Of a DNA stretch of 64,000 nucleotides, positions 1-64,000 are shown piece by piece. The notes under the pieces were generated by a model. It was given only the letters and a program-made list of their open reading frames with translations. It was not told where the DNA came from and ran no database searches. The translations under genes were made by a program, and so were the position numbers. This DNA comes from Eubacterium sp. (GTDB lineage: Bacteria > Bacillota > Clostridia > Lachnospirales > Lachnospiraceae), in NCBI GenBank assembly GCA_017965495.1, contig JAGCPW010000044.1, positions 59,859 to 123,858 of the forward strand, given 5' to 3'. Each line of letters opens with the position of its first letter. The stretch's first letter is position 1.

Positions 1-1
1 A

Positions 2-1318
2 ATGGAAGATTTGAACCTTCACTTTACTGGAGACTTCCATGCTATTACAGCAGCTAACAACTTATGTGCAGCTATGCTTGATAATTCAATCAAACAGGAC
101 AATGAACTAAACATTGACCCTGAGAAAGTTGTTTGGAAAAGATGTGTAGATATAAACGATAGAGTTTTAAGAAACATCATAGTTGGACGTGGCCGTGATG
201 TGGACGGAGTGGAGAGAGAAGATCACTTCGTAATCACTGTTGCTTCGGAGATTATGGCTATTCTTTGTCTCGCAAATGATTATGCAGATTTAAAAGATAG
301 ACTTGGCAAAATCATTGTTGCATACACATATGATGGAAAGCCTGTCACAGCTAAAGACATTAAGGCTGTAGGTTCTATGGCAGCACTTTTAAAAGATGCT
401 ATGAAGCCTAACCTCATTCAGACGTTAGAGCATACACCAGCATTGGTTCACGGTGGACCTTTCGCTAATATTGCTCATGGTTGTAACTCAGTTCGTGCTA
501 CTAAGACTGCTCTAAAGATGGCAGACTATGTGGTGACAGAGGCTGGCTTTGGCGCAGACCTTGGTGCTGAGAAATTCTTAGACATCAAGTGTAGAAAAGC
601 AGGGCTTAAACCTGATTGTGTAGTTTTGGTTGCTACTATAAGAGCGCTTAAGTACAACGGTGGAATGCCAAGAGAAGATTTACAGACTGAGGACTTAGAT
701 GCCCTCGCCAAAGGAATTGTAAATTTAGAAAAACATATTGAAAATATTCAGCAGTATGATGTGCCAGTTGTAGTTACACTAAATCAGTTTGGTACAGATA
801 CAGATGCAGAACTAGATTTCGTTCGAAAGTTCTGTGAAGAAAAAGGTTGTGAGTTTGCACCAGCCCAAGTATTCAAAGAGGGCGGGAAAGGTGGAATAGA
901 GTTAGCAGAAAAGATTATCGAGACTATCGATACTAAGCCTTCTAACTATCACCCACTTTACACAGATGATATGTCTATCAAAGAAAAGATAGAGACTGTT
1001 GCCACTAAGATTTACGGAGCAGATGGTGTTACATATTCAGATGAAGCAGAAGAGGCTCTAGCTAAGATAGAGGAACTTGGTTTTGGTGATTGCCCAGTTT
1101 GTATGGCAAAGACGCAATACTCACTTTCTGATGACAAAGAAAAACTAGGAAGACCAGAAGGCTTTACTATTAATATTAGAGAAATGTATATGTCAGCAGG
1201 TGCAGGATTTGTAGTTGCAATTACAGGTTCAATTATGACAATGCCAGGTCTTTCAAAAACACCAGCAGCGTTTGGAATTGACTTAACAGACGATGGAAAA
1301 ATAACAGGATTATTCTAA
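2..1318 (+). CDS. fhs: Formate--tetrahydrofolate ligase, 5' end missing
   Basis: ATP-dependent ligation of formate to tetrahydrofolate to give 10-formyl-THF, the entry to the folate one-carbon pathway. The 438 visible residues begin at [15 protein letters not shown], which is internal to this family (usually about 556 residues). Roughly the first 118 residues, including the P-loop, therefore lie left of the window, and base 1 belongs to the preceding codon. Visible family blocks include the [15 protein letters not shown] stretch and the C-terminal [20 protein letters not shown] region. folD follows after 12 bases, so the two one-carbon genes are probably cotranscribed, and the 10-formyl-THF made here is the substrate of fmt downstream. 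Identification is firm; the true start is not in view. Confidence 0.95.
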
Positions 1319-1330
1319 AGGAGCAATAAG

Positions 1331-2170
1331 ATGATTATAGATGGAAAAAAGATTTCAACGGAAATAAAAGATGAGTTAAAGGAGCAAGTGGCTAAGCTTA
1401 AAGCTGAAGGCGTGGAGGTTACACTAGCTGTAGTGAAAGTGGGAGAAGATCCTGCATCAGCTGTGTATGTCCGCAACAAAGAAAAAGCTTGCGAATATAT
1501 CGGCATTAACTCTAAGAAGATTGAAATGCCAGAGGAAACTACTGAAGAAGAACTATTAAAGTTAGTGGACGATCTAAACACAGATCCAGCCATCAATGGT
1601 ATTTTAGTTCAGCTTCCTTTGCCAAAACATATAGATGAAAACAAAATCTTGCTTGCAATTGATCCTATGAAAGACGTGGATGGTTTCCACCCAGTGAACG
1701 TAGGAAAGATGGTAATAGGCGAGGATTCATTCCTTCCATGTACACCAGCAGGCATTATTGAAATGATAAAGAGAAGTGGATTAGACATCGAAGGCAAAGA
1801 GTGCGTGATTATCGGACGAAGCAATATCGTTGGTAAGCCAATGGCTATCTTAATGCTAAGAGAAAATGCTACAGTTACAGTTACTCACTCTCGCACAAAA
1901 GATTTGCCAGAAGTTTGTAAAAGAGCAGACATTATTGTGGCTGCACTTGGCAAAGCAAAGTTTGTAACAAAAGACTTTGTAAAAGAGGGCGCTATCATCA
2001 TTGATGTTGGAATGGATAGAGATGAAGATGGAAAACTATGTGGCGATGTGGACTTTGACGAAGTAGAACCAATCGCATCAGCTATCACACCAGTGCCGGG
2101 TGGCGTTGGACCAATGACAGTAACTATGCTTCTAGTTAACTGCTTAAGGAGTGTAGAACTAAATAAATAG
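1331..2170 (+). CDS. folD: Bifunctional methylene-THF dehydrogenase / methenyl-THF cyclohydrolase
   Basis: Interconverts 5,10-methylene-, 5,10-methenyl- and 10-formyl-tetrahydrofolate in the cytoplasm. At 279 residues it has normal family length. The active-site Tyr46/Lys50 pair sits in YVRNKEKAC, the [12 protein letters not shown] signature follows near residue 137, and the nucleotide-binding block [15 protein letters not shown] lies near residues 158-172. The C-terminal [15 protein letters not shown] motif is intact. The start has a good AAGGAG ribosome site ending at 1324. It sits between fhs and priA with gaps of about 12 bases, consistent with one transcript, and completes the route between formate and methylene-THF begun by fhs. 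Confidence 0.96.
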
Positions 2171-2181
2171 GGATTAACTAA

Positions 2182-4404
2182 ATGAAATTTGCGAAAGTAA
2201 TAGTTGATATTTCCCTAGACAAAATCGACAGACCTTTTGACTATATTATTCCTGAAGATTTGGAATCAAAGATACAAGCTGGAACTCCAGTCATCATTCC
2301 TTTTGGAAAAGGCAATCGCGAGATTAAAGGTTTTGTGATTGATGTGGTGGGCGATACCGACTTTGATAAGTCAAAACTTAAGAGTATAAAGTCAGTGGCC
2401 GATTCTGATGTGGAGGCAGAGCAGGAGTTGATTGGTCTTGCTTGGTGGATAAAAGAACACTACGCATCTACTATGAATCAGGCGCTTAAAACTGTGCTTC
2501 CAGTGAAGCAAAAGGTTAAGCAAAATCAAAACCAGACAGTTATTTTAAAAATAGATAATGTCGATGAAAAGATAGAGCAGTACTCTAAGAAAAATGCAAA
2601 AGCGAGAGTTAGACTTCTTAAAGAACTTAAAACCTCAAAACAACTTTCAAAAGATATTGTTAAAAACAAATTAAACATTTCTCCAAGTACTCTAAAAGCG
2701 ATGGAAGAACTTGGAGATATAGAGATTAAGTTAGAAGTGGCTTACAGAACACCTTATGATGAATCACTTGGTGAGTATAACATCCAGCTAAACGACGAGC
2801 AGGACCGAGTTTCAAAAGCCATTAAAAAAACTATGACTTTTGAAAAAGATGGAAAAGTCAATGTTCACTTAATCCATGGAATTACAGGAAGTGGAAAGAC
2901 AGAAGTGTATATGGATTTGATTGACCATTGTCTAGCTAAGGGTAAGCAGGCTATAGTTCTTATCCCTGAGATTGCGCTTACTTTCCAAACTATGAAACGC
3001 TTCTCGCAGAAGTTTAAAGATAAGGTATCTTTCATCCACTCAAAACTTTCTAAGGGTGAAAGATTTGATCAATTTGAAAGAGCAAAAAATAAAGATATCT
3101 CAGTTATGATTGGACCAAGATCAGCTCTCTTTACTCCGTTTCCTGATTTGGGACTTATAGTGATAGACGAAGAGCACGAGACTTCATACAAGTCTGAGTC
3201 CGTCCCAAAGTATCACGCGATAGAAGTAGCCCAGAAGCGTGCACTTGATAACGGAGCTACAGTAGTACTTGGTTCAGCTACTCCATCTATGGAGTCATAC
3301 TACAGAGCAAAGGAAGGTTATTACAAACTTCACAAGCTCACCAAAAGGGAAAAAGGCGATGTTCCTGATGTCGAGATAATCGATATGAGAGAGGAGCACG
3401 AAAAGGGTAACAAATCAATCATTAGTGATAGACTAAGAGATTTGATTACAGATAGATTATCAAGAAATGAACAGACTATGTTATTCCTAAATAGAAGAGG
3501 AATTTCAAGAGTAGTTTCTTGTAAAAATTGTGGGGAACCTATCAAGTGTGACCACTGCGATGTAACACTTACGCTTCACCGCGGAAACACTATGAAATGT
3601 CACTACTGCGGAAGAGAGAAGATTCTTCCAAAGGTTTGTCCGAAGTGCGGTTCTAAATATCTATCAAGAATGGGTACAGGAACGCAGGCCATCGAGGATG
3701 AAATTAAAGACATTTTCCCTCAAGCCAAAGTATTAAGAATGGACAGAGACACCACATCCACTAAAGGTGGACATGCAGAAATCCTTTCGGCATTTGAGAG
3801 TGGCGATGCAGACATTTTAGTTGGAACACAGATGATAGTGAAAGGTCACGATTTTCCAAATGTCACATTGGTAGGAGTGTTAGCTGCAGACATGTCTTTG
3901 TATGTGCCAGACTACACAGCTACTGAGCGCACATTCCAGTTGATATGCCAGGCTGCAGGAAGAGCTGGAAGAGGCGAAGGCAAAGGTGAAGTAGTAGTTC
4001 AAACTTACTCGCCAGACAATTACGGAATTGAGAGCGCTTGCAAACAAGACTATGAAGAATTCTTTGAGAATGAACTTCCATACAGAAAACTTTCTCAGTA
4101 TCCACCAATCGTAAATATGGTTAGCATCTTGATTCAAGATAAGAACAAGAGAAAGTTAGACGCTGCCACAGAGCAGATTGCAAACCTTATCAAACAGGTG
4201 AAAGAAAAGAAGTACAATGAACTCTTTATCATTGGACCATCTGTTCCACAGATTTCGTTTATAAACGATGTGCATAGAAACATCATTTATATAAAGGGGA
4301 CTAGTATTACAAACTTAATCAATTTGAAAAACTATTTAGAAGATGTAATAAACAAATCAGACAAACTAAAATATGTAAATGTTCAGTTTGATTTTAAGTC
4401 ATAA
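2182..4404 (+). CDS. priA: Primosomal protein N', replication restart helicase
   Basis: 3'-5' superfamily 2 helicase that reloads the replisome at stalled forks. The 740 residues match family length. An N-terminal DNA-binding region comes first, then Walker A GITGSGKTEVYMDL (about residue 233) and the Walker B-type VIDEEHETSYK. The zinc-binding insertion has paired cysteines CKNC, CDHC, CHYC and CPKC at about residues 450-495. Conserved helicase motifs near the C-terminal half include TQMIVKGHDFPNV and QAAGRAGRG. It is followed after 11 bases by def, the usual Firmicute order priA-def-fmt. No sign of damage. Confidence 0.96.
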   Translation: MKFAKVIVDISLDKIDRPFDYIIPEDLESKIQAGTPVIIPFGKGNREIKGFVIDVVGDTDFDKSKLKSIKSVADSDVEAEQELIGLAWWIKEHYASTMNQALKTVLPVKQKVKQNQNQTVILKIDNVDEKIEQYSKKNAKARVRLLKELKTSKQLSKDIVKNKLNISPSTLKAMEELGDIEIKLEVAYRTPYDESLGEYNIQLNDEQDRVSKAIKKTMTFEKDGKVNVHLIHGITGSGKTEVYMDLIDHCLAKGKQAIVLIPEIALTFQTMKRFSQKFKDKVSFIHSKLSKGERFDQFERAKNKDISVMIGPRSALFTPFPDLGLIVIDEEHETSYKSESVPKYHAIEVAQKRALDNGATVVLGSATPSMESYYRAKEGYYKLHKLTKREKGDVPDVEIIDMREEHEKGNKSIISDRLRDLITDRLSRNEQTMLFLNRRGISRVVSCKNCGEPIKCDHCDVTLTLHRGNTMKCHYCGREKILPKVCPKCGSKYLSRMGTGTQAIEDEIKDIFPQAKVLRMDRDTTSTKGGHAEILSAFESGDADILVGTQMIVKGHDFPNVTLVGVLAADMSLYVPDYTATERTFQLICQAAGRAGRGEGKGEVVVQTYSPDNYGIESACKQDYEEFFENELPYRKLSQYPPIVNMVSILIQDKNKRKLDAATEQIANLIKQVKEKKYNELFIIGPSVPQISFINDVHRNIIYIKGTSITNLINLKNYLEDVINKSDKLKYVNVQFDFKS

Positions 4405-4415
4405 AGGAGAGAAAC

Positions 4416-4916
4416 ATGGCTATTAGAAACATAAGAGAATTGGGCGATGATGTCCTTCGCAAAGAATGCAAAGAAGTAAAGGATATTAACCGCCGTACTA
4501 GAATTTTAATAGACGATATGTTTGACACTATGTATGAAGCAAATGGTGTAGGACTTGCTGCGCCACAAGTAGGAATCTTGAAAAGAATCTTTGTGGTGGA
4601 CGTGGGAGATGAAGAAGGAAACAACAAACCATTTGTCTTTGTAAACCCAGAGATTCTTGAGCGCGATGGTGTTCAGGTGGGATTTGAAGGATGCTTAAGT
4701 GTTCCTGGTAAGTCTGGAAAAGTGGCAAGAGCAGAGAAAGTAAAAGTTAAAGCCTTCAACAAAGACATGGAAGAGTTTGAACTAGAAGCAGAGGGCTTTT
4801 TTGCAAGAGCTATCCAGCATGAGTTTGATCACCTAAACGGTGTGGTTTATGTAGATAAAGTAGAAGGAAGATTATACGATAACGAAGAACTTCAAGAGCT
4901 TGAGGAAGAACAATGA
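4416..4916 (+). CDS. def: Peptide deformylase
   Basis: Removes the formyl group from the N-terminal methionine of nascent proteins. All three metal-enzyme motifs are present in 166 residues: GVGLAAPQVG, EGCLSVPG with the metal-binding Cys, and QHEFDHLNG, the HExxH-type motif with two metal histidines and the catalytic Glu. The start follows an AAGGAGAG ribosome site. The last bases overlap fmt in an ATGA arrangement, indicating translational coupling with the enzyme that adds the formyl group which this one removes. Confidence 0.97.
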   Translation: MAIRNIRELGDDVLRKECKEVKDINRRTRILIDDMFDTMYEANGVGLAAPQVGILKRIFVVDVGDEEGNNKPFVFVNPEILERDGVQVGFEGCLSVPGKSGKVARAEKVKVKAFNKDMEEFELEAEGFFARAIQHEFDHLNGVVYVDKVEGRLYDNEELQELEEEQ

Positions 4917-5830
4917 GAGTAGTATTTATGGGAACGCCAGATTTCTCGGTGCCAGCTTTGGAGCGTATCGCATCAGAGCACGAGGTGGTAGCAGTTGTCA
5001 CTCAAAAAGATAAGCCAAAGGGCAGAGGACAAGAACTAGCATTTACACCAGTTAAGGAATCTGCATTAAAACTAAATATTCCAGTTTTACAGCCAGAGAA
5101 GGTAAAAGAAGAAAGCTTTGTAAAAGAACTAAAAGATCTTAATCCAGATGCGATAGTTGTTATTGCGTTTGGACAGATTTTGTCTAATGATATTTTAACA
5201 TTGCCAAAGTATGGTTGTATTAACGTACACGCATCACTTCTTCCAAAGTACAGAGGAGCAGCTCCTATTCAGTGGGCTGTGATAGACGGCGAAGAGAAGA
5301 GTGGAGTCTGCACTATGAAGATGGACGAAGGTTTGGATACCGGAGACATTATTGATGTAGACGAAATCACACTAGATCCAAAAGAGACAGGCGGAAGCCT
5401 ATTTGATAAATTGTCTAAACTGGGTGGAGAGTTAATTTTAAAGACACTTCAAAACTTAGAGTTTGGCAAAGCAACATTTATAAAACAAGATGACTCAAAG
5501 TCTACTTACGCTAAGAAGATGACAAAAGATTTGGGTCACATTGATTTTACAAAAGATGCAGTAAGCATCGAGAGACTAATCCGTGGTCTTAATCCATGGC
5601 CTAGCGCATTCACATATCTAGATGGCAAGGTTATGAAGATTTGGGATGCGGATGTGGTAGAAGAAACTGGAGAGCCTGGCACAGTAATTAATGAAGACAA
5701 AGATTCATTTGTTATAGCAACAGGCGACAAAGCGCTTAAGGTTAATGAACTTCAGCTAGAAGGAAAGAAGCGCATGAAAGCATCAGATTTCTTGAATGGC
5801 AGAAGCATAGAGGGAAGTAAACTTGGCTAA
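4913..5830 (+). CDS. fmt: Methionyl-tRNA formyltransferase
   Basis: Transfers formyl from 10-formyl-THF to initiator Met-tRNA. The 305-residue protein has the N-terminal formyltransferase fold with the signature HASLLPKYRGAAPIQWA at about residues 108-124 and the GDIID segment, followed by the C-terminal OB-like tRNA-binding domain (WPSAFTY onward). It overlaps def by four bases. Its formyl donor is made by fhs and folD at the left end of the window, so the methionine formylation pathway is encoded within 6 kb. Confidence 0.96.
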   Translation: MRVVFMGTPDFSVPALERIASEHEVVAVVTQKDKPKGRGQELAFTPVKESALKLNIPVLQPEKVKEESFVKELKDLNPDAIVVIAFGQILSNDILTLPKYGCINVHASLLPKYRGAAPIQWAVIDGEEKSGVCTMKMDEGLDTGDIIDVDEITLDPKETGGSLFDKLSKLGGELILKTLQNLEFGKATFIKQDDSKSTYAKKMTKDLGHIDFTKDAVSIERLIRGLNPWPSAFTYLDGKVMKIWDADVVEETGEPGTVINEDKDSFVIATGDKALKVNELQLEGKKRMKASDFLNGRSIEGSKLG

Positions 5831-7265
5831 GAGTAAGAGAGTTAACAAAATACTTTTAATATCACTGTTCTTTGTAAGTGCAGTGATTTTTCTCGTAATC
5901 TTCTCTTGGAACACATCGCCGCTTTACACATTCTTTGGATACGATTCAAGTATCTTCAAAGCAATGGGTAAGTTTATGGCAGATGGACTCACCCCCTACA
6001 AAGACTTCTTTGATCACAAAGGACCAATAATCATACTCATTGAGTGGTTAGGATTTGGTATTACAAAAAGTGATTACACATTGCTTTTACTACAAGCAAT
6101 TTTCCTAACAGTAGCACTTTACGGTGTATATAAAATCGCAAAGATTTTCCTTAGCACAAAGAAGTCAGTGGCGTTAGCTTTTGTATCACTTATAATCTGC
6201 AGCATATTCTTAAGTGGACAGGCCGGCAACATAGTAGAAGAGTGGATACTTCCATTTATTGTTTGGAGTTCATACTTCACAGTAAGGTTCTTCGCCTACA
6301 AAGAAAAAGAACATAACTATAAATACTCAATTCTTTATGGTGTGACTTTTGCTTTTGCGGCATTTACTAGACTAACTAATGCCATTCCAGTATTAATCTT
6401 TGCAGGAATAATTTTTATTTTCCTAATCAAGCAAAAAGCCTGGAAGAATATTTTTAAAAATATATTGGCATTTGTGGTAGGCGCATTAATTATAACGATT
6501 CCAATATTCATTTGGTTTGCAGTAAATGGCGCATTTAACGATATGATTTATGCCACATTTGTTTTCAACTACAAATACATGTCAGCCAAAAGTTTAAAGG
6601 CAGATAGTCTAAGAATATTCAAACATACAGCAAGATATTTGTTGCCATTTATCTTTGGAATGATTATGCAAATCGCAATGATTCTAAAGAAAAAAGATGT
6701 TTGGCTTAGTGTAGCGCTTTTGGTTCAAAGTATAGTGGCAGTGGCAATGTATGTTACTGGAGCCTTGTTCCCACATTACTTGTATGTCTGGGTTCCAACC
6801 ATTGCAATAACACTCATCTTGGTAGTAAAGGACTACGGTGCTTTGAAGTGGTTTGCAAGAGGCTATGTGGCATTGCTTGTAGTTGTCTTTATTGGAACAA
6901 ACTATATCGCATTTAGAAATTATGAAAGTTACTTAAAAGGTTTGGCTGTTGATTATGAAAAGAAGTGTAAAGATGTTTACTCGCATATGCCAGATAAAAA
7001 GGCGAAGATCTTATGCGTAGACAGTAATCCTTACTTTTATATAGTTACAGATACCAAGCCAAGTTATAAATATTTCCACACTCAAGATTTACATTCATAC
7101 TATGATGAAAAAACTAAAGCAGAGTGGACTAAACTAATCAAATCAAACAAAGCAAGATATATGGTTGTTAGTAGAATGGGAGAATACCCAATGTATTCAT
7201 ACCTTAGAAAGAATTACTTCGGCATCTACGAAAACGACCGCCTTGCACTTATAGAAAAGTATTAG
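5823..7265 (+). CDS. Polytopic membrane protein, probable GT-C-fold glycosyltransferase
   Basis: 480 residues with about ten or eleven hydrophobic segments spread through the first 390 residues and a soluble C-terminal part. After the first membrane segment comes YDSSIFKAMGKFMADG followed by YKDFFDHKGP. An acidic residue in the first loop, then a DHKGP-type segment, is typical of GT-C enzymes that use polyprenyl-phosphate sugars (GT39/GT83-like). The start is TTG at 5823, inside the end of fmt by 8 bases, preceded by a purine-rich AGAGGGAAG site; the next ATG would delete the first membrane helix. Role in cell-surface glycan assembly is inference, and the acceptor is unknown. It occupies the fmt-rsmB interval where related clostridia often have other genes. 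Confidence 0.65.
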   Translation: MAKSKRVNKILLISLFFVSAVIFLVIFSWNTSPLYTFFGYDSSIFKAMGKFMADGLTPYKDFFDHKGPIIILIEWLGFGITKSDYTLLLLQAIFLTVALYGVYKIAKIFLSTKKSVALAFVSLIICSIFLSGQAGNIVEEWILPFIVWSSYFTVRFFAYKEKEHNYKYSILYGVTFAFAAFTRLTNAIPVLIFAGIIFIFLIKQKAWKNIFKNILAFVVGALIITIPIFIWFAVNGAFNDMIYATFVFNYKYMSAKSLKADSLRIFKHTARYLLPFIFGMIMQIAMILKKKDVWLSVALLVQSIVAVAMYVTGALFPHYLYVWVPTIAITLILVVKDYGALKWFARGYVALLVVVFIGTNYIAFRNYESYLKGLAVDYEKKCKDVYSHMPDKKAKILCVDSNPYFYIVTDTKPSYKYFHTQDLHSYYDEKTKAEWTKLIKSNKARYMVVSRMGEYPMYSYLRKNYFGIYENDRLALIEKY

Positions 7266-7267
7266 AA

Positions 7268-8620
7268 ATGGAACAAAAGGTAAACACTAGAAATGTAATA
7301 TTAGATCTTCTCCTTGATGTAGAAAAGGGCAAGATGAGCCATGTGGCTTTTAACGATAAGATAAATCGTTTGATGTCGAATGGTATTTTTCTAGTAAAAC
7401 AAGACAGAGCTTTTGTCACACGAGTGTTCCAAGGTACATTAGAAAAGCAAATCGAACTTGATTACATTATTAATCAGTTTTCAAATATAAAGACTAATAA
7501 GATGAAACCAGTTATTAGAAATGTGCTTCGCATGTCCGTGTATCAAATCAAGTATATGGACTCGGTTCCTGCTAGAGCAGTAGTGAGCGAAGCGGTAAAG
7601 ATTGTACAGAAGCGCAAGTTCGTTCATCTTAAAGGTTTCGTAAATGGCGTTTTAAGAACTATCATTCGTGAGATTGATAACATAGAATATCCAACAGAGT
7701 ATCCAGAAAGTTTGTCTATTGAGTACTCAGTTCCTGTTTGGATGATTGAACTGTTTGACGAGCAATACGGCTCCGCGGGAGTAATACTAGATGGACTAAA
7801 TGAATCTCATGAAACCACTATTAGAGTAAACACATCTAAAGCATCAGTGGAAGATGTAATTAACTTTCTTGAATACAATGATGTAAAGGTTCGTAAATCA
7901 GATTTAGTGGATGAAGTACTATTCATTTCAAACTACGACACACTAGATAGCCTAAACATCTTTAAAGCAGGAATGGTTACAGTTCAAAACATAAGCTCAG
8001 TTCTTGTAGGGCTAGTAGCTAACCCTAAGAAAGATGACTATGTGGTGGATGTGTGTGCAGCGCCTGGCGGCAAAGCACTTCACATAGCAGAACTACTAAA
8101 AGAAACAGGCACAGTGGATGCCAGAGATTTATCAGAAAGTAAGACTAAGCTAATCAAGCAAAACATAAAAAGACTTGATTACAAAAATATAAAGGTTTCA
8201 GAACATGATGCCAAAGTGTTAGATGAATCACTTATAGAAAAGGCTGACATAGTAATAGCAGATCTTCCTTGCTCAGGGCTTGGAGTTATTGCAAACAAGA
8301 GTGACATCAAAAACAAAATGACAAAAGAACAGCTAGAAGACTTACAAAAACTTCAAAGAGAAATCCTAGAAACTGTTCACAAATATGTTAAACCAGGTGG
8401 AAAACTTATTTATTCCACTTGCACCATAAATAAAGATGAAAATGAAGTAAATGCTAGATGGATAGAAGAACTAGGATTAAAGAAACAAGACATTAACTTA
8501 AAAGAAATCCTATCAGTAGATAAACTTCCTTCTAACATTAAAGAGACAGATGGAATGGTCCAAATCCTTCCAAGTGGAAATATGGATGGCTTCTTTGTCT
8601 CAGAATTCATAAAGGAATAA
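7268..8620 (+). CDS. rsmB: 16S rRNA (cytosine-967-C5)-methyltransferase
   Basis: SAM-dependent rRNA m5C methyltransferase of the Sun/RsmB family. An N-terminal NusB-like RNA-binding domain (about residues 5-145) is followed by the Rossmann methyltransferase domain. The SAM motif CAAPGGKALHIAELL lies near residue 262 and LPCSGLG near 336. The STCTINKDENE block near 392 holds the second conserved cysteine of the catalytic pair. Length 450 is normal. It begins 2 bases after the GT-C gene and ends 2 bases before rlmN, so it is deep inside the operon. Confidence 0.95.
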   Translation: MEQKVNTRNVILDLLLDVEKGKMSHVAFNDKINRLMSNGIFLVKQDRAFVTRVFQGTLEKQIELDYIINQFSNIKTNKMKPVIRNVLRMSVYQIKYMDSVPARAVVSEAVKIVQKRKFVHLKGFVNGVLRTIIREIDNIEYPTEYPESLSIEYSVPVWMIELFDEQYGSAGVILDGLNESHETTIRVNTSKASVEDVINFLEYNDVKVRKSDLVDEVLFISNYDTLDSLNIFKAGMVTVQNISSVLVGLVANPKKDDYVVDVCAAPGGKALHIAELLKETGTVDARDLSESKTKLIKQNIKRLDYKNIKVSEHDAKVLDESLIEKADIVIADLPCSGLGVIANKSDIKNKMTKEQLEDLQKLQREILETVHKYVKPGGKLIYSTCTINKDENEVNARWIEELGLKKQDINLKEILSVDKLPSNIKETDGMVQILPSGNMDGFFVSEFIKE

Positions 8621-8622
8621 AG

Positions 8623-9660
8623 ATGAGCAAACTAGATATTTTATCTTACAATTTAACAGAGTTAGAAGAACTAATCCTTGAGATGGAAGAGTCTAAGTTT
8701 AGAGCAAAGCAAATCTTTAGGTGGCTTCATATCGATAGAGTAGAAACTTTCGATGAGATGACAAACATTTCAAAAGAGTTAAGGGAAAAGTTAGATGAAA
8801 AGTTTGAAATAAAAACTCTAGAGATTCACAAACGCCTAATCTCAAAAATAGATGGAACTAGAAAGTATTTGTTTAAGCTAGAAGATGGACAGATAATCGA
8901 GAGTGTTATGATGCCATACAAGCATGGAAACACCGTTTGTGTATCATCTCAGGCAGGATGCAGAATGGGATGTAAGTTTTGCGCATCTACGCTTAATGGC
9001 TTAGATAGAAACTTAACCACATCCGAAATACTCGGTCAGTCATATGCTATAGAAAAAGATATGGGTGAGAGAGTAACGCACATCGTTCTAATGGGTAGTG
9101 GAGAACCGCTTGATAACTTTGACAATGTAATTCAATTCATCAAAGTAATATCAGATGATAATGGCACTAACCTAAGTAAGAGAAACATCACACTTTCCAC
9201 TTGCGGACTAGTGGATGGAATTAAGAAGTTAGCTGATACTGGTTTTCCAGTTACTTTGGCGCTGTCGCTGCATGCAGCAGATGATGAGACAAGAAAAAAG
9301 ATTATGCCAATAGCTAACAAATACAGTATTCAAGAAGAACTAGATGCTTGCTGGTATTTGTTTGAGAAGACTGGAAGAAGAGTGTCTTTCGAATATAGTT
9401 TAATAAATGGTGTTAATGATTCGCCAGAAGATGCAGTAAAGCTTGGCAAACTAATAGGCGGCAAAAACGTCCACATAAACCTAATTCCAATGAATCCAGT
9501 GGACGAAAGAGACCTTGAACAGAGTACAAAAGAGCGCATCCAGGCCTTTTGCAGCGCGATTGAAAAATACCATATAAATGTTACAATAAGAAGGGAAATG
9601 GGCAGGGACATTAACGGTGCCTGCGGACAATTAAGAAACAGGGAGTTACAAAATGATTAA
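8623..9660 (+). CDS. rlmN: Dual-specificity 23S rRNA/tRNA adenine-C2 methyltransferase
   Basis: Radical-SAM enzyme that methylates A2503 of 23S rRNA and A37 of some tRNAs. The CRMGCKFCAS segment gives the CxxxCxxC iron-sulfur cluster motif at about residues 110-119. GSGEPLDNFDNV and SLHAADDETR are typical of the family. The C-terminal cysteine in GACGQLRNR (about residue 337) is the methyl-carrying Cys. Length 345 is normal. Its last 8 bases overlap the PP2C phosphatase start, so translation is coupled. Confidence 0.96.
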   Translation: MSKLDILSYNLTELEELILEMEESKFRAKQIFRWLHIDRVETFDEMTNISKELREKLDEKFEIKTLEIHKRLISKIDGTRKYLFKLEDGQIIESVMMPYKHGNTVCVSSQAGCRMGCKFCASTLNGLDRNLTTSEILGQSYAIEKDMGERVTHIVLMGSGEPLDNFDNVIQFIKVISDDNGTNLSKRNITLSTCGLVDGIKKLADTGFPVTLALSLHAADDETRKKIMPIANKYSIQEELDACWYLFEKTGRRVSFEYSLINGVNDSPEDAVKLGKLIGGKNVHINLIPMNPVDERDLEQSTKERIQAFCSAIEKYHINVTIRREMGRDINGACGQLRNRELQND

Positions 9661-10402
9661 AGAAATGGATAACAGCATTGAAGCTTTCGGGCAGACAGAT
9701 GTCGGCTTGATGCGTACTATCAACCAAGATAGTATCTTTGTGTCGACAGAGCCTATAGGAAAACTTCCAAATCTTTTCATAGTGGCAGACGGAATGGGCG
9801 GTCACAAAGCTGGCGACGTGGCATCTAAAGCGGCTATTGAGAAGTTTGTTAAATATGCGTGCTCCACACACATGATTGACCCAACCAATATCTTAAATGC
9901 GGGTATTCAAAACATAAACGAAGAGATATTTGAAATGGCTAATTCTAACAAGGATTACCACGGTATGGGAACTACTTTTGTAGCGTGTGTTATTGTGGGC
10001 AAGCGTGCTTATATTGCCAATGTTGGAGACAGTCGTCTCTATGTTGTGAATAGAAAAATCGAACAGATCACTAAAGATCACTCACTAGTAGAAGACATGG
10101 TGCGTATGGGAGTGTTAGCTCCAGATGCTGCTAGAAATCATTTGAAGAAGAATGTCATTACAAAAGCTATCGGAGTGCAGGGAAATGATTCATCTGCCCC
10201 TGATATCTTTGAAGTAGAAATAATCCCTGGAGATATACTTTTACTTTGCTCAGACGGACTTACAAATATGGTTACTGACGAAGAAATTGGAGACATCGTA
10301 AAAGACAATGACAGTTTAGAACTTGCAGTTTCTAAACTTATTTCGCAAGCAAACGAGAACGGTGGTAAGGATAACATCTCAGCCGTCTTGGTTAGACCAT
10401 AG
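9653..10402 (+). CDS. prpC: PP2C-type serine/threonine phosphatase, partner of PASTA kinase
   Basis: Cytoplasmic Mn/Mg-dependent phosphatase that reverses phosphorylation by the adjacent PASTA kinase. Of its 249 residues, the metal-binding PP2C motifs are clear: VADGMGGHKAGDVAS, NVGDSRLYV, LLCSDGLTNMV and GGKDNISAVLV. The ATG at 9653 has GGGAG seven bases upstream and overlaps rlmN; an alternative ATG at 9665 would remove only four residues. The kinase follows after 9 bases. This phosphatase-kinase-rsgA order is conserved in Firmicutes, where the pair tunes cell-wall synthesis and division. Confidence 0.94.
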   Translation: MIKEMDNSIEAFGQTDVGLMRTINQDSIFVSTEPIGKLPNLFIVADGMGGHKAGDVASKAAIEKFVKYACSTHMIDPTNILNAGIQNINEEIFEMANSNKDYHGMGTTFVACVIVGKRAYIANVGDSRLYVVNRKIEQITKDHSLVEDMVRMGVLAPDAARNHLKKNVITKAIGVQGNDSSAPDIFEVEIIPGDILLLCSDGLTNMVTDEEIGDIVKDNDSLELAVSKLISQANENGGKDNISAVLVRP

Positions 10403-10411
10403 GAGATAGAT

Positions 10412-12409
10412 ATGTTAAGTAAAGGTAGTTTTATAAATGATCGATATGAGATAGTGAGTCGAGTGGGCGCGGGCGGAATGTCCGACGTTTACAAAGCCAT
10501 TGACCATAAGCTTAATCGAAATGTCGCTATCAAAGTGTTGAAGAAGGAGTTCAGCAAAGACAAAAACTTCGTTTCTAAGTTTAGAGCCGAAGCGCAGTCA
10601 GCTGCCAGCCTTATTCATCCAAATATTGTGAATGTATATGACGTTGGTGAAGATAACGGCATGTACTATATTGTAATGGAATTAATAGAGGGTATTACTC
10701 TTAAGAGTTACATCCAAAAGAAGGGTTCTTTGTCTTTCAAAGAAACAGTCAGCATTGCAATACAGATTGCAAACGGTATGGAGTGTGCCCACAATAATCA
10801 AATAGTCCACAGAGATATCAAGCCTCAAAACATTATGATTTCTCGTGAGGGAAAAGTTAAGGTTACAGACTTTGGTATCGCAAGAGCTGCATCTGCTAAC
10901 ACCATGAGTGGAAATGCTATGGGTTCTGTTCATTATATTTCACCTGAACAGGCTGGCGGACAGTACGTGGATGAGAAGAGTGATATTTACTCACTTGGTA
11001 TTACTATGTTTGAGATGCTTACTGGAAAGGTTCCTTTTGACGGAGAATCTACAGTATCTATTGCTTTGATGCATATCCAAAACTCAGTGCCAAGTGTTAA
11101 AGAATATTTGGATAATGTTCCAATCAGTCTTGAGAAGATTATCCTAAAATGTACACAGAGAAACGTAAACAACAGATATCCAAAGACTGCACTTCTTATA
11201 GCAGATCTTAAGAGAAGTCTTGTGGAACCTGATACAGATTTTGTAGTAATGGATGAGGTGGACGATAACACTTCAACCATTATGATTACAGATGATGAGC
11301 GCGACAAGATTCCTGGAGTAGTTCCGGCTGCGCCAAAGAAAGACGACGATGAGGATGATATTGACGTAGTTAATCCTAAGATGGACAAGTTACTTACTGT
11401 CGGTGGAATCTGCGTAGGTATTTTAGCATTAATTATTATTGCGATTATTGTTACAAGTCTTATCACTGGTGGAAGTATTTCACTTCCTGAAAGTGATGAT
11501 CAAGAGCAAGTAACTACAGACCCTAGTAAAGTGGAAATGCCAAACGTGGTTGGCCTAAGCAAAGAAGAAGCAGAAGAGACATTGCACGAGGCTGGCCTTG
11601 GTTTTATTTATAATTCGGATTCTGAGTTTTCAGATGAATATCCTCAGAATTATATTCTTCGCCAAAGTGAGGACCCAGGAAAGAGCATAAAGAAAAACTC
11701 AACTATCAATCTTACTCTTAGCAAGGGTCCTGAAAAGATAAACGTTCCAAATGACATCATCGGCAAAGACCTAGCAGACGTTACTAGAAAACTAGATGAA
11801 GTGGGACTTAACTGGAAGATTAAATATGAGTTTAGTTCTAAAAAGATAGGACAAGTTATTGATTGTAGTCCTTCTGAGAAGGCTCCTGTTAGCAAGCACG
11901 ATACAGTCGAGTTAATTGTAAGTCGTGGTCAGAACAGTAGTGGTGAGAAACTATCTACAGTCCCTAATGTGGTAGGAAAGAGTCAGTCTGCAGCGCAGAG
12001 TGCAATTAGAGCTGCTAGCTTTGGCGTAGGTACTATCACAGAAGTAGAAGATAGCAAGATAGCGAAGGGTAAAGTTATAAGACAGATTATTAAGCCTGGC
12101 ACAAAGGCACCTGTTGGCACATCTATTGGCTTGATTGTGAGCAAGGGACCTAAGGCTGGTAAATATTCTGCCACATATAACTTCGCCAAAGAAGACTTAG
12201 TGGATGAGAATGGCAAGCAGATCAAGTCTGGTGTTGTATCTATTCTATTAAATGGTGCAGCTCAAAGTGTTAATTCTAAGTACAGCAACGTGGCTAAGTG
12301 GCCAGGAGATTATGTATATAAATTCTCAGGCAAGAAGAAGGGCGTGGCTCAAATTGAGTTGCTAGTTAATGGAAAGATTGTAATAGAAGATACAGTCAAT
12401 CTTAAATAG
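10412..12409 (+). CDS. prkC: PASTA-domain membrane serine/threonine kinase
   Basis: 665 residues. The N-terminal eukaryotic-like kinase domain (about 12-270) has the glycine loop VGAGGMSDV, Lys41, catalytic HRDIKPQN (Asp135) and DFGIA. An acidic linker leads to a single membrane helix at about 328-352. Outside are three PASTA repeats (about 376-441, 445-510, 518-583), which in relatives bind muropeptides or lipid II. Unlike the common end after the last PASTA repeat, there is a further region of about 80 residues (590-665) that reads like a small beta-rich domain. It sits in one operon with its phosphatase and with rsgA, a known substrate class of such kinases. Confidence 0.95.
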   Translation: MLSKGSFINDRYEIVSRVGAGGMSDVYKAIDHKLNRNVAIKVLKKEFSKDKNFVSKFRAEAQSAASLIHPNIVNVYDVGEDNGMYYIVMELIEGITLKSYIQKKGSLSFKETVSIAIQIANGMECAHNNQIVHRDIKPQNIMISREGKVKVTDFGIARAASANTMSGNAMGSVHYISPEQAGGQYVDEKSDIYSLGITMFEMLTGKVPFDGESTVSIALMHIQNSVPSVKEYLDNVPISLEKIILKCTQRNVNNRYPKTALLIADLKRSLVEPDTDFVVMDEVDDNTSTIMITDDERDKIPGVVPAAPKKDDDEDDIDVVNPKMDKLLTVGGICVGILALIIIAIIVTSLITGGSISLPESDDQEQVTTDPSKVEMPNVVGLSKEEAEETLHEAGLGFIYNSDSEFSDEYPQNYILRQSEDPGKSIKKNSTINLTLSKGPEKINVPNDIIGKDLADVTRKLDEVGLNWKIKYEFSSKKIGQVIDCSPSEKAPVSKHDTVELIVSRGQNSSGEKLSTVPNVVGKSQSAAQSAIRAASFGVGTITEVEDSKIAKGKVIRQIIKPGTKAPVGTSIGLIVSKGPKAGKYSATYNFAKEDLVDENGKQIKSGVVSILLNGAAQSVNSKYSNVAKWPGDYVYKFSGKKKGVAQIELLVNGKIVIEDTVNLK

Positions 12410-12415
12410 GTGAAT

Positions 12416-13294
12416 ATGCAGGGAAAGATTATTAAAGGAATAGCTGGTTTTTACTATGTGGATTCTCATGAGGGAGTATTCCAGTGTAAGGCCAAAGGCA
12501 TTTTTAGAAACAAAAGCATAAAACCTTTGGTGGGCGATAATGTTGAATTTGAGATTACTCACGAGGAAGACCGCGAAGGAAATGTTACCGAAATCCTAGA
12601 GCGCGACAATGAACTAATTCGTCCTGCCGTTGCAAACATAGATCAAGCGATGATTGTGTTTGCGCTAAAAGCTCCTAACCCAAATATGAATTTGTTAGAC
12701 AAACTTCTTGTTTGTATGGAGTATCAAAACATAGAGACAATCATTTGTTTTAATAAAACAGATATTGGCGATAAAGAATATGCAGAAGAACTTGCTTCTA
12801 TATATAGAAACGCAGGTTACAAAGTTTTATTTACTTCTGCCACAGAAAATGAAGGAGTGGAAGAAGTGAAGAAAGCCCTTAAGGGTAAGAGCACTGTATT
12901 TGCCGGACCATCTGGTGTCGGCAAATCTTCTATGTTAAACGCTATTAAAGAAGATGCAGTGATGGAGACTGGAGATATCAGTGAAAAGATTGGCAGAGGT
13001 AAACACACCACACGCCATTCAGAGATATTCAAAACTGATGATGACACATACGTATTTGACACACCAGGTTTTGGCTCACTATTTATTCCAGGTATGACAA
13101 AAGAAAAATTGGAAGATTGTTTTCCAGAGTTTTCGCTATACACTAATGAATGCAGATTTATCGGATGCGCTCATATTAACGAGCCAGACTGTGCAGTAAA
13201 AGCTGCGTTAGAGGAAAACAAAATTGCACAGAGTAGATATGAAAGCTATGTGACTTTCTACAACGAATTAAAAGAACAAGAAAATCAGTATTAA
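12416..13294 (+). CDS. rsgA: Ribosome small-subunit-dependent GTPase A
   Basis: Circularly permuted GTPase acting in late 30S maturation. The N-terminal OB fold is followed by G4 (NKTD), G1 GPSGVGKSSMLNAI and G3 DTPGFGS in permuted order. A C-terminal zinc knuckle is built from CRFIGCAHINEPDC. I start it at ATG 12416 (MQGKIIKGIAGFYYV), which matches the family N-terminus. A GTG at 12410, immediately after the kinase stop, would add two residues and is also possible; neither has an ideal ribosome site. Length is 292 residues. Confidence 0.93.
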   Translation: MQGKIIKGIAGFYYVDSHEGVFQCKAKGIFRNKSIKPLVGDNVEFEITHEEDREGNVTEILERDNELIRPAVANIDQAMIVFALKAPNPNMNLLDKLLVCMEYQNIETIICFNKTDIGDKEYAEELASIYRNAGYKVLFTSATENEGVEEVKKALKGKSTVFAGPSGVGKSSMLNAIKEDAVMETGDISEKIGRGKHTTRHSEIFKTDDDTYVFDTPGFGSLFIPGMTKEKLEDCFPEFSLYTNECRFIGCAHINEPDCAVKAALEENKIAQSRYESYVTFYNELKEQENQY

Positions 13295-13303
13295 GGAGTA
13301 ATT

Positions 13304-13960
13304 ATGATTAAGTTAGCACCTTCAATATTATCAGCGGACTTTGCAAATATCGGAAGAGATATTGAGATAGCAGATAAAGCTGGAAGTGAATGGATTCACG
13401 TGGATGTTATGGATGGTATGTTTGTGCCAAACATCTCAATTGGAATTCCTGTGGTAAAAGATATTAGAAAAACTACAGACAAAGTTTTGGATGTTCACTT
13501 GATGGTTCAAGAACCTATTAGATATGTGAAGCAGTTTGCTGAAGCTGGTTCTGATTATATTACAGTGCACGTGGAAGCTTGCGAGGATGTAGCAGCTACT
13601 ATAGATGCTATCCATGCTATGGATAAAAAGGCTGGACTTGCACTTAACCCTGAAACACCGCTAGAAGATATTGCACCATATGTAGCAATGGTAGATTTGA
13701 TTGTTGTTATGACAGTTCACCCTGGATTTGGCGGACAGTCATATATAGATGAGTGCACAGAGAAGATTGAAATCTTAAGCGCAGTGATAGAAGGAGAAGG
13801 TTACGATTGCTTGCTAGAAGTGGACGGTGGAGTAAAACTTGATAATGTAAGCATTCCACTAGAAGCCGGCGCCAATGTAATAGTGGCTGGATCTGCAGTC
13901 TTTGGCTCGGACATAGAAGAAAACGTAAAAGCTTTTAAGAGTAAGTTTGAACAGTTTTAA
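13304..13960 (+). CDS. rpe: Ribulose-phosphate 3-epimerase
   Basis: TIM-barrel enzyme of the pentose phosphate pathway interconverting ribulose 5-phosphate and xylulose 5-phosphate. In 218 residues the motifs LAPSILSADF, HVDVMDGMFVPN (metal-binding His and Asp), DVHLMV, MTVHPGFGGQS and LEVDGGV are all present. A clear AAGGAG site precedes the ATG. In many Firmicutes a thiamine pyrophosphokinase gene (thiN) follows rpe; here two lipoprotein genes come next. Confidence 0.96.
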   Translation: MIKLAPSILSADFANIGRDIEIADKAGSEWIHVDVMDGMFVPNISIGIPVVKDIRKTTDKVLDVHLMVQEPIRYVKQFAEAGSDYITVHVEACEDVAATIDAIHAMDKKAGLALNPETPLEDIAPYVAMVDLIVVMTVHPGFGGQSYIDECTEKIEILSAVIEGEGYDCLLEVDGGVKLDNVSIPLEAGANVIVAGSAVFGSDIEENVKAFKSKFEQF

Positions 13961-13974
13961 ATAGGAGAGAGACT

Positions 13975-14673
13975 ATGAAAAGATTGATCAGTTTTGCATT
14001 AGTAGTAATGATGATAGGATTGCTCGCTGGATGTAGTTGCGGTGAGAAAAAGTCCGAACAAGAGACTACCACTATAGCGTGGGTTAAGGGAGAATCTCTT
14101 TTCCATGAAACGTTAAGAGGGTATGCTAGTCTCTGCCAGATAAATAATAAAAAAGGTATCAAGGCAAAACAAAAACTAACTACTGGTTTTGGCGAAGTGG
14201 CAAAAGAGAAGAATCTTAATAAAAGAATTGGATATACATTTGCTGACCTTAATGGAGACGGAACAGAAGAACTTCTAGTGTCTCTAGTCGATATGAAAGA
14301 CAAACTAAACAATTATATAATAGCTGCTTACCAGTACACAGGTGATGGAGTTAAGAGATTGCTTGAAGGCTGGAGCAAAAACGCTTACTACTTGATGAAA
14401 GATAAACTAATTCTTAATCAAGCATCAGGTGGAGAAGACGATGCAGAGATTTCAAAACTTCATATGAGAGATGGTGGCTTTGAATATGTGAGCACACTTG
14501 CTATGAAGTATAACAAGAAAGGCAAAATCAATTACCTTTATGCAGAAGTTGGTAAGCCAGAAAACACTAAGCAGTTCCAGGTTAGTAAGAAGTTCTGGCA
14601 AGATAAGTGTAAAGAGTGGGAAGACCAAGTTGATGTAAACAATGTCAAATTAATTAAAGACTTTAAACACTAA
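13975..14673 (+). CDS. Secreted lipoprotein, unknown function (copy 1)
   Basis: 232 residues with a type II signal peptide: positive start MKR, a hydrophobic stretch and the lipobox LLAGC with lipidated Cys at about 20. The mature part contains DLNGDGTEELLVSL, a calcium-loop-like DxNxDGxxE motif as in VCBS/FG-GAP-type or EF-hand-like loops. It is clearly paralogous to the next gene: both share a tail block with GW followed by Y-Y-L, then LILNQASGG or ILLNEASGG. Precursor lipidation would be done by Lgt encoded at 16614. I do not recognise the family; an extracytoplasmic, possibly Ca-binding role is only inferred. Confidence 0.7.
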   Translation: MKRLISFALVVMMIGLLAGCSCGEKKSEQETTTIAWVKGESLFHETLRGYASLCQINNKKGIKAKQKLTTGFGEVAKEKNLNKRIGYTFADLNGDGTEELLVSLVDMKDKLNNYIIAAYQYTGDGVKRLLEGWSKNAYYLMKDKLILNQASGGEDDAEISKLHMRDGGFEYVSTLAMKYNKKGKINYLYAEVGKPENTKQFQVSKKFWQDKCKEWEDQVDVNNVKLIKDFKH

Positions 14674-14691
14674 ACATTTTAGGGGGTAAAA

Positions 14692-15402
14692 ATGAAAAAG
14701 ATAATTTGTATAACAATTTGCATAATAATGGCGACGTTGTTTGCTGGATGTGGTGGTAGTAAACAGAGCAAAGAATCCGGTACAACTAATAAACGCATTG
14801 ATCATACCTACTTATATAAAAGAATACTGAATCAGTATAAGAGATCTTGTGAGACTAATGAAGAGTCGGATTTTGACAATAAACAAGAATTATCAACAGG
14901 CTTAATGGAAATGGCAAGTGAAAAAGATTTGCCACATAAAGTTGGTTACAAATTGATAGATCTTAATGATGATGGAGTAGATGAGTTGGTGATATCCTTA
15001 TTAGAGAAGAAAGGATATTACAACTATATAATTGCTATTTACCAATATATAGACGGTAAAGGTGTGCAGAAGATTGAAGATGGTTGGGCTAGAAATAAGT
15101 ATTATTTACTAAAAGGTAATATTTTATTGAACGAGGCTTCGGGTGGAGCCTTTTGCTCACATACTAGCAAAATTAAAATGACAGGCCATAAATTCAAGAC
15201 AATCGCTATGGTAATATTAGACTCTGAATTACCAGAAGATGAAGATGAAGTAGCTAAACCATTTTATCTATACAATCCAAATGGAAAGGCAACTAAGAAA
15301 AAAGAATTCTATATTACAAGAAAAGAGTGGGAGAATAAAATCAGCGAGTGGGAAAATGAAATAGAAAAAACAGTATTTATTCCATTCGCAGATTACAAAT
15401 AA
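14692..15402 (+). CDS. Secreted lipoprotein, unknown function (copy 2)
   Basis: 236 residues, a diverged tandem duplicate of the preceding gene. The signal peptide ends at lipobox LFAGC. Shared landmarks in the same order are a TGL or TGF block, the DLNDDGVDELVISL calcium-loop-like motif, YIIAIYQY, a GWARNKYYLL segment and ILLNEASGG. A GGGGG-containing ribosome site precedes the ATG, and only 18 bases separate it from copy 1. A strong bidirectional terminator overlaps the stop codon. Function unknown. Confidence 0.7.
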   Translation: MKKIICITICIIMATLFAGCGGSKQSKESGTTNKRIDHTYLYKRILNQYKRSCETNEESDFDNKQELSTGLMEMASEKDLPHKVGYKLIDLNDDGVDELVISLLEKKGYYNYIIAIYQYIDGKGVQKIEDGWARNKYYLLKGNILLNEASGGAFCSHTSKIKMTGHKFKTIAMVILDSELPEDEDEVAKPFYLYNPNGKATKKKEFYITRKEWENKISEWENEIEKTVFIPFADYK

Positions 15403-15428
15403 AAATGAGGGCAAAGCCCTCATTTTTT
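15401..15428. terminator. Bidirectional intrinsic terminator
   Basis: A 12-bp perfect stem (AAAAATGAGGGC pairing with GCCCTCATTTTT) with an AAA loop lies between the convergent lipoprotein gene and ychF. The A-tract and T-tract on the two sides let it work in both directions. Confidence 0.9.
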
Positions 15429-16524
15429 ATACGTTGAATCTAAATGTTATGACGTCTCCGTCTTTAACTACATATTCTTTTCCTTCTTGTCCAACCAAAC
15501 CTTTTTCTTTGGCTTTTGCTATAGAACCAAGTTCAATTAGGTTTTCATATGAAACTACTTCAGCACAGATGAAACCGCGTTCAAAGTCTGTGTGAATCTT
15601 TCCTGCAGCTTGTGGTGCTTTAGTACCTTCTTTTATAGTCCAAGCACGAGTCTCATCTTCACCTGATGTTAGGTAACTTATCAAACCGAGAAGAGAATAG
15701 CTTGCCTTTATTAGCTTGTCTAGACCTGATTCTTTGATTCCCAAGTCTTCTAAGAACATTTGCTTTTCTTCATCATCTAGTTCTGAAATTTCTTGTTCAA
15801 TCTCAGCGCTGATAACAAATACCTCTGATTTTGTTTCCTTTGCATACTCACGTACCTTTTGAACTTGTTCATTTGAAGCACCATCATCTGCCAAATCATC
15901 TTCGGATACATTTGCTGCATATATCACTGGTTTCGCAGTTAGTAGATTATATTCAGCCATCCATGCTTCTTCATCTTCGTCATCTATTTCGAAATTAATT
16001 GCTAGATTGCCTTCTTCCAAATATTTTTTGATGCGCTCCATGAAGTCTAGTTCTTTAGCAACTGTCTTATCGTTCTTTGCAGCACGCGCTGCTTTTGCAA
16101 TACGACGCTCCAATATTTCAACATCAGAGAAAATCAACTCATAATTAATAGTCTCGATATCTCTTAGCGGATCTATGTTTCCATCTACGTGCACGATATT
16201 ATCGTTCACAAAACATCTAACCACATGAACGATAGCGTCTACCTCACGAATGTTTGCGAGGAACTGGTTTCCTAAACCTTCACCCTTCGACGCACCCTTT
16301 ACCAAACCTGCGATGTCCACAAACTCGATAACAGCTGGAATGCTTTTCTTTGAATTGTATAAAGCAGTTAGTTTATCAACACGCTCGTCTGGAACTGTAA
16401 CTACACCCACGTTTGGATCAATAGTACAGAATGGGTAGTTAGCCGACTCTGCTCCTGCTTTTGTTAATGAATTAAATAGAGTACTTTTGCCTACATTTGG
16501 TAGACCAACGATACCTAATTTCAT
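15427..16524 (-). CDS. ychF: Redox-responsive ATPase YchF/Ola1
   Basis: Obg-like P-loop ATPase that binds ribosomes and is linked to stress responses. Of 365 residues, G1 GLPNVGKSTLFNSLT is at the N-terminus, G3 DIAGLVKGASKGEGLGNQF follows, and the YchF-specific variant of G4 lies within YAANVSEDDL. The C-terminal TGS domain ends in VKDGDVITFRFNV. The start has TAGGAGG eight or nine bases upstream. It is the only minus-strand gene between 1 and 28 kb and is divergent from lgt. Confidence 0.95.
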   Translation of the reverse strand: MKLGIVGLPNVGKSTLFNSLTKAGAESANYPFCTIDPNVGVVTVPDERVDKLTALYNSKKSIPAVIEFVDIAGLVKGASKGEGLGNQFLANIREVDAIVHVVRCFVNDNIVHVDGNIDPLRDIETINYELIFSDVEILERRIAKAARAAKNDKTVAKELDFMERIKKYLEEGNLAINFEIDDEDEEAWMAEYNLLTAKPVIYAANVSEDDLADDGASNEQVQKVREYAKETKSEVFVISAEIEQEISELDDEEKQMFLEDLGIKESGLDKLIKASYSLLGLISYLTSGEDETRAWTIKEGTKAPQAAGKIHTDFERGFICAEVVSYENLIELGSIAKAKEKGLVGQEGKEYVVKDGDVITFRFNV

Positions 16525-16576
16525 ATTGTCCTCCTAAATTGTTTACTAAAATACCAAGAAAGAGTTTATCATAATA

Positions 16577-16585
16577 TGGTATAAT
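16577..16585 (+). promoter_or_regulatory. Extended -10 promoter for lgt
   Basis: TGGTATAAT, an extended -10 element (TGn plus perfect TATAAT), lies 28 bases before the lgt ATG in the ychF-lgt divergent gap. No good -35 hexamer is visible at 17 bases, which the extended -10 can compensate. Confidence 0.65.
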
Positions 16586-16613
16586 ATTCAAAGTGAAATA
16601 GGAGGGTAGATAC

Positions 16614-17507
16614 ATGCTATCAAAAATAGCTACAGCTATAGAGTTTCCAAATCTACACATTAAAATTGATTCTCTTCCAAAGTCATTCAGTGTTTTTGGA
16701 TTTGAGATTTCTTTTTATGGAGTAATAATTGCAATCGGAATGCTTCTCGGAATCTTCTTGGTTTTACGTGAAGCAAAGAAGACTGGACAAAACTACAACA
16801 CATATATTGATCTTGCTATCTTTGTGATTATAGTGGGAGTAGTTTGTGCTAGACTTTATTATGTAATTTTTAGATGGGAGTACTACAGCCATAACTTTGG
16901 CGAGATTATCAATGTAAGAGGTGGTGGCCTTGCTATATACGGTGGAGTGATAGGAGCGGTCATTACAGCTATCGTCTTTTGTAAAGTTAAAAAATTACGC
17001 TTCGGCAAAGTAGCAGATACAGCCATTTTAGGATTGCTAGTTGGACAAATCATTGGACGCTGGGGTAACTTCTTTAACAGAGAAGCTTTTGGCGGAGTGA
17101 CCGGTAATGGCAATCCTTTTGCTATGAGATTATTCTTCGACAAAGAATTCGCAATAGGTCAGGTCCCATCATCTGTGCTAAAGGGAATGGCAAAGATTAC
17201 ACCTAAGTCAGTGGTGGATTTAAAATACGTTCAAGTTCATCCAACGTTCCTCTATGAGTCATTGTGGAACTTAGTGCTACTTATAGTGATCTTAATCTTT
17301 AGAAAGAAGAAAGTGTTCCAAGGAGAAGTATTCATTTGGTATTTAGGTGGATATGGACTGGGCAGGTTCTTTATCGAGGGCTTAAGATCAGACCAACTAT
17401 TACTACCATGGGGTTGGCCAGTATCACAAGTGTTATCAGCACTACTAGTGGTAGGAGCGATAGTGGCAGAGATAGTAATAAGAAGAAAAATAAATAATAA
17501 TAACTAA
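16614..17507 (+). CDS. lgt: Prolipoprotein diacylglyceryl transferase
   Basis: Seven-helix membrane enzyme that attaches diacylglycerol to the lipobox cysteine of prelipoproteins. In 297 residues, SFYGVIIAIGMLLGI (first helices), the family signature around GQIIGRWGNFFNREAFGG (Arg and Asn essential in relatives) and the HPTFLYESLWNL block are present. It has its own extended -10 promoter and a GGAGGG ribosome site. It serves the two lipoproteins at 13975-15402. A strong terminator follows before mraZ. Confidence 0.95.
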   Translation: MLSKIATAIEFPNLHIKIDSLPKSFSVFGFEISFYGVIIAIGMLLGIFLVLREAKKTGQNYNTYIDLAIFVIIVGVVCARLYYVIFRWEYYSHNFGEIINVRGGGLAIYGGVIGAVITAIVFCKVKKLRFGKVADTAILGLLVGQIIGRWGNFFNREAFGGVTGNGNPFAMRLFFDKEFAIGQVPSSVLKGMAKITPKSVVDLKYVQVHPTFLYESLWNLVLLIVILIFRKKKVFQGEVFIWYLGGYGLGRFFIEGLRSDQLLLPWGWPVSQVLSALLVVGAIVAEIVIRRKINNNN

Positions 17508-17598
17508 AAAATACCCAAAGTGGTAAATTGGGGTAGATTTTTAAGAATAGTGGAAAAGTATGTTTTTCACTATATATAGAAGAAAAATATAAAGATTT

Positions 17599-17629
17599 GG
17601 AGTTTCGATTCGTCGGAGCTCCTTTTTTT
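17599..17629 (+). terminator. Intrinsic terminator after lgt
   Basis: A ten-pair stem (GGAGTTTCGA with TCGGAGCTCC, three G-U pairs) closes a stable TTCG tetraloop and is followed by seven T. It separates lgt from the mraZ promoter. Confidence 0.82.
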
Positions 17630-17678
17630 ATGGGCAAAAGAGCCCAAAAAACTTTTTTAAAAAAAATAAAAAAAGGGG

Positions 17679-17751
17679 TTTACAAAGTGGAAAAAATAGT
17701 ATAAACTTTTGGTATAGGTGGTAAAGAATGGTAACAAATGGAAGATAGTGG
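17679..17751 (+). promoter_or_regulatory. mraZ promoter and MraZ operator repeats
   Basis: A -35 TTTACA (17679-17684) with TAAACT at 17702-17707 (17-base spacer) forms a plausible promoter. Immediately downstream, TGG triplets recur at 17719, 17729, 17739 and 17749, exactly 10 bases apart, inside RTGGWA units; a fifth, TGG at 17710, is 9 bases earlier. Known MraZ proteins bind tandem TGG-type boxes at one-helical-turn spacing just upstream of mraZ, so this is most likely the autoregulatory operator of the dcw cluster. Confidence 0.75.
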
Positions 17752-17787
17752 TAAATTCCCGGATTTGTTACCCATAGGAGAGACACT

Positions 17788-18240
17788 ATGTTTATTGGCG
17801 AACATAAACAGAAAATGGATACAAAAGGAAGGGTAGTAGTCCCTTCTAAGTTTCGTGATGAACTTGGTAACCAGGTTGTTGTTACTAAGGGATTGGGCGA
17901 AAAGTGTTTGTATGCATTCTCAAGAGAGTCTTGGGAAAAAGTCGTTAATAAACTAGAAGAGCTACCTATGACAAATATGAAAGTTAGAAATTTCAATCGA
18001 TTTTTCCTCGCGGGCGCTAATAACCTCGAAGCTGATAAGTTAGGACGTGTCCTTGTATCTTCAGCTTTGAGGGAATACGCCCTACTAGACAAAGAAGTTG
18101 TCTGGGTTGGTGTAGGAAATCGTATGGAAATTTGGGATGTTGATAAATGGAAAGAAAACAGCGATAAGTTTACTGGCGATTCTGCAGACAGTATCGACAT
18201 GGAAGAATTATCCGAGTATATGGCAGAACTAGGAATATAG
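17788..18240 (+). CDS. mraZ: Transcriptional regulator MraZ
   Basis: 150-residue double SpoVT/AbrB-type DNA-binding protein that represses the dcw cluster from which it is expressed. The two repeats each have the DxKGR-type motif: [17 protein letters not shown] near the N-terminus and [17 protein letters not shown] in the second half. The start MFIGEHKQ is the family start, with AGGAGAG upstream. The periodic TGG operator precedes it and rsmH follows after 13 bases. Confidence 0.96.
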
Positions 18241-18253
18241 GAGGATAAGTCTT

Positions 18254-19189
18254 ATGGATTTCAATCATGTATCAGTTTTATTAGATGAAACCATTGAAGG
18301 CTTAAACATAAATCCGGACGGCATATACTTTGACGGAACACTTGGCGGCGGTGGACATTCATACGAAATACTAAAGAGGCTGACAGGTAAAGGAATACTA
18401 ATCGGTGTTGATCAGGATGGGGACGCTATCGATGCAGCAAGTGAAAGACTTAAAGAGTTTGAAGGAAAGTTTCAACTAGTAAGAAGTAACTACAGCGAGA
18501 TAGAAACAATCTTAAACGATTTAAAGATAAGCAAGATAGACGGAATAGTTTTAGACTTAGGAGTTTCATCATACCAGATAGATAATCTCGAGAGAGGTTT
18601 TTCATATAAAGAAGATGCTCCGCTCGATATGAGAATGGACCAAAGACAGTTACTGAACGCAGCGGACGTTGTGAACGGATACACTGAAGAACAGCTCATA
18701 GCGATGCTAAGAGATTATGGAGAAGAAAGATATGCTAAGTCAATAGCTAAGGCCATACTAGAAGGAAGAAAAGATAAGCCTATAGCTACTACACAGGAAC
18801 TAAGCGAAATAGTAAAGAATGCAGTTCCTAAGAAATATCAAATAGCAAAAGGACATCCTGCAAAGAAAACATTTCAAGCAATAAGAATAGAAGTAAACAA
18901 TGAATTAAATGTTTTGAGGCAGACGCTAGACAAGATGATAGAACACTTAAACCCAGGCGGAAGAATTTGCGTTATAACATTCCATTCATTAGAAGACAGG
19001 ATAGTAAAGCTAAACTTTAGAAATAACGAAAACCCATGCACTTGTCCACCAGACTTTCCGGTTTGTGTTTGTGGCAAGAAGTCAAAGGGTAAAGTGATAA
19101 CAAGAAAACCAATTGTTCCAAGTGATGAGGAAGTTGAGAACAATAAAAGGTCCAAGAGTTCAAAGTTGAGGATATTTGAAAGGGCTTAA
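18254..19189 (+). CDS. rsmH: 16S rRNA (cytosine-1402-N4)-methyltransferase
   Basis: SAM-dependent methyltransferase, formerly MraW. The 311 residues start with [15 protein letters not shown], then [15 protein letters not shown] (SAM motif), [11 protein letters not shown] and the [14 protein letters not shown] block, and end in the Cys-rich [15 protein letters not shown] segment and [10 protein letters not shown]. The order mraZ-rsmH-ftsL is standard. The ATG is preceded by AGGAGGATAAG overlapping the mraZ stop region. Confidence 0.96.
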
Positions 19190-19202
19190 AGGGGAGAAAA
19201 TC

Positions 19203-19658
19203 ATGGAGAGAAAGAATTACAGAAGAAATGATTACATTATGGGTAACACTGCTAGACAGTTAGAGCCTGCGGTACAGGATCGCCCACAAATCAGAAACAA
19301 TAGAGTTTCTGAGCGTAAGAAAATGAAGAGTGCTTACTCAATCAATGCCGGTTCAGTATTATTTATTACTATAGTCGGTATCTTGTGTGGTGCCACAATT
19401 ATGGCATACCTTTTCTTACACTCATCAATCTCAGAGACTAGAAACAATATTGCAAAGATTAAGACAGACATCAATACAGTTCAATCTCAAAATGACGCTT
19501 TGAAATATTCAATCAACACATATCAGGACTCAGAGAATGTTTACAAGGTAGCAACTAAGAAGTTGGGTATGCACCAGGCAAAGGGTAATCAACTATCTAT
19601 ATACAAATCTAGTGACAAAGGCTATACTGTACAGTATGGAGATATACCTAATAAATAG
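19203..19658 (+). CDS. ftsL: FtsL-type cell-division membrane protein
   Basis: 151 residues: a basic cytoplasmic head, one membrane helix at about 43-68 (SVLFITIVGILCGATIMAYL) and an extracellular coiled-coil segment (RNNIAKIKTDINTVQSQNDA). This is the FtsL/DivIC layout and the position between rsmH and the division PBP is that of ftsL. The ATG at 19203 with AGGGGAGA upstream is preferred over an in-frame TTG at 19176 that would overlap rsmH. Sequence conservation in this family is poor, so the symbol rests mostly on topology and place. Confidence 0.8.
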   Translation: MERKNYRRNDYIMGNTARQLEPAVQDRPQIRNNRVSERKKMKSAYSINAGSVLFITIVGILCGATIMAYLFLHSSISETRNNIAKIKTDINTVQSQNDALKYSINTYQDSENVYKVATKKLGMHQAKGNQLSIYKSSDKGYTVQYGDIPNK

Positions 19659-19660
19659 TT

Positions 19661-21628
19661 ATGAGTGAACGAACAGAACCTTCAAGGGGTTATAGAAAAA
19701 AAGGTTTAATTTTTAATACAAAAATGCAAAAAAAGCTAGCAGTTATCATAGCGATAGTTGTGCTAGCTTTAATTGCGTTGTGCTTTAGAATTTTATACAT
19801 TGACGTGACCAAAGGAAACGAATATTCTATAAAGGTTTTGTCTCAGCAAGGATTTACTAGTAGAACTATCCCTTACAAACGAGGAGATATCCAGGACAGA
19901 AACGGCAATGTAATGGCTACTAGTGTTATGGTTTATAACCTAATTCTTGATTCAAAAGTCATTATGAGCGATGAGAAGTTCCTAGAGCCTACAGTTTCAG
20001 CTCTCAGTGAATATCTAGATTTTGATAAAGACGAACTTCGCGCCGGAATCAAAAAACGTAAAGACAACAGTTACTGGATAGTAGCTAAAAACCTAGAGTA
20101 TGAAGAAATCGAAAAGTTTGAAAAGTACATCAAAGGTGATTATATAAAAGACGATAAAGACGAAGAAGCAGTTCAAAACACAAGAGGTGTTTGGTTTGAG
20201 AAGAAGTACAAGAGAATGTATCCAAACAATACACTAGCTTGTAGTACTATTGGTTTTGCTAACTCGAACAATGTAGCAGACATTGGAATGGAGAGTAGTT
20301 TCTCTAAGTACTTACAAGGTATTGATGGAAGAGAGTACGGCTATATGGATTCCGATAACAACATGGAAGGTGTTATCAGAGATCCTGTAGATGGAAACAC
20401 AGTAGTTTCTACTATCGATTCAAACATTCAAAGAATTGTTCAAAAGTCAGTTCGTAAATACATGAAAAAATATCATCCAAAGAGAATTGCTGTAGTGATA
20501 GCAGATCCTAACAACGGTGATATTTTAGCCATGTCAGATGATAAGGTATTTGACCTTAACGATCCTTACAATCTAGAGGAGTATTACTCCCAAGCCAAAA
20601 TAGATTCTATGTCTCAAAAAGATCAATCTGAAAAGATGAATGAGATTTGGAAGAATTATTGTGTATCAGATTCTTTTGAACCTGGTTCTACATTTAAACC
20701 GTTTACTATTGCAGCTGGATTAGAGGAAGGCAAAGTAAGTAAACGAAACTCATTTGGCTGTGATGGACACCAGCATGTGGGAGACTTTGATATCAAGTGT
20801 CACGTGGTAAGTGGACACGGAGTTTTAAGTTTGAAAGATGCTTTGGCGCAGTCTTGTAATGATGCCTTGATGCAGATTGGATTTAAAGTAGGGCCAAAGA
20901 AGATGGCTGAGTATCAGGCTAGATTTGGCTTTGGAACAAAGACTGGTATAGAACTTCCAAACGAAACAAGAGGTCTAGTATATGATAAAGATATGAGCTT
21001 GACTACACTAGCTACAAACTCATTTGGACAGAACTTAACTGTAAATATGATTCAGATGACTCAAGCATTTTCATCAGTAATCAATGGTGGAAATTATTAT
21101 GAGCCACATATTGCAAAACAGGTTATCAACAAAGATGGCGACTTGGTTAAGAGTTATGCTAAGACTTTGGTTAAGCAGACATGTACTAGAAATACTACAA
21201 CATTCCTTAGACAAGCTCTAAGAGAAGTAGTGCTAACTGGTACAGGAACTACAGCTGCTATAGATGGATATACAGTAGCAGGTAAGACTGGTACAGCCGA
21301 GAAGGTTAACACATCAGGAAGTGGAACAGGTCGTTTGGCTGGACAATATATCTTGTCATTCTTAGGAATGGTTCCTTGTGAAAATCCTAAGGTAGTGTGC
21401 TATACTCTTATGGATAGTCCAAGAGATAACACACAAGCAACAGCTTACAATACTGAACTTTGGACAAATATAATGAAACAAGTATTGCCTTATATGGGCA
21501 TTGAAAAAACAGAGAAGATAGAGGAAAAGGCAAAGAAGAAATCACTTGCTAAAGAATTCTACTCAAACGGAATTATTCAAGGTGATGATGGTTCGCTAGT
21601 TCTTAAAGATAAGACACTTGGTGAATAG
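19661..21628 (+). CDS. ftsI: Class B penicillin-binding protein, division transpeptidase
   Basis: Septal peptidoglycan transpeptidase. The 655 residues have a short cytoplasmic part, one membrane helix (about 25-45) and the PBP dimerisation domain (KRGDIQDRNGNVMAT). The transpeptidase domain has SxxK at STFK (Ser343), SxN at SCN (about residue 398), and KTG at Lys542. There is no C-terminal PASTA domain, so it resembles FtsI/PbpB of the non-PASTA kind rather than SpoVD. It starts two bases after ftsL, and mraY follows. Confidence 0.93.
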   Translation: MSERTEPSRGYRKKGLIFNTKMQKKLAVIIAIVVLALIALCFRILYIDVTKGNEYSIKVLSQQGFTSRTIPYKRGDIQDRNGNVMATSVMVYNLILDSKVIMSDEKFLEPTVSALSEYLDFDKDELRAGIKKRKDNSYWIVAKNLEYEEIEKFEKYIKGDYIKDDKDEEAVQNTRGVWFEKKYKRMYPNNTLACSTIGFANSNNVADIGMESSFSKYLQGIDGREYGYMDSDNNMEGVIRDPVDGNTVVSTIDSNIQRIVQKSVRKYMKKYHPKRIAVVIADPNNGDILAMSDDKVFDLNDPYNLEEYYSQAKIDSMSQKDQSEKMNEIWKNYCVSDSFEPGSTFKPFTIAAGLEEGKVSKRNSFGCDGHQHVGDFDIKCHVVSGHGVLSLKDALAQSCNDALMQIGFKVGPKKMAEYQARFGFGTKTGIELPNETRGLVYDKDMSLTTLATNSFGQNLTVNMIQMTQAFSSVINGGNYYEPHIAKQVINKDGDLVKSYAKTLVKQTCTRNTTTFLRQALREVVLTGTGTTAAIDGYTVAGKTGTAEKVNTSGSGTGRLAGQYILSFLGMVPCENPKVVCYTLMDSPRDNTQATAYNTELWTNIMKQVLPYMGIEKTEKIEEKAKKKSLAKEFYSNGIIQGDDGSLVLKDKTLGE

Positions 21629-21656
21629 TCTTTGTGAAGTTGATTAGGAGAGAAAA

Positions 21657-22673
21657 ATGAACGTAGTACAGTTTATAAAAGATAATGCGATACTGGTGAC
21701 AACCATTTCTATAATGTTGTCATTTGCCATAGTAATGATACTTAATCCAGTTGTAATACCATTACTTAGAAGGCTTAAGTTTGGACAGACTATAAGAGAA
21801 GAAGGACCAAAATCGCACCAGAAGAAATCAGGCACACCTACTATGGGTGGAGTTATTTTCTTGTTTGCGATCACTGTGGTTTCACTTATTCTAATATTTG
21901 TTTTCAAGTGCTACGACATAGTTCCAGTTTTACTCTTAACACTTGGTTTTGGGTTAATTGGTTTGATAGACGATTTAATTATTGTTGTTAAAAAAAGAAA
22001 CGAAGGATTATCAGAAATTCAAAAGTTTGCTGCGCAGATAGTTGTGACAGCATTGTTCTGTGTTTACCTTATAAAATATGTTGGAACATCCATCACTATT
22101 CCATTTGCATTTGGAGTAGAGTGGCATATGCCAATTTGGTTGTTCGTTATTTTTGTATTTATAGCAGTAGTGGGAACTGTAAACGGTGCTAACTTTACAG
22201 ACGGACTAGATGGTCTTGCTACTAGTGTTACAGTAGTGATTGCAGCATTCTTTATGATGGCTGCAAGAAAACTTGGCTATACAGGTAATGGCTATATGGC
22301 ATTTTCTGGTTCGGTTTTAGGTTCTCTATTGGGATTCCTAACCGTGAATTGTTATCCAGCTAGCATCTTTATGGGAGACACTGGTTCTCTAGCACTAGGT
22401 GGATTTGTAGCGGGAATGGCATGCGTTATGAGAATGCCACTTATAATTATTTTAGTAGCATTCATATATTTAATAGAAGTAATTTCAGTTATGCTTCAAG
22501 TAGCATACTTTAAATACACAAAGAAAAAATATGGTGAAGGAAAGCGTATCTTTAGAATGGCACCCCTTCATCATCACTATCAAGAAGGCGGACAGAGTGA
22601 AACTCAGGTAGTTAACAGATTTACAATCATCACATTCATTCTTTGTCTAGTTGCTTTCTTGTCAATAAAATAA
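21657..22673 (+). CDS. mraY: Phospho-N-acetylmuramoyl-pentapeptide transferase
   Basis: Membrane enzyme that makes lipid I from UDP-MurNAc-pentapeptide and undecaprenyl phosphate. The 338 residues carry about ten hydrophobic segments and the conserved loops FGQTIREEGPKSHQKK, GTPTMGG, the aspartate pair in LIDDLIIV, NFTDGLDGLA, FMGDTGSLALGG and the histidine loop PLHHHYQ. The start has TAGGAGAG upstream. Placed in standard order before murD. Confidence 0.97.
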   Translation: MNVVQFIKDNAILVTTISIMLSFAIVMILNPVVIPLLRRLKFGQTIREEGPKSHQKKSGTPTMGGVIFLFAITVVSLILIFVFKCYDIVPVLLLTLGFGLIGLIDDLIIVVKKRNEGLSEIQKFAAQIVVTALFCVYLIKYVGTSITIPFAFGVEWHMPIWLFVIFVFIAVVGTVNGANFTDGLDGLATSVTVVIAAFFMMAARKLGYTGNGYMAFSGSVLGSLLGFLTVNCYPASIFMGDTGSLALGGFVAGMACVMRMPLIIILVAFIYLIEVISVMLQVAYFKYTKKKYGEGKRIFRMAPLHHHYQEGGQSETQVVNRFTIITFILCLVAFLSIK

Positions 22674-22690
22674 GTTAGAAGGAAGTAGTT

Positions 22691-24067
22691 ATGGATCTTA
22701 GTCACGGAAAGTTTTTTGTTGCGGGCACTGGTAAGAGTGGAATAGCATCAGCAAACTTACTTGTAAAAATAGGATCAGAATTGATTCTTTATAACAGTGA
22801 TGAAAACACAGACTTTGACGAAGTCTCCAAACAATTGGAGAGTACGGACAATGTCACTTTTTTGAGTGGTGAAATAGATAAAGACTTTTTTAAAAACAAC
22901 CATGTAGATGTTTTGGTTGCAAGCCCTGGCGTTCCGCTTGAAGCTGATTTTATGGTAAAAGCCACAGAGGCAGGCATTCCAATTTGGAGTGAAGTGGAAC
23001 TAGCATACGTGGCAGGAAAAGGCCGTGTAATTGGAATTACTGGAACAAATGGAAAGACTACTACCACATCATTAGTGGGTGCGATTATGGAATCCTACTT
23101 TGATGATGTTAAGGTGGTTGGAAATATTGGAATCCCTTATACTACTACAGCATATGAATCCACAGATGAGACAGTGACAGTAGCAGAGATAAGTAGTTTC
23201 CAACTAGAGACAGTTCATTCATTTAATCCAGATGTATGTGCGATTCTAAACATTACACCAGATCATTTAAACCGCCATGGAACAATGGAAGTTTACACTG
23301 ACTGCAAAATGAGAATTGCAAAAAATCTAGATACAGATGAACCACTAATCCTAAATTACGAAGATGAAATTTTGCGCGACCACGCCAAAGATTTAAATTG
23401 CAAAATTGTTTGGTTTAGTTCAAAGCAAAAAGTTCCTTGCGGAGTTTATTTAGATGGTGAGGATATTGTTTACTTTGACCCAGACGAGGGTGATTCGCCA
23501 ATCAGAGTGTGCAACAAGAATGAAACTACATTAGTGGGAGTTCACAATTTGGAAAACATAATGGCAGCTGTTGCCATTTCAATAAATATGAAAGTGCCGG
23601 TGGAGAAGATTCGCGAGACTATCAAAAACTTCAAGGCAGTTCCTCACAGAATTGAATACGTTAACACTATAAATGATGTTATTTATTATAACGATTCAAA
23701 GGGCACAAATACTGATGCGTCTATCAAGGCTATCGAAGCTATGTCTAGACCTACTATTTTAGTAGCAGGCGGATACGACAAAGAAGTATCCTTTGATGAA
23801 TGGGCAAATGCTTTTGGCGACAAAGTCAAATGCTTAGTTGTTTTGGGACAGACTGCTAATCAAATAGAAGAAACTGTTAAAGCAAAAGGTTTTGACAATG
23901 TTATAAAAGTTGATTCTATAGAAGAAGCAGTAGAGAAGTGTTACGAAAACGCTAAGCCAGGCGATGCAGTTTTATTATCTCCAGCATGTGCTAGTTGGGG
24001 CATGTTTGATAACTATGAACAGCGCGGAGATATGTTCAAAGAGTGCGTTAACAATTTAGAGAAATAA
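22691..24067 (+). CDS. murD: UDP-N-acetylmuramoylalanine--D-glutamate ligase
   Basis: Cytoplasmic Mur ligase adding D-Glu to UDP-MurNAc-L-Ala. The 458 residues have the N-terminal Rossmann domain (VAGTGKSGIASANLL), the ATP loop GITGTNGKTTTTSLVGA at about 114-130, EISSFQLE, and the C-terminal DSKGTNTDA block followed by the GGYDKE segment. Eighteen bases separate it from mraY. No murF or murG lies next to it. Confidence 0.96.
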   Translation: MDLSHGKFFVAGTGKSGIASANLLVKIGSELILYNSDENTDFDEVSKQLESTDNVTFLSGEIDKDFFKNNHVDVLVASPGVPLEADFMVKATEAGIPIWSEVELAYVAGKGRVIGITGTNGKTTTTSLVGAIMESYFDDVKVVGNIGIPYTTTAYESTDETVTVAEISSFQLETVHSFNPDVCAILNITPDHLNRHGTMEVYTDCKMRIAKNLDTDEPLILNYEDEILRDHAKDLNCKIVWFSSKQKVPCGVYLDGEDIVYFDPDEGDSPIRVCNKNETTLVGVHNLENIMAAVAISINMKVPVEKIRETIKNFKAVPHRIEYVNTINDVIYYNDSKGTNTDASIKAIEAMSRPTILVAGGYDKEVSFDEWANAFGDKVKCLVVLGQTANQIEETVKAKGFDNVIKVDSIEEAVEKCYENAKPGDAVLLSPACASWGMFDNYEQRGDMFKECVNNLEK

Positions 24068-24081
24068 ATGGAAGGCTTAAA

Positions 24082-25257
24082 ATGGCAAGGGAGAAAGAAC
24101 AAGTAAAAAAACAGAAGAGTAAAAGTCGTAGTTCATACATTGACTACAACTTACTTGCTGTATGCATTATTACTATATTAATAGGATATGTATTACTTTA
24201 TAGTGCAAGTTCATACTCTGCTTCATCAACGCATGACGATTCATTGTTCTTCTTAAAGAGACAAATGTTTGCGACTGGAATTGGTATAGTAGGATTTGTA
24301 GTTGTTATGAAACTCGGCTACAAGTTCTTTGAAAAGTATGCTGATATTATATACTGGATTTCTCTTGCATCTATTGTTTTGGTTAGAACACCACTTGGAC
24401 TAGAACTTAACGGTGCTAGAAGATGGGTGGATTTAGGTTTTATTCAGTTCCAACCAGCAGAGCTTGTAAAAATTGCTGTCATTATAGTTACAGCATCCAT
24501 GATTTCAAAATGTAAAGATAAATCGTTGGAGAATCCAGTGGTGGCAGTGAAGATTTTCGCAAGAACTGCCTTGGCTTCAGCGCTATTATATGTGCTAACA
24601 TCCAATATGAGTTCAGCTATCATCGTTGGACTTATCGGATTTTTAATGATTGTGATTGCAGGACCAGGAAGAAAGTTCTACAAATACTTTTTAGGAATAC
24701 TAGGAGTGGGCGCAGCCGGCCTTGGCCTTGTAATGTTAATTAAAGGTTCTGGATTTAGAATTGCCAGAATTATGACATGGTTAAACCCTGAGCAGTATTC
24801 AGAAGAGGGCGGATACCAAATCATGCAGGGATTGTATGCTATCGGTTCAGGTGGCTTCTTCGGCAAAGGACTTGGAAACAGTGCACAAAAGCTTGGTACT
24901 TTGCCAGAGTCCACAAACGATATGATCTTTTCAATCATCTGCGAAGAGCTAGGTCTCTTTGGCGCGGTATGTGTAGTTGCGCTATTTATATTTATGATAT
25001 TCAGAATGAAGACAATCGCTATGAATGTTCCAAAGACAGATTTGTTTGGTTCAATGTTAGTGGTAGGAGTAATGCTTCATGTTGCAATACAGGTACTATT
25101 AAACATTGCGGTTGTTACCAACTCTATGCCTAACACAGGTGTATCGCTGCCGTTCATTAGTTACGGTGGAACGTCCCTGGCATTTTTGATTACCGAGATG
25201 GGACTTGTATTCTCGGTGTCTAAGACCAATGCCATGAGGGACAATCAAATTCAGTAG
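24082..25257 (+). CDS. ftsW: SEDS-family division glycosyltransferase
   Basis: Polytopic SEDS protein that polymerises lipid II at the septum together with the class B PBP. In 391 residues about ten membrane helices are visible. Family motifs are NGARRWVDLGFIQFQPAELVK and PESTNDMIFSIICEELGL, and the C-terminal SMPNTGVSLPFISYGGTS. It differs from RodA by context (murD upstream, divIB and ftsZ downstream). Confidence 0.93.
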   Translation: MAREKEQVKKQKSKSRSSYIDYNLLAVCIITILIGYVLLYSASSYSASSTHDDSLFFLKRQMFATGIGIVGFVVVMKLGYKFFEKYADIIYWISLASIVLVRTPLGLELNGARRWVDLGFIQFQPAELVKIAVIIVTASMISKCKDKSLENPVVAVKIFARTALASALLYVLTSNMSSAIIVGLIGFLMIVIAGPGRKFYKYFLGILGVGAAGLGLVMLIKGSGFRIARIMTWLNPEQYSEEGGYQIMQGLYAIGSGGFFGKGLGNSAQKLGTLPESTNDMIFSIICEELGLFGAVCVVALFIFMIFRMKTIAMNVPKTDLFGSMLVVGVMLHVAIQVLLNIAVVTNSMPNTGVSLPFISYGGTSLAFLITEMGLVFSVSKTNAMRDNQIQ

Positions 25258-25266
25258 GTATAAACT

Positions 25267-26028
25267 ATGGCACAAAAGAAACGATTAAGAACATGGGTAA
25301 AAGTAGTAATAGTGGCAATTCCTGTCATTGCGGGAATTGTCTGTCTTATTGTATTTGGTTTTAAACTAAAAGACATTCATTACACTTCTGATTTGAATCA
25401 GTTTACAAAAGAGGAAGTACAAGCGTATCTTGATGCTAATGATATAAACAATTCATTTACTCTATGGTTTAGAGATTTGATCGGAAAAGAAAAAGAGATT
25501 GATTTGTTTGAAGACTACGATGTAAGTTTTGAGTCAATAACAAGATTAAAAATAGAAGCTCATGAAAAACAGTTCAGGGGCTATATAAAAAATGACAAAC
25601 AGTTTTATTGCTTTGACGAGGACGGCAAACTTCTAAAGATTGCCCAAGAAAAAGTAAAAGATAAACCTAAAGTAATTGGTCTTACAATTACTAATGCTAA
25701 TCTTTATAAGAAGATTAAAGTGAGTAATCCAAAACAGTTCAATGCAGTTTTGCAAGTTGCAAACGGAGTATCGGATTACGATTTTGTCGTAAAGAAAATA
25801 TTAGTAGATAAGAATTGTGAAGTGTCGATTATCATAAGAAAGGTGAGAGTAGATCTTGGAACAACTACCAATTTGAAAAAGAAGTTGTCTGATCTAAACG
25901 ACATGAGTAATAACCTTAAAAAGTATAAAGGCACTTTGAATATGAAATTTGTCAATAATGAAGGTAAATATATATTGAAAAGAGAGAAAAAAGACGATAA
26001 ATCACAAAATATAGTGAAAAAACAGTAA
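25267..26028 (+). CDS. divIB: FtsQ/DivIB-type division protein
   Basis: 253 residues: a basic N-terminus, one membrane helix at about 11-33, then an extracellular domain containing a POTRA-like start (KLKDIHYTSDLNQFTKEEV) as in FtsQ/DivIB, which links the FtsW-PBP complex with FtsL/DivIC. The tail is highly basic. Sequence similarity to well-studied members is low, so the call leans on topology and its place between ftsW and ftsZ. The gap after it holds a strong separate promoter for ftsZ. Confidence 0.78.
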   Translation: MAQKKRLRTWVKVVIVAIPVIAGIVCLIVFGFKLKDIHYTSDLNQFTKEEVQAYLDANDINNSFTLWFRDLIGKEKEIDLFEDYDVSFESITRLKIEAHEKQFRGYIKNDKQFYCFDEDGKLLKIAQEKVKDKPKVIGLTITNANLYKKIKVSNPKQFNAVLQVANGVSDYDFVVKKILVDKNCEVSIIIRKVRVDLGTTTNLKKKLSDLNDMSNNLKKYKGTLNMKFVNNEGKYILKREKKDDKSQNIVKKQ

Positions 26029-26056
26029 AAAATACCTATATTTTGTAAATTTCTTG

Positions 26057-26085
26057 TTGATATTTTATCAATTGAATTGTAGAAT
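26057..26085 (+). promoter_or_regulatory. Promoter of ftsZ
   Basis: TTGATA (26057-26062), 17-base spacer, TAGAAT (26080-26085). Expected transcription start is about 26092, which leaves a leader of about 70 bases before the ftsZ ATG at 26161. The leader contains a small CCTC/GAGG hairpin followed by A and T tracts at about 26111-26138. Confidence 0.75.
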
Positions 26086-26160
26086 ATACATAGTATGAGT
26101 GGCTATGCGCCCTCTTACTATGAGGAAAAATTTTTTTATTCGATGAAGGAGAATGAAACG

Positions 26161-27288
26161 ATGTTAGAAATTACAACTAATGAAAGTGATGCAGTAGCTA
26201 AGATAATAGTTACTGGTGTTGGCGGAGCTGGAAACAATGCCGTTAACAGAATGATTGATGAAAACATTGGTGGTGTAGAATTTATTTCAGTAAATTCAGA
26301 CACTCAGATTTTGAAGAGAAGTAAAGCACCTACTACATTACAGATCGGTGAGAAAGTCACAAAGGGTCTTGGTGCAGGAGCTAAGCCAGAAGTTGGTGAA
26401 GCAGCTGCTGAAGAGAATGTAGAGGAATTAGCTCAACTACTAAAGGGTGCCGATATGGTATTCGTAACATGTGGTATGGGCGGTGGTACTGGTACTGGTG
26501 CTGCACCTGTAGTTGCACGTGTTGCTAAGGAGCAGGGAGCTCTTACAGTTGGTGTTGTTACAAAGCCATTTAGATTTGAAGCAAACACTCGTATGAGCAA
26601 TGCTGTTTCAGGTATTGAGAGATTAAAAGAAAACGTAGATACACTTATCGTTATTCCAAATGATAAGTTACTTGAGATTGTTGATAAACGTACTACTATG
26701 CCAGAAGCTCTTAAGAAAGCTGACGAAGTACTTCAGCAGTCAGTTCAGGGTATTACAGATTTGATTAATGTACCATCATTGATCAACCTTGACTTTGCTG
26801 ACGTTCAGACAGTTATGAGAGACGCTGGTGTTGCACACATTGGTATTGGTGAAGCTAGTGGTGACGAGAAGGCTGCAGAAGCTGTTCAGGCTGCTGTTAC
26901 ATCTCCACTTCTAGAGACTACTATCGAAGGTGCTAAGAACGTTATTATTAACATTACTGGTGATGTTAGCTTGTTTGAAGCAAACGAAGCTGCTAGCTAT
27001 GTTCAGGAACTTGCTGGCGAAAATGCAAATATCATTTTCGGTGTTAGATATGAAGACACATACCCAGATGAGTGCTCAATTACAGTAATGGCTACTGGTA
27101 TTGGTGATCCTGATAATGGTAAGGCTCAGAAATCTTTCGGCTTCGGTAAACCAGCTGCTCAGAAGCCTTTCGCTTCATTTAATAATGCAGGTACACAAAG
27201 TGCTGCTCCTCAGCCAGAGGCTAAAGAAGAAGCACCAGGTGTGGAAGAAAAAGCTATCAAGATTCCAGATTTCCTTCAGAATAAATAA
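26161..27288 (+). CDS. ftsZ: Cell-division GTPase FtsZ
   Basis: Tubulin-like GTPase forming the division ring. The 375 residues start [15 protein letters not shown], matching the Firmicute N-terminus. The GTP-binding signature [15 protein letters not shown], the T7 loop [11 protein letters not shown] and the C-terminal partner-binding peptide [10 protein letters not shown] are all present. An in-frame ATG at 26095 is rejected as start: it is about 3 bases from the expected transcription start and lacks a ribosome site, whereas 26161 has AAGGAG nine bases upstream. A terminator follows, so ftsZ can be expressed alone. Confidence 0.97.
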
Positions 27289-27302
27289 TCTATAAATTTC
27301 TA

Positions 27303-27332
27303 TGGGGCACAGATAGCTGTGCCCCATTTTTT
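27303..27332 (+). terminator. Intrinsic terminator of the dcw cluster/ftsZ
   Basis: Perfect 10-bp stem TGGGGCACAG / CTGTGCCCCA with an ATAG loop, followed by six T. Confidence 0.92.
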
Positions 27333-27369
27333 ATATCAGGAAAAAGTTTACTTTTACGGAGGTATAATT

Positions 27370-27819
27370 ATGAAATGTCCATATTGTGGAGCAGACGATA
27401 CTAAGGTTATCGATTCTCGTCCTGCAGAGGATAACAATGCTATTAGACGCCGTCGTCAATGTGAGAAGTGTAACAAGAGATACACTACATACGAGAAGGT
27501 GGAAAGCATTCCTATTATAGTTATTAAGAAAGATAATATCAGAGAACAGTATGACAGATCTAAGATTGAGAAAGGTATTATCAGTTCATGTAACAAGCGT
27601 CCAGTTTCTTATGAGCAAATCGTTCAGACAGTAGAAGAAGTGGAAAACGCTATCTTTAATATGGAAGAAAAAGAAATCTCAAGTAACGTTATTGGTGAGC
27701 TAGTTATGGAAAAACTAAAAGACCTTGACCAAGTTGCTTATGTTAGATTTGCATCTGTTTATAGAGAATTTAAAGATGTTAATACTTTCAAGAAAGAGCT
27801 TAACAAACTGCTTAAGTAA
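27370..27819 (+). CDS. nrdR: Ribonucleotide reductase repressor NrdR
   Basis: Zinc-finger plus ATP-cone repressor of ribonucleotide reductase genes. The finger MKCPYCG and CEKCNKRYTTYE gives two CxxC pairs, the linker IRRRRQC is typical, and the ATP-cone follows (IVIKKDNIREQYDRSKIEKG). The real start is ATG 27370 with ACGGAGG upstream, giving 149 residues; the frame is open further upstream but without support. In spore-forming clostridia spoIIGA-sigE-sigG often lie between ftsZ and nrdR, and here they are absent. Confidence 0.96.
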   Translation: MKCPYCGADDTKVIDSRPAEDNNAIRRRRQCEKCNKRYTTYEKVESIPIIVIKKDNIREQYDRSKIEKGIISSCNKRPVSYEQIVQTVEEVENAIFNMEEKEISSNVIGELVMEKLKDLDQVAYVRFASVYREFKDVNTFKKELNKLLK

Positions 27820-27828
27820 GGTGATTAC

Positions 27829-28329
27829 ATGTTTAAGAATTTATATCCAGATGAGTACTTGGATGGCATCGACAGTATAGACCTAGAGATGTATTATAAC
27901 CAAGGCATAAGAGGCATCATTACCGATGTTGATAACACAATCGTTCCTCACGGTGCACCAGCTGATCAGCATGCTATAGATTGGTTTAAGAAAGTGCACG
28001 ATATGGGAATTGATACTTGCATCATTTCCAACAATGATGAGCCACGTGTTCAACCTTTTGCAGATGCCGTAGGATCCAAATATATCTTCAATGCTCACAA
28101 GCCTAGTACCAAGAATTACAAAAGGGCTATGGAACTAATGGGCACTGATTTAAAGTCCACTTTGTTTGTAGGCGATCAGATATTTACAGACATTTGGGGA
28201 GCAAAGAAGACTGGAGTTCAAAGTGTAATGGTTAAGCTAATCGACAAACACGAAGAAATCCAAATCATTCTAAAGAGAATTCCTGAGAAGTTTGTTTTGT
28301 GGCGTTGGAGAAAACAATTAGAAAAATAA
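27829..28329 (+). CDS. yqeG: YqeG-family HAD IIIA-type phosphatase
   Basis: 166-residue haloacid-dehalogenase superfamily protein. The nucleophile motif is DVDNTIVPHG (DxDxT), motif II lies in IISNNDEPR, and motif III/IV is seen in KPSTKNYKRAM and LFVGDQIFTDIWGAK. Length and neighbour aroE match the family in Firmicutes. The physiological substrate is not known from sequence; a phosphatidylglycerophosphate phosphatase activity exists in related proteins but is not demonstrated here. Confidence 0.88.
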   Translation: MFKNLYPDEYLDGIDSIDLEMYYNQGIRGIITDVDNTIVPHGAPADQHAIDWFKKVHDMGIDTCIISNNDEPRVQPFADAVGSKYIFNAHKPSTKNYKRAMELMGTDLKSTLFVGDQIFTDIWGAKKTGVQSVMVKLIDKHEEIQIILKRIPEKFVLWRWRKQLEK

Positions 28330-28341
28330 AATAAAGTATAT

Positions 28342-28403
28342 AAAAAAGAAAACAGTAAGGTTGCGAACGACTTTCTAGTGAGAACCTTACTGTTTTCTTT
28401 TTT
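28342..28403. repeat. Long hairpin with conserved 20-nt loop (copy 1), terminator
   Basis: A perfect 21-bp inverted repeat (28342-28362 and 28383-28403) encloses the 20-nt loop GCGAACGACTTTCTAGTGAG (28363-28382). A-tract and T-tract at the two ends would let it terminate both yqeG and the convergent aroE. Nearly the same loop occurs, inverted, in the hairpin at 29386-29438 while the stems differ. Confidence 0.85.
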
Positions 28404-28450
28404 GTTGTCATATATTTTAATTTCTAATTGTTTTCTTCACGCTAGTACAA

Positions 28451-29341
28451 TTACTCGAAATACTCTTTAATTGATTTGTATACCGCTTCACGAACTTTGT
28501 CGATTGGGAATTTTTCACCAGTCCAGAGTTCGAATGATGCAGCGCCTTGGAATATTAGCATTTCAATTCCGTTTAAGACTTTGCAACCATTAACCTTAGC
28601 CATCTGGTATAGCTTAGTCTCTAGTGGATTATAAATAATATCAACTACCACAAGGTCAGTTCTAAGAAGACCAGAGTCTTTGATAATGCATGCATCTTCA
28701 TTTGGCGCCATACCTACAGGAGTAGCATTGCAGAGTAGTGAACTCTTTGTAACGCATTCCTCTATAGCCTCATCGCTCATCTCGATTAGATTAACATCGG
28801 TAGGAGTTTCTTCTATAATAGTGTCCGCTAATTCCTGTGCCTTATCCCAGAACTTATCTTTAATAGAAAGAACATTGATCTCCTTAGCACCTTCTAGCGC
28901 ACACTGAACGATGATAGCAGAAGCAGCACCGCCAGATCCTAGAATTGTAATCACTTTGTCTTTGACATTAAAACCGTCATCGCGCAAAGCATTAACAAAT
29001 CCCACACCATCAGTATTGTATGCCACAAACTTTCCATCTTTATTTACGATAGTGTTAGCAGCACCAATCATCTTGGCTGCAGTTGAAACTTCATCAGCCA
29101 ATTCAAAAGCTTTAATCTTATCTGGCATAGTGCAATTAAATCCTGCCACACCCAAAGCCTTCAAATCTTCAAAAGCCTCAGCCACTTCATCTTCCTTCAC
29201 CTCAAACAATTCATATGTGTAATCGAGCCCTAACTCTTCAAACGCCGTATTATGCATTAAAGGTGATTTGCTATGCTCAACCGGATAACCTATTAATCCA
29301 GTCAACTTCGTTGTTCCTAAATTTTTATCTACTTTAATCAT
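28451..29341 (-). CDS. aroE: Shikimate dehydrogenase
   Basis: NADP-dependent reduction of 3-dehydroshikimate to shikimate. The 296 residues begin MIKVDKNLGTT with the substrate-binding GYPVEHSKSPLMHN, the catalytic-Lys block FNCTMPDKIK, AANTIV, YNTDGVGF (catalytic Asp) and the nucleotide loop LGSGGAASA. I start at ATG 29341, not at the upstream ATG 29377, because a good promoter (29349-29377) places the transcript start at about 29341, so translation may be leaderless. It is the only minus-strand gene here, flanked by the two conserved-loop hairpins. Confidence 0.93.
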   Translation of the reverse strand: MIKVDKNLGTTKLTGLIGYPVEHSKSPLMHNTAFEELGLDYTYELFEVKEDEVAEAFEDLKALGVAGFNCTMPDKIKAFELADEVSTAAKMIGAANTIVNKDGKFVAYNTDGVGFVNALRDDGFNVKDKVITILGSGGAASAIIVQCALEGAKEINVLSIKDKFWDKAQELADTIIEETPTDVNLIEMSDEAIEECVTKSSLLCNATPVGMAPNEDACIIKDSGLLRTDLVVVDIIYNPLETKLYQMAKVNGCKVLNGIEMLIFQGAASFELWTGEKFPIDKVREAVYKSIKEYFE

Positions 29342-29348
29342 ACAAAAA

Positions 29349-29377
29349 ATTATACTTATCCCGGGGAGAAAAGGCAA
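29349..29377 (-). promoter_or_regulatory. Promoter of aroE, reading leftward
   Basis: On the minus strand: TTGCCT (29377-29372), 17-base spacer, perfect TATAAT (29354-29349). Only seven bases separate the -10 element from the aroE ATG, so the transcript should begin at or next to the start codon. Confidence 0.72.
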
Positions 29378-29385
29378 GGGGGTTC

Positions 29386-29438
29386 GGAAAAAGACAAGGA
29401 GCTCACTAGAAAAGTCGTTCGCACCCTTGTCTTTTTCC
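29386..29438. repeat. Hairpin with conserved loop (copy 2)
   Basis: Perfect 14-bp stem GGAAAAAGACAAGG / CCTTGTCTTTTTCC around a 25-nt loop that contains, on the minus strand, GCGAACGACTTTTCTAGTGA, the same loop as in the hairpin at 28342-28403 apart from one extra T. It lies between two divergent promoters, where a terminator is not needed. Confidence 0.85.
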
Positions 29439-29458
29439 TGCCCTATAATATTTTCTGT

Positions 29459-29487
29459 TTGACTAAACTGATATATAAATTTATACT
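29459..29487 (+). promoter_or_regulatory. Promoter of aroD-aroK
   Basis: TTGACT (29459-29464), 17-base spacer, TATACT (29482-29487). A GGAGG ribosome site at 29504-29508 and the ATG at 29515 follow. Confidence 0.8.
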
Positions 29488-29514
29488 AGTAACAACAGTA
29501 ATCGGAGGATAGTG

Positions 29515-30870
29515 ATGAAAGAACTCGCTTGTAGAAAAATCACATTGAATAGCGAAAAGCCTTTGATTTGTGTGTCTGTCACAGGCTCGAATTTGAACGA
29601 GATAAAAGAACAAGCAAAGGTTATTAAAAGGCTAAACCCAGACATCGTAGAGTGGAGAGCTGACTGTCTAAAGATAGAGAATGAAGAGAAGGATACATTT
29701 GAGATTGCGTATGCATTAAAGTGCGTACATAAAGCGCTCAAGTCGTATCCTCTTATTTTTACTTTCAGAAGTAAAGAGGAGGGCGGTAAGCGCCACGTAA
29801 ACTTTGAAAAGTATAAAGAGTATTATCATTATGTTTCTCTAGAAGCTAAGAAGTTTAATGTAGAATTAGTTGATATTGAGATGTATGGTAAACGAGGAGT
29901 AACAGGTCTTAACACCTTGGTCGATGAAATGCATGCGATGGGTCTTAAAGTTATTGGCTCATATCATGACTTTAACAAGACTCCAAAGCGAAATGAGATA
30001 TTTGATATCTTAAAAGATATGGAAGAAAGTGGTGCAGACGTTTGCAAAATTGCTTGCATGCCAAGACATAAGGGAGATGTTTTTTCTATATATAATGCAT
30101 CTCAAGATGCGGATGATAAACTAAAGAATCCTATCATTGCAATCTCGATGGGTGAACTGGGCGCGGTTACTAGAGTAGCGCTCACACAGACTCACTCAGT
30201 GCTTACCTTTGCATCGCTTTGCGAAGACGAGACTTTCGAGGGTGAGCTTAGAAAAGAATGTATCGAGCAGATGAATTCTTTGGGGCAGGTGCCTTTCAAG
30301 ATTGCAGAGACTTTGGTTGATGTAAATAGAAGAGGAAAACTAAACGGCAACATTTCTGTCATTGGTTTTATGGGTACAGGTAAGACTACAGTGTCCAAAG
30401 CTTTGGCGGAGATTCTCAACTGCAAAGAAATAGATACCGACAAATATCTTGTAGAAAAGTACAACAAAGAAATCACAGAGATGTTTGAGGTTATGTCTGA
30501 GGAAGAATTTAGAGATGCCGAGTCTGTAGCTATTGAAGAAATTGCCAAGACAAAGAATCAGATTATTTCATGTGGCGGTGGAGCAGTTATAAGAAGGAAG
30601 AATTCAGATGTGCTAAAAGAGACTGGCGCTATAGTTAGACTTGATGCAGATCCAGAAACTATTTTTGAGAGAGTGAGCAGAAGAACTACCAGACCACTCT
30701 TAAATGGAAATATGAATCTAGACCACATTAAGAAACTGATGGATGAGCGAGAACTCAGATACAGAGAGGCGGCAGATATCACAGTAAATGTGGATAGCAA
30801 CAATAGAATTTTGACGTGCTATAGAATAATAGTTGCACTGATTAAACAAAGAATAATAACAAAAGAATAG
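29515..30870 (+). CDS. aroDK: Fused 3-dehydroquinate dehydratase (type I) and shikimate kinase
   Basis: 451 residues carrying two shikimate-pathway enzymes. Residues about 1-260 are a type I dehydroquinase barrel: EWRADCLKI, the catalytic His in GSYHDFNKTP, the Schiff-base Lys in ADVCKIACMPRHKGD, and a C-terminal AVTRVAL block. Residues about 280-451 are shikimate kinase: P-loop GFMGTGKTTVSKAL, DTDKYLVEKY, SCGGGAVIRR and RTTRPLLNG. The reading frame is continuous with no frameshift. ATG 29515 is preferred to GTG 29512 by ribosome-site spacing. The neighbour aroE catalyses the step between these two activities, so steps three to five of the pathway lie together. Confidence 0.93.
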   Translation: MKELACRKITLNSEKPLICVSVTGSNLNEIKEQAKVIKRLNPDIVEWRADCLKIENEEKDTFEIAYALKCVHKALKSYPLIFTFRSKEEGGKRHVNFEKYKEYYHYVSLEAKKFNVELVDIEMYGKRGVTGLNTLVDEMHAMGLKVIGSYHDFNKTPKRNEIFDILKDMEESGADVCKIACMPRHKGDVFSIYNASQDADDKLKNPIIAISMGELGAVTRVALTQTHSVLTFASLCEDETFEGELRKECIEQMNSLGQVPFKIAETLVDVNRRGKLNGNISVIGFMGTGKTTVSKALAEILNCKEIDTDKYLVEKYNKEITEMFEVMSEEEFRDAESVAIEEIAKTKNQIISCGGGAVIRRKNSDVLKETGAIVRLDADPETIFERVSRRTTRPLLNGNMNLDHIKKLMDERELRYREAADITVNVDSNNRILTCYRIIVALIKQRIITKE

Positions 30871-30874
30871 AGAT

Positions 30875-30907
30875 AAAATGGATGCTAAAACCAAGCATCC
30901 ATTTTTT
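30875..30907 (+). terminator. Intrinsic terminator after aroD-aroK
   Basis: 12-bp stem AAAATGGATGCT / AGCATCCATTTT, loop AAAACCA, ending in six T. Confidence 0.9.
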
Positions 30908-31007
30908 GTATGTTACATAATTATGACACAATTAAGTGCTACTATACAGTTGAAAGAAAAAGGAGTACTTTTATAAAGAATGAGACCGTATTAAAAATAA
31001 TTTGAGG

Positions 31008-31036
31008 TTGAAAATAACCCCTATCTAAACTATAAT
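31008..31036 (+). promoter_or_regulatory. Promoter of efp
   Basis: TTGAAA (31008-31013), 17-base spacer, perfect TATAAT (31031-31036), followed by a GAGGAGG ribosome site at about 31060-31066. Confidence 0.82.
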
Positions 31037-31075
31037 ATTCTAGGATTAAAAAAGACCGGTGAGGAGGAATTTAAT

Positions 31076-31633
31076 ATGGTTTCAGCAGGAGATTTCAAGA
31101 ATGGTTTAACTATCGAATACGATGGTAACATTTATCAGATTATAGAATTTCAACATGTTAAGCCAGGTAAGGGAGCTGCATTCGTAAGAACTAAACTTAA
31201 AAACATCAAGACTGGTGGTATTACAGAAACATCATTCAGACCTACAGAGAAGTTTGAGAATGCACATATCGATAGAAAAGATATGCAATACCTTTACACA
31301 GACGGAGAACTATATCACTTCATGGATGGCGAGACATATGAGCAGATCGCAATTGAAGCAGACAAGGTTGGCGATACTCTTAAATTTATCAAAGAGAGTG
31401 AGACAGTAAAGATTTGTTCACACAACGGTGATGTATTTGCAATAGAGCCACCTATCACAGTGGAACTTACTATTACAGAAACAGAGCCAGGCATCAAAGG
31501 TAACACAGCTACCAATGCCACAAAGCCAGCTACAGTAGAAACAGGAGCTACAGTATACGTTCCATTGTTTGTAGAAGAAGGCGAGAAGATTGTTATTGAT
31601 ACACGTACGGGTGAATATTCTAAACGTGTTTAA
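31076..31633 (+). CDS. efp: Elongation factor P
   Basis: Relieves ribosome stalling at polyproline. The 185 residues have the three-domain OB/KOW layout, beginning [17 protein letters not shown]. The tip loop is [15 protein letters not shown], whose Lys at position 32 is the usual modification site. The C-terminal signature [17 protein letters not shown] is clear. The secreted proteins downstream contain Pro/Thr linkers with repeated Pro-Thr and a few longer proline-containing stretches. No terminator separates efp from the secreted gene 46 bases downstream. Confidence 0.97.
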
Positions 31634-31679
31634 TATAGTTAATAATTTATTTTTTATTTATTTTTAAGGAGGTAGAATC

Positions 31680-32525
31680 ATGAAAGGATTCACAAAGAAA
31701 ATTGCTTCTGTAGTTTTAGCACTTACATTAGTGATCGGACTAGCTACATCAGCTTCAGCTGCAGCTTGGGACGGATACTTTGGTGCTAACGACGGATCAT
31801 TCTGGGAAGGCGCTACAGGTACAATGGCAGGAGTTTCAGCTAAAGGATTTACAGCTAGAATGACATCAGTTGGTTGGGGCGGTGTCTGGGGATGCCAGGT
31901 TAAGCAGCCAATCAAACTAGTTAAGGGCAAAGCTTACGCTCAGTCATATACTATCAAGTCTACAAAGGCTAACAAGTATATCTACGTTAAGATGTCAACA
32001 AACGAAAACATTGCACATGCTTACTGGGTAAAACTTCCTAAGGGAAAAACAGTTAAGGTAGAGCAAGTATTTAAGGCTGCAAATCCAGCTAACCAGATTA
32101 CATTCGGTCTAGGCGGAGACGCTGGTGACAGAGATGGTTCTGATGTAGACGCAGCTGCAAGATATGGTATCTTCGAGAAACAGTTTAAGATTAAACGTCA
32201 GCAGCTAGGTCAGCTTGACTGTGATGGAGATTTCTCATCAGTTACAGATATCACAGTATCTAACTACTCACTTGGTGCTGCACCTACAAAGATCAAATTC
32301 TCAGCTAAGGCTAAGGGTAAGAAGAAAGTTAAAGTTACTTTGAAAAAAGCAGCTGGAATCAAGACTTTCGAAATCAAAGTAGGAAAAGTTAAAAAGAAAA
32401 CTACTAAGACTAAGATCACAATCAAGGCTAAGAAGAAAGGTAAGCAGAAAGTTCAGGTTAGAGGTATCTCAGCTGACAAAGCTTACAAGACAAAATGGGC
32501 TACAAAGAAAGTTAAAGTTAAGTAA
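31680..32525 (+). CDS. Secreted basic protein with CBM-like region and Lys-rich C-terminal module
   Basis: 281 residues with a Sec signal peptide ending near ATSASAAAW (about residue 25). The mature N-terminal part (about 27-185) looks like a jelly-roll carbohydrate-binding region: aromatic motifs such as GWGGVWGC, alternating strands and a final IKRQQLGQLDCDGDFSS segment. The last 80 residues form a very lysine-rich beta module related to the fibronectin-III-like ends of the next six genes. No catalytic motif is visible and no sortase, SLH or LysM anchor. First of seven secreted genes; it may be read through from efp. The binding function is inferred. Confidence 0.6.
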   Translation: MKGFTKKIASVVLALTLVIGLATSASAAAWDGYFGANDGSFWEGATGTMAGVSAKGFTARMTSVGWGGVWGCQVKQPIKLVKGKAYAQSYTIKSTKANKYIYVKMSTNENIAHAYWVKLPKGKTVKVEQVFKAANPANQITFGLGGDAGDRDGSDVDAAARYGIFEKQFKIKRQQLGQLDCDGDFSSVTDITVSNYSLGAAPTKIKFSAKAKGKKKVKVTLKKAAGIKTFEIKVGKVKKKTTKTKITIKAKKKGKQKVQVRGISADKAYKTKWATKKVKVK

Positions 32526-32543
32526 AGAAAACTTTAAATAAAG

Positions 32544-32578
32544 AAGACGTGTTAGCAAATGCTAGCACGTCTTTTTTT
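32544..32578 (+). terminator. Intrinsic terminator
   Basis: Stem AAGACGTGTTAGC / GCTAGCACGTCTT (one G-T pair) around AAAT, followed by a T-tract, after the first secreted gene. Confidence 0.9.
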
Positions 32579-32703
32579 GTTGCTCATCTGCACTTTTATA
32601 TCACTATGTGGTGTTACATTTACACTATAGAAGGAGCGGATAATAGGTTTATTAGATTGGTAAAAAAATATAGACATTCTAAAAAACTAGCACTTTATTG
32701 TAA

Positions 32704-32732
32704 TTGATAGAGATTTTCTATCGTGATATAAT
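32704..32732 (+). promoter_or_regulatory. Promoter of the first GH128 gene with internal dyad
   Basis: TTGATA (32704-32709), 17-base spacer, perfect TATAAT (32727-32732). The interval holds the inverted repeat GATAGA-N4-TCTATC (32706 to about 32722), which overlaps the -35 element and could be an operator. Confidence 0.8.
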
Positions 32733-32774
32733 TTTAAAAGATGAGGGAGCGGAAATCATCGGAAAGGAACCGAT

Positions 32775-34727
32775 ATGAAAAAAGTTATTAAAAGTATTAG
32801 TGTTCTTGTTTTAAGTTTATCACTTGTATTTAGTGGTTTTGTTTTTGCTGGAAATGTAAAAGCAGACGAGATAAGTGAATGGAAAGCAAGTGCAATTAAA
32901 ACTCCTACAGAAGGAAACTTATTAGGAGCAGGTTACATAGACGTAGAGTTTGATAACTCTTTGGCTGGCTATACTTACGAAGTATTTCTCGATGGAAATC
33001 CTGTTTACTGGAAAGATGGAGATATCCTAAGACCTGAGCTAGACGAAGACGAAAGTCAGGGAACAAGAAAGACTTTTAAATCAAGCGATACACCAAAGAC
33101 AGAAGTATATACTACATCTGTTGCTAAACACGAAATTACAGTTAAAGCTACAAAAGATGAAGAGACTATAACATCCGATCCAGTTACTTTCTATGTTTCT
33201 AAGAAAGGATTGGCTATGGGTGATGACATGGGTAATAAAGTATCTCTAAAGAAACTAAACTGCTCATGGTATTACAACTGGAACGCATATGGATTCCACA
33301 ATTCAGTGGATGATGGTGTAGCACATATGCCAATGATTTGGGGCGGACCAGAAGAAGAAATTCAAAATCAAGTTAATGAATTAGAATATGATTCAAACTA
33401 TATCCTAGGTTTCAATGAGCCAGATATAGAAGGACAAGCTAATATGCCATTCTTTGAAGCGGTAGATATGTGGAAGCAGTACGTTTCTCCTATTAATAAG
33501 AGAAAAGTATCTCCAGCACCTGCATCACCAGGTGGAACTTCTAAGTGGCTAAAATCATTTGTAAATGGCGACACTTATTGTTGGTTACCAGACGGCTCGT
33601 GGGATTACTATAATATGTATTCAGATGATCCATCTATTATACCAATTGAAGTAGAAGGTGTTAGCGATTGTGATGCTGTATGCTTGCATAGTTACCAAAA
33701 CAGAATAGGTGCAGGCGGATTAATTCAAGCAGTTAAGAATCTATGGAGAGATTATAAAAAACCAGTTTGGGTTACTGAGATTGGACTATTTGGTTCAAAG
33801 AGTGACTCTACTGATATGAGTTATGAAAATGCTGAGAAGAGAGCAGAGATTCAAGCATTTATGGAAGAGGTTGTAACTGAGTTAGATAAACTTCCATATG
33901 TAGAGAGATATTGCTGGTTCTCATATGATGTTGAGAGCGCTAATGCGATAGATAACTTTGACGGTTCCGGTGGAACATCAATGTTTGAATATTGTTCAGG
34001 ACTATATACAGATCTTGGAAAAGCTTATTCAGAGATAGCTAATCCAGAAGGATACAATGCTAGCAAGATTTCTAGCAATGAAATGTTCAATTGGGATACT
34101 AGAGTTAAATTTGCAGCTACTTATAACAAGTCTAAAGATACAGCCGAGATTTCTTGGGATAAGGGAACACTACCTACTATGCCTAAGATGGACATTACTT
34201 TAGATGATGAACCAATTGAAATTGAAAATGGTGGAGAGATAGATGTATCTGCTTTAGATGAAGGTAAGCATGCTATTAAGTTTACACTTTACACTGAGGA
34301 TGATACTACAGTAATGGTTACAAAGACTAGAGGTTTCGTAATCGACAGAAAAGTGGAACCTACCACTGAGGCACCTACTCAGGCACCAACACAAGCTCCT
34401 ACAGTAGCGCCAGTTAAACCAACAGTTAAACCAACAGTTAAACCTGCTGTTGTTAAACCTGGCAAGACTACTATTAAGGGTAAAAACGTTAAGAAAAAAT
34501 CAGCTAAACTTTCTTGGAGTGCTGTCTCAGGTGCTAAGAAGTATAAGTTTAACTGGGCTATGAATAAAAAGTTCACAAAGAAGAGCAAGACAAAGATAGT
34601 TACTAAGACTAGCTACAAAGTTAAGAAACTTAAGAAAAAGAAAACATATTACTTTAGAGTAGCAGCAATTAATGATGCTGGTACAGGCCCTTGGTCTAAC
34701 ACTAAGAAGATCAAAATCAAAAAGTAA
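32775..34727 (+). CDS. Secreted GH128 (Asl1-like) endo-beta-1,3-glucanase with Lys-rich FN3 module
   Basis: 650 residues. Signal peptide to about residue 31, an Ig-like N-terminal region (about 36-140, from ASAIKTPTEGNLLGAGYIDV), then the GH128 barrel from about 150. The barrel has LNCSWYYNWN, acid/base Glu215 in LGFNEPD and nucleophile Glu335 in KPVWVTEIG, with ERYCWFSYD before the final strand. A further beta region (435-530) leads into a Pro/Thr linker rich in PTQAPT and KPTVKP repeats. A fibronectin-III-like domain with about one-third lysine ends the protein. GH128 enzymes cleave beta-1,3-glucans such as laminarin or curdlan; specificity here is inferred. It has its own strong promoter. 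Confidence 0.82.
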   Translation: MKKVIKSISVLVLSLSLVFSGFVFAGNVKADEISEWKASAIKTPTEGNLLGAGYIDVEFDNSLAGYTYEVFLDGNPVYWKDGDILRPELDEDESQGTRKTFKSSDTPKTEVYTTSVAKHEITVKATKDEETITSDPVTFYVSKKGLAMGDDMGNKVSLKKLNCSWYYNWNAYGFHNSVDDGVAHMPMIWGGPEEEIQNQVNELEYDSNYILGFNEPDIEGQANMPFFEAVDMWKQYVSPINKRKVSPAPASPGGTSKWLKSFVNGDTYCWLPDGSWDYYNMYSDDPSIIPIEVEGVSDCDAVCLHSYQNRIGAGGLIQAVKNLWRDYKKPVWVTEIGLFGSKSDSTDMSYENAEKRAEIQAFMEEVVTELDKLPYVERYCWFSYDVESANAIDNFDGSGGTSMFEYCSGLYTDLGKAYSEIANPEGYNASKISSNEMFNWDTRVKFAATYNKSKDTAEISWDKGTLPTMPKMDITLDDEPIEIENGGEIDVSALDEGKHAIKFTLYTEDDTTVMVTKTRGFVIDRKVEPTTEAPTQAPTQAPTVAPVKPTVKPTVKPAVVKPGKTTIKGKNVKKKSAKLSWSAVSGAKKYKFNWAMNKKFTKKSKTKIVTKTSYKVKKLKKKKTYYFRVAAINDAGTGPWSNTKKIKIKK

Positions 34728-34739
34728 TTGAATTACAAT

Positions 34740-34780
34740 TGTGATAACCAAGTTGTATGTGATAACGTTTATGCTATAAT
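34740..34780 (+). promoter_or_regulatory. Promoter with direct repeats before the third secreted gene
   Basis: TTGTAT (34753-34758), 16-base spacer, TATAAT (34775-34780) preceded by TGC (extended -10). The nonamer TGTGATAAC occurs at 34740-34748 and again at 34758-34766, 18 bases apart on the same face, the second copy lying inside the spacer. This resembles a tandem operator. Confidence 0.65.
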
Positions 34781-34842
34781 ATTAATAGGTTAGATGAACG
34801 TTTAAATATAAGAATAATTATTTTTATTAAGGAGGTTACAAA

Positions 34843-36000
34843 ATGAAAAAATTATTCAGCAAAACATTAGCAGTTGCTATCTCATTAGCAATGGTAGTTG
34901 CACTAGGTGCAGGTATCTACTTTACAAAAGATACTCAGGCTGCTTCTTATTTAGGATCAGCAGGTTGGGCATTTGAACAAGGTGGATGCTACTCAAGTGC
35001 ACAAGAAACTGAATGGGGAAATGTCGGTTACATTAGTAGTGTAGCAATGGCAACTAATGGCGAGACAATCAACTCATGGGAAAGAGGAATGTACAATACT
35101 CAGACTCAGACAGCTTCAGCTGATACTGGCGCAGCTATAACTATTGAAAACAATGGTTGGGATGCTCAGTGGAAAGAAGTTACAGGATATCCTACTGTAA
35201 GAATTAACCCTTGGTCTATTCAGGCTATGGCTAAGTTCAATGGTATGAACTACGACCACAATTATAAAGTTACTTTCAAAGCTAAAGCTACAAAGAAAAA
35301 ATATTGCTACGTTAACTTCAACACAGTTGTAGACGGACATGAAATGTCACCATACGACAATGTAGAAGGCGCACTTACAGGCGACGAGCAAGTAATCGTA
35401 CTTGGAACTCAGGAGAAAGAGTTTACATACACATTCCCTAACTATGTTGGTGGACATGAACTTACTGTAGACTTTATGCTTGGTTCATTCACACAGGATG
35501 GAGACGGAAATGTATATGATTATGCAGGAAATGCACTTCCTCAGTGTGAGGGTGAAGAGACTCAGTGGAAGAATGGAACAGTTACATTTAGTGATGTTAA
35601 GGTTGAAGACCTAGATCCTGATAAGCCAACTGATCCTACAGAACCACCTCTATACACAACTACAGCTCCAGCTCCAGCTACTACTGTAGCTCCACAGCCT
35701 ACACAGGCTCCTACAGTTAAGCCAGCTCCAGCAGTTAAAACATTAGCTAAGGTTACTGGTGTTAAGGTTAAGAGTGTTAAGAAGAAAACTATTAAAGTAT
35801 CTTGGAAGAAGACAGCTAACGCTAAGTCATACCAGATTAAGGTAGGAAACAAGACTTACAAGGCTACAAAGACTTCTAAGAAGATTAAGAACAAGAAGTT
35901 CAAAAAAGGTAAGAAAGTTAAAGTTAAAGTTAGAGCTATGGCAGCTGGATATAAGACGGGTGCATGGTCAAAGACAGTTAAGAAAAAACTTACTAAATAA
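34843..36000 (+). CDS. Secreted carbohydrate-binding protein with Lys-rich FN3 module
   Basis: 385 residues. Signal peptide to about residue 33 (ending DTQAAS), then one large beta-sandwich region (about 35-265) whose NYKVTFKAKATKKKYCYVNF and final VTFSDVKVEDL strands resemble CBM4/9-type carbohydrate-binding modules. A Pro/Thr linker (PTDPTEPPLYTTTAPAP) follows, and a fibronectin-III-like C-terminal domain is extremely rich in Lys. No glycosidase motif is seen. It has its own promoter and a TAAGGAGG ribosome site. Probably the non-enzymatic glucan-binding partner of the neighbouring GH128 enzymes; ligand unknown. Confidence 0.65.
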   Translation: MKKLFSKTLAVAISLAMVVALGAGIYFTKDTQAASYLGSAGWAFEQGGCYSSAQETEWGNVGYISSVAMATNGETINSWERGMYNTQTQTASADTGAAITIENNGWDAQWKEVTGYPTVRINPWSIQAMAKFNGMNYDHNYKVTFKAKATKKKYCYVNFNTVVDGHEMSPYDNVEGALTGDEQVIVLGTQEKEFTYTFPNYVGGHELTVDFMLGSFTQDGDGNVYDYAGNALPQCEGEETQWKNGTVTFSDVKVEDLDPDKPTDPTEPPLYTTTAPAPATTVAPQPTQAPTVKPAPAVKTLAKVTGVKVKSVKKKTIKVSWKKTANAKSYQIKVGNKTYKATKTSKKIKNKKFKKGKKVKVKVRAMAAGYKTGAWSKTVKKKLTK

Positions 36001-36012
36001 TTAAGTTTATCT

Positions 36013-36044
36013 AAGAGCCCGCTGTTTAAGACAACGGGCTCTTT
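36013..36044 (+). terminator. Weak intrinsic terminator/attenuator
   Basis: Stem AAGAGCCCG / CGGGCTCTT with a 13-base loop but only a three-T tail, 30 bases before the next start. Partial read-through into the next gene is likely. Confidence 0.6.
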
Positions 36045-36075
36045 AAGAAATAACTTTGATTAGGAGGATAGAAAG

Positions 36076-37623
36076 ATGAAAAAGAATATTTTCAAAAAAC
36101 TTATAGTTAGTGTTCTATCTCTATCTCTTATGTTCAGTTTTTCAGCTCCAGTAGCTGCAGCTTCACACGCTGCCAATGGTTCAAACATTATGCCAGCTAA
36201 TGGCAAATGGGTTTCAGATTGTGTTCGTGATGATTTGAATTATGATCCAAGTGGAAAGGGCCCATGTACTGAATGGGAGATTGCTCTACTAAAAGAGATG
36301 GATACCAATCTTAAGAAAGAGTTAGGTAGTTACTACACTAATATTAAAACATGGAACCCATATACTCTAGAGCAGAACTATGCTACAGCTATGTCAAACT
36401 TGACAGACGCACATAACGCAGGTAAAGTTTCAGATGCTGAATATGAACGTCTACAGACAGTAACTGGCTGGGACGGAATTATGGGATGGCAGAGTTTTAC
36501 ACAAGGTAGAATGATTGACCCTAACACATCAAAAGAAGCAACTATGTACGTTGCCAACACAGGTTGGGACGGAGAATATGCTGCACAGACTTATGGTGGA
36601 GAGAAAAAATTAGTTGCTGACAATCCTTGGGGATTAACAATTACAATGGATAAGATTCCAGTTGAGTATACTCGTTACTATACAATGGAATTTGACATTG
36701 CATCAGATCTACAGGGTAAGGATAATGAAACAGGTCTACAAGAAAGATCAGATAAATATTGTATCGTTAAAGCTTTTGACTATCAGTCAAGAGGAGAACC
36801 ATCAGCTGCATTTGAATCATTCCAGGTAAATGGAAAAGAAGCTGCAAAAGATGGTAAATTTAAAATTGCTAAAACTCCTAAGGGAGAAAATCTAGTAAAA
36901 ACACATATCAAAGCCACATTTAAGATTCCAGATTCTAAGAATGAGTGGAGTGGTGGACACGATGCAGGTATGTTCACAAAGATGGGAATTAAATTTGCAT
37001 TGGGCGCATTCTCAAAATCTCATGAAGATGAAGTGGAAAAAGGCGAAGCTCCTCAGTGGGAAGAAGTTGCTAATAAAGGCTATATATATGTAACTGATTT
37101 GAAAGTTATCGCAGGCACACAGTATGCTGTAAGATATTACGATGGATCAGTACAGAAAGATTTAAGATATGTTAACGAATATGATCAGGCTAAGAATATT
37201 GCTCTAAAGAAGAAGGGCTATACACAGACTGGTTACATCAATATGGCTACAGGTTCTAAGTTTAGTTTCGGAACTCTAATTGAGCAAGATACTAACTTAA
37301 AAGCTACTTGGACTAAGACACAGAAACCTAAAAAGGCATCATTTACTGCGAAGAGTAAGAAGAAAAAGAAAATCACAGTAAAATTCAAGAAGAATGCTAA
37401 CGCTAGAGGTTATCAAGTAAAATACTCACACAACAAGAAGTTCAAGAAGAAATCTAAGTATAAAACAAAGACTAAGAACACATCAAAGACATCAACTTAT
37501 ACAATCAAAGGACTTAAGTCATCTAAGATAGCATATGTTAAAGCTAGAGCTTACAACCTAGATTCTTGTGGAAACAAGATTTATGGTAAGTGGAGCAAGA
37601 GAAAGAGCGTTTACGTTAAATAA
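36076..37623 (+). CDS. Secreted protein with CBM-like, InlB-type repeat and Lys-rich FN3 domains (paralogue A)
   Basis: 515 residues. Signal peptide ends near PVAAASHA. An extra segment (about 45-145) precedes a beta-sandwich region with TGWDGEYAAQTYGG, LVADNPWGLTITM and RYYTMEFDIASDL. Then comes a repeat like the Listeria-Bacteroides/InlB B-repeat (VRYYDGSV to NLKATWTK), and a Lys-rich fibronectin-III-like end. It is paralogous to the gene at 37803: the same three domains with many identical stretches. There is no catalytic signature. A good TTAGGAGG ribosome site precedes the ATG. A surface or secreted glycan-binding role is inferred. Confidence 0.62.
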   Translation: MKKNIFKKLIVSVLSLSLMFSFSAPVAAASHAANGSNIMPANGKWVSDCVRDDLNYDPSGKGPCTEWEIALLKEMDTNLKKELGSYYTNIKTWNPYTLEQNYATAMSNLTDAHNAGKVSDAEYERLQTVTGWDGIMGWQSFTQGRMIDPNTSKEATMYVANTGWDGEYAAQTYGGEKKLVADNPWGLTITMDKIPVEYTRYYTMEFDIASDLQGKDNETGLQERSDKYCIVKAFDYQSRGEPSAAFESFQVNGKEAAKDGKFKIAKTPKGENLVKTHIKATFKIPDSKNEWSGGHDAGMFTKMGIKFALGAFSKSHEDEVEKGEAPQWEEVANKGYIYVTDLKVIAGTQYAVRYYDGSVQKDLRYVNEYDQAKNIALKKKGYTQTGYINMATGSKFSFGTLIEQDTNLKATWTKTQKPKKASFTAKSKKKKKITVKFKKNANARGYQVKYSHNKKFKKKSKYKTKTKNTSKTSTYTIKGLKSSKIAYVKARAYNLDSCGNKIYGKWSKRKSVYVK

Positions 37624-37639
37624 TTTTTCATTTTTAAAT

Positions 37640-37681
37640 GCACAGAGAGGTGACCAATCATCACCTTTCTGTGCTATTTTT
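37640..37681 (+). terminator. Intrinsic terminator
   Basis: 14-bp stem GCACAGAGAGGTGA / TCACCTTTCTGTGC (one G-T pair) with a 7-base loop, followed by TATTTTT. Confidence 0.88.
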
Positions 37682-37762
37682 ATGTTAGTATAATAATGTA
37701 AAAAATATTAGTAAATATCCTTACATTTTGTTATAATTATAAGGAAGTTTGACCGGATTAGA

Positions 37763-37784
37763 TTTAGATGAAAAAACATCTAAA
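37763..37784 (+). promoter_or_regulatory. Leader hairpin just before the ribosome site
   Basis: TTTAGATG-A6-CATCTAAA forms a perfect 8-bp hairpin that ends six bases before the AGGAG of the next gene. It could influence translation or mRNA stability; no known riboswitch fits. Confidence 0.5.
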
Positions 37785-37802
37785 ACTTAAAGGAGTATAG
37801 TT

Positions 37803-39200
37803 GTGAAGAAGGTTATTTTGAAAAGAAACTTAATGAAAAAACTAGTAGTTAGCATACTTTCTCTATCTATGGTATTTGGACTATCTGGTTCAGTTTTTGG
37901 TGCATCACATGCACCTAACGGAGCTAATGTTATTCCAAGCACTGCTAAGTGGACTAGTTTTTCTATTTGTACAAGAGAAGACGGCGGTTCTTGGGAAGAC
38001 TCATTAAAACAGGTTTATAGAACCAATTCTGATGGTAGTTACTTTCTAGATGAGAATGGAAATAAAGTTACCTTTGTAAAAGGTGTTGATTACGCCACAG
38101 AAGGTTGGATTAACGGATCAGAAGGATTGAAAAATGATTCTAGTGAAGTTACTTTCTACTGCAAGGCTACTGGATGGGACGGTGAATATGGACAGATGAC
38201 CAGAGGAGGCCCATCTATTCTAGTTGCTGATAACCCATGGGGAATGACACTAACTATGACAGGCATTCCAGTTGAGTTTGGTCGCTACTATACAATGGAA
38301 TTTGATATGCTTGGTGATCTTAATGCAGTTAAATATGACGCTCTTACTGGCAAGACCACATATGAACCAGCAGAAAAACACATTTTGCTTAAGGCATATG
38401 ATTACAATTCAAATGGCGAACCATCTGCGGCATTTGAAAATGTTAAACAAGATGATAAAGAAATCTCTAAAGATGGATTTATAGAAGTTAAGAAAAAAGA
38501 TGCAGGTTACTCTCACATAGTTGCTAAATTTAAAATCCCTGAGTCACCAGATGACTGGGGTGGTGGAAAACACAAAGGTTCTTTCACTAATGTGGGTATC
38601 AAGTTCGCACTTGGAGCAAACTTAATCTCATATAAAAATGAAGGATCGATGAGAGGAAACATTCATATCAAGAATATGAAGATGTTGGCTGGAAAACAGT
38701 ACACAGTTAAGTATTATGACGGTGCTGTACACAAGGCTACAAAGTTCGTAAATGACGAAGAATCTGCTAATAGTGTTAAACTCTCAAGAGCATATAACAC
38801 ATTGGCTGGATATACAGATATGGCTACTGGCAAGAAGTTCAACTTCTCAACTATCTTAACTAAAGATATGAACCTAAGAGCTATTTGGACTAAGACTCCA
38901 GCTCCTGGTAAAGCATCACTCAAAGTTAAGAGTAAAAAGAAGAAGAGAGAAACAGTAACATTCGGAGCTAACAAGAATGTAAGGGGATACCAAGTAATGT
39001 ATTCCTACAGTAGCAAATTTAAGAAGAAATCAAAATTCAAAACAAAGACTAAGAATACAACGAATACCTCCACATACACTATTAAGTCTCTTAAGTCGGG
39101 CGCAGTAGTTTATGTAAAGACAAGAGCTTTCAATCTTGACTCAGCAGGTAACAAAGTATTTGGTGCATGGAGCTCACGTAAAGTGGCTTACGTAAGATAA
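37803..39200 (+). CDS. Secreted protein with CBM-like, InlB-type repeat and Lys-rich FN3 domains (paralogue B)
   Basis: 465 residues, starting at GTG 37803 with AGGAG seven bases upstream; an internal ATG ten codons on would still leave a complete signal peptide. Cleavage is expected after SVFGAS. The beta-sandwich region has TGWDGEYGQMTRGG, LVADNPWGMTLTM and RYYTMEFDMLGDL. The InlB-type repeat (VKYYDGAV to NLRAIWTK) and Lys-rich fibronectin-III-like end follow, matching paralogue A throughout. It lacks the extra N-terminal segment of A. The two genes probably arose by tandem duplication and then diverged in ligand surface. Confidence 0.62.
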   Translation: MKKVILKRNLMKKLVVSILSLSMVFGLSGSVFGASHAPNGANVIPSTAKWTSFSICTREDGGSWEDSLKQVYRTNSDGSYFLDENGNKVTFVKGVDYATEGWINGSEGLKNDSSEVTFYCKATGWDGEYGQMTRGGPSILVADNPWGMTLTMTGIPVEFGRYYTMEFDMLGDLNAVKYDALTGKTTYEPAEKHILLKAYDYNSNGEPSAAFENVKQDDKEISKDGFIEVKKKDAGYSHIVAKFKIPESPDDWGGGKHKGSFTNVGIKFALGANLISYKNEGSMRGNIHIKNMKMLAGKQYTVKYYDGAVHKATKFVNDEESANSVKLSRAYNTLAGYTDMATGKKFNFSTILTKDMNLRAIWTKTPAPGKASLKVKSKKKKRETVTFGANKNVRGYQVMYSYSSKFKKKSKFKTKTKNTTNTSTYTIKSLKSGAVVYVKTRAFNLDSAGNKVFGAWSSRKVAYVR

Positions 39201-39213
39201 AAAAGGAAATAGT

Positions 39214-39252
39214 GGTGTGGGGAGACTTAGATATTTTCCCCACGCCTTTTTT
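39214..39252 (+). terminator. Intrinsic terminator
   Basis: Stem GGTGTGGGG / CCCCACGCC with a 15-base loop and six T. Confidence 0.85.
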
Positions 39253-39285
39253 AATAAAAAATAAATGTAAAGGAACGGAAGAAAA

Positions 39286-40806
39286 ATGAAGAAAGTTATA
39301 ACAATTATTCTATCAATTGCATTATTTGTATCAGGAATGACAGTTACTCCAGTAGCGGCTAAAGATACTATGACTCCTGACGAATGGAAAACTCAAGCTA
39401 TTACAGCTCCTAAAGCTAATAGTTTGATTGGTGCTGGTCACATTGATCTTAAATGGTGGGGTAATCTTGAAAATGCTAGTAAGTATACTGCATATGTAGA
39501 TTCTAAAGCTGTTAAGACATTGAACGCAGGTGACCCAGCAATGATGAGTGTAGATTTTTATACTGTAAAAGTTAGTGCTCACACAGCCTATGTGGTAGCA
39601 GAACAGACGGACGGCACAAAAGTTCAGACAGATACAGTAAAATTCTACGTAACTAAAAAAGGTATCTGCGTTAATACAAAAGATATGGGTGTGAAAGTAG
39701 ACCCAGCAGATATGAACCTTGGTTGGTACTACAACTGGGATAATAAATCATTTGAAGAGACTGGATTCTCGAATACTAAATTCTATGGAATGGATTATGT
39801 ACCTCAGTTCTGGGGAGACCCAAGAGATCCATATCCAGATTGCTTCGATAGATTTAAAGCACAGGGATATAAATATGTATTAGGTTTCAACGAGCCAGAT
39901 TTGGTTTGGGAATCTAACTTCAAGACAGACGTTGCTATGAGAAGATGGATGAAAGACATTATGCCAAACAAGGGCAATATGCTTCTTGGTTCACCAGCAG
40001 TTTCTGTATTCCCACAGTGGTCAGATTGGTGGAAACAGTATTGGAATATTCTTCCAGGTTCTGCTAAATCAGCTACTAACTTTATAGCAGTACATAACTA
40101 CAATAAATACTACAATGGTTCACAGACAGCGCTTGATTATCTAGAGAAGATAGATGAGTGTTATAACAAATATAGAAAACCTATTTGGATTACAGAGTTC
40201 GCTATCTGGAAGTTCGATAAGAACGACAAAGCAGGATGCGCTAAGACTCAGGAATTCATGAGAATAGTTCTTAAAGGTTTGAATGAGAGAAGTTATGTTG
40301 AGAGATATGCTTGGTTCTCACCAGACTATAACTCAAAAGATGCAAGTTCATCTAGTCTATTTGACTATGGAACAGGAAATCTTACAACTATAGGTAAGGT
40401 TTATGCTCAGATTGGAAATCCAGCAGGTTATCCAGCTAAGACATATGGTGTACCTTCTGGTTCTAATGTAAATACTTCAGTAGCATCTTGTATTGCATCA
40501 CAAAAGACTACTCTATACGGACTAACAAAGAAAAAGAAAGCATTCAAATATTCAATCAAAGCAATGGATGGTGCTGTTAAGTATCAGATCCAGTACTCAC
40601 TAAGCAAGAAGTTTAGTAAGAAGAAAAAATACAAGACTAAGATTAAGACAGTAGGAGCTACTACTTCAGACGAGAAGAACGGTACTATCAAGAAGCTTAA
40701 GAAAAAGAAAAGATACTATGTACGCGTAAGAGCGATCAAACAATTCTTAGGAAAGAATTACTACTGTGCATGGAGTGGTAGACAGTCAGTTAAGACTAAA
40801 AAATAA
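39286..40806 (+). CDS. Secreted GH128 (Asl1-like) beta-1,3-glucanase, short form
   Basis: 506 residues. Signal peptide to about residue 25 (VTPVAAKD), a short Ig-like region (about 30-125) similar to that of the other two glucanases, and a GH128 barrel with NLGWYYNWD. Acid/base Glu203 sits in LGFNEPD, nucleophile Glu304 in KPIWITEFAIW, and ERYAWFSPDYN follows. It goes directly, without a Pro/Thr linker, into a Lys-rich fibronectin-III-like end (KYQIQYSLSKKFSKKKKY). It is separated from the next glucanase by 61 bases without a terminator, so the two are probably cotranscribed. Confidence 0.82.
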   Translation: MKKVITIILSIALFVSGMTVTPVAAKDTMTPDEWKTQAITAPKANSLIGAGHIDLKWWGNLENASKYTAYVDSKAVKTLNAGDPAMMSVDFYTVKVSAHTAYVVAEQTDGTKVQTDTVKFYVTKKGICVNTKDMGVKVDPADMNLGWYYNWDNKSFEETGFSNTKFYGMDYVPQFWGDPRDPYPDCFDRFKAQGYKYVLGFNEPDLVWESNFKTDVAMRRWMKDIMPNKGNMLLGSPAVSVFPQWSDWWKQYWNILPGSAKSATNFIAVHNYNKYYNGSQTALDYLEKIDECYNKYRKPIWITEFAIWKFDKNDKAGCAKTQEFMRIVLKGLNERSYVERYAWFSPDYNSKDASSSSLFDYGTGNLTTIGKVYAQIGNPAGYPAKTYGVPSGSNVNTSVASCIASQKTTLYGLTKKKKAFKYSIKAMDGAVKYQIQYSLSKKFSKKKKYKTKIKTVGATTSDEKNGTIKKLKKKKRYYVRVRAIKQFLGKNYYCAWSGRQSVKTKK

Positions 40807-40867
40807 TTAGTTGTTGTTTATTGATATTCTGTGAGGAAGAATATTTGTAAAGGATAAAGGTGACGAT

Positions 40868-42901
40868 ATGAAAATCACTAAAAGAATTTTAACAATTGTA
40901 TTATCATTAGCTCTTGTAGTGGGCGGACTATACCTAGTTGCGCCAAAGGATACAAGTGCGGCTACAGATTTTGCAATTACAGCGCCAAAGACAGATTCCA
41001 TTAAGGCGGCTGGTCCAATTGATATCACTTGGGAAGATGCAAACAGTATGAAACAGGTTGCAAGCTATGATGTCTTTGTCGATGGCAAGTTGGAAAAGAA
41101 TACTACAGCTACCAAATATGAGTTCTATACTACTAAAGTTAACTTCCATAAAGTTTGGATTAGAGCAAACTTTAAAGATGGATCAAACCATTACACTAGA
41201 ACAATAAGATTTGGTGTTACTAAGAAGGGTCTTGGTACAGAAACTGGAATGGGCCAGAACAACATCAAGACTAAAGAAATGGGTCTCGGCTGGTATTATA
41301 ACTGGGGTAGAGGCGCAATTAATACTGACAAGTATAAAGATTTAGAGTATGTCCCAATGGTTTGGGGTGATACTAATGCCAATACTATTAAGAGTAAAAT
41401 GGAAACAGCTATCAACCAAGGAAGTAAACATATGCTTGGCTTTAACGAGCCAGATATGGACTGGAGCGGTGGCGGTTGTAATATGGAAACTAGTACAGCT
41501 ATAAATCTATGGCCTAACTTTACTCAGTATATGGACAGAATCAGAGTTGGTTCTCCAGCGTATGCTATTTGGGGAAGCGGCAGTAAGATGGTTCAGTTCA
41601 TGGCAGGAGTAGAAAACAATGTAGATTTCGTTTGCCTACACTGTTATCCAGCTGACTGGAACGGTGGAAAATCAATGGCAGATTGGTTCATTCAAAGCGT
41701 AGTAAAAGATGCTTACAACAGATATCATAAACCAATTTGGATTACAGAATATTCTACTTCAGGAAACGGAATTACTCAGGAGGGAACAGCATCATTTATT
41801 GAGAATTTATTCCCTGCATTGGATGAGTTAGAGTATGTGGAGAGACATGCGTGGTTCTCGTTCAACTCAGCATCATTTGGCGGTGGATTATATAATTATT
41901 CAACAGGCGAACTTTCAAAGTCTGGACAGATGTTTGCAGATAAGGGTAATCCTGAAACAGACTATGTAGCTGGTCCAGAAGTTAACCCAAGAGATCCATA
42001 TGAGACTACTACACCTAGACCAACTACACCACCTACCACAACACTTAAACCATACTCAGACATTGAGGCTAACATAGATGTACCTCAAGATGAGTGGGGT
42101 AAATTTGGTAATTATGGTGTATACACTGGTACTTGGGAAGGATCAAATACAGCTAAGGCTGGAGTAGATCCTAAAGACCCATCACATATCGTAGTTAAGA
42201 GAACAAATGATACATATACAAGCGCTTGGTTAACTCAGGTTAAACTTGAATTACCTGGCCTTGATCCAAATGAGGAATATACATATGAGTGGCCTATCGT
42301 ATCTAAAGTTAAACAGGGAACTCTTGTTTCTTCAAATGGAGAAGATGGCGACAACAACAGAACATATTTGAATGGTCAAGATCAGAAGTTAACAGGTAAA
42401 ACAGAAGTATCTAGCGAGGGTGTTCCACAAATAGTAGTAGGACTAGGATGGATTAATAGTACTAACCAGATTAGTTTCTATATGCCAATAGTTAAGGATA
42501 AATATGGAAACAGAGTTTATCCTAAGGAATTACCAACTACTGTAGCACCTACCACAGCGCCTGTTACAAAGAAACCAACTGTTAAACCTACAGCTAAGCC
42601 TACTGCCAAGATTAAAAAGCCTGGCAAAGCTAAGATTAAATCAGCTAAGAATAAGAAGAAGAGAAAGATTAAATTATCTCTTAAGAAGATGAAAGGCGTT
42701 ACAGGATATCACATCAGATATTCAGACAGCAAGAAGTTTGACGGTTATTGGGAGAAGTATACTAAGAAAGTTAAAGTTACTCTAAAGAAGCTTGATAAGG
42801 GTACTAAGTATTACATCAAAGCTAGAGCTTACAAGAAAGTAAATAAAACTATTGTTTACGGTAAGTGGAGTAAGAAAAAGAAAGTTAAAGTTAAGAAATA
42901 A
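40868..42901 (+). CDS. Secreted GH128 (Asl1-like) beta-1,3-glucanase with CBM-like and Lys-rich FN3 modules
   Basis: 677 residues, the largest of the set. Signal peptide to about residue 33 (KDTSAAT), an Ig-like region (35-125) and a GH128 barrel with GLGWYYNWG. Acid/base Glu194 sits in LGFNEPD, nucleophile Glu294 in KPIWITEYST, and ERHAWFSFN follows. A Thr/Pro linker leads to a beta-sandwich region (about 393-555; YTSAWLTQVKLELPGLD, IVVGLGWINSTNQISFYMP) that looks like a carbohydrate-binding module. A second linker and the Lys-rich fibronectin-III-like end complete it. The domain order (enzyme, binding module, basic module) combines parts found separately in its neighbours. Confidence 0.82.
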   Translation: MKITKRILTIVLSLALVVGGLYLVAPKDTSAATDFAITAPKTDSIKAAGPIDITWEDANSMKQVASYDVFVDGKLEKNTTATKYEFYTTKVNFHKVWIRANFKDGSNHYTRTIRFGVTKKGLGTETGMGQNNIKTKEMGLGWYYNWGRGAINTDKYKDLEYVPMVWGDTNANTIKSKMETAINQGSKHMLGFNEPDMDWSGGGCNMETSTAINLWPNFTQYMDRIRVGSPAYAIWGSGSKMVQFMAGVENNVDFVCLHCYPADWNGGKSMADWFIQSVVKDAYNRYHKPIWITEYSTSGNGITQEGTASFIENLFPALDELEYVERHAWFSFNSASFGGGLYNYSTGELSKSGQMFADKGNPETDYVAGPEVNPRDPYETTTPRPTTPPTTTLKPYSDIEANIDVPQDEWGKFGNYGVYTGTWEGSNTAKAGVDPKDPSHIVVKRTNDTYTSAWLTQVKLELPGLDPNEEYTYEWPIVSKVKQGTLVSSNGEDGDNNRTYLNGQDQKLTGKTEVSSEGVPQIVVGLGWINSTNQISFYMPIVKDKYGNRVYPKELPTTVAPTTAPVTKKPTVKPTAKPTAKIKKPGKAKIKSAKNKKKRKIKLSLKKMKGVTGYHIRYSDSKKFDGYWEKYTKKVKVTLKKLDKGTKYYIKARAYKKVNKTIVYGKWSKKKKVKVKK

Positions 42902-42909
42902 AGATAAAG

Positions 42910-42937
42910 AAGGAGCCTAGAGATAGGCTCCTTTTTT
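42910..42937 (+). terminator. Intrinsic terminator ending the secreted cluster
   Basis: Perfect 10-bp stem AAGGAGCCTA / TAGGCTCCTT with a GAGA loop, followed by T residues. Confidence 0.92.
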
Positions 42938-42962
42938 AGTGGATAAATGTGATAGTGGTTGG

Positions 42963-42991
42963 TTGACATGCTTATATTAGAATGTTAAGAT
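42963..42991 (+). promoter_or_regulatory. Promoter of the lysine riboswitch-dapAB operon
   Basis: Consensus TTGACA (42963-42968), 17-base spacer, TAAGAT (42986-42991). Transcription should start at about 42998, just before the riboswitch. Confidence 0.8.
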
Positions 42992-43005
42992 TATAGGGAA
43001 TTAAA

Positions 43006-43168
43006 CATAGTAGAGGCTGCGCTAGATAAGAGTAAGTTATAGGATGCACCTAAGCAGTTGAGTATAACTGAAAGGAGATAGCGCCGAAGGATAACTGGTA
43101 GGAAGGTTGTCCTGGGCATAAGATAAATAATCTTATGACTGTCATCAAAAAGATGGAGAGCTACTTAT
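43006..43168 (+). ncRNA. Lysine riboswitch (L box)
   Basis: Matches the lysine-sensing leader: AGAGGCTGCG and AAGAGTA near the 5' side, CTGAAAGGAGATAGCGCCGA in the core, CTGGGC, the GACTGTCATC segment and GATGGAGAGCTACT at the 3' side. The closing stem pairs AGTAG (about 43009-43013) with CTACT (43161-43165). It lies directly upstream of dapA, a lysine biosynthesis gene. A terminator follows, and GAGCT (43158-43162) can pair with AGCTC (43186-43190) of that terminator as an antiterminator. Lysine binding should therefore favour termination. Confidence 0.92.
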
Positions 43169-43180
43169 TAATTTTTGAAA

Positions 43181-43212
43181 AAGGAAGCTCGAAGTAATGA
43201 GCTTCCTTTTTT
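43181..43212 (+). terminator. Riboswitch-controlled terminator
   Basis: Stem AAGGAAGCTC / GAGCTTCCTT around GAAGTAAT, with a six-T tail. Its left arm overlaps the predicted antiterminator pairing partner of the lysine riboswitch. Confidence 0.9.
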
Positions 43213-43262
43213 ACAAGATAAGTACACTATTGTTTAAAATATATTTTTAGGAGGACATAGAA

Positions 43263-44147
43263 ATGTCTATATTTAAAGGAGCGGGTGTAGCTATTATTAC
43301 ACCATTCAAAGAAAACGGAGATGTTAACTTTGAAGAATTTGGAAAACTAATCGAGATGCAGATTGAAGGTGGAACAGATGCCATTATCGTATGCGGAACT
43401 ACAGGTGAAGCATCTACTATGAACGATGACGAGCATCTAGCTACTATCAAGTATTGTATTGATAAAGTAGCTGGTAGAATCCCAGTAGTAGCTGGTACAG
43501 GTTCAAACAGCACTAAAGAAGCAGTTAACCTATCAAAACAGGCTGCTGATCTTGGTGCAGATGGACTTTTGTGTGTAACACCTTACTACAATAAGGCTAC
43601 ACAGGATGGTTTATATCAGTACTACAAGGCTATTTCAGATGCTGTAGATATTCCAATCATTATGTACAACGTACCAGGACGTACAAGTACTAATATCCAG
43701 CCTGAGACTGCAGTTAGAATAGCAAAAGAAGTAGAAAACGTAGTTGCTATTAAAGAAGCATCAGGAAACATTGCACAGGTTGCAAAACTTGCAGCACTAG
43801 CTGATGGTTGTCTTGATATTTACTCAGGAAATGATGACCAGGTTCTTCCTCTTATGTCACTTGGCGGAATTGGTGTTATTTCTGTATGGAGTAATGTGGC
43901 ACCTAAACAGGTTCACGATATGGCTACAGCATATCTAAACGGTGATGTGGAGACAGCAAGAAAGCTTCAACTAGAAGCAATCGATTTGATTGGCGCGCTT
44001 TTCTGCGAAGTAAATCCTATCCCAGTTAAAGCTGGTGTAAATATGCTAGGATACAACGCAGGATCACTTCGTCCACCTCTAACAGAGATGACAGATGCCG
44101 GCAAAGAACGCTTAAGAAAAGCAATGGAAGACTACGGCATTCTATAG
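43263..44147 (+). CDS. dapA: 4-hydroxy-tetrahydrodipicolinate synthase
   Basis: First committed enzyme of the diaminopimelate/lysine branch, condensing pyruvate with aspartate semialdehyde. The 294-residue TIM barrel has GTTGEASTM, TPYYNKATQDGL, YNVPGRTSTN with the catalytic Tyr, and the Schiff-base Lys in VVAIKEASGN. A TTAGGAGG site precedes the ATG. Lysine riboswitch control upstream matches its role in both lysine and cell-wall diaminopimelate supply. Confidence 0.97.
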   Translation: MSIFKGAGVAIITPFKENGDVNFEEFGKLIEMQIEGGTDAIIVCGTTGEASTMNDDEHLATIKYCIDKVAGRIPVVAGTGSNSTKEAVNLSKQAADLGADGLLCVTPYYNKATQDGLYQYYKAISDAVDIPIIMYNVPGRTSTNIQPETAVRIAKEVENVVAIKEASGNIAQVAKLAALADGCLDIYSGNDDQVLPLMSLGGIGVISVWSNVAPKQVHDMATAYLNGDVETARKLQLEAIDLIGALFCEVNPIPVKAGVNMLGYNAGSLRPPLTEMTDAGKERLRKAMEDYGIL

Positions 44148-44156
44148 GAGGAGATT

Positions 44157-44912
44157 ATGACAAGAGTAATAATGCATGGCTGCAATGGTCACATGGGAAA
44201 AGTTATTTCCGAGTTAGCAAGTAACGACCCTGATGTGGAAATTGTAGCTGGTATAGATTTAAATACAGAAGAAAATTTTGGTTATCCAGTTTTCGCAAAC
44301 ATCATGGATTGTGATGTGGAAGCGGATGCTATCATAGATTTTTCTGTGGCAGTAGCTGTGGATGCGCTGCTAGATTATTCTAAAGAAAAAGGTATCCCAG
44401 TTGTTCTATGTACAACAGGTTTATCAGAAGAGCAGCTTAAAAAAGTGGAAGAAGTATCAAAAGATGTGGCAGTTCTAAAGTCTGCTAACATGTCACTTGG
44501 CATTAACACACTTATGAAACTTCTAAAGATGGCTACGGACGTTTTGGCTGACAGAGGATATGATATCGAGATTGTTGAAAAACATCATAACCAAAAACTA
44601 GATGCACCAAGTGGTACAGCTTTGGCTTTGGCGGATGTTATAAACGAGACTAAAGATAATAGATACGAATACGTATTTGATAGAAGTCAGAAGCGCGAGA
44701 AGAGAAGTGATAATGAAATCGGAATCTCTGCAGTGCGTGGTGGAACAATAGTTGGGCAGCATGATGTTATTTATGCTGGAACTGACGAAGTAATTGAGAT
44801 TCGTCACACGGCTTACTCAAAAGCAGTCTTTGCGAAAGGCGCAATAGACGCAGCTAAATTCCTAGCCGGCAAAGGCCCAGGAATGTATGACATGAGCGAT
44901 GTTATAGACTAA
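44157..44912 (+). CDS. dapB: 4-hydroxy-tetrahydrodipicolinate reductase
   Basis: Second enzyme of the branch, reducing the DapA product with NAD(P)H. The 251 residues show the N-terminal nucleotide loop HGCNGHMGK, the catalytic EKHHNQKLDAPSGTA and the final HTAYSKAVFAKGAIDAAKFL region. Spacing of 9 bases to dapA with an AGGAGG site indicates an operon, closed by a strong terminator. Regulated through the same lysine riboswitch. Confidence 0.96.
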   Translation: MTRVIMHGCNGHMGKVISELASNDPDVEIVAGIDLNTEENFGYPVFANIMDCDVEADAIIDFSVAVAVDALLDYSKEKGIPVVLCTTGLSEEQLKKVEEVSKDVAVLKSANMSLGINTLMKLLKMATDVLADRGYDIEIVEKHHNQKLDAPSGTALALADVINETKDNRYEYVFDRSQKREKRSDNEIGISAVRGGTIVGQHDVIYAGTDEVIEIRHTAYSKAVFAKGAIDAAKFLAGKGPGMYDMSDVID

Positions 44913-44919
44913 TTAGAAG

Positions 44920-44946
44920 ACACGGTGAATAATCACCGTGTTTTTT
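44920..44946 (+). terminator. Intrinsic terminator after dapB
   Basis: Stem ACACGGTG / CACCGTGT, loop AATAAT, followed by T residues. Confidence 0.9.
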
Positions 44947-45003
44947 ATTGTGCTTAAATGTGTTAGAATAAGAACAGTATGAGGTTAGAATCACGGAGGT
45001 CAT

Positions 45004-46965
45004 ATGAAGAAAATTAAAGTATGTGCGGCTACTCTCAACATTACAGTAGCTGACCCAAAAGCAAATGCAAAAGAGATTATTAGAATCTCTAAAAATGCTG
45101 GAAAAAAAGGCGCAAAGCTTATTGTATTTCCAGAACTATCGCTAACAGGGTGTACTTGTGGAGACTTGTTCTTCCAAGATGCATTGTTAGAGAGTGCTAT
45201 GGAGAATCTAGAAGTGATAGCAGAGAAGACTAAGGATATAAAGGCTGCTATTGTTTTTGGCTTGCCTGTTATGATGGATTACGATCTTTATAATGTGGCG
45301 GCAGTTTTGTTTAAGGGCAAACTTTGCGGTTTTGATATTAAGAACAAAACACTTTGGGATGCATACGGCGATGAATTTAGATGGTTTAGATATAGACTAA
45401 GAGGAACAGTTAAGAATATAGTATTTTTCCCAGAATCATTGAAAAACAAATCAGGAAAACTAATCGAAAATGAATCTGGTTATGATTTAGATATAAGTGA
45501 GAACTTAAGAATTGATTTCAAAAGACAGCTAGGTTTTACTCTAGGTGTTGGAATAGGAAATGATGGCTTGGGCAAATACTATGAATGCTCATACAGAGGT
45601 GATGAAGTAGATATAGTTGCCCACCTTGGCGCTAGAAGAAAAGTAGTGGATGAAGACACTGCTGACTTTGTTCAAAACGTGGCTTATGATTCCAATGCTC
45701 AGGTAGTTTATGCAGAAGCAGGTGATGGAGAGTCCACTACAGATATGGTCTTTGCCGGAGAGAGTGCTATTGCTAGTGAGTACACAGTTTATAAAAAATC
45801 TACTCCGTTCAAGAATCAGACAATAATAGAAGATGTGGACATAGATGAAAAGAAGGATGCACTAGTTAGAAATCAGTATGGACAAACTATTGCTAAATCA
45901 GAAGAAGGTCCTTCCAAACACAAACGCCCTAAAGTTGTTATGTCGGATAGTGAGTTTTTGTCTATGCCTTACGATATGCTTGGATATAATCCATTTTTAC
46001 CAGATGAAGACAGTGAAAAAACACAGATGTGCAAAAATATTTTAAAGATTCAGTCTAAGGCTTTAGCTAAGAGAATGAAGACTATCGGTGCCGACAAATT
46101 GGTAGTGGGCATTTCAGGTGGACTTGATTCTACTTTGGCGCTGATTGCTTGTGTTAATGCTTGTGATGAGTTAAAGATTAATCACAAGAATATTATTGCG
46201 ATTACAATGCCAGGTTTTGGAACAACAAGTAGAACTCATGATAACGCAAGTAAGATGATGAGATTTTATGGCGTTACAAAGAAAGAAATAGATATTACAG
46301 AATCTGTAAAACAGCACTTTGCGGATATCAAGCATGGTGTTAGAAATAAGAATGCTACGTTCGAAAATGCGCAAGCTAGAATGCGCACAATGATTTTGAT
46401 GGATGTGGCTAATGATAATAATGCTTTGGTAGTGGGAACTGGAGATTTTTCAGAACTTGCTCTTGGATGGTGCACATACAACGGTGATCATATGGCAATG
46501 TATAGTGTGAATGCTAACATTCCAAAGACAGTGATAAGAGAAGTGGTAAGTTATGAATCTGATAGAATTAAGAATGAGCGCTTAAGCAAGATTCTAAAAG
46601 ATATTGTAGATACGCCAGTTAGTCCGGAACTTCTTCCAAGCAAGAAAGATAAGATTGCACAAAAGACCGAAGACATAGTGGGCCCATATGAGTTGCACGA
46701 TTTCTTCTTGTATGAGATATTGTATCTAGGCAAAAACCCAAGAGAAGTGTTGTCAGATGCCACATTTAACTTTATGGAGCAGTACAAGCCTGATGTTATT
46801 AAGCAGTGGCTAAAAGTATTTATAAAGAGATTCTTCTCGCAACAGTTTAAGAGAAACTGTAGTCCGGATGGACCACAAGTATTCTCGTTTGGTTTCTCAC
46901 CAAGAGGCGGCTTTATGATGCCATCTGATGCATCAGCCAAGGCTTGGCTAGATTATTTAAAATAG
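45004..46965 (+). CDS. nadE: NAD synthetase with degenerate glutaminase domain
   Basis: 653 residues in the two-domain layout of glutamine-dependent NAD synthetase. The C-terminal synthetase is intact, with the ATP loop VVGISGGLDSTLALI and the GTGDFSELALGWCTYNGD block. The N-terminal nitrilase-type domain keeps Glu44 (FPELSLTG) and a Lys at 115 (KTLWDAYGDEFRW). Where the family has the nucleophile in VEICED, this protein reads LGVGIGND, with Gly185 in place of Cys; the nearest Cys (195) is in a different context. The enzyme may use free ammonia, or depend on another glutaminase. Both are inference. Confidence 0.88.
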   Translation: MKKIKVCAATLNITVADPKANAKEIIRISKNAGKKGAKLIVFPELSLTGCTCGDLFFQDALLESAMENLEVIAEKTKDIKAAIVFGLPVMMDYDLYNVAAVLFKGKLCGFDIKNKTLWDAYGDEFRWFRYRLRGTVKNIVFFPESLKNKSGKLIENESGYDLDISENLRIDFKRQLGFTLGVGIGNDGLGKYYECSYRGDEVDIVAHLGARRKVVDEDTADFVQNVAYDSNAQVVYAEAGDGESTTDMVFAGESAIASEYTVYKKSTPFKNQTIIEDVDIDEKKDALVRNQYGQTIAKSEEGPSKHKRPKVVMSDSEFLSMPYDMLGYNPFLPDEDSEKTQMCKNILKIQSKALAKRMKTIGADKLVVGISGGLDSTLALIACVNACDELKINHKNIIAITMPGFGTTSRTHDNASKMMRFYGVTKKEIDITESVKQHFADIKHGVRNKNATFENAQARMRTMILMDVANDNNALVVGTGDFSELALGWCTYNGDHMAMYSVNANIPKTVIREVVSYESDRIKNERLSKILKDIVDTPVSPELLPSKKDKIAQKTEDIVGPYELHDFFLYEILYLGKNPREVLSDATFNFMEQYKPDVIKQWLKVFIKRFFSQQFKRNCSPDGPQVFSFGFSPRGGFMMPSDASAKAWLDYLK

Positions 46966-47013
46966 AACTTAATTATTGGACGTTTAAATATAAATTATAT
47001 TTAGGAGGAAAAT

Positions 47014-47757
47014 ATGAAAAAGAAAAATGGAATTATTATCGCACTTATTGTGGTAGTGGTAGTGTTGATAGTAGTGCTAGCATTTGTACTTGGAAGAAAC
47101 ATAAGTAAAGAAGAAGTTACTAGTGCACCAACACTTGCAGCTACTCAGGCTACACAAACAGGAGCGCCTACGGCCAAAGTAAATGTAGAAAATTCAGACA
47201 TCAAGGTAGTTAAAAAGTACAACTTCTATGATGAAGATGATTTCACACTAGTATTAGTTCTTCAAAACACTGGAAAAGCTGATGCTGCAGTGGCAGTAGT
47301 TGGAAAGATCTTTGACGGAGCTAACGCAACTATTGAAACTGAAAGAGAATCTATATTTATGGATGCTAACTCTAAGTCTGTTGTCGAATTTGACTTTGAT
47401 ACTGAGGGTAGAAAAGTGAAAGATGTTGATTACAAGATTACAGCGGCAGCGGCCACAAGTATTAAACCTGGCTTAAAGAACATTATGTACAAGAAGAGCA
47501 TTAACGGAAATATAGTTAATGTTACATCTAAAAACGAAGGCGATTTTGATTTGCTAGGAGTTGATACTCATGTATTGTTCTATCAAGATGATGAGCTTGT
47601 AGATGTTGATAGCGAAGATATGATAGACAATGATTCTGAAGTCTTTGTGAAGGGAACTGAAGTTAAACAAAGATTTGATACAAAAGAGAAGTTTGACAAA
47701 GTTGAGATTTATTATTCACAAGACCAAGACAAACCAGATGCAGAAGATGATGACTAA
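47014..47757 (+). CDS. Membrane-anchored extracytoplasmic protein, unknown function
   Basis: 247 residues: a single N-terminal membrane helix (about 6-28, very rich in Val and Ile) without a cleavage site, a Thr/Ala/Pro linker (to about 55), then an exposed beta-rich domain. VENSDIKVVKKYNFYDEDDF followed by LVLQNTGKADAAVAVVGKIF resembles FxLYD-type domains in which NTG precedes the strand of an extracellular beta sandwich. The end is strongly acidic. The leader shares the 14-mer ACGTTTAAATATAA with that of the secreted gene at 34843. Function not recognised. Confidence 0.6.
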   Translation: MKKKNGIIIALIVVVVVLIVVLAFVLGRNISKEEVTSAPTLAATQATQTGAPTAKVNVENSDIKVVKKYNFYDEDDFTLVLVLQNTGKADAAVAVVGKIFDGANATIETERESIFMDANSKSVVEFDFDTEGRKVKDVDYKITAAAATSIKPGLKNIMYKKSINGNIVNVTSKNEGDFDLLGVDTHVLFYQDDELVDVDSEDMIDNDSEVFVKGTEVKQRFDTKEKFDKVEIYYSQDQDKPDAEDDD

Positions 47758-47777
47758 ATAGTCGGTAGAAGATAATA

Positions 47778-47807
47778 AAACACCAGTTGTTAATTCAACT
47801 GGTGTTT
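47778..47807. terminator. Bidirectional intrinsic terminator
   Basis: Stem AAACACCAGTTG / CAACTGGTGTTT, loop TTAATT, between the convergent gene at 47014 and azlD. Confidence 0.9.
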
Positions 47808-48113
47808 TTATATGAATAATTCTGTTATAAATACGACTATACAACTAATGGCAGCTGTTATAAATAGGTTTGGCTTTTTCCAAGCCACAATGATTGCAGC
47901 AATTAAAGCCAGCGTGCCAGAAATCCAAGACTGTGTTGCGTTTATAAAAGCTGGGAATGTCATAACTGAAAGTGTGACATATGGCACGTAGTATAGAAAC
48001 GATCTTATATATTTATTCTTTATTTCTTTTCTAATTAACGTTATAGGTAAAACCCTAATTAAATATGTAACGATAGTCATTAGAAGGAGTGTTATATAAA
48101 ACTTACTGCTCAT
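47808..48113 (-). CDS. azlD: Branched-chain amino acid exporter small subunit, AzlD-type
   Basis: 101 residues with three or four hydrophobic helices. The N-terminal TYLIRVLPITLIRKEIKNKY and FLYYVPYVTLSVMTFPAF are typical AzlD blocks. It overlaps the end of azlC by 11 bases, as expected for the two-subunit AzlCD exporter. Substrate (branched-chain or other amino acids) follows from family knowledge only. Confidence 0.9.
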   Translation of the reverse strand: MSSKFYITLLLMTIVTYLIRVLPITLIRKEIKNKYIRSFLYYVPYVTLSVMTFPAFINATQSWISGTLALIAAIIVAWKKPNLFITAAISCIVVFITELFI

Positions 48114-48822
48114 CTGGCACCTCCTTTACCGGCTTTAACACCGAAAAGATTCCAGCAATCACGACAGTAAGAATAATAATCTTAACACCGCTATCAATTC
48201 CCTTAACCACAGGAATAACAGATAGTAAGTAGCTTGCAACGAAACTAACAATAATAACAACAGCAACCACTTTGTTTTTCTTGCCCTCAGGAATAATAAT
48301 TGCAATAAACATACCAAACAAACCAACACTTAGCGCGCTAATAACGCTTTCTGGCAAAACATTACCCAAAGCCACACCAAGAGCAGTACCCACTACCCAA
48401 CCAGGTGAAGCCACAGTAGCCATACCAAAAATGTAGTATGGATTAAGCTTTCCCTTAACAGCGATGGCTGCGCCAAAGATCTCATCGGTAATAAAGTATC
48501 CCATAATAAGACGCTTCCAAATAGGAGTGTCCTCAGGTATCTTTTGGCTTAGAGAACATGACATCAAAAGGTATCTAGCGTTAGCTACCATCTCCATCAA
48601 AGCCATTACAAGAATAGTAGTGCCTGCGCCAAAGAGAGTGATGAATATATACTCTCCAGCAGATGCGTGGAGCCCAAAACTCATAAGTGCAGACTTAATG
48701 ACAGAAATCTTGGCAGTTTTGGCTTGGATGCCTAATGCAAAAGCCACAGCAAAATAACCAAGCCCAATAGGTATGCCGGTTTCTAATCCTTTTATGTATG
48801 CTTTTTTGTTTGAAAGTTCCAT
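48103..48822 (-). CDS. azlC: Branched-chain amino acid exporter large subunit, AzlC-type
   Basis: 239 residues, about seven or eight membrane helices, with the family blocks GIPIGLGYFAVAFALGIQA, HASAGEYIF and the YFITDEIFG segment. The ATG at 48822 has AAGGA upstream and is preferred to an in-frame ATG at 48876. No linked azlB-type regulator is seen. Divergent from addB with a separate promoter. Confidence 0.92.
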   Translation of the reverse strand: MELSNKKAYIKGLETGIPIGLGYFAVAFALGIQAKTAKISVIKSALMSFGLHASAGEYIFITLFGAGTTILVMALMEMVANARYLLMSCSLSQKIPEDTPIWKRLIMGYFITDEIFGAAIAVKGKLNPYYIFGMATVASPGWVVGTALGVALGNVLPESVISALSVGLFGMFIAIIIPEGKKNKVVAVVIIVSFVASYLLSVIPVVKGIDSGVKIIILTVVIAGIFSVLKPVKEVPDEQ

Positions 48823-48847
48823 ATGTTTAATCCTTTTTGCAATGAAT

Positions 48848-48876
48848 ATAATAATACATTTTTTACTAATAAACAA
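48848..48876 (-). promoter_or_regulatory. Promoter of azlCD
   Basis: On the minus strand TTGTTT (48876-48871), 17-base spacer, TATTAT (48853-48848), 25 bases before the chosen azlC start. Confidence 0.6.
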
Positions 48877-48908
48877 ATCAAATGTACCATTTATTGGACG
48901 GCTATTTA

Positions 48909-48917
48909 TGGTATAAT
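48909..48917 (+). promoter_or_regulatory. Extended -10 promoter of addBA
   Basis: TGGTATAAT, the same extended -10 nonamer as at lgt, ends 21 bases before the addB ATG. The -35 side is weak (TTTATT). Confidence 0.62.
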
Positions 48918-48938
48918 ACTAAACAGTGAGGGTACGGA

Positions 48939-51900
48939 ATGTTAAATTTTATTATCGGAACCGCAGGTAGCGGAAAATCTTATGAATTACAACAAAAGTT
49001 AATAAAAGAATCTACTGATAATCCAGAAAGTAGATTCGTTCTTTTAGTGCCTGATCAATACTCTCTAGAAGCACAAAAGGAGATTTTGGATAAGCATCCA
49101 AATCATGGAGCGTTCAATATTGAAGTATCTAGTTTCAATCGTTTGGCTTACGAAGTGTTGGATGAGCAGGGATTTGGCGAAGCCAGATTGATGACAGATT
49201 TAGCTAAGACTATATTGGTTAGAAAGTGCTTAATAGATTGCAAAGATGATCTCAATGTATTTAAAGGCAAAGTAAATATGCCTGGATTTACAGATAAGAT
49301 GAAGTCTGTAATTAATGAGCTAGGTCAATACAATGTCAGTCAAGATATGTTAAGAGAGATTATCGAAAAGAGTGACGATCTACTAAGCGAGAAGTTAGAA
49401 GACGCTTTCAAGGTGAGAGAGCGTTTTAATAGTTATGTCACAGAAAAGAATTTAACTACAGACGAGTTATTAGATAGATTTATAAAATGTATTCCTGACT
49501 CAGAGATTATTGAAAATACATATATTTACCTAGATGGGTTTACTGGTTTTACACCTATTCAAGAGAGAGTAATAGAGGGTCTAACTAGAAAGGCTAAAGA
49601 TGTCACAGTGACAGCCACCATACCTGTAGATGAGTATAAAAACACATCGGATCTAAGAAGTGATGATTTATTCTATTTAGGAAAGAATACCGTTAAACAT
49701 CTAAGACGCTTTGCCGCAGAAAACGGACTAGAGGGTTATATTGATCTGATAAAGGATAAAGACGATAAACCAAGAAGAATTCAAGATAATGATGCACTCT
49801 CATTCGTGTCTAGAACTATATTTGGACAGAGTGCAGATAAGTATGAAGAAGAGCAAGATTCTATAGAAATTCATGAAGCAGATTCGCTAGAAAACGAGGT
49901 TTTAACCGTTGTTAAGCGTATTGAGCGATTAGTAAGGACTGAAGGCTACAGATATAGGGATTTTGCCATAATAACGGCCGATTTAGAGAGTTATTATCCA
50001 TATTTAGACAAAATCACACGCAAATATGAAATACCTGTATTTATTGATTATAAGCGCAGAACAGGTATGAATGCTTTTGCAGATTTGGTAGTGGCTTTGG
50101 CTAGATTAGCACGTTTGAATTTCTCGTATGATTCGCTTTTCCATGTCTTGAGAACAGGTCTTACACCTATCAGTGAGAGCGATATAGATTTTATTGAAAA
50201 CTACATTATCACATTTAAGAGGACTTCATTTAACAGTTTTGCACAGGAGTGGAAGAGACCTTTAGATCGATTTGATTTAGTTCGTGTAAATGAGATAAGA
50301 AAAAGTATTTACGAGACATTCAAGCCATATATGAGCGTTATGAGAAACACTGGCTCTACAGTTAGTGATTACTGTAAGAGTGTCTATGATATTCTCGTTA
50401 AGTTTGATATAGATAAGAAAGTGGACGCATATGTAGAGAGATTCCATAAGGAAGGAAACTATGCCCTAGAAGAAGAGTATAGTCAAATTTATTCTGCTAT
50501 AGTTAAATTGCTTGAGACTATTGAGAATACTATGGGCGATGAGAAAATCACTTTAAATGATTTTGAAAAGCTTATCGTAAGTGCTATTGAATCCTTAAAG
50601 ATTGGTATTATCCCTCCTGGCATAGATGATGTGATGGTGGGTGATATCGAGAGAACTCGTCTCAAAGATATAAAGAAAATAATATTCCTTCTAGGAGCAA
50701 ACGATGGTGTCATTCCTAACACTTCTAATCCAGCTACCATAGTGAACGATGCTGATAGAGAAAGATTAAAAGAAAATGGCTATGAATTTGCGCCTACCAC
50801 CAAGGACAATGTCTTTAAGCAAATGTTCTATTTGTATATGCTTCTCACTAAACCTACAGAGAAGTTTGTCGTTTCATTTAGCAACCAAGACAAAGACTTC
50901 AAGCCTCTTAAACAGTCATACTTTGTAGATATGTTAAGGGCTATTCTTAAAAAGACAAACACTATATTGGATAGTGAAAATGATAGCAATGTAGAAGACA
51001 TAGTAAATGCGAATGTGGCACTTGATTTTTTGGCGAAGAAGGGAAGAGTAATTAAGTACTCTCAAGATGAAGAAGAAAAGAAACTATATTCATCACTCAA
51101 GAACTACATGCTTCAAAACGAAGTAGAGATAGATGCAGTTCATCTAATGAATGATGGATTGAAATTTGAATATAAAGAGCGAGGTATTGAGACATCTCTT
51201 GCTAAAGATTTGTATAAGCCAGAAGAAAAAATTAAAGTTACTGAAGCTCAACAGTTTATTAATTGTCCATATAATCATTTCTTAAATTATGGACTTGGTT
51301 TACAAGACCGTGAATACTACCAGTTTGATAACCTACAAAAGGGAAATATAGAACATGACATTTTGGAAAGATTTTTTAAGTCTATCAATGAAAATAAAAT
51401 TGACTTAAAGAATGCAGACCAAAAAGAAATTGATCAAATACTAGATACCGCCACTAAGGAAGCTTTCGCGAGTGAAAGAGCGGGTGATTTTATTAAGACT
51501 GATTCATCTAAGGAATTTTTAAAACACCAGCTATCTAACATTGCAAAAGAAAGTGTAAATGCTCTTATTAAACATCTTCAAAGAGGAAAGTTTGAAGTGT
51601 CATATTTAGAAGAGCGTGTTTCGGGTGGTAAAGCAGACCGTGTAGATAGATTCGAAGATGGTAATGATATTTATGTAAAAGTAATTGATTACAAAACTGG
51701 AAGCAGTGTTGGATTTAGTTTTGGTGAGTTAATGTATGGAAAGAATATGCAGGTATTCGTATACCTAAAAGATGCTTTGCAAAGGGAAATTGAGAATAAC
51801 CCTGGCAAGAAGGTTATTCCAGCAGGTGCTTTCTATTTCAGAGCGAGAGAAAACTACGTGGTTAAGTCAAACGGAACAGATAGTATGTCTGGTAAGCAAG

Positions 51901-52283
51901 TAGAAGAACAAAACATTTCTAGTGCTTTCAAGATGGCTGGCTTGTTAAATAAAGAAGCCATAAAGGTCTTTGACGATGAAAACAAACCTGAAGAAACAAT
52001 TAGTCTTCCAGCCAATAATCCTGAAAAGGTAATGTTTGACACGGAAAATTATTTGAAACTTTTAGACTACGTAGATGACAAAATTGATGATATAAGAAAA
52101 GATATTAAACATGGATATATTAAAGTAGAGCCTTATGATAGAGCATGTGAGTTTTGTTCTTATCAAGGTGTTTGCAGAAAATCGATGGGCAATATTGAAT
52201 ATAAAAAAGCCAAAAGTTTAAAAGCAGATGATGTTATTAATATATTGAATGGAGAAGAAGATGGCGCAGATTCCATGGACTAA
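48939..52283 (+). CDS. addB: ATP-dependent helicase/nuclease subunit B
   Basis: 1114-residue AddB subunit of the Firmicute double-strand-break end-processing complex. The N-terminal Walker A is IGTAGSGKSYELQ. The C-terminal RecB-type nuclease has VIDYKTGSS, and four cysteines of the iron-sulfur cluster are visible: one in INCPYNHFLNYG and three in CEFCSYQGVC. The start has GAGGGTACGGA upstream. Its end overlaps addA by 23 bases, coupling the two subunits. Confidence 0.94.
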   Translation: MLNFIIGTAGSGKSYELQQKLIKESTDNPESRFVLLVPDQYSLEAQKEILDKHPNHGAFNIEVSSFNRLAYEVLDEQGFGEARLMTDLAKTILVRKCLIDCKDDLNVFKGKVNMPGFTDKMKSVINELGQYNVSQDMLREIIEKSDDLLSEKLEDAFKVRERFNSYVTEKNLTTDELLDRFIKCIPDSEIIENTYIYLDGFTGFTPIQERVIEGLTRKAKDVTVTATIPVDEYKNTSDLRSDDLFYLGKNTVKHLRRFAAENGLEGYIDLIKDKDDKPRRIQDNDALSFVSRTIFGQSADKYEEEQDSIEIHEADSLENEVLTVVKRIERLVRTEGYRYRDFAIITADLESYYPYLDKITRKYEIPVFIDYKRRTGMNAFADLVVALARLARLNFSYDSLFHVLRTGLTPISESDIDFIENYIITFKRTSFNSFAQEWKRPLDRFDLVRVNEIRKSIYETFKPYMSVMRNTGSTVSDYCKSVYDILVKFDIDKKVDAYVERFHKEGNYALEEEYSQIYSAIVKLLETIENTMGDEKITLNDFEKLIVSAIESLKIGIIPPGIDDVMVGDIERTRLKDIKKIIFLLGANDGVIPNTSNPATIVNDADRERLKENGYEFAPTTKDNVFKQMFYLYMLLTKPTEKFVVSFSNQDKDFKPLKQSYFVDMLRAILKKTNTILDSENDSNVEDIVNANVALDFLAKKGRVIKYSQDEEEKKLYSSLKNYMLQNEVEIDAVHLMNDGLKFEYKERGIETSLAKDLYKPEEKIKVTEAQQFINCPYNHFLNYGLGLQDREYYQFDNLQKGNIEHDILERFFKSINENKIDLKNADQKEIDQILDTATKEAFASERAGDFIKTDSSKEFLKHQLSNIAKESVNALIKHLQRGKFEVSYLEERVSGGKADRVDRFEDGNDIYVKVIDYKTGSSVGFSFGELMYGKNMQVFVYLKDALQREIENNPGKKVIPAGAFYFRARENYVVKSNGTDSMSGKQVEEQNISSAFKMAGLLNKEAIKVFDDENKPEETISLPANNPEKVMFDTENYLKLLDYVDDKIDDIRKDIKHGYIKVEPYDRACEFCSYQGVCRKSMGNIEYKKAKSLKADDVINILNGEEDGADSMD

Positions 52284-55200
52284 AGAACAAAAAAGAGTAA
52301 TTAATACGAGTGGAAAAGACATATTAGTAGCTGCCGGAGCTGGTTCTGGTAAGACTGCTGTATTAGTCGAGCGCATTATTAAGAAGGTAACTGACCCTGA
52401 TCATCCAGTCGATATTGACAGATTTTTGATAGTTACATTTACTAAGGCTGCCGCAGCGCAGATGAGAGAAAAGATCAGAGAAAAACTTTATGAACTATCA
52501 TATAAAAATCCTACGGATGAAAACCTAAAGAGACAGTTGTCTTTAGTTCATACTGCCAACATTTCTACCATTGACAGCTTCGCCAAAAAAGTAGTTTCCA
52601 CTAACTTTGAAAAGCTCGATATAGATCCAAGTTTTAGATTGATGGAGCAGGAAGAGTCTGACTTGCTCTTAGAAGATTGTATCGATGAGACAGTGGATGA
52701 AATGTATGTAGAGGGCAATCAAGATTTCTTGGATGCTATGTCTCAGTTGGCAAAGGGAGATGTTTCTACTGATGTAGTAAATAAAGTATCTATTATAGTT
52801 AAAAAGGCTAAAAACCAAGAGTATCCTGCTAAGTGGTTGGCAGATGCTATTGATAGAAACTATTCAGAGACAGAAGAGGACTTTAATCAAAAAGAGTTTG
52901 TTAAGAGAACTATTGATGACTTTGAAAAATATAAAGACTTTAGTGATGATTTGTGGACAGCTCTCAATGATGTAGAAGAAAATGAAACACCTACTCAATT
53001 GACAGTTGAAGTAATAGATCAAATTAAAAGTATTTTACCTAATCTAGAGGCAGCTTCCACATATAGTGAGTATCGTGATGCCATTTTATCTTACGGTGAA
53101 ATAAAGAGATCGAAACAGTCTTTTGATGATTTTAAAGAGCAACATAATAAGTTGTTAGCATACATACAAAGTTTTGTTGGCGATAATAAAAAGTCAAAGT
53201 ATTTCCCTTCTTTAGAAGAAGCTATGGCAGATGTTAATAAGAGTCAAAAAACTGCTAATGTCTTGCTTGAGATAGCCATTAAGTCATTTGAAAAATGTAT
53301 GAAAGAAAAGAAACGCATTTGTGCTTATGACTTTAGTGATGTAGCTCACTTTGCCATAGAAGTTCTTTGTGTGCCGGGAGAGAATGGACCTACTGCCAGT
53401 GATACAGCAAAGAAGATGGCAGAAGGCTTTGAAGAGATACTAATTGATGAGTATCAAGATAGTAACTATATCCAGGAATATATGTTGTTTGCTTTGTCTA
53501 AGGGACAAGGTATTAACAACGTATTTATGGTGGGTGATATAAAACAGAGTATTTATCGTTTTAGATCTGCAGAACCTAAGATTTTCCTTGAAAAGCTTAA
53601 TGACTTTGAAGAAGAAAATGATGAACATACAAGAATTATCCTTGATAGAAACTTCCGTAGTAGACCAGAAGTAATTGAATTCACGAACCTTATTTTCAAT
53701 GAGATTATGAATAAAGATGTAGGTGGAATTAACTACAAAGATGGTCAGAAGTTAGTTCAAGGTGCTAAGAATTATAATGAATCTTTAAACGGCGGTGAAC
53801 AGGACAATAAATCAGAACTTATTTGCGTTCCTAGTCAGGATGGTATTTCGAGACACGAGGTAGAAGCTAACATCATCGCAAAGAAGATTCTCAATATGAT
53901 GAATGAAAAGACTGGCCTAAAGATTACTGATGAGAAAGCCAAAAAAAGATCGTTGAGATATAACGATATAGTTATTTTGACAAGATATCCTAAGAATGTA
54001 GTTGATACATACTTAAGGGTTTTGGAAGAGTACGGAATTCCAGTGTACGGTGAGAAGAGAGATGGTTTCTATGAATCTAGCGAGATTAAATGTATTCTAG
54101 ATTTCTTGTCAGTTATAGATAACCCTATGCAAGACATTCCTTTGGCGGGAGTGATGACTAGTGCGTTCTATCAATTTGACGAGAGCGAACTCGGCTATAT
54201 TAGACTAGTACAAAAGGATGGTACTTTTTATGAGGCAGTAAATAAGTATGCTGAAGATGGCACAGACCAAGAGTTGAAAGATAAAGTAAAATCATTCTTG
54301 GATTCTCTTAAGGACTACAGAGAAAAAGTTAAATACATGTCAGTATATGAGTTTATAAACTATTTCTTAGATTCAAGTCATTTTGATTTGTATGTTAGAA
54401 GTTTGCCTGCAGGTACTAAGCGTATTCTCAATGTGGATATGCTTAAAGAGATTGCGTATAAATATGAGAATTCGTCTTACAGATCGCTATTCAATTTTGT
54501 GCGTTATGTAAATAAGAGTATCGATAATAATAAGGAGATAGGCGAGGCATCCAACGTACATGAAGATGATAATGTAGTTAGAATAACAAGTATTCACCAG
54601 AGTAAGGGTCTTGAGTATCCAGTGGTAATACTATCCAATGTGGCTCCTGGCGCTAGAGGTGGAAATAAAGAAAGCAACTATTTAGTAAATAGCGATGGTG
54701 ATATTGGACTTGATGTTTTAGATACTGAAAACAAGACTAAGACAGACACATTGCTTGAAAGATATATTGTTAAAACCGAAGATGAGCAAGACAAAGCAGA
54801 AGAACTTAGACTTCTCTATGTTGCGATGACTAGAGCAAAAGAGAAACTAGTTATCACTGCAATTAAGCTTGCAAAAAAAATAGAGAAAAAAGACTTTAAA
54901 CCTATAAACAATGCAAACAAAAAGGATGCAATACTTAAAACTTCTGATTTTTATCAAATGATTGCGCCAGTTTTGGGTACTGAGATTTATGATGAAGTGC
55001 CAGAATTAATAGATCATGAAAGCAACCCTGAGAAGATAAACAAAAAGTATTACAGGGTTGAAATGTATCCTACCATAGAGAGTTATCCATTTGTCGGTTT
55101 AGCGGAAGATGAGTCTATGGATGATTTGAAGTTAAAGTCTGATGAAGAAATAACTAATAAGATAATTGAGAACTTTGATTATAAGTATGACTATAAGAAA

Positions 55201-55869
55201 GAAGCCAAACTTCGTGCTAAGATGAGTGTTACTGAAATTAAACGACGCTTGAATGGTGAGTTTGTGGATGAAGATGCAGAGTACTTTATTCCAAATAGAA
55301 GCACAAAGGGTAAGCCTAACTTTGTTGAGCAAGAAGATGTAGGATTAACAGGTGCAGATTTAGGTAACGCTTACCATAAGGTTTTTGAACTGCTAGATTA
55401 TTCTAAAGATATAACTGATAAATCAGTGGTTAAAGACTTCTTGGATGATTTAGTTAGCAATAATAAATTAACAGAAGAAGAGAGAGGATCCATAGAAGAA
55501 GAAAAGGTTACTCAGTTTGCAAAGAGTAGTATTGGACAACGAATGAAAGCTGCCTTTGATAGAAATGAACTATACCGCGAGCGCAAATTCTTACTTCAAG
55601 TGGATGGTAAGTTTATAGAAGAAGTTCAAGGCATTGAGACTGATGAGACTATGATAGTTCAGGGTATTATTGATGCTTGCTTTGTGGAAGATGGCAAGTA
55701 TGTAATTGTGGATTACAAAACAGATAATGTTGATAGCGCAGATAAATTAGTAGATGAGTATAAGGGACAGCTCAATGTTTATGAAAAAGCAGTAAAAGAA
55801 ATAACTGGCAAAGATGTGTCAGATAAGATTATTTATTCTGTAACATTAGGAAAGGAAAAAGAAGTATGA
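52261..55869 (+). CDS. addA: ATP-dependent helicase/nuclease subunit A
   Basis: 1202-residue UvrD-type helicase with a C-terminal nuclease. Walker A is VAAGAGSGKTAVLVERI, Walker B ILIDEYQDSNYIQ, followed by GDIKQSIYRFRSA, LDRNFRSR and ITSIHQSKGLEYPVV, and the nuclease motif IVDYKTDN near the end. ATG 52261 (MAQIPWTKEQK) matches the family start and has GGAGAAG upstream; an in-frame TTG four codons earlier is rejected. With AddB it replaces RecBCD in recombination repair. Confidence 0.95.
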   Translation: MAQIPWTKEQKRVINTSGKDILVAAGAGSGKTAVLVERIIKKVTDPDHPVDIDRFLIVTFTKAAAAQMREKIREKLYELSYKNPTDENLKRQLSLVHTANISTIDSFAKKVVSTNFEKLDIDPSFRLMEQEESDLLLEDCIDETVDEMYVEGNQDFLDAMSQLAKGDVSTDVVNKVSIIVKKAKNQEYPAKWLADAIDRNYSETEEDFNQKEFVKRTIDDFEKYKDFSDDLWTALNDVEENETPTQLTVEVIDQIKSILPNLEAASTYSEYRDAILSYGEIKRSKQSFDDFKEQHNKLLAYIQSFVGDNKKSKYFPSLEEAMADVNKSQKTANVLLEIAIKSFEKCMKEKKRICAYDFSDVAHFAIEVLCVPGENGPTASDTAKKMAEGFEEILIDEYQDSNYIQEYMLFALSKGQGINNVFMVGDIKQSIYRFRSAEPKIFLEKLNDFEEENDEHTRIILDRNFRSRPEVIEFTNLIFNEIMNKDVGGINYKDGQKLVQGAKNYNESLNGGEQDNKSELICVPSQDGISRHEVEANIIAKKILNMMNEKTGLKITDEKAKKRSLRYNDIVILTRYPKNVVDTYLRVLEEYGIPVYGEKRDGFYESSEIKCILDFLSVIDNPMQDIPLAGVMTSAFYQFDESELGYIRLVQKDGTFYEAVNKYAEDGTDQELKDKVKSFLDSLKDYREKVKYMSVYEFINYFLDSSHFDLYVRSLPAGTKRILNVDMLKEIAYKYENSSYRSLFNFVRYVNKSIDNNKEIGEASNVHEDDNVVRITSIHQSKGLEYPVVILSNVAPGARGGNKESNYLVNSDGDIGLDVLDTENKTKTDTLLERYIVKTEDEQDKAEELRLLYVAMTRAKEKLVITAIKLAKKIEKKDFKPINNANKKDAILKTSDFYQMIAPVLGTEIYDEVPELIDHESNPEKINKKYYRVEMYPTIESYPFVGLAEDESMDDLKLKSDEEITNKIIENFDYKYDYKKEAKLRAKMSVTEIKRRLNGEFVDEDAEYFIPNRSTKGKPNFVEQEDVGLTGADLGNAYHKVFELLDYSKDITDKSVVKDFLDDLVSNNKLTEEERGSIEEEKVTQFAKSSIGQRMKAAFDRNELYRERKFLLQVDGKFIEEVQGIETDETMIVQGIIDACFVEDGKYVIVDYKTDNVDSADKLVDEYKGQLNVYEKAVKEITGKDVSDKIIYSVTLGKEKEV

Positions 55870-56879
55870 TATTTCCAAAACATATAGAAAAAGGTGACAT
55901 TATAGGAGTATGTGCTCCATCAGGTGGTGTCACAGAAGACATTAAAATAAAGCGCACAAAAAACGGTGCACTAAATCTTAGAAATGCCGGATATGAAGTG
56001 GCATTTTCCGATAGTGTGTTTAAAGCAGATGAGAGAGGTGTTAGTGCTAGTGGTGAAACACGTGCTGATGAGTTTAATGCGTTCTTAAAGAATGACAATG
56101 TAAGTGCGATAGTTTCTGCAGGTGGTGGAGACTTCTTATTTGAGATGTTAGAGTATGTGGATTGGGAAGCTTTGAAGCAGAATCCTAAATGGTTCCAAGG
56201 GTATTCTGATAATATGACATTACTTTATCCGATTGTTACTAAGTGTGATATAGCTGCGGTTTATGGTTGTGGCATTAGAGAGTTTGGAATGCAGCCTTGG
56301 GAGAAATGTGTAAAGGATTCTCTAGGTGTTCTAGATGGAAGTGTTTCAAAACTTGATTCATACGATTTCCACGAGACTGAGAGACATGAATATGTGACTG
56401 GTCTAGAGGGTTATTTTAACGATCAAGAAACGATATGGGTAAATGGAAAAGATGAAGAGAAGGTCGAAATGTCAGGAAGATTACTTGGAGGTTGTCTTGA
56501 CGTTTTAGTTTTCCTTATTGGCACTAAATATGATGGAACAAAAGACTTTATCCAGAAATATGCTGATGATGGAATTGTTTGGGCATTAGAGAGTTTTGCC
56601 ATGGCAGATGTGGATATGGTTACGCGTCTATGGCAGATGAAAGAATTAGGCTACTTTGAAAATGCAAAAGGATTTGTCTTTGGAAGACCTTGTATGTATG
56701 AGCATTGGACTTATGATGAGTACAAAGATGCTGTTATGTCAATTTTAGGAGATTTAGATGTGCCAGTGATCTTTGACGCGGACTTAGGTCATATGGGCCC
56801 ACAGTTCCCTTGGATTATGGGCGCAAAAGCTAAAGTGACATCAGCAGGTGGAAAAGGCACATTAGAATACCTGGACTAA
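55866..56879 (+). CDS. S66-family LD-carboxypeptidase/MccF-like serine peptidase
   Basis: 337 residues, cytoplasmic (no signal peptide). Family landmarks are GVCAPSGGV near the N-terminus, AIVSAGGGDF, the nucleophile Ser114 in QGYSDNMTLL, GRLLGGCLDVL, a Glu in WALESF and the His in DLGHMGPQFPW. Relatives cleave the L,D-peptide bond of muropeptide tetrapeptides during recycling or inactivate microcin C-like peptides; the sequence alone does not decide. It overlaps addA in ATGA form, so it is translated from the same message. Confidence 0.88.
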   Translation: MIFPKHIEKGDIIGVCAPSGGVTEDIKIKRTKNGALNLRNAGYEVAFSDSVFKADERGVSASGETRADEFNAFLKNDNVSAIVSAGGGDFLFEMLEYVDWEALKQNPKWFQGYSDNMTLLYPIVTKCDIAAVYGCGIREFGMQPWEKCVKDSLGVLDGSVSKLDSYDFHETERHEYVTGLEGYFNDQETIWVNGKDEEKVEMSGRLLGGCLDVLVFLIGTKYDGTKDFIQKYADDGIVWALESFAMADVDMVTRLWQMKELGYFENAKGFVFGRPCMYEHWTYDEYKDAVMSILGDLDVPVIFDADLGHMGPQFPWIMGAKAKVTSAGGKGTLEYLD

Positions 56880-56883
56880 TTTA

Positions 56884-56912
56884 TTGAATACAATTTAAAA
56901 TTATATTAAAAT
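56884..56912 (+). promoter_or_regulatory. Promoter of the first two-component system
   Basis: TTGAAT (56884-56889), 17-base spacer, TAAAAT (56907-56912), upstream of a GGAGGT ribosome site (56945-56950). Confidence 0.6.
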
Positions 56913-56954
56913 AATAATGATAGAGAGTACGGAATAAAAAATGTGGAGGTTGTT

Positions 56955-57656
56955 ATGAGCAAAACCATATTAATAGTAGAAGATAATGATAAGCTTAGAA
57001 AAACCGTTAAGGAGTTTTTGGAGTTTAATGATTATCTAGTTTTAGAAGCAGTGGACGGCGAAGAAGGTGTCGCACAGTTCGAGGAGTATATTGAAGATAT
57101 TGATTTGGTTCTTCTAGACATTATGCTTCCTGGAATTGACGGACAAGATGTGCTAAAGAAGATTCGTGAAGTATCCACTGTCCCTGTCATTATGATGACA
57201 GCTAAGTCAGGTGATGTTGAACAGATTAAGAGCTTTAGCAATGGTGTGGATGACTACATTAAGAAACCATTCCAGTTAATGGTATTGAAAGCTCGTATCG
57301 ATGCTATCTTTAAACGTGCATCACATGTTCCAACAGGTCACATTGAAGAGAAGTTAGAGCCTATTGAAGCTGGAAAACTCAAACTAGATGTCACTTCTAG
57401 AAAGGCTTATATTAATGGTAAGTTAATGCCTACCACCCCTAAGGAATTTGATATTCTAGTTTACTTAGCTGAGAATGAAAGTGTGGCTCTTAAACGTGAA
57501 CAGATTTTGGATGCTGTTTGGGGACAGGATTACGACGGAACATTTAGAACTGTCGATACTGTAATCAAACAGATAAGAAATAAAATGGGCAAGAAGTGTC
57601 CATACATTAGATCAATTTACGGCGTAGGCTATATTTTTGAGGTAAATGATGATTAA
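56955..57656 (+). CDS. OmpR-family response regulator (system 1)
   Basis: 233 residues: receiver domain with acidic pair EDND, phospho-acceptor Asp55 in LVLLDIMLPG, Thr/Lys switch residues MMTAKSG and DDYIKKPF, then a winged-helix DNA-binding domain (EFDILVYLAENESVALKREQ to YIRSIYGVGYIFE). ATG 56955 with GGAGGT upstream is the start; GTG 56943 is rejected. It overlaps its kinase gene by 11 bases. Target genes unknown. Confidence 0.93.
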   Translation: MSKTILIVEDNDKLRKTVKEFLEFNDYLVLEAVDGEEGVAQFEEYIEDIDLVLLDIMLPGIDGQDVLKKIREVSTVPVIMMTAKSGDVEQIKSFSNGVDDYIKKPFQLMVLKARIDAIFKRASHVPTGHIEEKLEPIEAGKLKLDVTSRKAYINGKLMPTTPKEFDILVYLAENESVALKREQILDAVWGQDYDGTFRTVDTVIKQIRNKMGKKCPYIRSIYGVGYIFEVNDD

Positions 57657-59082
57657 AACTATTAGAGGACGAATGGTCATACTGATGACGCTAACTATCT
57701 TAGTGTTAACTGTGGCCATTTTTTCTGTTTTCGCTTTGTTTGCAGATGACTATTATTACTCAAGAAAAAAGGGAATGATTTCAGATGCATACAAAAAGTT
57801 AGAGAAGACAGATGTTTTAACTTTAAATGAAAATAATGAACCTATTTCACAATATGAAGATGAGCGTATCACCTTTATTATTTGTAATAGTAGTTTTGAG
57901 CGTGTCTATGTTACCAAGATGGAAAAGAAGCCTATAGATGCGCAGACTCGTATTGCGAACGATATAGTTGCAAACTTAAGATCTTTTTCTTATAAATACA
58001 AAAGCAAAGAGACAAGCAAAAGAATAGTAGGATATGGAAAGAAACTTCAGGATGATGAAGATTACTACATCTACATTTACGAGAGTAAAGAGGCCACTAG
58101 CATATTCTTTAACTACTATAGATGGTTCTTCTTTATAGTGGGTGTGTTTGTACTAGTGGCAGGAATTTTGATTTCTCTATATATAGCTAGTCGTTTGACT
58201 CGTCCTATAAGGAAGATTGAGCAAGCTGCTAGTAAAGCTGTTAGTAGTGGATATTCTTTGAATGTAGAGACTAAGCACGATTTTAAAGAAGTGGATTCTT
58301 TGGCTAACAGCATTAACAATATGCTTACACAGATTAGAAATCAGATGACCGATTTGCAGGATGAGTTAAGTAATCAAACTCTTGCAGAAGAAGAGAGACG
58401 TGTGTTTATCAATAATGTTTCACACGAACTTAAAACTCCTTTGGCGGTGATCTCTAGTCAGATAGAAATGCTTGACTTGATAGACGATGATGAGAAGAGA
58501 AAAGAATACATCAAATCTATTACAGAAGAGACTGACAGAATGACTGACATGATTAACGACATGATAGTTATGTATGCCACAAAGAGTAACGAGAAAGAAT
58601 TCGCTATCGAAGAAACTGATGTGGCCGAGTTGGTTTGTGATACTCTTGGCAATTACGAAGAATTGTTTGAAGATAGAGAAATAGAAGTGGAACAAGATTA
58701 TGACGAAGACTGTATCGCTAGAGTTAACACTAGGTATATTTCGCAGGCGGTTAGTAATTATATTTCAAATGCTATCAAGCATTGCAAAACGCCAGGCAAA
58801 ATAGTAGTTAGAGTTAAAAATAGTAGCGACAGCATTCGTATAGAAGTTGGAAATAACGGTGATCCAGTACCAGACAAATACAAAGACAAGATTTGGGATA
58901 TGTTCTACTCGAAAGATGACAAGAATAAGAGAAACAAGATGAAGAGTAGCGGAATCGGTCTTTCCATTGTTAAGAGTGTGATGGAAGTCCACAATGGAGA
59001 TTACGGATTTGATAATGTGGACGATGGAGTGGTATTTTGGATGGACATTCCAAAGAACATTAATGAATACACTAACGAATAG
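57646..59082 (+). CDS. Membrane sensor histidine kinase (system 1)
   Basis: 478 residues: membrane helix at about 10-31, an extracellular sensor region of about 120 residues, a second helix at about 160-183, HAMP linker, and HisKA with phospho-acceptor His260 in NNVSHELKTPLAV. The ATPase domain follows, with N box NYISNAIKHC, and GSSGIGLSIVK-type G box seen as SSGIGLSIVKSVM. An alternative ATG at 57649 differs by one residue. Signal unknown. It is followed by a terminator and tmRNA. Confidence 0.92.
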   Translation: MMIKTIRGRMVILMTLTILVLTVAIFSVFALFADDYYYSRKKGMISDAYKKLEKTDVLTLNENNEPISQYEDERITFIICNSSFERVYVTKMEKKPIDAQTRIANDIVANLRSFSYKYKSKETSKRIVGYGKKLQDDEDYYIYIYESKEATSIFFNYYRWFFFIVGVFVLVAGILISLYIASRLTRPIRKIEQAASKAVSSGYSLNVETKHDFKEVDSLANSINNMLTQIRNQMTDLQDELSNQTLAEEERRVFINNVSHELKTPLAVISSQIEMLDLIDDDEKRKEYIKSITEETDRMTDMINDMIVMYATKSNEKEFAIEETDVAELVCDTLGNYEELFEDREIEVEQDYDEDCIARVNTRYISQAVSNYISNAIKHCKTPGKIVVRVKNSSDSIRIEVGNNGDPVPDKYKDKIWDMFYSKDDKNKRNKMKSSGIGLSIVKSVMEVHNGDYGFDNVDDGVVFWMDIPKNINEYTNE

Positions 59083-59106
59083 TGAAGAAATAATGAAAAA
59101 GAACTT

Positions 59107-59147
59107 GACCTATACTAACTATCGCGTTAGTATAGGTCTTGCATTTT
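59107..59147 (+). terminator. Intrinsic terminator before tmRNA
   Basis: Perfect 13-bp stem GACCTATACTAAC / GTTAGTATAGGTC with a TATCGC loop and an interrupted T-tract (TTGCATTTT). Confidence 0.82.
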
Positions 59148-59170
59148 GATAATTACATATCAACCAGTAA

Positions 59171-59515
59171 GGGCTAGTACTGGTTTCGACAGGGATTTGG
59201 AAACTGGGGAAGCGAGTCGTATGGAATGCGTTAAATGCCAATTTTAAATTTAAACGCTGATAAAAAATTAGCATTTGCTGCGTAATTAATTCGTAGCGAT
59301 CTGACTTTAATGCACCTACACTTTAATTTCAGGTTTTATGTTTTTGTAGGAAACGACAAATGCTTTCGCTTCAAAGCATTTGGGCGTATCTAGAAGCTAC
59401 CTATTTCACTTGGGTGTCTATCTCCGTTTGAGATGGGGAATGTTAATGATAGACTACACTCGTAGAAGCACAGCGGAAGAATTTTTGGACGTGGGTTCAA
59501 CTCCCACCTAGTCCA
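59171..59515 (+). ncRNA. ssrA: Transfer-messenger RNA (tmRNA)
   Basis: Rescues stalled ribosomes and tags truncated proteins. The tRNA-like part is made by GGGCTAG (59171-59177) pairing with CTAGTCC (59508-59514, one G-U pair), with the TGGTTTCGAC D-arm segment and the T-arm GTGGGTTCAACTCCCAC. The tag frame is GCT at 59256 to TAA at 59283-59285, reading ADKKLAFAA, with TAAAC before the resume codon. The 3' end reads ACTA after the stem, so CCA is not encoded and must be added. Length about 345 nt is normal. SmpB is not in the window. Confidence 0.93.
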
Positions 59516-59518
59516 CTA

Positions 59519-59553
59519 AAATAAGCACATCATTATAGATGTGCTTATTTTTA
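59519..59553 (+). terminator. Intrinsic terminator of ssrA
   Basis: 13-bp stem AAATAAGCACATC / GATGTGCTTATTT with an ATTATA loop and a T tail, immediately after the tmRNA 3' end. Confidence 0.9.
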
Positions 59554-59639
59554 TGTTATAATCTAGTAGTTGGTGTTCATATAATAAACACATTTTTAGA
59601 AGATAATATCTACTAGATAAACATACGGAGGATAAAACT

Positions 59640-60314
59640 ATGGCAGATTTAAAAATTCTGGTAGTAGATGATGAAGCTAGAATGAGAAAGTTGGTAAAAG
59701 ACTTTCTCACTAGAAAAGATTATATAGTAAAAGAAGCGGCCGACGGAGAAGAGGCTATCGATATCTTTGTCGAGGATAATGATATAGATCTTATTATCCT
59801 CGATGTTATGATGCCAAAAATGGACGGCTGGGAAGTGTGCAAGGAGATTAGAAAGATTTCTAAAGTTCCTATCATTATGCTTACCGCCAAAGGAGAAGAA
59901 AGTGATGAACTTCTTGGTTTTGAACTGGGAGTAGATGAGTATATTTCAAAGCCATTTAGTCCAAAGATTTTGGTGGCAAGAGTAGATGCTATTTTACGAA
60001 GAACTAATAATCTTGATGGAGACCAGATTTTGAAGGCTGGCGATATTGAGATTAACCAGGCTGCTCACACAGTTACAGTTAAGGGCAAGCCCGTTGAACT
60101 AAGTTTTAAGGAGTTTGAACTTCTTGAATACTTTATTACAAATAAAGGTATCGCACTTTCTCGTGAGAATATTCTAAACAATGTTTGGAATTACGATTAC
60201 TTTGGCGATGCCAGAACTATTGATACACACGTTAAAAAACTCCGCGCCAAATTAGGCGACTGTGGAGATTACATCCAGACTATTTGGGGAATGGGGTATA
60301 AATTTGAAGTCTAA
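59640..60314 (+). CDS. OmpR-family response regulator (system 2)
   Basis: 224 residues: receiver with DDEAR acidic pocket, phospho-acceptor Asp55 in LIILDVMMPKMDGWE, switch MLTAKGEE and DEYISKPF, then a winged-helix output domain ending YIQTIWGMGYKFEV. An ACGGAGG site precedes the ATG. It belongs to the same subfamily as the regulator at 56955 but is not a recent duplicate. Overlaps the next kinase gene. Confidence 0.93.
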   Translation: MADLKILVVDDEARMRKLVKDFLTRKDYIVKEAADGEEAIDIFVEDNDIDLIILDVMMPKMDGWEVCKEIRKISKVPIIMLTAKGEESDELLGFELGVDEYISKPFSPKILVARVDAILRRTNNLDGDQILKAGDIEINQAAHTVTVKGKPVELSFKEFELLEYFITNKGIALSRENILNNVWNYDYFGDARTIDTHVKKLRAKLGDCGDYIQTIWGMGYKFEV

Positions 60315-61824
60315 AGAAGAACGAAAAACTAATAGGACCGTCCCAATAACAAAGTCTATTTCTACTAAATTGACTTTTCTTATTGTGGCAGTGATGCTTT
60401 TGTCTGTTATAGCTGCAGGCGTTTTTGGGAAGCTCTTTTTAGAGAAATATTACACTAAGCAAAAGCAGTCTGCAGTCAAACAAGTTTATAAGACATTTGA
60501 TAATGTCGTGAAGAAAGACCCGGCCTTTAGTGAGTCCGAAGATATTCAAGAGTTGAATAGCATTTTGGAAAAGACTGGTGCTAGTGCAATTGTAATTAAT
60601 AATAGTGGAACTGCGCTTTACACATATGGCTCAGAGGTTCCACTTCGCCAAAGATGGCGTGATTTAGTTTTTGGCTTTGGTGATGATAAGAGATATAAAT
60701 CAGCAGTTGTTGAGAAGAACAATGAATATAATCTTTTGTATACAGAAGATCCATCAGCCAAGACCTATCATTATGAATTAGTATCTGAACTATCGAACGA
60801 AAGTGATTTGGTGGTTCGTCTTTCTGTCGAGAACTTCAAAGAAAGCTTAAGCATTACTAATCATTTCTATGCTGGACTTGCAATAGTGATGATTATCATT
60901 ATTACAGTGATTATGATTATCCTAACTAGAAGGTATACAATTCCTATGCTTCAGCTTGCATCTATTTCTAAGAAGATGTCTGAATTGGATTTTGATGTTA
61001 AGTATGAGGGAAGTCATGATGATGAGCTAGGAGTTCTTGGCGATAGTATGAATGAGATGTCTGAAAAGTTAGAGAGTACTATCACAGAACTTAAGACTGC
61101 TAACTTGGAACTAGAAAAAGATATTAAGCAAAAAGAAGAAGTGGATGAACTTAGAAAAGAGTTTATCTCAAATGTTTCTCACGAACTTAAGACACCAATC
61201 GCTCTTATTCAAGGATACGCTGAAGGATTGAATGAGGGAATAAGTGATAATCCAGAGGATATTAAATATTACAGTGAAGTAATTATGGATGAGTCTAATA
61301 AGCTAAATAAAATGGTTCAAAAGCTTATGACTCTAAATCAAATTGAGTTTGGAAGCGTTAATCTAAATATTGAAAGATTTGATATAGTAGAAGTTATTAA
61401 CACATTAGTTTCAAGAAGACAGATTTTGTCGGAGAAAGATAATGTGGATGTGGAAGTTATTGCTCCTGATAAACAATATGTTTGGGGCGACGAATTCTAC
61501 ATAGAAGAAGTCATTACAAACTATTTAAACAATGCCGTTAACCATGTCGATGATAACCGCATCATTAAGGTGCAAGTGACTGAAAATAATGGTATAGTAA
61601 GAGTGTCGGTTTTTAACTCAGGAAAGCCTATCCCAAAGGAAGAGTTAGATAATATCTGGGTTAAATTCTATAAGATTGATAAGGCAAGAACTAGAGAATA
61701 CGGTGGAAGTGGTATTGGACTTTCTATCGTAAAAGCCATAATGGATAATCACGAGCAAGAATGCGGTGTAATTAACCACGAAGATGGCGTGGAATTCTGG
61801 TTCGAGCTTGATTCTAAAAACTAG
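60304..61824 (+). CDS. Membrane sensor histidine kinase (system 2)
   Basis: 506 residues if started at TTG 60304, which has GGGG seven to eight bases upstream and overlaps the regulator by 11 bases; GTG 60262 would add 14 residues that merely mirror the regulator end. Helix one at about 20-42, extracellular sensor region, helix two at about 190-215, HAMP, a coiled coil, then HisKA with His293 in SNVSHELKTPIAL. The ATPase domain has NYLNNAVNHV and GGSGIGLSIVKAIM. Signal unknown. Confidence 0.9.
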   Translation: MKSKEERKTNRTVPITKSISTKLTFLIVAVMLLSVIAAGVFGKLFLEKYYTKQKQSAVKQVYKTFDNVVKKDPAFSESEDIQELNSILEKTGASAIVINNSGTALYTYGSEVPLRQRWRDLVFGFGDDKRYKSAVVEKNNEYNLLYTEDPSAKTYHYELVSELSNESDLVVRLSVENFKESLSITNHFYAGLAIVMIIIITVIMIILTRRYTIPMLQLASISKKMSELDFDVKYEGSHDDELGVLGDSMNEMSEKLESTITELKTANLELEKDIKQKEEVDELRKEFISNVSHELKTPIALIQGYAEGLNEGISDNPEDIKYYSEVIMDESNKLNKMVQKLMTLNQIEFGSVNLNIERFDIVEVINTLVSRRQILSEKDNVDVEVIAPDKQYVWGDEFYIEEVITNYLNNAVNHVDDNRIIKVQVTENNGIVRVSVFNSGKPIPKEELDNIWVKFYKIDKARTREYGGSGIGLSIVKAIMDNHEQECGVINHEDGVEFWFELDSKN

Positions 61825-61833
61825 AGGAAGATT

Positions 61834-62439
61834 ATGATTGCAATTATTGATTATGATGCAGGAAATATTCATAGTGTAAAGAATGCCTTCGATTTTATTG
61901 GCGAGGAAACTGTGACCACAAGAGATCCTAGTGAGATCTTGGCCGCAGACAAAGTTGTTTTGCCAGGAGTCGGAGCTTTTGGTGACGCTATGGATAAGTT
62001 AAAAGAATATAAACTAGTGAATACTATCTACGATGTGGTAGAGAGTAAAAAACCTATGCTTGCTATTTGTCTTGGACTTCAACTTTTGTTTGAGGAAAGT
62101 GAAGAGTCTCCAGGCAAGACAGGTCTTGGTATAGTACAAGGTGAAGTATTGCATATCCCAGATCAAGTTGGCTTTAAGATTCCACACATCGGTTGGAATT
62201 CACTCGACCTTTCAAATGATGGAAGATTGTTTAAGGGAATGGAAAACCCTTATGTTTATTTCGTCCATTCTTACTATGCAAAAGCCAAGGATGATGGCGT
62301 GGTTACTGCATCCACAGATTACATTACGCAGATGCACACATCCATTGAGCAAGATAATATTTTTGCTTGCCAGTTCCATCCAGAGAAGAGTGGAGATGTA
62401 GGAATACAGATATTAAAGAATTTTGTTGATATAAAGTAG
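61834..62439 (+). CDS. hisH: Imidazole glycerol phosphate synthase, glutaminase subunit
   Basis: Supplies ammonia from glutamine to HisF. The 201 residues of this class I amidotransferase begin [15 protein letters not shown], with the nucleophile Cys in [11 protein letters not shown] and the His/Glu pair in CQFHPEKSG. hisF follows after 8 bases. No other his genes are in the window, so the histidine pathway is split in this genome. Confidence 0.96.
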
Positions 62440-62447
62440 GAGATAAA

Positions 62448-63257
62448 ATGTTTACGAAGAGAATTATCCCATGTTTGGATATAGATAATAACAGAGTGGT
62501 AAAAGGCACTAACTTTGTCGACCTCAAAGATGCTGGAGATCCAGTGGAGGTGGCAAAGATTTATAATGCTGCCGGCGCAGATGAGTTGGTATTCTTAGAT
62601 ATAACAGCTTCATCTGATCACAGAGACACTGTAGTGGATTTGGTTCGTCGCGTGGCAGAGCAGGTGTTTATTCCATTTACCGTAGGTGGTGGAATTAGAA
62701 CTGTTGATGATTTTAGAGAAGTTTTAAGAAATGGTGCCGATAAAGTTGCAATCAATTCAGCTGCCATTGAAAACCCAGATTTAATAAGCGAGGCTGCTAA
62801 AAAGTTTGGAAGCCAGTGTGTGGTTGTGGCTATTGATGCTAAGAGAAATGAAGATGGTGAAACTTGGAACATTTATAAATATGGTGGAAGAGTGGACACT
62901 GGAATAGATGCTGTGGAATGGGCAGTGCGTGCAGAAGATTTGGGAGCAGGCGAGATTCTGCTTACAAGTATGGACTGTGACGGTGTAAAGGATGGTTATG
63001 ACATTGCGCTTACTCGTGAAATATCAGAGGCAGTAAATATTCCTGTCATAGCATCAGGTGGTGCTGGTACTAAAGAACACTTCTATGATGCACTAACTAC
63101 AGGAGGAGCAGATGCGGCACTTGCAGCTTCATTATTCCACTTCAAAGAATTAGAAATATCTGAAGTAAAAGACTATTTGAAGTCAAAAGGTGTTCCGGTA
63201 AGAATGACCGATAGTTCTGTAGAAAACTATTTAAAAGACTCAGTAGGAATTGAGTAA
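62448..63257 (+). CDS. hisF: Imidazole glycerol phosphate synthase, cyclase subunit
   Basis: TIM-barrel subunit making imidazole glycerol phosphate and [20 protein letters not shown] carries the catalytic Asp, [13 protein letters not shown] the first phosphate site, [12 protein letters not shown] the second catalytic Asp, and [13 protein letters not shown] the second phosphate site. At 269 residues it is about 16 longer than usual because of a C-terminal tail ([12 protein letters not shown]). Its stop overlaps the next start by one base. Confidence 0.96.
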
Positions 63258-64000
63258 TGAAATATCATTTTATAATTAATGGAAAAAGTGGTAAAGATAA
63301 CAAGTCTCTCATTGAAGGAAAAATCAGAGAGGCTTGTTTTAAGCGTAAAATAAATTATGACATTTTATATACCGAAAGACCTAGCGATGCTAAAAGAATT
63401 GCAGCTGAAATTCCAGATGAGGAATGTGTAATCTTTTCCGTGGGCGGAGATGGAAATCTTAATGACACATTGAATGGAATAGTTGGAAGTAAGAATAAGA
63501 TTTTAGGTGATATCCCAGCTGGTAGCGGAAATGATTTTTCAAGAACACTGATGAAATTAGATGATGGTATTCATACTATTGATATTGGATCAATTAACCA
63601 TCGATATTTTATAAATGTTGCTTGTGTGGGATTGGATGCAGATGTGGCAGAAAATGTTTCTGTTACTAGAGAGAAAAAGTGGATTCCAACTAGTCAAAGG
63701 TTTAACGCAAGTTTTGTTTATACATATTTCAAGTACTTGCCAAAGAATGTAAAGATTAAAATAGGCGAGAGCGAGATTAAAGATGAGATAACAATACTGG
63801 CTATTTGTAATGCACAGTATTACGGTAGTGGATACCACATAGCTCCACATGCGCTTTTGGATGATGGATTCTTTGACATTTATTTGGCGAAGAAGATGCC
63901 AAAAATTAAAATACTTCCAATGCTTTTGGCTCTAGCTAGAGGTAAGCACGAAAAGTATAAAGCAATAAAAAGATACCAAGATTCAAACATTTATATAGAA
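63257..64000 (+). CDS. Diacylglycerol kinase-family lipid kinase, 3' end missing
   Basis: 248 codons are visible before the window ends, with no stop. It starts at ATG 63257, which shares an A with the hisF stop (TAATG). Family motifs are FIINGKSGK, the nucleotide site FSVGGDGNLND and PAGSGNDFSR, and a later YYGSGYHIAPHALLDDGFF block typical of DgkB/YegS/BmrU-like lipid kinases. Probably phosphorylates diacylglycerol or a related lipid; exact substrate not determined by sequence. Confidence 0.88.
   Translation, partial: MKYHFIINGKSGKDNKSLIEGKIREACFKRKINYDILYTERPSDAKRIAAEIPDEECVIFSVGGDGNLNDTLNGIVGSKNKILGDIPAGSGNDFSRTLMKLDDGIHTIDIGSINHRYFINVACVGLDADVAENVSVTREKKWIPTSQRFNASFVYTYFKYLPKNVKIKIGESEIKDEITILAICNAQYYGSGYHIAPHALLDDGFFDIYLAKKMPKIKILPMLLALARGKHEKYKAIKRYQDSNIYIE

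Follow-up and report, generated by a model that had tools for sequence, protein, structure and literature searches.

Beta-1,3-glucan is the polymer of yeast, fungal, and callose walls. For the GH128 family, excerpts of PMC10956234 set out the roles of the catalytic residues and assign AmGH128_I to subgroup I and the structures 6uax and 6uav to subgroup II. Loci that combine GH161 genes with ABC parts, as well as GH94-GH161 tandems, are known from Gram-positive bacteria (excerpt of PMC6484121). The described GH128 beta-1,3-glucanases (6uaq; CBM6E, 8j3x) are alike in catalytic domain and motifs to three of the proteins considered here, but the present arrays differ in carrying two to four GH128 paralogs each, and the three in the window (the whole 64,000-nt stretch of DNA analyzed) each bear a cationic fibronectin-III (fn3) tail. 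CBM6E, according to excerpts of its description, has a CBM6 in the same chain as the GH128 domain, unlike the separate binders found here. The array is very probably the extracellular half of a beta-1,3-glucan utilization system kept throughout one little-known Lachnospiraceae genus of the mammalian gut.

Organization of the Locus

Seven consecutive plus-strand ORFs occupy positions 31680-42901 of the window, between efp (31076-31633) and dapA (43263-44147), the identities of both flanking genes being read by eye from their sequences, and a lysine riboswitch lies ahead of dapA at 43003-43171. The sequence-only reading of this DNA had described seven secreted-type ORFs at this place, which is borne out by the ORF coordinates and by signal peptides called by eye in all seven. 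From ORF1 to ORF7, the intergenic gaps measure 249, 115, 75, 179, 85, and 61 nt. The features are as follows:

ORF1, 31680..32525, + strand: signal peptide (by eye), CBM4-type module (about residues 28-200), Lys-rich fn3 tail
ORF2 (GHa), 32775..34727, + strand: N-terminal region common to the GH128 ORFs, GH128, extra module (about 430-530), fn3 tail
ORF3, 34843..36000, + strand: CBM4-type module, fn3 tail
ORF4, 36076..37623, + strand: variable-length N-terminal insert, CBM4-type module (within about 134-349), a piece resembling InlB repeats (by eye), fn3 tail
ORF5, 37803..39200, + strand: paralog of ORF4 (51% identity over 383 aa)
ORF6 (GHb), 39286..40806, + strand: GH128, fn3 tail
ORF7 (GHc), 40868..42901, + strand: GH128, extra module (about 385-560), fn3 tail
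Terminator-like stem-loop in the ORF4/ORF5 gap, 37640..37674, + strand: 14 pairs, then T-rich; weak
Promoter-like site 5′ of ORF2, 32704..32732, + strand: 11/12 matches with TG; weak

The last two candidates are rated weak because the scans that produced them ran near or below the shuffled level, with 9 terminator sites against 6.0 (sd 2.6) in shuffles and 27 promoter sites against 40.1, that is, fewer than in shuffled sequence. NCBIfam returned nothing above threshold for the seven proteins; there were two sub-threshold matches, both to ORF6.

GH128 Enzymes

Three of the proteins had been read as GH128 enzymes with WYYNW, FNEPD, and W(V/I)TE motifs, and a Pfam domain search agrees: PF11790 (Glyco_hydro_cc, GH128) matches exactly ORFs 2, 6, and 7, three of the seven, at 134, 147, and 153 bits against a cut-off of 21 (E-values 6.9e-39, 7.6e-43, and 1.8e-44), and the three motifs are present in each. 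The closest solved structure for all three is 6uaq (E 5.8e-20 for ORF2, 3.4e-23 for ORF6, and 2.5e-31 for ORF7), which we take to be AmGH128_I, and in the alignments of all three ORFs the motifs share columns with this GH128 structure. Chain 6ufl, in the ORF7 alignment, has Gln in place of the Glu of W-x-TE (W-L-T-Q), marking the nucleophile column. The combination of [FY]NEPD, H-x-Y, and W-x-TE occurs in 3/3 GH128 ORFs of the window and in 80/80 of the L041-L068 ORFs picked up by a GH128 profile at E ≤ 1e-10. By sequence match and catalytic motifs, ORFs 2, 6, and 7 are members of GH128, and their beta-1,3-glucanase activity is predicted. The extra module of ORF7 gave no match to CBM4 profiles and has a single counterpart within the L041-L068 ORFs, in G012 (L052), at 90%.

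CBM4-Type Proteins

The remaining four ORFs had been described as beta-sandwich binding proteins without a catalytic motif; the sandwich is supported by structure models, and the proteins can now be named as CBM4-type modules. The fold assignment comes from models of ORF1 and ORF4, both of which adopt a CBM4-type beta-sandwich with the laminarinase CBM 1gui as top CBM row by Z, tied; the VIA list for the ORF4 model consists mostly of fn3-tail rows, and the ORF4 head is placed on few. No array protein among the four exceeds the Pfam CBM_4_9 cut-off (the best is ORF3, E 7e-4, 20.4 against 25.9 bits); a paralog of ORF1 on contig C13 of the same genome passes it at 26.5 bits. ORFs 1 and 4 are thus CBM4-type by modeled fold, and ORFs 3 and 5 by their sequence relation to them; all four stay below the Pfam cut-off, and glucan binding is predicted for them.

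Full-length profile comparisons of ORFs 1, 3, and 4/5 were rejected as proof of common heads, since the scores came in part from signal peptides and tails, and they were rerun with both removed. The tail-less ORF3 head profile matches the ORF4/5 heads at 99.1% and the ORF1 heads at 96.7%, against controls of 0.1% for each head with GH128 and at most 5.9% for heads with tails. Among 249 sampled genomes of the family outside the genus, the ORF4/5-type profile matches in four, in each case within a GH16-domain protein. The ORF1-type profile matches in nine of the 249; of the eight annotated matches, five are in GH16 proteins (G029, G098, G121, G151, and G175) and three in GH9 proteins, that of G214 lying outside the eight. 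The ORF3-type profile gives weak matches in 18 outside genomes. A third ORF4-like protein, of 405 aa and with a Lys-rich tail, is encoded on contig C22 (L198:6899-8116, G000:C22), directly behind a ruvB-like gene (by eye).

The Lysine-Rich fn3 Tail

All seven proteins were also said to end in the same Lys-rich fn3-like module, and the shared tail is confirmed. Tail profiles of ORFs 1, 3, and 4/5 match one another at 96-99%, and the ORF4/5-tail profile finds the tails of the other five ORFs with best-stretch E-values from 2.4e-5 (ORF3) to 6e-19 (ORF7) in a search of seven sequences. The net charge of the tails is +24 to +34 over 81-106 residues, with that of ORF5 less Lys-rich (21%). Pfam fn3 exceeds its cut-off in ORF2 only (E 1.1e-8), and in the models of ORF1 and ORF4 the tail has the fn3 fold.

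What did not survive is the tail as a sign of a dedicated machine. A search of the same genome with ORF4 yielded 26 matches, of which 6 lie in the array (ORFs 2, 4, 5, 6, and 7) and 20 elsewhere, all of the latter to the tail part; the search missed the tails of ORF1 and ORF3, so that 20 is an incomplete tail count. At 19 of the 20 outside places the ORF ends Lys-rich (for example L067:6659-9517, L164, L169, L174, and L177). The match at C80:14801 (L173) was rejected as a tail because it lies near the ORF start. A Pfam scan of 18 of the 20 places (all except L167 and L173) identified, among others, a subtilase, a GH25 protein, two tyrosine phosphatases, CotH, LRR, and a metallo-beta-lactamase fold, and the outside proteins also include one GH16 and one GH81 protein. 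Carried by numerous outside proteins, many of them functionally unrelated, the tail is a general, secretome-wide module of this genome. The shared end therefore gives no argument for one dedicated machine, and its use as evidence for a joint one was rejected.

Motifs of the LPXTG-like, TGD, or lipobox kind are absent from all seven proteins. The tail-less ORF1 paralog on C13, by contrast, has at its end an anchor of TGD, hydrophobic, and RR type (by eye). This suggests that the tail takes the place of an anchor. Searches of open-licence papers gave no description of a role for Lys-rich or positively charged fn3 tails of such enzymes.

When ORF3 of the window is compared with its counterparts in six close relatives, tail identity is 77-95% and head identity 34-79%; against G015 the values are 94% and 35%. 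The ORF3 tail thus stays largely constant, whereas the heads diverge strongly from one near relative to another, as though they had been swapped (window 34843-36000; L055:15592-16728; L044:12721-13893). This pattern is not general, since head and tail show no contrast in ORF5 (80-92% and 81-85%) or in ORF7 against G016 (68% and 66%). The Lys-rich composition may itself slow change in the tail.

Conservation Across the Genus

Comparison of gene neighborhoods places the array core in 23/23 genomes of the genus, with agreement from leave-one-genome-out profiles. As to the earlier remark that no described locus of such composition is known, the composition is kept across the genus and is not a one-off, and searches of open-licence papers gave no description of such an array. 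The synteny set consisted of stretches from 22 other genomes plus the window, taken around GH128 hits, so that the presence of GH128 is by choice; within it GHa and GHb were each found in 22/23 and GHc in 17, with dapA in 21 and efp in 17. ORF3-type and ORF4/5-type genes were each found in 23/23 and ORF1-type genes in 19/23, using profiles whose source rows come from these very genomes, so that a match to them is built in, and with the ORF3-type rows of G004, G009, and G017 taken by position without a listed blastp hit. Leave-one-genome-out profiles, which still contain near species, recover the ORF4/5-type in 23/23 (E 1e-52 or better), the ORF1-type in 19/23 (E 2e-52 or better), and the ORF3-type in 23/23 (21 of them at E 5e-47 or better, G009 and G017 at about 5e-19). 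Several of the missing genes coincide with the end of a contig or stretch (G004, G008, G015, G017, and G019); in G020 GHa is missing inside its contig, and G009 and G021 have other genes at the ORF1-type place. A further GH128 gene without a tail, GHd, lies just before dapA in 13 genomes, four of which (G002, G006, G007, and G008) have no GHc.

In a tree of 125 GH128 domains (200 bootstraps), rows took their labels from the best BLAST match, except GHd rows, which were assigned on length and lack of a tail. GHa (22), GHb (22), and GHd (13) each form one side of a branch in 100% of the bootstrap trees, with support of 100/99 for GHa and 100/100 for GHb. Since each forms one group, GHa and GHb look as old as the genus. 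GHc does not form one group (4 changes) and is interspersed with a second GH128 cluster found in larger genomes. This three-gene cluster, GHc-related in the tree (L062, L063, and L064, from G002, G006, and G007), sits between a glycerol-kinase-like gene and an oxidoreductase-like gene pair (by eye).

Across 250 sampled genomes of the family, PF11790 matches in 20, the window's own included; among the 249 others four matches are strong (E 1e-37 or better), in frames of 1358-1698 aa. Further Lachnospiraceae records have GH128 outside the array, without stand-alone CBM4 ORFs in the DNA covered (e.g., L100, L102-L104, L106-L108, L110-L112, and L116). When the 57 loci L096-L152, part of which come from the genus itself, were searched for CBM4-type ORFs next to GH128, the sole result was a weak match inside a 2169-aa ORF of L118. 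Reindeer, sheep, and goat gut appear in the titles of the records closest to the array, and the labels RUG, Lapin, and MGBC were taken as rumen, rabbit, and mouse.

These data bear on whether the efp-dapA interval is merely a hotspot that collects tailed secreted genes without common purpose. The tail is general in the genome and larger relatives have other genes in this interval, as such a hotspot would have it, but gene order is kept across the genus, GHa, GHb, and GHd are each one tree group, and GH128 is rare in the sampled other genera of the family, so a hotspot is extremely improbable.

Import and Phosphorolysis Genes Elsewhere in the Genome

The array had been interpreted as a dedicated beta-1,3-glucan system without an importer. 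Glucan use remains the likeliest reading, but the absence of an importer does not hold. No transporter family matches any of the seven array proteins in Pfam, and in the window the efp-dapA interval holds only the seven ORFs; a substrate-binding (SBP) protein and permeases are instead encoded on contig C13, beside GH16 and GH161 genes, and the 'no importer' reading was rejected on this ground. With the importer genes on another contig, the system is split, not importer-less, and differs from a single-locus Gram-positive PUL, in which enzymes and ABC importer share one cluster.

The C13 locus (L162:2569-12347 and L157:331-11188, G000:C13) contains the ORF1 paralog, a lipoprotein-like ORF of 553 aa that matches no family, an SBP protein of 1035 aa, and three Pfam permeases, together with a DUF5696 protein, an NHL/Yip1 protein, two GH16 proteins (signal peptides by eye), and a GH161. 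The DUF5696 and NHL/Yip1-domain proteins sit among the permease genes. One of the GH16 proteins finds the laminarinase 3azx first among solved structures (E 4.7e-38), and the GH161 is full-length, matching 9qqk over residues 8-1057 of 1059 (E 1.9e-245). The G001 copy of laminaribiose phosphorylase (LBP) matches 6ggy at E 0; the copy in the window's genome, 93% identical, is in two pieces at the contig ends of C13 and C23. This genome also has a GH81 C-terminal domain. Across the genus, GH16 is found in 23/23 genomes and GH161 and LBP each in 21/23; G012 (91% complete) keeps the GH128 array, and neither GH161 nor LBP was found in it.

These genes help to weigh three other readings. The true target could be mixed-linkage beta-1,3/1,4-glucan (lichenan, cereal glucan), to which GH128 and CBM4 would then be devoted, as in Blautia producta, where a GH16 with four CBM4 modules serves mixed-linkage glucan (excerpt of PMC10318527); the genus lives in plant-eating animals, by its record titles, and some ORF1-head relatives occur within GH9 proteins. 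This is unlikely given the GH81 domain in the genome and the specificity of the phosphorylases, as characterized GH161 acts on beta-1,3-gluco-oligosaccharides and GH94 LBP on laminaribiose (excerpt of PMC6484121). An attack on living fungi or yeasts, for competition or lysis and not for feeding, is very unlikely: although secreted GH128 enzymes, a GH81 protein, and glucan binders would be expected to attack fungal walls as well, beta-1,3-gluco-oligosaccharide phosphorylases in 21/23 genomes point to nutrition, and no chitinase or toxin family has a Pfam match among the seven proteins. There is an equally slight chance that a self-produced beta-1,3-glucan is what the enzymes trim; genus-wide conservation, which extends to genomes of 1.1-1.6 Mb, would fit a core function, but importer and phosphorylases are of the type used on external glucan.

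Proposed Function

The utilization of external beta-1,3-glucan is accordingly the preferred reading, built on the families, catalytic motifs, CBM4 fold, synteny, and importer and phosphorylase genes seen by sequence or structure prediction. We infer the substrate, an endo-action of the enzymes, retention at the surface by the tails, and a division of labor among the proteins. The secreted GH128 enzymes (ORFs 2, 6, and 7) would cut beta-1,3-glucan, and the free-standing CBM4-type proteins (ORFs 1, 3, 4, and 5) would bind it and hold it near the cell, while the strongly cationic fn3 tails probably keep all seven proteins non-covalently on the anionic cell wall. Oligosaccharides would then enter through the ABC importer encoded elsewhere and, inside the cell, GH161 and GH94-type phosphorylases would convert them to glucose 1-phosphate.

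A more far-reaching reading is tentative and on balance doubtful. It would make the Lys-rich fn3 tail an undescribed module for non-covalent wall retention of the whole secretome, with the GH16-CBM4 glucanase of other Lachnospiraceae split into tailed CBM4 proteins and GH128 enzymes, some heads exchanged between species, and the tails fixed, giving a charge-assembled Gram-positive counterpart of the Sus surface patch.

For an uncultured gut genus, the locus offers a predicted diet and a growth substrate for isolation attempts, and GH128 appears as a main tool, not an accessory, in a gut Gram-positive lineage. It also yields a testable idea of how many enzymes could be kept at a Gram-positive surface without sortase-type signals.

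Comparison With Known Systems

Blautia producta also belongs to the Lachnospiraceae. Its mixed-linkage locus likewise has CBM4 modules, an ABC importer, and a phosphorylase (GH94), but there the CBM4s are fused to GH16 in a single locus, whereas here the CBM4 proteins are separate, the enzymes form a GH128 array, and the importer is not adjacent (excerpt of PMC10318527). Known GH161 loci resemble the C13 locus in their ABC parts, GH16, and GH161, with LBP close by in relatives, and the excerpt of PMC6484121 names no GH128/CBM4 array in them. The CBM4 of Thermotoga maritima Lam16A (1gui) has the same fold as the modeled heads of ORF1 and ORF4; it is a module of an enzyme (excerpt of PMC5725463), while here the module is a stand-alone protein with its own tail. 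The array is not a member of the SusC/D-type PULs, as no SusC or SusD exceeds the Pfam cut-off in the seven proteins; ORF5 has a sub-threshold SusE match (15 against 25.2 bits). Ultimately, the array probably behaves as a Gram-positive glucan utilization system with separate binding proteins, one that is real, conserved, and probably directed at beta-1,3-glucan.
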